From NCBI RefSeq assembly GCF_910596095.1, contig NC_056543.1:21290542-21354541 (forward strand): a stretch of 64,000 nucleotides of DNA, given 5' to 3'. A program made the translations under genes and the position numbers. Positions 1-64,000 of the stretch are shown here, one piece after another (the stretch's first letter is position 1; the number at the start of each line of letters is the position of its first letter). This stretch comes from Thunnus maccoyii. Lineage: Eukaryota; Chordata; Actinopteri; Scombriformes; Scombridae. The notes beneath the pieces are model-generated. The model worked only from the letters and a program-made list of their open reading frames with translations. It had not been told where the DNA came from and made no database searches.

Positions 1-388
1 ACAAAGTAGTAATGACTTGAAGTGAAACTCTGTGGGGAAATTAGTGACATTACTGAAGTTCAAAATTAATTTTGTATTACATTTGGTAGTTATCGGTTTT
101 TATTAAACAGTCAGAATAAAATAAAAATAAAGCATCATTATATATTATATATATTAGAATATATATATTAGAATAAATATTATTATTATATTAAAATTAG
201 GGTATAGCAGTTTAAAAGCCTTTATAATCCTTCATATGTAATCTATTACAGAGGTACATGAGGATGAATTAAAGCAGCCAAAGAAAATGTCAATGACGTC
301 CTAGCAAAAGCTCTCTGGAACAGCTTAAAGTTATGTGTTGCACAGATGCTAATAATTGTTTCTTCTAACTGTACTTTGACTCAATAAG
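1..388. other. Intronic AT-rich sequence of col4a2
   Basis: This is the 3' part of a col4a2 intron that begins outside the window. It is AT-rich, with a TA/ATT-rich low-complexity stretch around 138-195. No exon of Gly-X-Y type was found here. The 3' splice site is the AG at 387-388. Confidence 0.7.
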
Positions 389-3300
389 CCGGCCTTCCTG
401 GTCTCCCTGGTGAGCAGGGTCCACAAGGAGAGAGGGGCCCGGTAGGAGACCAAGGCTTCCCTGGACCCCCAGGAGGCTACGACTTTCACTCACAGCAACA
501 AGGTCTGTAGACAGAAGCAAAACAGATTCATCCACACATTTCAAAAGAGTGCAGTGAAAAGTGTATGGAGTAAAGACAGTGGACAGTTTTTAAAATTTAG
601 GCTATAGTGAATCAAAATTAAACATGTCACAAATCTAATCTCTAATATACAATGTTGATTTCTGAAACTTTTTCAACTACCTTGCCTTCATAAAGGTGAT
701 GTGGTTCTTTCTGGTCTCTTTATACACAAACCACCAATAAGTCTCAATATTTTGTGTCTATTCAAAGGGAAATATAAATTGCAATAAATATAAAACATAC
801 AAGGCAACATTACAACATCTCTTCAAACCCTTCAAATCTCTTCTTACAAAATGATTTTTAACAAAACATTTAGGCTACTTAAGCGTTACACAATTATACC
901 ATGGTGACAACTCAGTTACTTCAGCAGGTGTGAACAAAGGAAACGTGGTGGTGTTGTAGTCTTCTGATAAACTGAACAGTGATGCACTTGTTCTAAATCT
1001 GTCATGATCACGAGTTTTAGCTAAATGCCAAAAATGTAAATTTCCTTTTGTGTCTGTCAGTATTTGATTTCACAGGGCCGTTTGGTTTGAAGGGGGAGCG
1101 AGGGGAGAAGGGTCAACAAGGAGAACCAGGACTCCCTGCTGTCAGTGCAGGACGTCCAGGCAGCGATGGGCGCCCAGGGTTCAGGGGCCTTCCAGGTCCC
1201 AAAGGAACATGTGAGTGAGGGAGTGAGACAATGACTGTGCATTTGTTTTGATACTTTTAAACTCCTGTTTTTAATATTTGATCTCTTTTTTTTTCTTAAA
1301 TGTCTCTTTAATATGTTGTATTTCTATCTATGTGTCTCTAGGGGAAGAGTTCTTCAAGGGGGCTCCAGGTGGGAGAGGAAGACCAGGCAATGCAGGCTCC
1401 AAAGGAGTGAGAGGTGCATACTGTTTATGCTAAAGAATGGTGGATTATTGCTTAAAACATATAATGTTTTCTGAAGTATTCTCTCCTCATGAGATGAACT
1501 CATGATACACTTGCACTATGTGGCTGATCTGTGCTTGGTGTGTGCATTTAGGTGATCATGGGGAATGTGAGTGCACTGTTGTGAACTCTCCACCTGGGCC
1601 ACCTGGCCCTTCCGGTGAACATGGCGATGCTGGGATGACTGGAGAGTTTGGTATGGAGGGTGATTTAGGAGAGCCAGGTCCCCAAGGAGATGATGGATTC
1701 CCAGTAAGAAAAATAAAGTCACATCACATCAATTACCTTTTTTCATTCTTTTTATTTTAAGCCCTTCTTAAACTCTCTATAATGTCTTGCAGGGATCTCC
1801 CGGACTTAGAGGTGTGCCAGGTCCAAAAGGCCAGAAAGGTCTCTTAGCTGTGGCTAAAGAGAAAGGTGCCGTTTACCTGTGTTTTTATCTCATTTCAGAT
1901 CAGCACTAGGAGTACAGGTGGGCTGGGAAACAGACAATAACCTCTGCCGTGTTTGTGTGTGCTGTATGTACCTGTGTGGTTGTATGTGTGTGTTGTGTGT
2001 GTGTGCACTTGTGATCTCCACAGGATATGCTGGAGACCAAGGGGTTCCTGGGCAAGTTGGTGAGCCAGGAGTGTCGGGTGCCCAAGGCCAAGATGGTCAA
2101 CCCGGTGTCCCTGGCAACCGAGGTCTTACAGTGAGTCCACCAATCCTCTCCCTAATGGCAGTTTGATGTTGTACATACTTGTCATGTTTTTGTTCATTTC
2201 AATTACTAAGTAATGACTAAAGAAACTAAGAAATTAACAAAAACAATGTTTAAATGTCTTTTCTTTTTCCTGCAAAAATAAAATTCATTCTATTCAGACC
2301 CTGTTTTGCATTAGGAGTTAGGAGCACAGTTTTGTTTTGTTTTGTTTTTTTGCTTGAATATATTTATTAGTTTTCACATTTTTACACATAAAATAAAAAC
2401 AGAAAAAGTAAAACAAAACAGAGAAAATGAAAAACAGAAAAAGAAAAGTTATTATATAGTTCATTAGTTCTGCATACTGTCATAGATAAAACAAGTATAA
2501 AACAAATGCTTCAGTTTAATGATTGTGCTGGTTCATATCAACAGGGGGACAGTCCCAGGGGAGAACGTGGAGACAAAGGTTACCCAGGTCGACCTGGTCG
2601 ACCCGGTGCAGCCGGGCTGAGAGGAGAACCGGGTTTGGTCCTTGGGGGTTTCAAAGGCCAGCCTGGTCTACCCGGTGATGATGGCCTTGCAGGCTATCAT
2701 GGAGTCCCAGGAACACCTGGCAGCCCAGGTGAGGTGCAGTTGACTACTGCCTTCCCCACTTCTATCTCATCAGTCTCAATATGGTGTTGCATATTTCCCC
2801 TTCAAGGCTTAATCTCTTAACAGGGATTTTATCTATTTTCACTCTACTAAGTGTTTCATTTTGTCTCACCTTTCATAATATCCGCTCTTTTATAATTTAT
2901 TGCAGAGCAGCTACATGGGAATGACCATTAATGGCCTGTGATTACAAAAGGAGAAAGCATGACAAACATATCTTGCCATTTTATTACTTTTCTTTCTTCA
3001 CCTCCTGTTGTCACCTGGATGCAGGGGCTGCATCCCTCAAACCAGCTACAGCCAAGTTTGTTTGAGATAATGCTTGTGCTTTTGAATAACTCTTGTTCCG
3101 AATGCCTCTCTCTTTCATTCTCTCTCATTTGCAACTGAAAGGCGGCTGTAGTCGGACAGGAGATGGAGGACAGGTGGATGTAACAGGTAGCTGGTATAAT
3201 AACGTTTTCACCTTATAGCTCCCTTTGTAACAACTCTGTTGTGCTTTGCCTCTGGATTATTTAAGTTGTGAGCATGATGATTTTTGAATTGTTTGAGACT

Positions 3301-6300
3301 CGAGTACTACTAAGATACCAGCTAATTTAAAGATAATGCCATGTTCTGAACAACAATCCACGCTGGGCAGCAGACAAAATCACCACAATAGTCATTTCTA
3401 CACAAAAAAAACAGTTCTACATACAACCCTGATACTCTCCTAAGGATTTCCTGTTTTCTTCTCAGGTCCTTGCGAGGCTCTTCCAGGACCTCCTGGGCTG
3501 CCTGGACTTCCAGGACCAAGTGGATCAACTGGTTTATCAGGTAACACAACAAGAAACAAGCACTGAACATTGCCTCATGGTAATTGCTTTGACTATTTTT
3601 GATGCCCTGTCTTTCATGAACCAACAGGTCTTCAAGGCCAAAAAGGATCACAGGGTCCATATGGAGCACAGGGAGAGAAAGGAGAAACAGGAGAGCAAGG
3701 TCGAGGTGGCCGTCCGGGACCACCAGGCAAGAAGTGGCATGAAAACACAGACACTATCATTCCCAGACACTTGTTGGGCAATATAATCAATCACAATATA
3801 TTGAATATTGTCTTTAGTTTCTTTTATTAACCACTATGGTTCTCCAATACAGGTTTTGCCGGACCCCGTGGAGACTTGGGAGTTCCTGGCAGCAAAGGTT
3901 CAGTGGGAAACCCTGGTTTGCCTGGTGTGCCCGGACGGAACGGGGCAGAGGGTGAGAAAGGTTTTCATGGAGAAATCATGGGAGCATCACCCGGACCCCC
4001 TGGTGACCCAGGACTGCCTGGGCTTCAGGGGAATAAAGGCCCGATTGGAGTTCAAGGAGAGCCAGGCTATCCAGGTGAGCCATGTTTTCGCACTGTCACG
4101 CATAACTCAACAAGTTCTTTTACTTACCTGTCACGTAGTCTTGTTTTGCCTTGTTGTCTTGAATAAAGGATTTGAGAGTTTTAATCTAATTTTCTTATTG
4201 ATTCGTTCCTCAAGGAATGATCGGTATGCCTGGTATGATCGGTTTAAAGGGTGAGACTGGCCCTTCTGGCCTGCAAGGGGAGCAAGGGAGGCCTGGGCCA
4301 GCGGGCAAGTATGGCTTCCCTGGTGATCCTGGCACAGCAGGTCCACCTGGGTCTCCTGGCGTCACTGGACAACCAGGTTAGACAAACAAACACACTGACA
4401 CACTGTTTGTGAGAGCACATACACATGCACACTTGTTTCCTTTAAGAGGTGTCCTTTTTCATGTCTGTTCCGTGTTGAACGTGATTCCTGCTCATCAGGA
4501 TTCACTGGAGAGAGGGGAAGTGAAGGAGACCCGGGCCCTCCAGGTCCAATAGGGCTAAAAGGGGTCCCAGGGCCATATGGAAATGATGGTGCTGTTGGTG
4601 AGGACGGCTTCCCAGGTGACCAAGGACAGATTGGTCAACATGGACGCACAGGACTTCAAGGAATAAAAGGTTTGTTTTGACTTTGCTTTGATAATTTACT
4701 GTTTACAAAATGTTGAGTACAATGAAATGTATGTAATTGTTTTAGTCAAAATGTTTGTTTCTGTGAGTTCTAATGGTCCTGCTCTCTCCTAGGAATCACA
4801 GGGTCTCCCGGGATGTCGGGTTTTGAGGGGGTCAGGGGTGATATAGGGTTGAAGGGCTTTGGTGGGCTGAAAGGAGAACCTGGAGTGACAGGTCAATTTG
4901 GCCCTAAAGGACTGAAAGGTCAAACTGGAGAGAAAGGTGGGTCATTTTAGTAAAAATGTTTGGGATCCCTGTGAGTCATTCGTCTGCTGTGTTATGTTGA
5001 GACTACCACATAAACTTTTTAACTTTTTCCACTCTTTCCTCATCACTGTCTGCCAGGTGAGCGTGGTTTAATGGGGCCGCCTGGGGAGAAGCCTCATATC
5101 CCTCTCTATATGATTGTCGACATGAAGGGACTCAAGGGAGACCGTGGATATTTCGGAAACCAAGGTTTCACCGGGCCAAGAGGTGTGCAGCTGCAGTCTG
5201 ATATTAAGCCATCACTCTTTCCTTCTCACCTCCTCTGTCCTCTCACTTCCTCACATCCCCTACTCTTTTTCACAGGTGCTAAGGGTTTACCTGGTGTACC
5301 GGGCCATGAGGGAACTCACGGCCTTCCTGGAGACCCCAGCAATGAGAAAGGTTACCAAGGGGATCCAGGTGCACAGGGGCTGCCGGGGATGAAAGGAATG
5401 CCAGGCATAACTGGAAATCGAGGAATTACTGGCTTTCACGGGATGACTGGTAATAAAGTGAGTGGAGCCATACTAGGAAAATTCAGTGATCCTCTATGCT
5501 AATTATCATGCCTGAAGTCTAATTTAGATTGCTGCACTCACTCTACCATCATTTGTATAATTTTCTTATTCTTTTGTAACTACATGTTCTTTTTTTCATT
5601 GGAACATCAAATACAGAAGAAGTTTAATATGTTGAATATTTGTGTTTACTTTTCAGGGAATTAAAGGAAGTCCTGGTGCCTATGGTGCATCAGGAGAAGG
5701 AGGAAGGAAGGGAGTCAAAGGTACAACCTCAAATTTAAACTACAGCCAGAAGTGGATCTAGATGCTAATTATAAAAGGATTGATATTGAAAATATTCTAA
5801 ATGCTAGTAAATTTTGCATATTATTACAGGTGACAAAGGTGTCCGTATAGACGTTCCAGGATCTACTGGACTAAGAGGAGAGATTGGTGTCCCAGGAGAG
5901 CAAGGTACAAAGTTTAACTTATACCATTTTTGTTGCTTCTTCTCTGGTGTTGATCAGCACAAACTGACGAATAGAGGATCAAGCTTGGCTGATATGAAAT
6001 GTTTGGTACCCCCCTTACAGGTGAGAAAGGATTATTTGGACAGACTGGGGAGAGGGGCCCCTCTGGTTTTGATGGTATCGAAGGGAAAAGGGGAGAGCCA
6101 GGTGATCCAGGCACATCAGGATACACGGGTAAGAAACTCTTATTCACTTCCTAATTATAGGCTTTCAAGTTGAAGTATATCATATTGTTTTACATATAAT
6201 GTTATACATTGTAGCAGAAATACATTGCAGTTGCTCTGACTCTTGACTTGTACACAATGTTGTGTTTTTCTTGCAGGTTCAGATGGGCAGAAAGGAACTC

Positions 6301-9300
6301 CTGGTAACCAAGGTCAAAAGGGTTTTCCTGGAACGCCTGGACGAGAAGGGCACCCAGGCTTTCCTGGGTTCCCAGGAAACAAAGGTAACCGTATCATCAG
6401 ACCAATGTCTTTCTTTCTCTTAAGATACATACAAATGTTATCCATCATATTCATCCATCTTTTGTATGCAAATGTGTGCAGGTTTCCCTGGCCCAAAGGG
6501 TCTTTATGGATTACATGGACTAAAGGGACAAAAGGGTATCTCTGGAACTCCAGGTATTTTACCACATTTCAAGTGTTCATAAAAACAAAAAAGATTTCTC
6601 TGTGCACCTATTACTACCAGAATATACCATAAATGTAGCAAGTAGTTAACAAAGGTTTGGTGTGCCATCAAATTCAGTTAGAGATAAATGTAAGGTGCAC
6701 AACCAATAAAACAAACAGGAAACATTGCTTCCATTGTGTGTAATGTAAAATACAGTCAGATATTACTTCTATTTATACAAAGAATTTACGCAGCTCTTTA
6801 AGCTGAATGAGAGCTGAGTAAATTCTTTGTAGAACATGGGTTAAGTTTCTAAATTCATTACTACATCCAATGTTTGTAGAAACCATGTCTTGGTATGTCT
6901 GTTATGTAAAAACCTTAGGAGTTTAACATCTGGGTCTATTTTTACCAGGTGTGGATACCATTGGACCAGCTGGACAGCCAGGAACTAAAGGAGAGAGGGG
7001 AGACACCGGTGATCCCAACAACCAGCAGGGTGTTCCGGGTACATCGGGTTTGAAAGGCTTCCAGGGAGCTCAAGGTTACCTCACCGTTCTTCTGCATGAA
7101 TAAGGCCCCCACCATCTAAGAAACCTACTGAGCTCTCAGTAAAAGAATAAAATTAAGACCATCCAATGTTTTATTTGTTCAGGTGATCAGGGTCAACCTG
7201 GACTAGCTGGATTACTCGGCCCTGAAGGACCAGATGGGACCCCAGACAGACCAGGAGCCACTGGGGAAATTGGATATGTAGGACCTAAAGGATACCAAGG
7301 TGAAAATGTGCAGTTTAAAAAAAGAAACCAGTGTCAAAAGTGCTATATTCCTTTCCCCCTATCTCACATTGCTACATTGATATGCATTCAATTCTTACAT
7401 AGTTGGCTTATGTAGTTCCATTACACAGCACGGCAAAGAAAAATAAGTTTTTTTTACCTGTTGGAGGTGTGCTGGTTATCTGCAGCTTTTCATCAAACAT
7501 CATCATCGCTGTGGCTGTTTCTGCTTATACTATTCTTCCCTATATTATTTCTAACTGGTCCACTGAACAAATAGCTCCAAATATGTCCATATCTTGTTGT
7601 GCCGCTAAGAAAGCCCTGCTAATTCAGTGAGGGACATGTTTCATTTCATGTAAATTCTTCACAATAACAGTGTCTCGTTATTTAGTCATTTAAAAGCTTT
7701 TAATATAAAGCAGTTGAGCGCAGGAAATGTTGGGTTTGCATCAGCAGTAACTAAACACGACTCTGATACAGCTGCCCCTCAGCAGGTTTCCAGAAAGCTG
7801 GCCAATCAGAACAGTTTGGGCTCATTGGAAGGGGGGCCTTAAAGAGACAGGAGCGAAGACTGCCTATTAGAGACAGATGCTGAACTGAGGGGCTGCATAA
7901 AGGGCCATTATAAGATAAATAAGGAGTTTTTTGAACTGTGAATAATGCAAAGCTAACCTAGTGGAGTCCAAAAATAAAAATATAGAGCTGGGAATGAGCG
8001 TAATAGGTCCGCTTTAAAGAAATGAACTGTCATTTAAGACTGGTGAGTAATTGTTCATCTTACATACTTAAGTGCATTAATTAATCTTAAATTGTTTTTT
8101 CCCAGGTTTCCCTGGAGCCAGAGGTCTTCCTGGTGAAGATGGTCCAACTGGAGAAAAGGGTATATCAGGATTCAATGGGTATCCCGGACTCCCTGGTAGG
8201 AAAGGATTCCAAGGAGACCAAGGTGCATTTGGATACAGAGGACCTAATGGTGTCTCTGGGAAGAAAGGTATGCATAAAATATAAAATCTTCACCAGCAAA
8301 AGTCTCTACCAGTTGTGTTCAAATTACCACTGTACCACAAATGCCATTATTGTAATAGCAGGTCTTAATGTAAATTCAACTCCCAAAGTTATGTCAGGTC
8401 ATGGATATCAAACATCATGGTCAGCCATTTGAACAATACAAAATATGATGATTTATTGTATAGTTGGAACAAATAATACAAAAATATATTGTGATATAGT
8501 CTCTTGAGATACATTATCTGCCACAAGTATACCAATATCATTCTCTTATGACACTTTCGCAAGAATGTATCACTCATTCCCTGGCATTTTTTTTCTGGCA
8601 TTTTAACACTGCAACTGTACTAATTTCTGGCAGTTTAATCTTTTGCCATTTATGAGTGTTGAGATAGCTTTATTGCAACAAAACCTATTAGGAACTTGCC
8701 TTGGTGAGCTCAAAGTGCAGGACAAACAGGCCATGTTTACAATTCAAGAGTCAAATAACCTGTAGCATATCAGAAGACACACAATTCCACAAATAATTGC
8801 AAAGAAAACCATTAGATAAAAACAAAATGTACCTCAAAGTGCAAAAAAATGACCCATTTTTACAATATGTTGCTATTTCTGTGTTAAAAGTCCAGGAAAG
8901 ATAGCCAGTATGTTAATAACATCATATTGTGAGTTAATCCTTTGTTTCCCACTTCTACTGATTTTCTTCTACTGTAAAGCACTACAAAAGTTTTTTGCTG
9001 GCATTCAACTAACTATTATTTCTTGGCCTGTAAAATCTTATTAATGCACCTGTCTGCAAGCCTATACAGCCTGATAATATGATCAACAGCTACCATCTAT
9101 GCACAGTCTTAATGTGCTTTTGTCTTACAGGAGTGAAAGGAGAGCAAGGATTGATGGGAGTTCCTGGTATGATTGGTGTGAAGGGAGAGAGAGGACCAGC
9201 TGGTCCAAAAGGAACCACTGGACCCCCTGGTAAATTATAAACTCGTAATGTACTGAATGCTCATTATTTATTATGTACAGTATATGTGTTCTATCTATGG

Positions 9301-11607
9301 TTATTACATGATCGATGTGTGTTGCAGGTTTCCGTGGGTTTCCAGGCAAACAGGGTCCTACTCCCCAGCCCATCAAAGTTCCAGGAGAGAGAGGCCCACT
9401 GGGACCACAGGGTATCCAAGGACCAAAGGGGGTTAAAGGGGAACCAGGGCCCAAGGGACCCCCTGGGGAATCAGGTTAGTTATTCTAACATATGTTGTTG
9501 AACATCCTGAAGTGAAATGTCCTCCTTAGCAACATATACACATATGCTGTTACTGTACAGGTTTCATGGGACCCATTGGGCAAAAGGGCATGCCTGGGAT
9601 TGGTGGTACACCAGGAATACCTGGATTCCGTGGACAGAGTGGACAAACGGGTCACCCTGGTCTGCAAGGCATGGAAGGTGCGTCTGACACTGTGGGGCAG
9701 TTTAGGATTAGGTTAATAAACCTGGATTAAATGATTTTAAAGTAGGTGGAGATTCAGGCAGGGAACCAGTAACCAAGAGGTTTGTTATTGTTACTTTATG
9801 TGAAAGTTGGATAAGTGAATAAAACACGACTAAGCACTGAGAACTGAAAACTGAAAACTATTAGCAGAGAGCTGAGGACTAGAGAGCTCCTCAAGGTCTG
9901 TTTGTATTATTATTAATTATCTGAGCAGAGGTGGTTACTAGGTTTGAAACACAGATATGAAAGCTTTTGTGTTGCAATGAAACTAAAACACAGTTCTGAA
10001 CTCATTTTTCAATAGGTCACCGTGGCAAACCTGGTATCAGTGGGTTACCTGGTATGCCTGGCCGCAGTGTCAGTGTGGGTTACTTGTTGGTTAAACACAG
10101 TCAATCAGAACAGACGCCCATGTGCCCTGTGGGCATGTCTAAACTGTGGGACGGATACAGTCTGCTGTACCTTGAGGGTCAGGAAAAGGCCCACAACCAG
10201 GATCTTGGTAAGTCAAGATGACTAATTAAGTTGTTCTATAATATGTCAATGTGCTCAAAATTCTGCAGGGTATAATTATGATTTTGTTACAGGGATTTTG
10301 CTAACACGTTAAACCCAGAAAATAATCAGTTATCAGTGCATTGTCTAGATATATGCCAGTGTGTTTTTGTTATACAGTCTTACCAGGATGCAGTGATTGG
10401 TCAGGCGAAGATTCCCAGATTGAATCTCAGATTCAGTGTCCAATCCAGTGTCCAACAGCATCCTATCTACAAAGCAGGAACTACTTTGTTATGCTACATG
10501 TAACTAGAACAGAAAAACATAACTCAACTTTGATCATCTTTTAAAGCAAAATTAAAAACTGTTATGTTCTCCATTGCATTTAACTAGATTTTAAGATCTG
10601 GGAACATAATCCACCCTGTACTTCTGTTCTAATCTTCTAACATTACTCTTTTATGCATTATGTAAAAGCATTTTGAATTGAGTTAGTGTATGAAATTTAC
10701 TATATCAATAAATATGCCTTGCCTTTTGAAAAAGATTTTCATTTGGTTGTTTGTCTTTTTCAGGTTTGGCTGGTTCCTGCCTCCCACGGTTTAACACCAT
10801 GCCCTTCCTGTACTGCAATCCTGGAGACATTTGTTACTATGCCAGCAGAAATGATAAGTCCTACTGGTTGTCAACAACAGCTCCGCTTCCTATGATGCCT
10901 GTAGAAGAGGGAGAGATCAAACCGTATATCAGCCGCTGCTCAGTATGTGAGGCTCCATCAGTTGCCATAGCAGTCCATAGCCAGGACGTCACTATCCCAC
11001 AGTGCCCAGTGGGCTGGCGCAGCCTGTGGATTGGCTACTCTTTTGTCATGGTGAGTTCAGACAGAAAATGTTTGTGTAAAAAGATCAGAATGCAACTTGG
11101 TAAATGCCAGTGTCTCTCCACCGATTAGTTCATAACGCACTCTTTCTGTTGTAAAGCTCGAGTCTCCAAAAAGGGATTTTTTCAAATTACACAAAGCTCA
11201 AGAGCCACAGAAGGAGTAGCACATAAAGAAACATGTCACACCATGCAACAGTGGTGCTCACTGATGTGTTTTTAATGGAGCCCCATGGCATGGGACCCCA
11301 TTGTTGTTCTCACCTACCTCATCACTCCCCACTCTCACCTTTGTCCCCACAGCATACAGCGGCAGGAAATGAAGGTGGGGGTCAATCCTTGTCATCGCCT
11401 GGCTCCTGCCTGGAGGACTTCCGAACAACACCATTCATCGAGTGTAACGGGGCCAAAGGCACATGCCACTATTTTGCTAACAAGCACAGCTTCTGGCTAA
11501 CCTCCATAGATCAGTCGTTTCACACTCAGCCGGTATCAGAGACGCTCAAAGCAGGCCAGCTCCTGTCACGCATCAGCCGTTGCCAGGTCTGCATGAAGAA
11601 CTTGTGA
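389..11607 (+). CDS. col4a2: Collagen type IV alpha-2 chain, 3' part (30 exons)
   Basis: This is a basement-membrane collagen chain. It is secreted and assembles with alpha-1 chains as (alpha1)2 alpha2 trimers cross-linked through the C-terminal NC1 domain. Exons by splice motif and phase: 389-502, 1076-1210, 1342-1413, 1552-1703, 1793-1865, 2024-2130, 2545-2728, 3142-3186, 3466-3540, 3628-3726, 3853-4074, 4215-4376, 4499-4669, 4793-4936, 5057-5182, 5276-5457, 5657-5720, 5830-5904, 6021-6128, 6277-6384, 6482-6553, 6949-7074, 7183-7299, 8106-8267, 9131-9229, 9328-9474, 9561-9677, 10016-10207, 10764-11050, 11353-11607. Together they give about 1,329 residues in one frame; human COL4A2 is about 1,712, so roughly the first 380 residues lie upstream. 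Most exons begin with a split Gly codon (G|GN), typical of type IV collagens. Gly-X-Y repeats are interrupted several times, including two Cys-bearing breaks (exons 1552-1703 and 3142-3186). The chain is called alpha-2 rather than alpha-4 or alpha-6 from NC1 wording ([38 protein letters not shown]) and from the rab20 neighbour. The intron after 3726 has a GC donor. Confidence 0.96.
7690..8018. repeat. Dispersed teleost repeat in col4a2 intron
   Basis: The intron between the exons ending 7299 and starting 8106 contains a block whose right end reads TAATAGGTCCGCTTTAAA at 8001-8018. Read on the minus strand, the block starts with a diverged form of the TTTAAAGGGGACCTATTATG end that I remember as a very common teleost interspersed repeat. 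Class (MITE or SINE) was not resolved, the left edge is approximate, and no target-site duplication was identified. Confidence 0.45.
10066..11604 (+). other. col4a2: NC1 domain-coding exons of col4a2
   Basis: The C-terminal non-collagenous domain is spread over three exons (from about 10066 to 10207, 10764-11050 and 11353-11604). It has two C4-type subdomains, each starting near an [11 protein letters not shown]-like or [10 protein letters not shown]-like segment. Twelve cysteines are present, as expected for a type IV NC1: [55 protein letters not shown] and RCQVCMKNL. This domain selects chain partners and starts trimer assembly. No break or missing cysteine was seen, so the copy looks functional. 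Confidence 0.95.
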
Positions 11608-12652
11608 AAGACACTACAGTAACGCTGACAAAAAGAGGTTGTTCCATTGACAGTGGTCTAGTGTCATCTCTCTATCCATGTACTAAACCTATCAGCAAAG
11701 GGGATCTGAAACATCGACTTAGATCAATGTGAATGGGAAGCTTCCTCCCCAAGCCACAGAGCTCAGATATGCAATGACTGTTTGACGCCTTGAGCTTTGA
11801 GTGAAAAGAGTCCCGCTGTAGATAAGACAGAAGCCCTGTAATGAAGTCAGCAGCATTATGGGAAAACAAGTATTTTTATGTTAAATGTGGATTGGTGCTT
11901 ACTGTTAACTTATTACCTCAGCTACTATGACACAGATCAGAGACCGTACTCTACAGCTGAACCAAAGATGCCAATGTATATGCACAGCTTCAGTTTATCT
12001 ACATGTTTTCATCTTTTAGGACTTACAGCCCACCATAAAGCCACTAACACTGCTTCTCAAGGAGGTAAAAGAATGTGTCATGAGAGGTCTTGAACTGTTG
12101 TTGGTTGATACTATTGACAGTATTATCCTGCTTTTATGATATTGTGCCTACAACATTTTATAAAATGACATGTTTTTAAGTTGTTAATCTGTTTATGCAT
12201 TTATCAACTATGGCAAATTTCTCTCTTCATTTTTTATAATTTTTCATACACCATACATTCACACAATGCACTGATTCTCTTTGTATTTATATCAACTGAA
12301 TGAACTTGACCCCCTTCCCCTAAGAGTTTTAAATATATATATATATATCTTATCTAATACTACCCACGTCACACTCATTTTCCTAAGCTACTAATGATTG
12401 AACCGCCCCAAGCTGCCAACCAGACAGAAAGTAAACAGTCTGGATCAAAGGTCTGACTGCAGCAAATCCTCGCTCTGGTCAGTGATCCTGGCTTAGATTA
12501 GAATATTTCATACAAATTAGAAAGTAGGAAAAAAGTAAACACACTTGTTTGGACATAAAAAGACTGATTATAAAGATACTGACACCATTTGTTTTCATTG
12601 CAATGTAATTACTGTAATTCCCATAACATAATAATTTCATTGAATTGTAAAG

Positions 12653-12658
12653 ATTAAA
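12653..12658 (+). terminator. Candidate poly(A) signal of col4a2 (ATTAAA)
   Basis: ATTAAA lies about 1.05 kb after the col4a2 stop at 11607. A canonical AATAAA follows at 12744-12749 and may be the main or a second signal. Assignment is by position only. Confidence 0.4.
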
Positions 12659-12743
12659 TGTTGTTTGTAATACTTCCTGTGTCGTTTTATTCTCACAATA
12701 ACTCTCAATCTTATCTTAATCTGACAGACCACACCGACTGCAA

Positions 12744-12759
12744 AATAAAAATCTTTATT
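12744..12759. terminator. Back-to-back poly(A) signals for col4a2 (+) and rab20 (-)
   Basis: AATAAA occurs on the plus strand at 12744-12749. TTTATT at 12754-12759 is AATAAA on the minus strand. The first suits col4a2 (about 1.14 kb 3' UTR) and the second rab20 (about 0.67 kb 3' UTR). The two genes converge here, so their transcripts probably end within a few tens of bases of each other. Assignment is by position and motif. Confidence 0.5.
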
Positions 12760-13428
12760 ATGACAGCGTACTTAAAAATTCAACAGGGGTGTTCACTATT
12801 TACACTCATTGAAAAGTCAAAAATGTGCCGATAGAGTATAAAAATCAGTATCAATGCTAGTAGCAGAGCATCAAAGTGGACAAAAGAAGTGTGATTTATG
12901 AAAAATTAAACTATAATAAACACAGTGCAGTGTGCCACTCGAGTAACAATTAGTGCTGTTAAATTAGTGACATTCCAAAACATTAACAAATAGCAGTGTT
13001 TGACTTCTGATGTGTATTATTCGCCTCCGGACAAATCTTTGGGACACAAGTGCAGTTTCAGTTGTTGGGATGAAAGCTTTTCAAAGCATAGAGTGATAGA
13101 CACAACACTTGTTCATTTCCCTTCCTTACATTGACACACTTAAAATGTCGCTGGACACTACACTTTTCAGTTTGACTGTCCTTACATTGAAATATTTGAA
13201 GTGTCGCTGGGCACTATGCCTTTCAGTTTGACCGTTTTCACAGCATCAAGACATGTCTGTTGTAAGTGTGTGTGTGTGCGTTACTGGGGGGTCATTGATG
13301 CTATTGGGTCTCAGTCAAGGCAAATAAGTAGTACCGTCACAGTATGTAATTTGGTGCTCAGAGCAACCCATTGATTGTCCTTTGTTAAAACAAGTCTCTG
13401 CTCGTAGCAGCTTCTCCACCCTCGCATC

Positions 13429-16400
13429 CTAGCAGCAGGCAGATCTAGACCTCTTGCTGGTGGCCCCCCTGCACTCCTCCAGATCCACTGTAGGAGACTC
13501 CTGGTTCTCATTTCTCTTCCTCAGGATGGAGGGCAGCACCAGATCAAACAGCGTCTCAAACAGAGTGTCCACATTATACCCCGTCTTTGCACTTGTCTCG
13601 AAGCACATCCTCTCTGCAGGCAGGCTGTTCTTTTCATCCAGGCCCTTGTAGCGCAGTATTCTCCCATAAAAAGCTGCTGCATCCTCATGGGTAACCTGTT
13701 TGTGAAGCATCGTGCCAGTGAGGGATGCGGGGGAGGCCGGGGGTGTGGGGCAAGCAGACAGCACCTGTGGCTCCGTCTGGTTCTCCTCACACTCAGTTCG
13801 GTCCTCTGACACCACATCTGTCTCCTGAGGCAGCTGAGCTTTAAGGTCTGTGAGATCGGCCTTGTTGCCCACTACAGCGTAAATGCAGTCAAGGTTAGCA
13901 GTATCAGTCAGGGACAGGAAGCGCTCCTCCAGCTCAGCTAGGCTCTGCCAGTTGGTGACATCATAAGTCAGGATGACAGCGGCTGCACCACGACAATACA
14001 TGGAGCCCAACCCGTGAAACTGTTCACGGCCTGTGGAGACAAGAGAAAGGTCACTGAACCCCATTACCACGGACTTAAAAACAGCCACACTGTATGAACA
14101 GCAGAGCAAAAGGACACAAAACAGAGAAAATGTGCAAGACAGTCAGCAGTTTGAAAAGAGAAACAACCTTTGTTGTTGAAATATGCAGGATTCTTGAAAG
14201 GGCACATTGTCCAGTATGTGAATATTTTTCCCTCAGTGGCGTTTCTTGGTTAATATAAACAGTAGCCAATTTATTACGTACTATACATCTAGCTAATGTG
14301 GTGTAACGCAATAGTCCTGTAATAAATCATACTGTTTTAAAGGTGTTGATTCAACTTCATGGTAATTTTGGAGGCTGCTCTAACATTTTGTCCGCCCCGT
14401 TTATACCAGTGAGGAAAGACTAAATATTAGAAACTCCTCCCAATGCTTCACAACCAACTACAGCCTCCAAAACTACCCTCATGTTGAATCAACACCTCTA
14501 AAACAGTAAAAACTGAACTTCTTACCTTCATGAAGGTAGGATTTTCAGGGCTGTTGTATCAGGCTGCATTAGTTTATGTAGCTGTATCAAATAAACAGCT
14601 AACAATTCAGTTATTCTGTTGATTATTTTCTGGATTACTTGAACAATCTTTTAGTCTGTAAAATGTCAGAAAATTGTGAAAAAGGCCTATTATAATTTCC
14701 TAGAGCCCAAAGTGGTGTCTTCTAATTCCTCGTTTCATCCAAACATCAGTCCAAAACCCAAAAATATTCAATTTACCTTCATATATGACAAAGAACCACA
14801 GCAAATCCTCACATTTAAGAAACAGGAACCAGTGAATGTTACGCACTTTGGCTTGAAATATGACTCAAAGGCTTGTTTGATTATCAGAAGTTGCTGATGC
14901 TGTCAAATAATCCATTTTTGGCTAATTATTTCAGCTCTAATGGTACCTAAGAATAAAATAATCACATGTATAGATCCAGGAATACACAGATAGGAATGTA
15001 TTGAGGATCTGAGATGGAGGGTTTTTCTTTCCACAAGGTAGAAGTTTAAATGTCAGAAAAGAGAACCCTTAACTTACTCAGACCTCCTTGTGCTCCTGGA
15101 AAGTACTACATCATGTAAGTTTAGAAACGACAGGATAAAGCAAGGGGAGTCAAGTCTTCCTGTCATAGCCATGTCATATGACTATTAAGAGGAACAGGGT
15201 AGGCAGCTTAAAGAGCCTGCATGGGGCTTTGAAAGTAAACTGTCCAACTGAAAAACACTAAATCAGTAGGGAAAATGAGCAGCTGACAGCCTTTTTTCAC
15301 TTTGCTGAGCCAAACACCTGACCGATTGAAGGACAACCTTTCTAACAGCCACTTTTCCGTCGCTTTACGGTCTATGCTGACAGGACCACAACGGTTGCCT
15401 TGAAATGAGTCAGCGCTGATCCGGCGTTTCTTCAGCACAGTGACTAAATAAAATGGACACGTTTTATGTCAGAGGTCATAGAGTGAGGGAACACACACAG
15501 GAAATGGTTTACTGGTGACATAGTAGGCCATTCCTTATCTCTGTGGCCCACTGACTCCACTGTGAATTGTGTATTTACCCAATACTGGAATGTATCGGTG
15601 TTATGGGCTTATTCATCAGCAGTAACCAGACGAAACACCTAATCATTCCTGTCACAGCCAACTTTAAGACTCTTAAGCAGCTTTGGGGTTAGGGGCAGAA
15701 GAAAAAAGCGCAAGTTTGTACGTGTATAATTTTACCATGACACAAAACAGACTGGTTCTGTGTATAACAGGCTAACAATATTCTCTGTTTCAGACTGCTG
15801 AGGTGTGACTGACCACTGCAACATGGAACATGCTTAAACAAGCAAGAATTCAAATGCTGACTTAGGATCTACCACAGAGTACAACTAACTACATGTATTA
15901 GATGATGATGACCATGCTGTTGTTCACCACTGACTATTTCATTCTCACACTATCAGTCGTTACTTTCAATCCATTCAACATGTAAAAAGTCCTAAACCTC
16001 ATTTTTCTATAATGAAGGTGTTTCTAGGTACAAAGTAGAAAGACTGCTATCCATGTAACTGTGCCAATAACACTTTAACATACTGCTGATTGGCGAATTA
16101 TCAGTTTAGTTGGTCAACAGTAGAGCTGCAACAATTAATCGATTCATTGATTAGTTGCCAACTATTACATTAATCGCCAACCATTTTGATAATCAATTAA
16201 TCGTTTTGAGTTATTTTAAGAAGATATTTCTAAATTCTCTATTTTCGGGTTTCTTTAGTCATCTATGATAGTAAACTAAATATCTTTGGGTTGTGGACTG
16301 TTGGTCGGGACAAAGCAAGACATTTGATGACATTTTATGGACCAAACAACTAATTGATTATTCGAGAAAATATTCAACAGATTAATCGATAATGAAAATA

Positions 16401-16949
16401 ATTAATTAATTGGTTGCAGAGTCAACATAACTACTCCAATTATAATCATTCAACTTGCTAAAAAGCTTGACATGGAGGTGCTTTCTCTCTCTGTTGAAGA
16501 TCATTATTTCAGTGCATTTTGTTTTATGGCTGTTTATTCAAACTAACTGAGCAGTTTCTAGACATCAATGGTCACTTGAGCGGCACATTCATCATTGTTT
16601 TCTTGAAATTTCAGGCCTGCAGATTCAACAATTAACAGAGTAACTGAAACTACATCTTGTGTTGATGGTGTTTCAAGATCAAATTACCTTCTCTGGTCAA
16701 ATGTGGGGTTTTGTGACTTATAGCCTATGTTATCATTTAGGCTACAGCACATGTACATGCACATATGAGCTTACCTACTCATATCTTTTGGGACTGACTA
16801 AGCAGTTTTAGAGGCTCTCCACTGAGAGACGAGTAGTGAAATCAATTTGCAATCATCCATTCTCTTTTCACTTTAAGCATTGGTTATCATTTCTTAAGCC
16901 TCTATGTCAGACAGTTATTAACAGATTAAGAAATTAGGCTAATAGTACT

Positions 16950-16985
<36 letters not shown>

Positions 16986-18323
16986 GTGAACTCGTGAACT
17001 GCAGAAGAACAATAGCAATGATTAGGTCAGATTAGTCCAATATTGAGCAATAGATCACAAGGCCAAGCACACAGTGATTTTTGTAAGATCTGTGTCATTC
17101 AGCAAACAGGAAATATAGGGAAAGTGACTTATTATTATTTGTAGCAAAATATATATTTTAGTAAAACAGTATTAAGGTGGGTGTGTGAACAATAACTTGC
17201 AGGAGCTTTAAGTGTTTGTTAAGAAAGCAGGAGCCTGCATGATGGGTGCTTGCCTGTCATCACACGAACAAATCCAAACCTAAACGACTTACAGGGCTTC
17301 CAACGCATCTCATCATAACCAACTGGAATAAACTGTTACTTTCATTGTTAATAAATCTATCAGTTGTTCCCCAATTAAAGCTCTAATAAATTACTCGAGA
17401 AAATGTAAAAATAAGTGACACATTTTCATCATAAGTCACCAAAGCTCGAGACAGTTTGGCCAGAAACAGAAACTCAATTATTAAATTTATACTGATACGA
17501 AACTGAAAATGATAAATGAGCAACTGATTATGAAAACAAGACCTGATACATTTTCTTGCACGTCACTGTTCAATTTATTGACCAGCCTTTCTCTCTCTTT
17601 GGTTACTTGTATGAAAATGTCTTTGAATGTTATGTTTTTGAATATTCAGAGTTGTTTAGTATTTTAATACCTTGTATTATCTATGAAATCATATGTTTAC
17701 CATCACATTTAACTTTTAAATCTCCTTAAATAGTTATTTTAAGACTATTTTAAAGGTTCAATACTGTAGTAAACAATTATAAAGGGAAATATAACTGAAT
17801 TTGATGTTTAATTTCAGATATTTTTTTGGACTATCGTTTTTTGTCCTGTTTTCACCTGAGAAGGTCTGACTAACACTTTGTTTCAGTACTATATACTACA
17901 TCAGTGTTATATGTGAGAATAACACAGAACTGGAGGCATGTTGCTTGAGTGCCAGTGTTGCCAACAGTTCCCATGAGACAGGCTGCCTACAGACTGAGCA
18001 GTCACATGCCAGTGATTGCCTCAGGTGGTGGGATCACGCGTTATCAGGTAAACACAGTTAGTAAGTCACAGCAAGGACACTTGATAAGGTTTTAAAATAC
18101 ATTATGGAAGAAGTCTGTTGAAGGAGGTATTACCAGCAGTGTCCCATATTGAGATATTGTAAGGTCCCCACTGTTTGAGGAAAAACGCCCCTCCGACGGT
18201 GCTGATCGTGTCTTTGAACTTCCTCTCCGTGTACCTGTGGAGCAGCGACGTCTTCCCCACGTTCATGTCTCCCAGCAGAACAACCTTGACGTCGGGCTTC
18301 TTCATCTTCGACTGCTCGGGCAT
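13429..18323 (-). CDS. rab20: Ras-related GTPase Rab20
   Basis: This small GTPase of endosomes and phagosomes is attached to membranes by C-terminal prenylation. Two exons: exon 1 18323-18134 (ATG complementary to 18321-18323) and exon 2 14030-13429, joined in phase 1 at the Gly of WDTAG. The product is 263 residues, compared with about 234 in human. Visible motifs are the P-loop GDMNVGKT (residues 18-25), switch II WDTAGREQF (60-68), guanine-specificity NKAD (119-122) and ETSAKT (SAK 210-212). The C-terminus is SACC, a double-Cys geranylgeranylation site. The position that is Gln in most Rabs is Arg (R65), a known Rab20 feature that argues against canonical Rab hydrolysis. An acidic, Pro/Ser-rich insert at about 132-170 accounts for the extra length. 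The gene converges on col4a2, as in human. Confidence 0.95.
14331..14507. mobile_element. Palindromic MITE with 47-bp inverted ends and TA flanks
   Basis: Left arm 14331-14377 begins ACTGTTTTAAAGGTGTTGAT. Right arm 14461-14507, read in reverse complement, begins ACTGTTTTAGAGGTGTTGAT. The arms match through GGAGGCTG with few differences. Taking TA as the duplicated target, the element core starts CTGTTTTA and ends TAAAACAG, each flanked by TA; this suits a Tc1/mariner-type MITE. No ORF is present, so it is nonautonomous. Confidence 0.7.
14595..14939 (-). mobile_element. hAT-like nonautonomous repeat, long copy
   Basis: On the minus strand this begins TAGAGCTGAAATAATTAGCC and continues through a middle part containing TTTTTGGGTTTTGGACTG. 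It ends near AACTGAATTGTTAGCTG. It is a diverged copy of a family I recognise as abundant in percomorph genomes, with TAGRGCTGCAAC ends. The left edge is approximate and no duplication could be fixed. Confidence 0.6.
16121..16420 (+). mobile_element. hAT-like nonautonomous repeat with 8-bp target duplication
   Basis: The element starts TAGAGCTGCAACAATTAATC and ends AATTGGTTGCAGA, so the ends are imperfect inverted repeats (CTGCAAC). It is flanked by GTCAACAG (16113-16120) and GTCAACAT (16421-16428), a 7-of-8 direct repeat of hAT size. Its middle shares TTTGGGTTGTGGACTG-like sequence with the copy at about 14595-14939, in opposite orientation. At 300 bp it cannot encode a transposase. Confidence 0.75.
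16952..16987. repeat. (GT)n microsatellite
   Basis: An almost uninterrupted GT run within the rab20 intron, broken by a single C at 16981. Confidence 0.95.
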
Positions 18324-18630
18324 GATGTTGGGTCTTGTCCCACCAACGGGGGAGCTCTTTTCTCTCTCTTTTTATCCTAGAAAATAAACGCGGTCTAGCT
18401 GGTAAAACTGCTCGTGAATTCCTTTTGGATACGTCATTTTATGCACCAAAGTTCATTGGTGACACCGTGGCTATCCAGCGTTTGTTCAGTCTCAAATCTG
18501 ATCCCAACTTTAAAAAGTAACAGAGGTGAAACAGGAAGTAGGTGAGGAACTTAAGAGGAGTGGAGCCTCTTTACCCTGAGTCCCACCTCTCAGGTTCGTC
18601 CAGTTACAGGCTCTGCACGGCTGCCGACGC
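18324..18630 (-). promoter_or_regulatory. Probable rab20 5' UTR and proximal promoter
   Basis: This is the sequence directly upstream of the rab20 ATG. No TATA box is evident. The segment is bounded upstream by the inverted repeat at 18640-18801, whose arms contain CCAAT/ATTGG boxes. The transcription start could not be placed from sequence alone. Confidence 0.35.
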
Positions 18631-18639
18631 CATTTTTTT

Positions 18640-18801
18640 CTAGGATGATGAAGTCATGACCCGCCCTACTCTGACTCTGATTGGCTGGCTCTGATATTTT
18701 CACCCTCACACTAACCAATCGCACTCCTCAGACCGAAAACTAACCAACTCAACCAACCAATCAGAGGTAGAGCAGGGCGGGTCGTGACTTCGCCATCCTA
18801 G
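18640..18801. repeat. Inverted repeat (MITE-like) upstream of rab20
   Basis: Left arm 18640-18688 starts CTAGGATGATGAAGTCATGA. Right arm 18753-18801, reverse complemented, starts CTAGGATGGCGAAGTCACGA. The two 49-bp arms differ at only a handful of positions and enclose a 64-bp spacer. Both arms carry ATTGG/CCAAT. A T-tract (18809-18834) follows. It may be a small foldback transposon that now supplies CCAAT boxes to the rab20 promoter; the transposon class is not established. Confidence 0.65.
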
Positions 18802-18834
18802 GAAAAACATTTTTTTTTTTTTTTTTTTTTTTTT

Positions 18835-21060
18835 AGTAAGTGACACATTTTCAGGCACAAGATATGAGCATATAGAGAGAAAAAGAAGTGATATTTTAAT
18901 TTATTTTGAAGACAACTCAATGGACAAAATGTTAGCTTTTTAATCCAACTGTTTAAAATTTTTGGCAAATTCCATATTCAACATAAAATGAAATGGACCA
19001 ATAAAAAACGAATTTTCATCTTAATTCTAATTGATATTAACTTTTATTACAGTTCTCTAGTCAAGCTGCAAAATAGAAAATCAACAAAGACCCTAACAAT
19101 ATTTCAAAAATATAAAATGATCAACTAATGTTCTTTAATTATTCATCTGTACCCCTTTATTCATTCATTCATTTTTGCCTCCTCCTTTGTATTATTTTGC
19201 TTTTACCAAATGTAAAAATTCTTTCACAGAATGTAAAAATTCCTTCACAGTCCCTCTAATGATTTTTATTTTTATTTTTATGTTTTATTTTATTTTTGTT
19301 ATAACCGATCCCCTGATATTTTGTTTCCTATTTTTGTTCTTTAAACATCCATGGTTTATATGTTACTATTGGTTTAGTTTGACTGTTGTCAATAAAGTTG
19401 GAGAAAAATAGAGAAAAAAGCTACAAAGGGGCAAGACAATAATAAATCAGATTACTATCAGAAGAATAATTGTTTTAGAAAGGGTGTTGTGGCATATAAA
19501 GTTTGTTTTTAGTTTGTCTATTCATCTTCAATATAAATGTGTAAAGAACTCTGTAAAAATCTGGCAGGCAAAATGTTTTGTCCCCTTTAAAGAATAAATA
19601 AATTAAATGCTAGAAACGTTCTGGTAGCATCTGAAAGGCATCTTTTACCAAAAAGGGTATTAGGTATATATAATATTAGTATATTAGTATTTGGGTTTGC
19701 TAAGTTTAATGAAAACGGCTTTTTTTTTCAACCTACGAGGCTAGACTCAGGGCAAAAAACAGACTCTATTTGTGTACACACGATTTTTCTTTTTGGACCG
19801 CCTCTATCCGCTTGACCAAACAGGTTATATGAGACACAGATTCTCTTTTCTTTGTCGAATAAAAACTTGATAGTGAGCGAATGTGAAGTCTCGACAATGG
19901 GGGCTCCTCAAACTGTGGAAATCTTTAAAGCAAACCAACTGTGCCCTCCGCTTGAAATTCATTCAGGTCATTATCAGAATAAAACAGAATTCAGGCAATA
20001 AAGTTTTAGTCTGTGGTTACTGAATGATTAAAATACTTTTTTATTCCTTGCAACTGCCATTTGTGTGCAGCTTTGTAGGTGTCAAATCGGCCCTTTAGGA
20101 TTTTAAACCAATTCTAGTTGGATCAACTCCAGTGCTGCCTTCAATTACCGTCGTAAATGTGCAACATCAGTTTAAAAGGGGACATATTCCTGCCAATCGG
20201 GAGGTCAAGACAGGACACTTGCTGCTGACAGTGTGCAGGGCTTCACCCATCTCTGCTGAGCAGAGGACAACAAATACAAAAGCAATACATTTAACAGTAG
20301 GCTAATTTGGCAATCATTTACATTATATGTTTTATTATAAATAGTTATTATTGTATGAAGTCATTTTACGGGAAATATAAAAGATATTTGCACAGGTGTC
20401 CGTCATCATTTAACATAAGAATAGGATAAGCTTTGCTCACTCGCATCAGTTTCATAAGCAGAATAATATATCAGAACAGCAGAATAATCTGCTTACAAAC
20501 AGAATTTTATGGATGATATGATTGTCAATATATTCAATTATTCTCATACCTTTACATCCACAAAGGGACAGTGTCACATTTACCAAAGTAATGTAGGCCC
20601 ACAGAAGAAAGAAATCTTTAACATACACTGAAAAATAAACCAAAGAAAACGTCTATGTGCTTACATTACTATTATTGTGTGTATATAATTATCATAGGGA
20701 CATTGATGGGGGACATCCCTGCTTTAATGTTGTTACAACCATGGATGTATTAGATTGCAACCCAGCATATAGCAGCCATAAGAAGAAATGCAGCTTTAAG
20801 GTACTTCCACTCAGCAGCTGTGACAGATATCAATTCCGTTCAATAAAAAGGGGCTTTCTTGACATTAGAACATACATTTACATTGCCAAGATAAGATAAT
20901 TTAAAACAAAATAGAAAAATGTAGACATTGCAGTTAAAAAATACAAATAGCTAAAAGTAAGTAAGAACTGTATAAACACATTTTTTTAAAAAGAAATATA
21001 TTTAAAGATATCCGTTCTATATGTATATATAGTTAGTATGTCTATATACAGAGCTCATCA
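18835..21060. other. Intergenic region between rab20 and naxd
   Basis: AT-rich sequence between two divergently transcribed genes. Near 19150-19410 a T-rich block ends in CAATAAAGTTGGAGAAAA, resembling the 3' tail of a retroposon. No coding sequence, tRNA or other RNA gene was recognised. Confidence 0.6.
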
Positions 21061-21347
21061 CAATGCAAATGTTCAGTGCCGGAACACGCAGCTGATTGAC
21101 AGTCTTCACGGTAGTTGTAGTCCATTGGCGAGATTTCAACCTACTCGGATATAGGAGTGTCCGAGGGGCCTACAAAGGCATCACATGCTGTTTTCTTCCT
21201 GCATTGCTGTCGGTCAGAGCGCCTCATGATCAGGATCATTTGTGCACAGTTCACAGCGTTGAAACGCAGCTCCAGTTTAGGTAAGAAGAACCAAGAACAA
21301 CACAACACTGCTGGAAAAGCTTCATGTGTCGGTGGCTACACTAAAGC
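21061..21347 (+). promoter_or_regulatory. Probable naxd promoter and 5' UTR
   Basis: This segment lies directly upstream of the naxd ATG at 21348. It contains an inverted CCAAT box (CCATTGG near 21121-21127). The overlapping minus-strand stretch GGACTACAACTACC loosely resembles a ZNF143-type site. No TATA box. Placement is by context. Confidence 0.35.
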
Positions 21348-24300
21348 ATGAGTGACAACAACATGCTGCAACAGATACAGACGCTCGCCTTTTGCTTTAT
21401 CACAGTTGCACTGTCGATTGTCGTCACATTGGTCTGTTTGAACGAGAGAGGTAAAGTGGAAGCAGCATTATAACAGTTGTTTTCATTACAACGCCCTGGT
21501 AGCTAAAGCTAAGCTAATGTCTCTGTAGTGTATGAAGTGAGAGCAGATGCGCAGGTTAAAGTGCCGGTGTGTGTAATGCTGGGTCTCTAGGACCCCGCAG
21601 ACACCCAGCATGGGCGGTGGAGCAGGCGGAGAAAGGTGAAGTTGCCCTCAAATGACTGATCAGAGGTCAGTTTTATCCCCCCTGTAAAATGTAAAGGTTG
21701 GGAAAAGGGCTGGGAAAGCCGATCTGCAGTCAGTTAATGTCTAAGTGCTAAGCTACGCATTTCGCCAACGACGTAAAGGATAAACATAGTCGGGCTAGGA
21801 TACAAAGAGTTGATCTGCACAAGCTACTGTAATGGTTCCTACATTTAAAACTGTACATATTGGCCCCAAAGTCCGAAACGGCCAGTTGACGTTGTTTGGG
21901 ATAGCGGCGCCGCTAGGAGCAAAGATCCAGACCAGACGTCCGTCATAATCCGCAGTGTCAACATCTCCCTTCAACTCCCTGTCGTGGCGTTTACTGTGTA
22001 AGGAAGCCTGCTTGGATCAGCTATGCAAGCAAACACAACGCGGGGCTTCCTGTGGTCGGACGTAGAGACGAGGACCTTGCTGAACATCTGGGGGGAGCAG
22101 GACATCCAGGTAGCGCTGGATGGAAACTTCCGAAACAGCTTCGTGTACCGCGACGTCTCCCGGAGGCTGGGGGCGATGGGGTTTGAACGGACCCCGGAAC
22201 AATGCAGGGTGCGGATCAAAAGCCTCAAGAGACAGTACTTGTTAGCGAAGGAAGGTAATCTGCGAAACAACGGGCAGTATCACAAGATCTGCAAGTTTTA
22301 TGACACCATGGAGAGGATTTTGAGCAACCGGCCCGCTCTTGACCCCCTGGAGTTAATGGACGGCGGCGCGGGAGGAGAGGAGGCCGGGGATGGCTTGGAA
22401 GAGGATGGAGAGGATGCTCAGGATGCATACTCTGAGAGCACAGGGGAATGTCCTTTTCCTGCAGAGACCGAGGTGAAGCTGGAGTACCCAACTGTTCCCA
22501 TCCCTATTCCGGTTAAAGTGACAGTGGGCAACAACAGTAAGTGCTCCCTACTTGTCCACATGCATTCATTCTTCTGTGTTGGGTGGATACAGTACGTTTA
22601 CTTGATTGCATTTGGTCAAAGATGCATCACATAATGTCTCACCCCTGTCCACTCCAGGCACACCAGTAAGACCAAATAACAGCAGCCAGTCGGCCAGTAG
22701 CTTGTCAGCCACGAGACCCAAACGGCCCAGGAAGCGGCGTGCCAACTTCCCCATGGAGAAGCTAATGGAGCAGTTCCTGGAGCAGAGCGCCCAGGCTGAG
22801 GACAGCTTCTACCGGATGGAGGAGCAGCGCTTGCAGGCGGAAGACCGCCGCAGAGAGGCCGAACACACCAGGGAGCTGCACATGCTTCAGATGCTCGGCC
22901 AGATGTTCTCCAGCATCTCTTCCGCCAGACCCAGCTCTGCATCCACCCCATCCAAGACCGTTCCCCCTGCCCGCGCTCCTGTGTTCTCCAGCACCTCCCC
23001 GTCATGCACACGCGGCCAATCCAGTCATCTGAGACGGTCTTCACCCCAGACAAACTGTTTCACCCAACAGAGTCAGCTATTGAACCCAGATCCCCAGGCA
23101 CTAGGTATTAGTTTCGGTGTCATGTGTGCAGCCACGAGGTGGAATGTGTGAAGAGAAAACGGAAAGTAGAGATGTATCAGCTGTGATATCAGAGCTCAGT
23201 GATGGAGCTGTCACTCAATTACGCTATTTCTGGGGTTAGGTGGTTCGTTACTTTATCTTTACTCAGATTAGATCATTGTCTCTGTTTTGGTTGTGTATTT
23301 GTTGTTTTGTTGCCAAACTTTTCTTCGTGTGTGTGTGTGAGAAAGGTAAAAAAAAAGATGTTAGACCCCGATTGAGGCCAAACAAGTATTACTCACTTTA
23401 AAACCTCACTTTTGTTTATTTCCTCAGTGTTTGAACGCTACCACAGCTTGGGGTCCACATCACACAGAGGCATGGACGATGACCTGCTCTCACTGGTAAA
23501 GAGCACAGTCCCTCCACTGACATCCAAAAAGCACAAGGGACAAGATGGACGCATTGGGATCATTGGAGGATGCCAAGAGTACGTTTCTGGTTTGGTTTTT
23601 CAGTATGAACCGTATTCGCCAAACAAGAGTTTGATTTCTCCTATGATTTGTTTCTCCACGGAACATTAGCCCCTAATTCTTTTCATCTTCACTCTTTTAA
23701 AGCTATACTGGAGCTCCATACTTTGCTGCCATCTCTGCACTGAAAGTGGTAAACACTCATTCTGACAGGTTTATCATTAATTTTCCTTCTTTTTTTTGGT
23801 TTCAGTTTTGGTACAGTGCTTTTTTCTCTTTTCCTGTCTCCAGGGAGCTGACTTGTCTCATGTGTTCTGCACCAAAGATGCTGCAACTGTAATCAAATCT
23901 TACAGCCCAGAGCTCATAGTTCATCCTGTTCTGTAAGTACAGATCCACTGGCACCATAATTAGCTGAATATCATTCTGCTGTAGGATTTTCATCACTGAC
24001 AACAATTCAAATATAAATAGAGGAATAATATGTATTTAGATCAAAAATATGTATTGCTATGCTCTCACAAATGCTATTATTTAGGAAATTAAGTTAAAAA
24101 AGACTGGAAACAATTTCTGTCTAACTCCTATTTATGATGTATTATAGATTCCTTCATAACACATTCAGAATTCATTTTAAGAGTTCATATAAACCTTCAC
24201 AATGCATTATGAAGTGTTATAACCACAGTCATAAGGCATTATAATGAGGATTACAATACTGTATAAGGTCAGATTGCCTGTAACTGGTCTACTCATTGTG

Positions 24301-27118
24301 CTTTATGTAGCCATAATGGATGGAGAGGGAGCTTATGGCTTGCTATGAAGCCTTTAAGATAGCTAGTCTGTTTCAGGTAAAGTAGGTTTGTGTCATTATG
24401 AGATATGTATTTATTGTTTTGATCAGGTAAGATGAAAAGGAAGTAATCCTTCTGCTATTTTAAAAAAAATTTTTTTTACAATAACAAAGGTCAAGACGTT
24501 AAAATTGGCTGTGGCATCTGTGATACAGTGTCAGTGAAAGGCAGAGCCAACCCGACGCATAAGCAAACTAAGTATCTGCTCAGGGCCCCCATCATGAGGG
24601 GGCCCCTGCGGGCTGAATCACTCTGTCTCAAAACGTGAGAAATCATGCTTGTAGGTACGCCCTTTAATCTCAGGTTTTTGTTCAGCACAAAGAAAACTCT
24701 CCACTTTCAGTAGCCGAATTAAAACAGCCTTCCAGTGTCATTCCGCATGGTGAAGGTCAAACCTTTACGTGAAGTAACGATGAGCGAAACACATTTTTGA
24801 GTGGAGGGGGACTTAAAGGCTATAAATGAGGGTGTCAGAATTGTCTTAAGAAAGTGACTGCATAGTTATAATTCCCTATGACTGTTGTTATGCATTATAA
24901 AGACTTAGAGTAACTTCATAGAAACATACCAAAACTGTATATTTTATAAGTAGCAGAGTGCAAATGCCAAAAATAACTCAGGTGGTATGTACTTACTCTG
25001 TTATGTACTTGATAACATACCATACAGTGATACACGGGCATATATACATCTTTGAACTACTTGTGTATGTGTGTGTGTGCACAGTTGCCATGGCAGCATT
25101 CAGAGGACTTTTTTATCGATGAAAACTGGTATTATTTATGCATAATGCATGAAGAAATATAGAAAGAGCATTTAGGAATAAGAGTATAACTAGGATAGGA
25201 CTTATAATAATTTGTGCATTCGAACACATCTAACACGTGCGTCTGTGTGTGTGTGTGTGTGTGCGTGCGTGTGTGCACGCGTGTTTTAAGGGACAGTCCT
25301 AATGCAGTGGAAGAGATAGAAAAATGGCTCCCAAGACTGCACGGCCTTGTGGTGGGACCAGGTCTAGGGAGAGAAGACGTCTTACTAAAAACAGCCAAGG
25401 CATGTGGAATACATTTATACTCCCTTGCACCCAAAACAGCCTCTTAGGCCAGCTGCTTGTGCATAACCACATCATGGAAATAAATACATATATTAACAGT
25501 TATTAGATAGAGTGCAGTGCTGAATTTAAGCTGCACAAGGTAATTCCACATGTTGGCAGCTCCTTATGACTGGTAAAAAATTCAACTTGAATTACCAGAA
25601 AACTTGAGTAAATGTGCCAAAAAAACTGAAGCAGATCTCATCCTGGTGATTCTCTGAAAGAGGCAAATGCACACTGATGCATGGGTAACACTGAATGTCC
25701 CTATGTTTAGACACATAGGGACACTAGAATATATTTTGGGCAAATAGGGTTGGAAGTGTAGCCCAACTTTTATTAGGCTGATGAAACAGGTATATGTGTA
25801 CATAAAGATTTTGTTGAGTGCGGCCTAAAAAGAACATTACAGTGTGCTTGCATTATACTTCACATTATGTCTAGATAACACTTTTTCTCTCTCTGATAGG
25901 AGGTGATAGAGAAGTCTAAAACAAGAGATATCCCTATAGTCATTGATGCGGTGAGTACTTGTCCTGATTAAATCAAGTTTCAGCTGTCAAACAGATAGGG
26001 TTTTATTTGCAAAGCCATGCAGAATCACTGAGAGAGAGAGTGTGTGTGTGTGGTTTGTTTGTTTTCAACAGGACGGATTATGGCTAGTTACGCAGCAACC
26101 ATCTGTTATTCAAGGGTACCAAAAGGGCATCCTTACACCCAACTTCATGGAGTTCACCCGACTGTATGAGGCGCTCGTGAGTCTCTCAGCACTGTTCACT
26201 TAGTCACCGATTGATAAAGAGCATGCTGCGTATACTTCTGTGTGGTTGTTAATGCATGTTTCATCCTGCCTGTGTGTTGCTGTCTCAGCACCATGAGCCA
26301 ATGGACAGCAGTGATCAGCAACGCAGCGTCATGCAGCTCAGTGTAGCTATGGGCAACCTCACTGTGGTGCTAAAAGGAGAACAGGATCTCATTACAGATG
26401 GCAGTAAAGGTCTGTATTAAACCCATATACTGTATAAACAACTTATAACTCATGCTTTTTCAGTTTGTCATTCTGCCTTTTCCATTGGTGTAATTCACAA
26501 CTCATATTTATTGAGGTAGCTTTGAGATTGTTGTAACTGTGCACAGATCTCATGCCTTGTCCTCTTGTTTTCAGTGATCTCGTGCAGTATTGAGGGCAGT
26601 GGGAGAAGATGTGGAGGACAGGGTGATCTTCTATCTGGATCTCTGGGAGTGCTGGCACACTGGGCCTATGCTGCCTCTGCAGCTGGACTGATCAGAAGGT
26701 GGAGACATTATTGGCTGTTTGTGCATAGTGTATTGCACCTTTTGTAAAGGACCACATTAGTGGTTTTAGATGTTTAAGCACATCACCTATAAAATGCACC
26801 AAACATTACATTATGTGAACCATTTTTCAAAACATTATGTAAGTGTTAAGATTGATTTCTTAACTTTGAGCACCCACTGGTTTGCATTCACTTCAGCATG
26901 TTATAAAAATCAACTTTATTATATGTGATTGTATGTTTCCTAATCCATCGCTTGTATCCTTTTCCAGTATGAATCCATCAATGGTCGCAGGATTTGGGGC
27001 CTGTTCTCTCACCAGACAGTGCAACAATCAAGCCTTCCAGCAGCATGGCAGGTCCACCACCACCTCGGACATGATCCAGGAGATCGGCTCAGCCTTCAAG
27101 AAGCTATTTGAAAGCTGA
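21348..27118 (+). CDS. naxd: ATP-dependent (S)-NAD(P)H-hydrate dehydratase
   Basis: This enzyme uses ATP to convert damaged S-NADHX/NADPHX back to NAD(P)H, working with the epimerase NAXE; family members act in mitochondria, ER and cytosol depending on the first exon. Ten exons: 21348-21450, 23428-23578, 23703-23748, 23844-23932, 25291-25399, 25900-25950, 26072-26176, 26289-26409, 26575-26698, 26968-27118; 349 residues, a normal family length. Exon 1 encodes a hydrophobic segment (residues 13-31), suggesting a signal or membrane anchor; Met6 is an alternative start. Then come [13 protein letters not shown] (70-82), [10 protein letters not shown] (150-159), VIDADGLW, and [10 protein letters not shown] with the catalytic Asp near 276. 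The C-terminus [15 protein letters not shown] is highly conserved. Exon 5 is followed by a GC splice donor. Intron 1 (1.98 kb) hosts a Myb/SANT ORF on the same strand. Confidence 0.95.
21840..22022 (+). promoter_or_regulatory. GC-rich, CpG-bearing segment before the Myb/SANT exons
   Basis: The segment contains GATAGCGGCGCCGCTAGG and several CpGs in an otherwise AT-rich intron. It lies directly upstream of the ATG at 22023. It may be a separate promoter inside naxd intron 1. No TATA box was seen. Confidence 0.35.
22023..23151 (+). CDS. Myb/SANT-like (trihelix) DNA-binding domain protein nested in naxd intron 1
   Basis: Two exons, 22023-22536 and 22658-23151, joined in phase 1 (A|GC), give 335 residues. 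Residues about 9-95 look like a Myb/SANT-like domain of the Myb_DNA-bind_4 type: [51 protein letters not shown]. An acidic linker (about 117-137), a basic NLS-like KRPRKRR (193-199) and a Gln/Glu/Arg-rich probable coiled coil (about 207-245) follow, with a Ser/Pro-rich tail. The layout suggests a nuclear DNA-binding protein, perhaps derived from a domesticated transposon-type factor; function is unknown to me. The last 15 residues, after the GT at 23105, look non-conserved. No AATAAA or ATTAAA occurs between 23152 and the naxd exon at 23428. An alternative reading is that the second exon ends at 23104 and splices in phase into naxd exon 2 (see findings). Confidence 0.75.
24100..24680. repeat. 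Diverged dispersed repeats in naxd intron 4
   Basis: At 24150-24270 there is a run of near-palindromic phrases (CATAACACATTC, CACAATGCATTATGAAG, CATAAGGCATTATAATGAGG) of a kind widespread in fish genomes. At about 24580-24615 GGGCCCCCATCATGAGGGGG is a short palindrome inside another possible repeat remnant. Families were not identified. Confidence 0.35.
25243..25275. repeat. (GT)n microsatellite abutting naxd exon 5
   Basis: A GT run with two GC interruptions ends about 15 bases before the naxd exon 5 start at 25291. It takes the place normally held by a polypyrimidine tract; only a short GTTTTAAG precedes the exon. Confidence 0.9.
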
Positions 27119-27521
27119 AAAACTGCCACATGAAATCAAAAATCCTGTTTATGAACTTATACATAGTCAATTTTGCATTCTTACAAAAAACAGAAGACAG
27201 AGAAGATGAAAACACAGAGGAAGCTTGATGAACTTCTGTCATTTGCCAGCCTCTGGGTGGGCTAGTGGCAAATGCTCTCATCAAGCTTGATTTGAATATA
27301 GGTCTAAGTGGTGTGGACCAATCTGGTGCAAAAAACACATACTGACATGTTGTTTGAAGTGTACAAAATGAACCCTCTAAAAAAAACAACAGACAGTCTT
27401 CCACGTCTTTAGTAGTATTATGAATGCATCTGTCAAACATGTTGAGGTGTCTAAATTCTTTCCAGCTCACCAAAGAGACAGAGATTGTAAGATAAAGATA
27501 AAGTGATGTTTGAATTTTTGA

Positions 27522-27527
27522 AATAAA
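27522..27527 (+). terminator. Candidate poly(A) signal of naxd
   Basis: AATAAA lies about 400 bases after the naxd stop. It is the first canonical signal seen downstream. Assignment is by position. Confidence 0.5.
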
Positions 27528-27539
27528 TAATGAATCAGA

Positions 27540-28000
27540 TTTTGTTTGAGTTACTTTTTCTTGCAAGCCATCTATGTGGCATCGTAGCACCTGTGTGTTG
27601 CCTCAGTTTGGCAATATTGATCTGCAACATGGAAACACATCTGGGGTCAAATCTATTGCTACCACAGTCAATGGTCCAGAACCAGGATCATCTTTATTGG
27701 CCAAGTCTGTTTTCATATACAAGGAAGTTGACCCCAGTTTAGTGTACTTAAACAGAATAACAACACAACAATCTTCAGACATATACACAACCGTTTCTGT
27801 GAACTGTAAACAGGATTCAAATAGTGCAAATAAGTGACGAGTGTGCCGAGTGTTAAGATAAACATTACATAGCAAGAAAAAAAAAATGACCTTACTTTAT
27901 AATCCGTGCTGAGATTTGAAAAATATACTCTTATGTGCCACATTAATGGGAATCCCGGTGTTAGTTGAGTATCACGGAGTGGCAATACATAGTTGATATT
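27540..28000. other. Intergenic segment between naxd and ing1
   Basis: No gene was recognised here. In human, CARS2 lies between NAXD and ING1. In this window the two genes are only 2.2 kb apart, and nothing in that interval resembles a tRNA synthetase exon. Confidence 0.6.
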
Positions 28001-28029
28001 CACAAAAAAGTGCAAAAAAGCAGAGAATG

Positions 28030-28245
28030 GCGTTACTATATTAGTTCACCATTTAACTGTTAGTGGTTGCTATAGCGCTTCATACTGCAACACATGCGCA
28101 CAACAGCAATCGTTTATTCAAGCACTTTAGCTACCAGTTAGCATTAGCTGCTGCTGCTAGGTACCGACTCCTTACACATGATCTAGCGCTAGCAACAAGA
28201 ACAAATACATACTACATAGTGAAAAAACAACTAATATCAACACAG
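28030..28245 (+). promoter_or_regulatory. Possible ing1 promoter and non-coding first exon
   Basis: The segment has a CATGCGCAC element (NRF1-like, near 28095) and ends with CAACACAG followed by a strong donor, GTAAGTTA, at 28246. An acceptor AG at 29300-29301 lies 41 bases before the ing1 ATG. A spliced 5' UTR from this exon to 29302 is therefore plausible; this is inference from splice motifs only. Confidence 0.35.
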
Positions 28246-29342
28246 GTAAGTTATTCTGGCAACCAGTTAGCTACCAACTAGATCCGTTTGCTGTAATGTT
28301 TGTTTTTTCGGTGATGAACATGACGTTTCGCACAGTATTGTTATAGCTGCGTTAACGGCTAACATGAGCTAATTGAGCTAACTGTTACAGACCCGTTTAA
28401 AGTGTCAAAATTAGTGCGAACAATGTTTCTGATGATTCAGACTGTTGTGTTTGTGTAACGTTAGTTAAATTTCGGATTAAAGTGTTCTCTGTGTGTTTAA
28501 CGTAAAGTTGTAGGTGAAATAAGTGGCTGCTCAATGTTTCCCTTTTGCGTCAATCTTGGTGTTTGTCACATCGTGATGTCGTTTGATAAAACTTTTAACT
28601 TGTCGTCAGAAAACTATTAAAGCCAGCTGACGTTACAAGTTAAACTAAAGTGTCATGTTATTATTATTTTAGCTAACCTAAAACTTGCGGAGTTGACGTT
28701 AACTCACCAGAGAGTTAGCTGTAGCGTAGTTTACGCGCTAATCAGGACTAGCTAGATGTTGGAGCTCAACTGCTTTTTTACAGAAATACTCAGTTTCAGC
28801 ACTAAATTTGTTTGTGGTTGATTTGACGTCAGCGTGTTGGTTTATCACTTTGCCACACATCCTCTCAGTGACCCAGTCCAGCTAACGTTAGCCATCATTA
28901 CTGCTTTACGTTATCTTTGTTGTTGCAGGACACACAGATGTGCGCTCAATAATAATGCCGAGTACTCCATCTGCAGTCAGCTGGCTCTTATTTACATCGG
29001 CCATGAACTGAGTTATTTCTGTCCGGTGCCAAACCACCTTCATATCTGCTGGCAGCTTTATAGTACACGTACCAGTTTTCAGAATGGCTGACTGTAGTTC
29101 AGATGCCCCCTCCCCCCTCTCACGTTTTTGACCATCATAGTTTAGATTTCCGGACAGATTTCAGGCAACCCATACTGTAAAACACGACAAACTCTTTTAA
29201 ATACATAAGATGATATGCACAGTAACATAAAGCGGAGACGTCCGATGCAGTATGGCTTTATAGCAACAATAGACGTTTTCATAATGATTTGTTGTTAACA
29301 GGTGCAGGTGTCGGAGTGTCCTGTGAGAAAGACGGATCCGCA

Positions 29343-31859
29343 ATGTTGAACCCGACCAATGGCGACCCAGGCCACGTTGTCGTGAATTATGTGGAGGAGT
29401 ATTTGGACCTGGTGGAATCCCTACCTTTTGATTTGCAGAGGAGTGTGTCTCTCATGAAGGAAATTGATGCCAAGTATCAAGGTAAAGACACACTTCTGTC
29501 TTTCTTCCTACTTCAATCAAATATATATATTTACATATAACTTTATTTCCTAGTGACATTTTAGTTTGCTTAGTTTATTTCTTGTTCTTAAGAGAAACTG
29601 ACAAGTAGATGTTATTTCTTAGGAAGTTACTGAATATCACAACACACTTGCAAAAGGCAGAGTGTTTACACTAAGAACATTTTGCAAATACCTTTAAGTG
29701 TGTTCTAGAGAGTGTTTTATAGTGATTAACAGGCAAGGTCAGCAATGTAATGTTGGTCTTCCTGTGTGGTTGTGCATCACATGTGAGCTTACAGTTAAGG
29801 AGATATGGATACTGCACCTTCATATACATGAATATTTAATCAACAGCAGGTTTTAAATTCCAAAAAGCAGCACTCTTGTAGCTACTAATTACTTAAGCAA
29901 GTGCTTAACAACTGAACACTTAACAAATGATATAGTACTCTGTATACATGCAGCTGCTATGAGCCATTACAGAGAGTAATATCTGAGCCCACTGTTAGGC
30001 TCTTAACCTCTCTCTGTAGATCTAGTATGACAGTTACCACGTTGGTCTCATAACAGACTTATTACCAGCCAGTAGTCACAGTAGTCCCATCTCCTGTAAT
30101 AACTACCAACCGCAAGACTTGCTTGATCTATATACAGGCTGCACCTTTGATGAGACTAAAGACACATTTTTCTGCAGGTCCATGTTGGCAGGCTTTACTA
30201 AACCTCACAAATTTAACCTTAACTAAGTGCATATAAATTGACATCTCTGAATCCAACAAAAGCTAACTTATATCAGTAAGATTGCAATTGACATTCTGTG
30301 TTGTCATCCTGCGCCTCCTAGTGCAATTTGTTCACTCTACTAAAGTTTCAGAATATTTTCACATTATAGACACATCATACAGTCAAGACATTATCCATTA
30401 TGACATGTAGTAAGATTAAAATGTACATTTATTCACCTGTGTGTACCTTTTTAGAGAATATTTCTGATTACCTTCTTCTTGGGCAGATGTTTTGAAGGAG
30501 CTTGATGACGCTTATGAACGGTATCGCAAGGAATCCGATTCACTTCAGAGGCGCAAGCTTCAGTTATCCATCCAGAGGGCACTGATCCGCAGTCAAGAGC
30601 TTGGAGATGAGAAGATCCAGATTGCAGGTCAAATGGTAAGTAAAGAACATCCTGCAGCTGCTCAGTGGCAAAATTCCAGGTCTGAATGTGTTTAGCTGTT
30701 GGTGTAGAGAGCGGTGATTTCCCGGAACATATTTGCTCACCAAATCTAAACTGGAGTAGTTTAAAAAAAAAAAAAAAAAAAAGAAAAGTTTATATAGGCA
30801 TGCTAAAAGGCCTTTTTGTACTGGGGTTTATTAGGCTTTCCATTTTGCATTTTCCATTTGAATATCACTGAAACCTTTACCAGGAAAAACCTATTTGAAC
30901 ATTTGCAGGACCCCAGTAGTAAACACTGAATCAGCCTATTATAGCTACACACTAGAGGGTCACTAAGAACATAACAGCATATTTAACCTTCCCCTTTGAC
31001 ATATATTTGGTTTGTCAAAGTCTAGTGATTGTTACTGCACCCCTCAGCTCGTTGCATAATGTGAAATGTTACAACATACAACTGGTTTAACAAGTAGCAT
31101 GCCTCAAGTAATTGAAGCCCTACGGCCACACTAAATAAGTTTCAAGTATTTAGTCATCCACATATACTCAAACAGCAGACAGACCTTTTTATAACAAAAT
31201 ATGAACGTTCTTTGTTTCAGGTGGAGTTGGTTGAGAACCGAACGCGTCAGATAGATTGGCATTCAGAACTTCTCCTTTCCTCTCAAGAACTCCCAGAGAG
31301 CCATGTTCCCATAGCAACATCTATGGCAACCACCGCAGCATCCATGATGTCGTCATCATCATCATCGGCCACCATAACTCCAGGCAAAACCGGCCACCAT
31401 GACAAGAAGCGCGATGAGGTCACCCCAGGCTCAGGCGGTGGAGACAAGGGTGGAGGGAAACGCTCGAGACGACAGAAAAACGGGGAAAACAGAGAAAGTT
31501 ACGGGGGTCTGGATCCAGCCGACGATGTCGGAGTGGGGGCCTCTCGGGAAAAGAGGGCCAAAACGTCTTCTAAGAAGAAGAAAAGGTCAAAAGGAAAGTC
31601 TGAGAGAGAAGTGTCACCGCCAGACCTGCCCATTGACCCAGATGAGCCAACGTACTGTCTGTGCGAGCAGGTGTCCTATGGCGAGATGATTGGCTGTGAT
31701 AATGATGAATGTCCTATTGAGTGGTTTCATTTCTCCTGTGTCGGGCTTCATCATAAGCCCAAGGGAAAGTGGTTTTGCCCCAAGTGTAGGGGAGAGAATG
31801 AGAAGACCATGGACAAGGCCTTGGAGAGGGCTAAGAAGGAGAGGGCATACAACAGGTAG
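29343..31859 (+). CDS. ing1: Inhibitor of growth protein 1 (p33ING1b-like)
   Basis: This chromatin reader binds H3K4me3 through its PHD finger and is a subunit of Sin3/HDAC complexes. Three coding exons: 29343-29481, 30487-30635 and 31221-31859; 308 residues (human p33ING1b has 279). The N-terminal ING domain includes [20 protein letters not shown] and continues in exon 2 with [16 protein letters not shown]. Exon 3 starts at [10 protein letters not shown], passes through a Ser/Met/Thr-rich linker that largely explains the extra length, and then a basic NLS region (KKKKRSKGK). The PHD finger is C4HC3: C242, C244, C255, C260, H266, C269, C282, C285. It is followed by the polybasic tail [17 protein letters not shown]1 rather than ING2 is chosen from the AYNR ending and from synteny. 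The start is the ATG before [20 protein letters not shown]; an upstream in-frame ATG at 29289 precedes the likely acceptor and is not used here. Confidence 0.95.
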
Positions 31860-32152
31860 CTCGTTCCGCCTGGCCCAATGAACACTATTGCTCAAAATTT
31901 TTATTTTGTGTCTCGTCTTTGTTTCCATTTACTGTTATGGCTGTTTAAAAAGAGTGATGAATTGATCAGAGTGACCTTGTAAATAGTTATTTTTGTAACT
32001 GCTACATAGCTGACAGTCAGAAGAATTTGTAAAGAACGGACATGTAACTGTACAACCTGCATGTTTGTAAGCAGCTGTCCTGCACTTACATCCCCTTTGT
32101 TTTTGTCATGCACGCAACATCATCCACTCCAATTATACATGCCCAATTAACT

Positions 32153-32158
32153 AATAAA
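32153..32158 (+). terminator. Candidate poly(A) signal of ing1
   Basis: AATAAA lies about 290 bases after the ing1 stop, in the sequence CTAATAAAACATG. Assignment is by position. Confidence 0.6.
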
Positions 32159-33033
32159 ACATGTCTTAACAAGAATTTTATGGTTTTAATGACCTCATAC
32201 AAGATTCTGACAGGCACATTTACTCACTAAATAACAGACACTCAGTAGTTTACTCTATAGTGAGCAGTAAATCATCACTGACAGGTGTGGTATCACACTA
32301 CAATTTTTACATCTATAAAATGCATTATGGGCTTGTTAGCAGAGAGTAGTGTAGATGCTGTGTACACTATTTTTTTTGTTACATTGCAGGAATGTTTGAG
32401 CGCACATTATGGTGCAGAAATTTCACTCAAAATTTGTCCACCAAAAAAAATGTCGGACAGTAAATATAGTGCACTATATAGTTATGTAGATGAGTCCAGA
32501 GTATTTAATGAAATCATAATGAATTGTCCATAAAAGATTTCATTGTAAGAGTGAAAGTAATCTGAGAGCTGTATATTGAATTTAGTTGCTATAACTTTTA
32601 AATTATACAACCTTATTGGTGACATTTCAGCCTGTTTTAATATTGACACTGTGGCGAGATGTTGCAGGAAATAACTGCAGTCCTGGACAGCATGCAGTTA
32701 CCTGTCTTATCTTTCCCCTCCAAGACTGTTTTCATGTATGATCAATTTGCCCTGTGTATCACTGTTGATATAGCAAAGATTTACCTCCAATGTTACACAA
32801 CAATGTTAAATGTTTTTTTAGTGGATAGATGCTCACATTTGTATACAAAACCAGTTTACTTAATGAGCAGTGCCATAATTTGTGGGTCTTCTTGGAATAT
32901 CAGCTCTACATTAACTAAACAAAGCAGCCTAGGTATTTACTTCTATCAAAGCAAGAAAAGTATGTTTAGGTCAAATATTACATTTGCAGTTACAATAAAG
33001 AACTTCCCAAATAAGACTGATTTAGCCTTTTTT

Positions 33034-33039
33034 TTTATT
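33034..33039 (-). terminator. Candidate poly(A) signal of ube2a
   Basis: TTTATT on the plus strand is AATAAA on the minus strand. It lies about 660 bases downstream of the ube2a stop. Assignment is by position; other signals are possible. Confidence 0.4.
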
Positions 33040-33701
33040 TACAAGTGCTGAAAAAATGACATGGGGGACAACCAGTGCAAAATCTGTACATATATTCAGT
33101 TGCAGGTAGTTTATATACATGAGTACTGAACAGGAACATGAATACACTCTTTCTGTCATGCATGTAACAGAGTTCACAGCACAGCAAAGACACGGTGTAA
33201 AGATCTCTGATTTAGTTATAGTCCATGATGCTCAGACTGCTCATTCTCCCAGGGAAAAGTAGGATGATCCCACTGGAGCTCAGACAGCCTTGTGAAAACA
33301 AACTGACACAACAGATCAAGGGCACAACAGAAAAGGACCCATGACTTCATTTAGAAACCCTCCAAGACATTTAACATAATTAGTCATGGGGAGTTATTAT
33401 AGAAAGTTAGAGCACACCAAAGATTTGGGGTAATGGCCCACAAGTCCAGACTGACAAAACATAAAGGCAAGATTCAGCACAAATCCCCCGATGGGCTGGA
33501 AAAGGGGGGTAGAATATAAAAAATAAATCCCTCTCGGCGGGCAAGAAAAAAAAAAACATTCTATGAAGGGAAGTTGAAGGTAAAGTGCATAAAAGCTTAA
33601 AATCAAAAAAGGTGAGGGGGCCAAAAATTAAGAGGTTCTCCACTAAAACTTGCAGCACACACAGCTTAACAATGGAGAGAGCAGCTATCAGGATTGCCAG
33701 G

Positions 33702-36700
33702 TCAACTGTCTCTCCAGCTTTGTTCTACGATGGCAGACACACGCTTCTCGTACTCCCGCTTGTTCTCCTGGTAGAGCTGAGCTGCCTGACTGTTGGCTGG
33801 ACTGTTGGGATTTGGTTCATCAAGCAAGGACTGAGGAAAAAAAAAAAAAGATAAATACTGAAGGTAAGGTTGTTTTAGTAGAAAATAACCAACTTGCATC
33901 AATCCATTCATCTACTCAGTCACATGCCTTCAAAATGTTCCAACTGTCACCTGATTTCAAGTGCATTCACTCTAACCAGAGTTTAAGATTCATTAGACAT
34001 TTTGTCACCAAATGTCTGACTTTGTGAATATAATTTAAAAAATTTAGCAGCAAACACTTTTCTTTAAAAATATAAATATGACCCACAGAATAATCTCTTT
34101 TCAACAGTCCAATTCAACAAATGTTTTAATTTCAATGTCTTAATTTACAATTTACATATTTGCAAATCTTGGCATGAGCATACTGTATTTTTACAAATAT
34201 TTGTCTTTTTAACCTTACAATTCAAACATTTCCCTTCCCCAGATAAACAGACTAACAATGATTTTGTACAATTTTCTATTGGTGTTACACTGCAGAGGGT
34301 CAATTAGTAGTCTAACATAAAAATAATTTCAATTTACTGCTTTACAGTTTCAGCTTCTCAATGTTGAGGATATAATTTGCTTTTTAAAGTTCGATATTGT
34401 GAATCTAAATGTGTTTTTGCCACTTGTAGTATAAAGAAAACAAAAATGTAAAATAAGGCTTAGCCACACTTTTATAATCTCTATTCATTGTCATTTCCTA
34501 CCTGGATGGATGTAAGAATAGAGGACACATCGTAAGTGGGACTCCAACGATTCTGTAAGATGTCCAAACATATACTTCCATCTGCATAGACTGTGGATAA
34601 AAACACAATTATATCTTGCTCACAAATAACAACTCTATAACGTGCCAGAGAATAAGACAATATTCCTACCATTTGGATGAAACATCTTTGACACAAATCG
34701 TACTGTGGGGGGTTTGTTGGGGTATTCTTCTGTGAACTCTACAATGAGTTTAAAAGTACCTGGAACAAAGACAAGACACAAAGACATTTATTTATGTGCC
34801 ATTAAATGTGACCGTATGTTTGTGGTGTAGCATGTTTCAAGGCAGAAATAGTGTACTAGAGCAGTGACTTGTCCTAACCTGAACACACACAACTATAAGC
34901 AGGGAAAGTTGTTGTTACACACCTTTTTTTTATTATTATTATTTTTAATTTTAACTATTGAGGGATACTCTTTAAAAGAAAAGAGAAAAAATAGCAGCTT
35001 AGCTTTACACAGGATATTAGTTACTGAGGAATATTTATGTATTTCATATTATTTAAGTTTATTGGTGTATTTTATATGATAAACTTAGATTAGACTTTTG
35101 GTTCAGTATCACTGTAAGATAAATACCCAACAGAAAAACAAATGATAAATGAGTAGTATGGAAACTGGAATCTATGTGAACATATTAAAAACATGAGGTT
35201 AGGGTGTGATAAAGTTACTTTATTAGACATGTTTCACATGCAATATAGTAACATTATTCCTTACTAAGTCATGAACAAGGTGAAATACTCACCATCTTCA
35301 AAGGGAGTTCCTTCAGGGCTGTGATGTTGGAGGGAAAAAAAAGATATTTTGTTATTCATTTCACACTCCAACTCTCAAGATTGTGTATTTGGGGAGGAAA
35401 AATATATCCATCAATCTATCAAAGTCTTACCCAAAAATGACAGCATTCCACACCATGATGTTGTTTTCAGATGGGGCACCACTGACACCAGCTGGAGGAT
35501 CCTCTTGTAGCCTTCATAACCAAATAACAAAGAAGGTTTAATGGAAACTCAATAATGCACATGTTAAGACAGGAAACTAGATTTCTTCTGCCAGTGCTGA
35601 GTCAGATAATCCACTTTCCTCTTCCAACATTTAGCCACAGCCAAATTTAATATTTCAAATACACACAGCTAGTCGCCAAAGTGATTGGTGGCAGGTACTT
35701 CAGGCTAGAGTAAACAGACTCCACTGCCACACTAAAAAATAAAAGACTTATTTCCTACCTTGGTTATGCCATTTACACTTTTAACCATTGTTAAGAGTAG
35801 TATTTTCACAAAAGAAAATCAGCCTTCTGCTTCAAACATAGCAACTAAGCAACTGTCTCTGTAAATCAAATCAAGTCAGTGCCATGAACCATGTAAATAC
35901 TGGCGTTTTGATTTACTATTATCTGCTGTGCAACATCTTAAAAGTTTTATCAGCTGAGATGTACAGTACATTGTCATTACCAACTACAGGTAGCCTCAAC
36001 ATGTGGCAGCTGTAAGTGCTAACTAACTTTGAATTGAGGAAGAGCAATGGGAAAAGATATAGTAGTACATTTTTTAAGTTTATAGAAGCTGCTATATAAT
36101 TTGAGTATTTGTCTTGTAACTAAGGTTAACATTACCCCAGAATCAGCATCCAATAGGTAATAAAGTTAGAGAAATTAAGCCTCTCAGCATGGTAGTTGGT
36201 TGCACAATACTTCTCCTCTTTCATAGTGACCCCCGCTGACTAAATAGGAACACTGCTGTTACAAGGTCAAGACTAAAATGTTAATCTCGTACACCGTCTG
36301 CAGCAAGCAGGACACACATCTAGCCACTTCTGACACTGTCTGTTTCACAATCACTACTGGCCTTACTCTCTATAAAGACTCGTGAATTATAGAAGTTTGT
36401 GCAAGGTTTCAGTGGTTTACATTGAGAAACACATATCATGACTTCAAAACTCAGTTCTAGATTGCATACATTTCCCACACTGGCCTAAATCGGCCGTCCA
36501 TCTGGAAAGACTTGCCCAAAACCCATGACATGCAAGACAAAAGCTAATGACCAGCTGCAATTAAGAGATCTGAAGCTCTTGACCATTAACTGCGGGATGA
36601 AAACATGTTTGAGGACCCTGAAGTAACCAAATTCAATTAGATGGGATACTGGCATTGAAAAAAAAAAAAGAAAAACTAAAGATCATATTTGGACAAAGTG

Positions 36701-37427
36701 TTCTGCAGCTGTTAAAAACAGAACAGGACAGTTTGATGCTCACTTCAGAAACTACAGCCCGAGTAATTGAGCTACATTGAGGCTTCTGCCATGAAATTAT
36801 GTTGTTTTCGTCTGAGATTACAGTATAACACACTGTGATGTTGCATCTCATTAAATATGCTGATAATTCCTAACCTTACACCTAACGTTACCAAAGTCGA
36901 TTTACTTTAGTACTTACCGTAGTCAGTTCAAATTACTATGTTGGTTAACAACGTACAGTATGTTACGTTCATGTTGCAGAAACTATAAGCTTAAACTTAC
37001 TAATGTTCGCTACGTTGCATTAACTGTGTTTTGACAAAGGATAAATTTGCCAACTGGTCACTTTTCATGGACATTTAAATGTTAGCTTGTAAGCTAGAAG
37101 CCTTATAGCGTTAAAGTAAACCAGCCGGCTAACCTGCTAACAGGTATCGGTTAGCGCTGTTAGCCTCTTAACTACAGGTGAGTAACGCCATTTCACTAAC
37201 ATGTTCCAGGTTTGTGAAAACACAAGAGGAACTGCACGACGTTTAAATTAATGTAAGTTTTTACTGTGGAAATTACCAAAAAACAGCTCTATGTTAATAA
37301 ACTACTGGTTAGCTATACGAAGCTAATGTTAGCTGTTTTTGACAAATCATAGCGAACGTTATCGGCGTCGACCATTAACTCACCGTTTAAAATCTCTCAT
37401 AAGTCTCCTTCTAGCCGGGGTTGACAT
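33702..37427 (-). CDS. ube2a: Ubiquitin-conjugating enzyme E2 A (Rad6 homologue)
   Basis: This E2 enzyme works with RAD18 (PCNA monoubiquitination in DNA-damage tolerance), RNF20/40 (H2B ubiquitination) and UBR-type ligases. Six exons on the minus strand: 37427-37384, 35511-35431, 35318-35293, 34759-34670, 34590-34502 and 33830-33702. They join to exactly 152 residues, the length of human UBE2A/UBE2B, with all phases matching. The N-terminus is [15 protein letters not shown]; the catalytic Cys88 is in GSICLDIL (codon complementary to 34568-34570); HPN precedes it. UBE2A is preferred over UBE2B because the protein has [20 protein letters not shown] and VRFVSKMF. The last residues are SWRDS, combining the Arg of UBE2A with the final Ser of UBE2B. 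The gene converges on ing1 and is intact, with introns, so it is not a retrocopy. Confidence 0.95.
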
Positions 37428-37980
37428 GGCTCAACTTATGAAACGCGTATTGGCAACACTGAGATTTTAGCAGGAGCTTGTTTTCTATCAAAACGTCGGG
37501 GTATTTAATGGTTATCGGACACCATCCCACAGTTAACCCGTTCACGGCCACCTCTCTCCGTCGTTCGCTGATAATCCGGCCTCCCTCTGGCAAACCCAGC
37601 GAGGTTTAAAGGACGATACCACATCGTGAATAGGGGGGGCGTTACAAATGCTAAATTACACACACTTGTCTGGCGTCGAATATCAGTTCAAGTTTACGTT
37701 TCTGTGACATTATTTATATTTGTACATATATTTATGATGTACACCTGCAAAATACACATAACCATTGTTATTTTATTTAACAGCATTTTTTGTACTCCCC
37801 CTCTCCCCATTTTTTGCGGCGGAGACGTCGTCTGTTACGGGGCGTGGCCACAATGACGCGATGTTTGTGCAGCGCTGCGCAGCCACGACGATGATGACGA
37901 TAATGATGATGAAGGTCGGGCCTTTCAACTTACTGTCAATTTTACTGGGAACATTAATCCAACTTCTCGAGGTCTCGCCC
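37428..37980 (-). promoter_or_regulatory. GC-rich upstream region of ube2a
   Basis: The ATG at 37427 is preceded by a CpG-containing region. At 37817-37905 there are GGAGACGTCG (CRE-like) and CAGCGCTGCGCAGCC. There is no TATA box. This suits a housekeeping promoter; the transcription start is not determined. Confidence 0.4.
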
Positions 37981-38029
37981 ACCGTTTGAATTTTTTTCCA
38001 TGATTGAATTCAGAAAGTATTTTGAGTCT

Positions 38030-38707
38030 ATCCAACTCATAAACAATAAAATTTAATTTGTACCGCATTTTTCATTGATAGTGAAACTCAAAGTGCTACA
38101 GTATAAAATAAAATAAAACACAAAACATAAAGAAAATAATAATGATAAGAGTTAAGATGAAATAGCCTTCCGGAATATAAAGGTTTTTAGGCCTGTTTTA
38201 AGAGTCTGGGTCTCTGCTCCCCTCAGATTAGGAAGGCTGCAGCAGAGCAGAAGGTAGAGTTTGCTCCAAGGATTTTTTTTAAAGAAATCTGATTTTACTG
38301 CCTACCTTTTCTGTTGAGTTATTTTTCTATTTATTTATTGTTTTTACCCTTTGTCCTGTCACCATGTTGACTGTATCAACATCAACAATTCAGAGTGAAG
38401 TCATGTCCTGTATGTTCTCTTTATGTCATTATGATTCCTAAAGTGTTTTCTGTTATTGTATTATTGTCACACGTTATAAGTAATGCTTTATGTGAATAAA
38501 ATGATGGGTGTCGGGCATGGGGAAAGTTTAACATGTAGAGTTCAAAGTATCCTGATAAGATTTTCTATCCAGCTAACAAACTAAAACCTGATAATTAATT
38601 ATTGGCTTAAATTACATCTTTGCCAGGTTATTAAAAAAATGAAATGAAGAATAATCAGAGTTTATGTTTCTCAGAAAATCATTCATGAGTAACTTGGTTC
38701 TGCGTTT
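38030..38707. other. Gap between ube2a and ankrd10
   Basis: AT-rich, with no supported gene. The stretch near 38280-38515 is T-rich and ends in GTGAATAAAATG, reminiscent of a retroposon 3' tail, but the family was not recognised. Confidence 0.4.
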
Positions 38708-38713
38708 TTTATT
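38708..38713 (-). terminator. Candidate poly(A) signal of ankrd10
   Basis: TTTATT on the plus strand is AATAAA on the minus strand, about 300 bases after the ankrd10 stop at 39017. Assignment is by position. Confidence 0.4.
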
Positions 38714-39016
38714 AATATCAAGAGGAGGGATCAGCCCACTTCCAATTGAGACAGACAAAATCTTAGTATTGGCAGTGGTTCAATACAGATGCTTACTTTC
38801 TTAATCAAACTTATATCACAAGCTAAATAAACACTTTCTTTTTAACAACACAAACAAAAATCCACCTCTTAATCAACATTGACAGCTACAAATATCAGAT
38901 CCATCCACAACAATGAACAATGAATGAATTTCAATGAATAACTGGACCATTCAATGGCTTTAAGGCAAATGAATGCTTATTTAGGCTAACAGCCCGTTAA
39001 CTGGGTCCTTTGTAGT

Positions 39017-56790
<17,774 letters not shown>

Positions 56791-58499
56791 AGCAGCATAT
56801 TAATCAATGGCAGATATACCGGGAGCCGCTTCAAAATATTCTTCTAAAAATATTCAAAATATTCTGCATTCGTACGAAGAGAATGATATAACAGTTGAGG
56901 TCTGGTTAGGTTATAGGTAATGGCCACTTTTGGTGTGGGTTAAAGATACTCTACTTCCTTAAAGTTAACCTTTGTCGTCATGGCAACGGTAAACATCACA
57001 TACAGCTAATCAATTTTTTGCAAATCAGTTACAAATCTCGCGAGAGTTTCGCATATTTAGGGTTACCATCTAGACTGGATCTCATGCTCCTGATTTATAT
57101 ACAGTATGCTCCTGACTCATGACCACTCTTCTTGCTGTTGCAGCCTCACAAGTATTACCGCCACCCTCTGGTCCTTTCTACATAAATACACACAGAATTA
57201 ACACATATAACTATAGATACCCCTTTTTTACTTTTTATTTTTACAATCCACAAGGTTATGTATATAGCCTAAGTATTAATACCCCCTCCCTCCCCCCGGA
57301 TTCTGCACTTCAATGACTCTTTTTCCATTACTGCCATATGTTTACAATGCCATTTGCACAGAGCTCTACTACAAAAACTGTGCCCCTTTTTTATGCTTAG
57401 TACTTAGTTACTCTCCACCACTGCTTACTATCTCATAATTATGAAAAAAAGAAAATCTCATAAGTTACAAGGTAGATTCTGTACATGTTACACCTTGTTG
57501 TACCCCTCAGATTCTGTTAGCCTGATAGGAATTTCATCCACTTTATTGCATACTTTATTTTGATATATACGTATATACATACTATGGTTTTGCTTACTGT
57601 ATTTTCAATCTTATGTCATTGTCATGAAACCATGAGCATATTTGCTTTTCTTGCTGTCACTCCCAACTATTTTGGAAACAAATGGAGGAATGGTTCAAAT
57701 AAAGGAATGTATGTTGAACTCAGATCACATGTAGATGTGTGGACTGGTTAAGAAAGAGAAACTAGAAAATCTGCTGATTAACACAATTCTCATAATGGCA
57801 AAATATTATATACACAAAGCCAACGTTATGAAAACCCCACCCACTTTTAATGCTTTTTTATAATGAATGTCAGTTATATTATAAATCCCAGAAGTATATG
57901 AATTTATAATCTGCAAAATAACTGCTGAAATGTGTAAAACTGTACAAATGAATAGACCCTAAATGTACTAACCTTTAATTTAAATTAAAGACAGATTTAT
58001 ATTAATTTATCTTTTTTGTTTATTGTATTGTTCATTGTGTATTATTTACAACTTATATATTTTAATTTAATTCTTCTTTTTAATAGTTTGATTTTATGTT
58101 TGATCTTTGTTTTCTCTTTCTACTCAGACACATGCCCAGGACTTTTAATACCATGGTTGACTTGCCTTGTTGTTTGTAAATGTATTGTTCAATAAGGCAT
58201 AAATAAATAAACAATATCATCAACTACTCAGTGACATTAATGTCTCATAGTGTCCCAAACCAAGGAGTAAATAAAAATGAAATAAATCAGGTATCAAGCA
58301 TCTGTCTTCTACAATAGCGATGACTGATGACTGACCTTTTGTCATGATAATCAGATCAGGATCTCATTACAAGGAAACTAGATCCTGGTCTGGTAATTAT
58401 GGGATAGTTTTTTCATAATAATGAGAAAGTCATAAAATAAATAGATAATAATAAAAGTCATAATTGCGTTGGTGAATGCAATGTGCTCTCATTATTTTC

Positions 58500-58940
58500 T
58501 GCCACCAGGGCGCAGAAGAACTTCAAAAACAAGCTGGTAGACGCAGCACTGACGTCACTAACCAGCCAAAATCCCCACTGATACTCCTGCCTCTCTTTAC
58601 AGAAATCCAAAGTCTTCTGCATTATTTAAGCCATACGAAGAACCACAAATGTGCATCTATTTGTTTATTTACTTTTCTATCTTCAATTCTCTCTTATTTT
58701 TGTAGTTTGTTTTTTTCAAATATATGATTATATTCTTTTACCTATTGTCCCTTTTATTTTTTGATTCTTTTATGCTCTTAAATGGAATTGTTGGACTGTT
58801 TCTTTTTGTGATGTTTTTTTCTGTATTTGTGTGATACTTTCTTTTTGTTTTCTTTGTACATTATTATTTCCCAATAAAGTTAAAAAAAAAAAAAAACAAC
58901 AACAAAAAACAAACAAACAAACAAACAAACAAACAAAAAA
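58500..58940 (+). repeat. Retroposon-like tail with poly(A) and (AAAC)n
   Basis: A T-rich segment runs into CCCAATAAAGTT followed by a run of 14 A and then AACA/AAAC repeats to 58940. The poly(A)-like end with a preceding AATAAA suggests a retroposed sequence in plus orientation. The source was not recognised. Confidence 0.4.
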
Positions 58941-59699
58941 CAGGGCCCCAGCTGTCCAAGGGGCCTAGAAAGCTACACATTGTAAACTTGTTTGAGCTTA
59001 TTTAATTGAAAATTTGTTTAGGAATTTGCACCACTGAAACATTATATCAGCTGACATAATAAGGGCCTTCTAAAGGATTGATTTAAAAAATTTTAAGTCA
59101 GTCTTAAAACAATACTGATGCTCATATGTGCTGTACATTGAAAGCACTGTTGGTGGCTACAAAGAGATCCCTTCTTATATGAATAAGATATGGGAGGACA
59201 AAATCCACAATCCTATTTTTGTACAAAAATTAATGTCAAAGATCAGCTAAAGCTAATCTGAAAAGTCTGACATGTGGAGGCCACTTATCCACAATATATA
59301 TTTAATATTTATTGTTATTAATAATGTTACTATTTTGCTTACTAATCCTGTTGCCAGGTGGTCTGCTCTGTATTCTAGCAGCACATTAATGAAGCAGTAA
59401 TATTTTCACAGTTGTGTCTTACAGCTGCCTGGCTTATGTGTTTAGTGTGTGATATTTTCATTTTACTAACTTTGATGAACTATTTCTAAACATTTTATGA
59501 AGAGTGATAGTATGAATGTTAACATTGTAGTACTACTTTATTGTTGTGTAACACTGCTCTGCATGGCCACTGTATGCAAATATGATGATTATCAGCATTG
59601 CTCATTTGTGTTTTGTTGTTTCATGTTGTTTTGCATGGCTGCACATAATGAATTGTGGATAGCATATATTGCTATATTATTGCATCAATGTTTTTCACT

Positions 59700-59840
59700 T
59701 TTCAAAATTTTACTTAGGTAAAAATACAAAAGTATTATCAGCAAAATCTACTTAAAAGTACTCATTATGCAGAATGGCACCTTTCAGTTATATTACAGTA
59801 TATTATATTATTATTACTGATGCATTAACATATTTGTTTG
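59700..59840. repeat. Dispersed percomorph repeat
   Basis: The phrases TACTTAGGTAAAAATACAAA, AAAAGTACTCATTATGCAGA and GAATGGCACCTTTCAGTTAT, followed by TTATTACTGATGCATTAACA, match a repeat I recall as abundant in percomorph fish. Class uncertain; the copy is diverged and incomplete. Confidence 0.55.
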
Positions 59841-61757
59841 GATTTTCGTCTTTTTTGAGTAAACTGTCAGCAGTCTAAAAGAAAGTTCAATTCATATTCT
59901 GGTCACAATGATAATTTCTGCCATTTGCATGCTTCTTCATTAAAAGTGGTGATGTCAAACATGTCCATCTCAGTCTAATTATAAAATCGTTTTCTCTCCT
60001 GTCTTAATTAAGTCTACAGCTCTGTTTTAACCTTAATCCTACCGACTGAGGTCCCTGCAGACCCCAGAGGTTTACTTTTCATCATATTTCTCAGGTGCTT
60101 TATTCTATCATTCCATTTTTTCATGACTTTGTCAATCAATTTGTTCCTAATGACTTCATAGCATTGTTTTCTGTTTCTATTTTAATTAGTGCTTTTTAAA
60201 AATAACAATGTATTGGGGTCCTGGGGGACCACAGTCAAAAGCCAATTCTGCTTGTGCAGTTTTAACAGATGGAACTATTTATTGATTTCATGTTTGCAAT
60301 GGGTCCTAATTTAAAGTGTCACCCACTACCAGGGGGGTTAGGAGCACTCTGTCAGTCATTTTGAAGGCTTTGTGGAAAAACTGTACTTGGGATAAAAACT
60401 GAAATTTGTATTAAAGAAAAGTGTATATTTTCATTTTACACAACAAGCAAATTTGTAACTTTCCTAAAATAATAATAATCTTTTTTTCCACATGACATTA
60501 ATTACATAACTAATAATGTTTTGAGAAGAAATGAGTTAACATTTTGCTATGATGGTTGTTTCTTACAGTAGTTTATTCTTGAGATCCCCAGGGGGCCCAG
60601 CCAGTAGTCCTTGTATGTTATATATGTTGGAAGTATGAGGGTTAATACCATCCCCACAAAACTTAAAATACAAAGTTAGGACTGATCAAATTGAATTTCT
60701 CATGGTCCCATAACTATGACATAGTACTCTTTCATAATTACGAGATAGTATCTCAAAATTTCTATTAATTAAGTCAAAATTTGAGCTTTAGTATCTCACA
60801 TTAGTATCTAGAATTTCAATATCTGAGCTGGTGTCATCTGGAGGCCATCATCCATTTAGAGCGAAACACAGATCAATCAAACTGAAAGACAATATTTACG
60901 ATTGGCTAATGCCTCACAGTGGAAATATGTAAAACAGGCCACAGAGATGATGACATTTTAAGCAAACAATCTGCTCTGTCTTTTTTTTACCACAAGATGG
61001 GAGTATACAACCAAAACTGGACACAAGTGAGCTATTCACCAGTTAGAACAGGGAAGAGATGACACACATGTGGTAATAGAAAAATATTTGGTTTTCTTTC
61101 TTTTTTTATTTATGTGTTTTCGTTACATAAGGTTTTTTTGTATATAAAGCCATAACACTAGACATACAGTAAGCTATGTATAACAAACCCTTTTATCAGC
61201 CATAACTGTTTCTGTGGTGAAGTACTCTGTACACTGGGGGGAGAGTTTCACCTCAGTCAGTCACCATTACTGCATGATATAGTGTGGATGTCCCTCTTGG
61301 ATGTGAGCCATAATAAGCCAATTATGGTTCAATATCAATCCATATCAATTCAAATCAGACCAGGAGCAGTCTTAGATTGTATTCCTGGTTTCATTTAGCA
61401 TCCACGAGTTGAATTCTTAATCTACAAAGTTGAAGAAAAAAAGACAGAAAACAAATGAGGATTAGTAGCAGTAATATCACATTTATGTAGAGACAGTTTC
61501 ACTCTTCTTAACAAAAGCTTGGAAAGCTCTTGTTGTCCCACTTATTTAACTCTAGAGCTCCGCTCATCCATCCATTTTGCTCATCCTGTGGAGGGTCACA
61601 CACTGTCCAGTTTTCTATTAAGAGAAAAGCTTTGGAATGAAAAGCATCTTAATGACCCTCTGTGAAGTGCGTCATCCTGATATCGCTGTGATGATTCAAT
61701 CCGTTGGCCAACCGTTTGCTCTGGGAACCACCTCATTACCCAATTTTCCCAACTCAC

Positions 61758-62215
61758 CTCCTTCACCTGTTTTCAACAAGAGACAACAAGGTCAAGATGT
61801 ATAGATGTGGGCACTAATGAATTCAAGACAACACAACAATAAGCAGAAATGTTTTGAGGAGCAGGTATGTGACACACAAACATGCGCTTTAAGGAGCATT
61901 TGAAGACCTTACAAGTGTAAAGCAGCATGTTTTTCTTGTCTCTACACATAAAAACATTGTCTACTTACATTGTGTTAAAAAAAACCCTGTATATGCTATA
62001 TTTAATTGAATATTAGTATTGTAATCCATACAAACATGCTTGAGTCCAGCTTCAACAAAAGATGCAGAGACAAAGATACTTACTGTTATACATATATAAC
62101 ATTTTCAGGAAGTTTCAAATCTTCCTGTGGCGTCTAAGATGTTAGGGAGGGTTAAACTCAGCAGTTTCAGTCTTGGATCAGGGAATCATGTTCTCTTCAG
62201 TCAGCCCTTGTTGAC
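61758..62215 (-). ncRNA. Weak candidate for a spliced non-coding transcript
   Basis: On the minus strand, 62215-62084 looks like an internal exon: ATTCATTCAG precedes it and the strong donor GTAAGTAT follows it. Further on, AAAACAG|GTGAAGGAG|GTGAGT at 61766-61758 would be a 9-nt microexon. All three frames of the first segment contain stops, so it is not coding. A minus-strand AATAAA occurs at 61105-61110. This is splice-motif evidence only and could be chance. Confidence 0.2.
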
Positions 62216-62229
62216 CTGAATGAATCATA

Positions 62230-64000
62230 CTCAGTGTGGACAATCAGTTATGGAATTTGGTACAGTAAATAACTTCATTATGTGTGATAAATCAGAAGTT
62301 TTTGGGTGCAGTAACCTAGATTGCTTTTTTAAATTAAATGATTTGTTAAGTTAATATTTAAATTGCTGTATTTATGTATATAGAGCGCTAGTAACTAAAA
62401 GTTTTATATCACAACTTTTCCAACCTTTATTTGAGTCTGTTATGTAGTAAAGGCACAGCAGCCGGTGTTGCTATCATGGACGGGGTCAAGGAAGGACTTC
62501 TATGCAAATACATTGTGGTAACTTGTGTTTTCATCCTGTGTCACATTTCAGTTCCACAAAACTATTTGTTCATTTTGCATTTTGCTACAAAATGAGAATT
62601 TGTGTTCTTATGTTTGGTGTTTATATTTGCAAGTATTTTATTTATAACACCTTTGATAGGCAGTGCATGCTGTGATAGTCTCCAGCTGCGTGCAACATTG
62701 CACATAATAGTTTAGAGAATAGATGAATGGATGGTTGCTATGTGTATTATATTTCATGACAGAATAAAACCAAACTGAATCTATGTTGTGTGCTGATGCA
62801 GCTGTCGGCTGGCTGCTCTTTTGCAACCAGCCCTTTTATGTTTATGAGCTCCTGTATGTAGGCTTAAGCTGTCTACATCAGCTGTCTGGCTCTGGGCACT
62901 TTAAAACAATGTGGGAAAACACCCAATATGAGGCTTCATTTATAAAGCTACTGCAAACAGCTGAAACTGTCGTCACTGAAGTTACAAAATGCAGCAACAA
63001 CAAATCATATAAATTATTTCATATAAAAAAATGAATTTACATTAATATCATGTTTTAGTGTAACAAATTTAGAGAATACTGGGGACAGGGATTCATATTA
63101 CAACCTAATTTTGCCTGAATTTGACCATTTCTCTATTGTCACAAAAGCACTAAGGAAGTAGTAATAATATTGTGTATGAAATTGTTTGAAAAGTTATTAA
63201 ATTTTTATGAAATTATTTCATCACTTGTAAAACAAATGTGTGTGTAGCATAATAGCTAAAAGTAATGAGTGCCACATGTGCTTTATTGAAGGAAAGTAAA
63301 ATTTGTGAGATCTATACGAGCCCTACATAAAAAATATGTATTTATGTAGTAAAGTTTCATGTTTAAAGAACCTCAGTGACAAGAATCCCTCAGGGCTGTA
63401 CAGTAAGGAGAAGACTGTGTCTATTGTGCATTGCCATACACTCATTATGTAATGTCAGCCAGAGAATAGTTAGAAGTTTAGAAGCACAGTAAACAAGTTG
63501 CTAAAAAGAGCTTTGATCAGTGCTCTCTTCATTCATTATCCCAAAGGACAACAGACTTGGAGCATATTCAGAGTGAAACTGAGGGCAGTCAAAACACAAC
63601 ATGCATAATAAAGTTTCCTGACTGTGTATTTTGTGCTGACAGTTTCTCTTTATTATTAAAGCAGGGTGATACCACCCGGACCAAACAAGCAACTATATCA
63701 GTTTTTTGGCAGGCTGAGTCAAATACCAAAGAAGCACGTTTGATCTCTGAGTACAAAAGATCAGGTCACATCAAAAAACTTTTTCTGCAGGGCTTTCATT
63801 ACCTTTAGATCATCATGGCTGCTTCAAAGTTGCGACTACTGCATACTGGTCTAGACAATAGACAAGAGAGGTGGTGTTAGGTCAGCGCAGTAAAAAAATA
63901 AAAGAGTTGTTGTTATATAGATGAAAGAGGACTTTACAGCTGAATCACTGGAGCTTTTTTTCCTTTTTGTGGGTGAATCATATTCAGTTCTGTTAAGCCT
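62230..64000. other. Intergenic DNA with no recognised feature
   Basis: AT-rich sequence with only short unrelated ORFs. I see no exon, RNA gene or classified repeat to the end of the window. Confidence 0.5.

Follow-up and report, generated by a model that had tools for sequence, protein, structure and literature searches.

Gene content of the naxd locus

The window analysed here, a stretch of 64,000 nucleotides of Thunnus maccoyii (C11:21290542-21354541, in a genome of 782 Mb), harbours the naxd gene on the + strand. Its common exons 2 to 10, which span 23428-27116 and whose bounds were placed manually according to reading frame and splice signals (Table 1), code for an open protein with the domain expected of NAXD (Carb_kinase, i.e. 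NAD(P)H-hydrate dehydratase; profile match, E=1.5e-54). The intron after exon 5 appears to be of the GC-AG type (AAG/GCATGT at 25400-25401). On either side of naxd, exons at 18102-18371 (- strand) encode a Ras-type GTPase domain and exons at 31116-31859 (+ strand) a PHD finger, the latter with a match of 21.4 bits, below the Pfam cut-off of 24. From vertebrate gene order, we take these neighbours to be rab20 and ing1, respectively.

Two ordinary first exons, E1a and E1b, precede the common exons. Judged by eye, the E1a peptide, which is basic and devoid of acidic residues, resembles a mitochondrial targeting sequence, and the N-terminus encoded by E1b resembles an ER signal; an in-frame ATG at 21348, upstream of the E1b start, adds five residues to the latter. 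The initial annotation of this DNA had described the hydrophobic first exon but had overlooked E1a. According to passages on human NAXD in PMC12861718 (section 3.1) and PMC11715087, cytosolic, mitochondrial and ER forms of the human enzyme arise from alternative first exons. The tuna locus follows the same plan, with several first exons feeding the common exon 2 in phase 1 and, by eye, both a mitochondrial-like and an ER-like one among them. Unlike the human gene as described there, it has a third candidate first exon, which encodes a DNA-binding domain.

Table 1. Features of naxd and of the gene nested in its first intron. Positions are those of the window; slashes in donor sites mark the exon-intron border.
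Feature	Position	Strand	Description
naxd first exon E1a	21226..21280	+	MIRIICAQFTALKRSSSL; phase-1 donor TAG/GTAAGA
naxd first exon E1b	21363..21450	+	Hydrophobic N-terminus; phase-1 donor GAG/GTAAAG
Nested exon 1 (Myb exon)	22023..22536	+	Myb/SANT-like (trihelix-type) domain, acidic tail; phase-1 donor ACA/GTAAGT at 22537
Nested exon 2 (coil exon)	22658..23151	+	Phase-1 entry; PKRPRKRR basic stretch, helical coil, S/P-rich tail
Donor CTAG/GTATTA of the initial annotation	23105..23106	+	Last exonic base 23104; phase 1; PWM score -2.54
Donor-like AAG/GTAAAA	23346..23347	+	3' of the nested stop; PWM score 2.01; possible splicing to 23428
naxd exon 2, first common exon	23428..23578	+	Phase-1 entry, VFERYHSLG...
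naxd exons 3-5	23703-23748, 23844-23932, 25291-25399	+	
naxd exons 6-8	25900-25950, 26072-26176, 26289-26409	+	
naxd exons 9-10	26575-26698, 26968-27116	+	AATAAA at 27522

A two-exon Myb/SANT gene within naxd intron 1

Two exons in naxd intron 1, on the same strand as naxd, together form an open reading frame of 335 residues that ends with a TGA at 23149-23151. Residues 11-99 of the product match positions 4-89 of the 89-position Pfam profile Myb_DNA-bind_4 (PF13837; E=7.2e-19; 68.4 bits versus a cut-off of 27), and thus cover the whole domain. The initial annotation had reported same-strand Myb/SANT exons with their own stop at this place, and the intact frame with its full-length domain match, beyond chance, bears it out on both counts. 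It had also mentioned an NLS and a coiled coil; a basic stretch and a helical stretch are indeed found in nested exon 2, these two names being labels given by eye. Among solved chains, the trihelix factor GT-1 comes closest by sequence, with a weak match (E=0.0084). A single-sequence model of a 165-aa piece of the Myb exon product, of low confidence (mean pLDDT 48.7), places helices at residues 7-26, 34-45, 52-73 and 80-95; a fold search of the PDB with this low-confidence model returned nothing at E<=0.001.

In 300-bp windows, the observed/expected ratio of CpG is 0.76-0.96 across 21700..22449, over the start of the Myb exon, compared with 0.29 (median) and 0.70 (90th percentile) for the window as a whole. 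Ratios of 0.54-0.75 were found over E1a and E1b, in continuity with that CpG-rich stretch. The stretch suggests a possible promoter, from which transcription would start at the Myb exon. Splicing of E1a or E1b into the nested frame was considered and rejected: the acceptor-like sites of 21470-22022 reach at most 0.67 pyrimidines, the fractions at the nested acceptor and the naxd exon-2 acceptor being 0.78 and 0.83, respectively. In that same comparison, in which exons 3-5 were placed one base off, the acceptor of naxd exon 5 had a fraction of 0.61.

Neither AATAAA nor ATTAAA occurs in 23105-23440, in agreement with the initial annotation, which had found neither signal between the nested stop and naxd exon 2. 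This absence is not unusual by itself, as only about 0.59 such signals are expected per 276 nt of the + strand, and their lack is thus expected about half the time. Among 14 other hexamers tried in the same interval, only AAAAAG (23352) and TTTAAA (23397) are present, and the next canonical signals, ATTAAA at 24718 and AATAAA at 25479, both lie within later naxd introns. An independent 3' end of the nested gene would therefore require a non-canonical poly(A) site; GT-rich sequence that might assist such a site is present at 23290-23340.

Kinship with Harbinger elements

The gene is single-copy: a search of the genome with the Myb exon as DNA gave one match, as did a search with the coil exon as protein. 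At the protein level, the Myb exon has 42 relatives elsewhere in the genome at E<=0.01, the best-scoring of which is 38% identical. Six of them, including both top two, lie 1.1-2.4 kb from a match to PF13359, the Harbinger transposase, and all six are convergent with it; only 0.04 neighbours would be expected within 2.5 kb, given the 150 transposase matches listed out of 154. This pairing establishes the kinship of the nested Myb exon with Harbinger-associated Myb genes. For the other 36 relatives, none of the 150 listed matches (of 154) lies within 10 kb. Harbinger-like units in which a Myb-like gene converges with a PF13359 transposase at a distance of 2.0-2.4 kb were seen at three loci, L023 (G000:C8:300500-308200), L004 and L010, and the Myb matches of the last two contain stops. 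Dense tandem Myb/SANT groups are found at G000:C23:12712414-12716883 and 12994807-13002089, comprising 4 and 6 of the 42 relatives; both are devoid of listed transposase matches (150 of 154) within 10 kb.

The best relative, L023, may also share aspects of the exon layout. A phase-1 donor candidate follows its Myb exon, and a basic-helical stretch further on, preceded by an acceptor-like CTACAG, would have a phase-1 entry; an AATAAA lies 566 nt past the stop of this second exon. Aligned with the nested coil exon, the basic-helical segment of L023, which was picked by eye, scores 51, versus 25.7 +/- 4.6 for shuffled sequences (1/1000 as high), and it is the best of the 47 ORFs of L023 in that respect. 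Genome-wide, tblastn returned no relative of the coil exon; in L003-L021 there was none at E<=1, and the matches in L023-L026 are chance-like (best E 0.74). The coil exon may be akin to Harbinger units, on the strength of one relative and a segment chosen by eye.

Donor candidates after the Myb exon were found in 12 of the 21 rows compared for the relatives. Eight of these 12 include a phase-1 candidate; in the other four the candidates are in phase 2 and would cut the domain. The phase that fits naxd is thus probably ancestral. Because phase-1 donor candidates are common among the relatives, the in-frame fit is no evidence of selection for a fusion, and would rather represent a pre-adaptation.

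Teleost Harbinger elements are described in PMC9179366 as coding for a Myb/SANT-like tri-helix protein in their second ORF. The nested gene resembles that protein by its domain and by its relatives that neighbour convergent PF13359 transposases, and it may resemble the one unit L023 by its basic-helical exon with a phase-1 entry. It differs from such elements in that its Myb exon is intact, single at the DNA level and located in a host intron. A further difference may be the lack of mobile parts: a search of the window with one 109-aa transposase piece gave nothing (best E 0.53), and no convincing terminal repeats were found in 21000-24000. On C11, the nearest of the listed PF13359 matches (150 of 154) is about 5.0 Mb away. 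Pattern searches for relatives of the Myb exon yielded 4 matches in viral contigs and 54 in bacterial and archaeal genomes, none of which was confirmed. A copy that is intact, single and strongly diverged, and in which no mobile parts are visible, is consistent with domestication, and the nested gene has the appearance of a Harbinger Myb-like gene that was domesticated.

Possible splice routes from the nested exons into naxd

The initial annotation had proposed that the two nested exons may be spliced into naxd by a donor located 15 residues before the nested stop, making a chimeric protein. Its geometry was confirmed, as the donor after 23104 is in phase 1, exon 2 is entered in phase 1, and joining 23104 to 23428 yields an open frame of 635 aa. 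The strength of the donor was not. With a PWM for vertebrate donors, it scores below all 10 other GT donors scored in the naxd and nested gene models (the lowest at -0.64), and 25.6% of all GTs of the window equal or exceed its score, which is no better than chance; among donors drawn from this PWM, 2.3% score as low. Nor is its phase surprising, since nested exon 2 contains 24 GTs, 9 of which are in phase 1.

A better candidate, overlooked in the initial annotation, is the normal donor of the Myb exon at 22537. It scores 2.35, while the naxd GT donors scored extend from -0.64 to 6.09, and shares its phase with the donors of both ordinary naxd first exons. Joining 22536 to 23428 yields 486 open residues that comprise the Myb domain, its acidic tail, MFERYHSLG and the whole enzyme core. 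Over 20300-23410, unspliced ATG ORFs that reach a phase-1 donor with a score above -1 and yield more than 50 residues occur only in the Myb exon (171 aa at donor 22537 and 77 aa at a donor at 22255). The locus is thus compatible in sequence with a DNA-binding/NAXD chimera, and the 22536-23428 junction is more likely to produce one than the 23104-23428 junction first put forward. The chimera had also been described as nuclear-targeted. The 635-aa form does retain the basic stretch, which nested exon 2 encodes, but the 486-aa form is devoid of it, so that nuclear targeting need not follow if donor 22537 is used.

Zebrafish provides indirect support. Its RefSeq Naxd isoforms 1 (NP_001315079.1) and 2 (NP_001103590.1) have long N-terminal extensions which, according to section 3.1 of PMC12861718 (2026), are not conserved with human and have no predicted targeting peptides. 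The words Myb, SANT and DNA-binding do not occur in that paper. In the tuna, within 20300-23410, such an extension could come from the Myb exon alone, which suggests a chimera without proving it. If the zebrafish locus is laid out like that of the tuna, these long isoforms would be the chimera.

We propose, with a probability of roughly 0.45, that naxd intron 1 contains a two-exon domesticated Harbinger-type Myb-like gene with a CpG-rich start, that nested transcripts often run on to the 3' end of naxd, and that the phase-1 donor at 22536 then joins naxd exon 2 to give a 486-aa Myb/SANT-NAD(P)HX dehydratase. The Myb exon would thereby act as a third naxd first exon, next to the mitochondrial-like and ER-like ones. 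When transcription ends within the intron, nested exon 2 would be used and a separate 335-aa DNA-binding protein made. Skipping of nested exon 2 would be natural, as none of the in-phase donors ahead of its stop is good and a classical poly(A) signal is likewise missing before naxd exon 2. The exons, frames, domains, phases and Harbinger kinship are thus shown by the sequence, and the promoter, the transcript ends, the choice of splice route and the protein itself are inferred. The intact 335-aa frame with its full domain, the donor at 22537, the open 486-aa product, the lack of AATAAA and ATTAAA before exon 2, the CpG peak, the Myb exon as sole source of a long phase-1 ORF, the zebrafish isoforms and the Harbinger kinship all count for the 486-aa chimera; against it counts that nested exon 2 is intact and has a stop of its own, which speaks for use of the stand-alone protein. 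Taking both junctions together, a Myb/NAXD chimera of some kind has somewhat better than even odds.

The main rival, which we deem less probable, is that the nested gene stands alone: it would code for a domesticated Harbinger Myb-like protein, be transcribed from a promoter of its own and end at a non-canonical poly(A) site beyond 23151, any joining to naxd being noise. The complete two-exon frame and a plan of Myb domain plus basic-helical part that may resemble that of L023 are what such a gene would display, and the CpG peak at the start of the Myb exon and the lack of a good phase-1 donor within nested exon 2 agree with it. However, L023 has an AATAAA, whereas the tuna gene has only two weak variants before naxd exon 2, and a stand-alone gene leaves the long N-terminal extensions of the zebrafish isoforms, as reported in the paper cited above, unexplained. 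The 635-aa product, with both nested exons joined to naxd exon 2, appears unlikely: it has an open frame and a matching phase and keeps the basic stretch and the coil, and one may speculate that the two extended zebrafish isoforms, as described there, differ by the presence of the coil exon, but its donor is weak and the phase match unremarkable. The least probable arrangement is read-through with no fusion, in which nested exon 2 would extend to 23345 and be spliced to 23428 by the donor-like site at 23346. That site scores 2.01 and the frame ends after residue 335, at a nested stop upstream of the naxd exons, so the nested ORF would precede naxd in one mRNA that is probably a target of nonsense-mediated decay or a regulator of the naxd level. 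For this route, an intron of 82 nt would have to be spliced, and a stop lying 194 nt before a junction would have to be tolerated.

More broadly, it is possible, at slightly less than even odds, that one or more naxd first exons of teleosts derive from a captured Harbinger Myb-like gene and that these fish make a chromatin- or DNA-binding dehydratase that corresponds to zebrafish isoforms 1 and 2. A transposon-type DNA-binding domain on a metabolite-repair enzyme would then place NAD(P)HX repair at the chromatin or endow a metabolic enzyme with a regulatory role. Zebrafish naxd knockouts in the common exons would remove the chimera together with the ordinary enzyme, with consequences for disease models, and isoforms 1 and 2 would be a chimera that went unrecognised in the published models of NADHX-repair deficiency. 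If there is no more than a nested gene, the locus would still hold a domesticated Harbinger Myb-like gene, probably with an expression linked to that of naxd.

Our literature search retrieved no paper that names a Myb/SANT-NAXD fusion, those combining NAXD and SANT being off-topic by their titles. Fusions between host genes and transposon domains do exist, including TSNARE1 and host-transposase fusions. The putative tuna chimera resembles them in that a transposon DNA-binding domain is joined in frame to a host domain, and differs in that the partner would be a metabolite-repair enzyme and that the fusion is predicted from sequence. For genes nested in host introns, PMC3192792 reports exonization and cryptic polyadenylation. 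The tuna gene shares with those described there its location inside a host intron; unlike them, it would fit in frame with the host enzyme.
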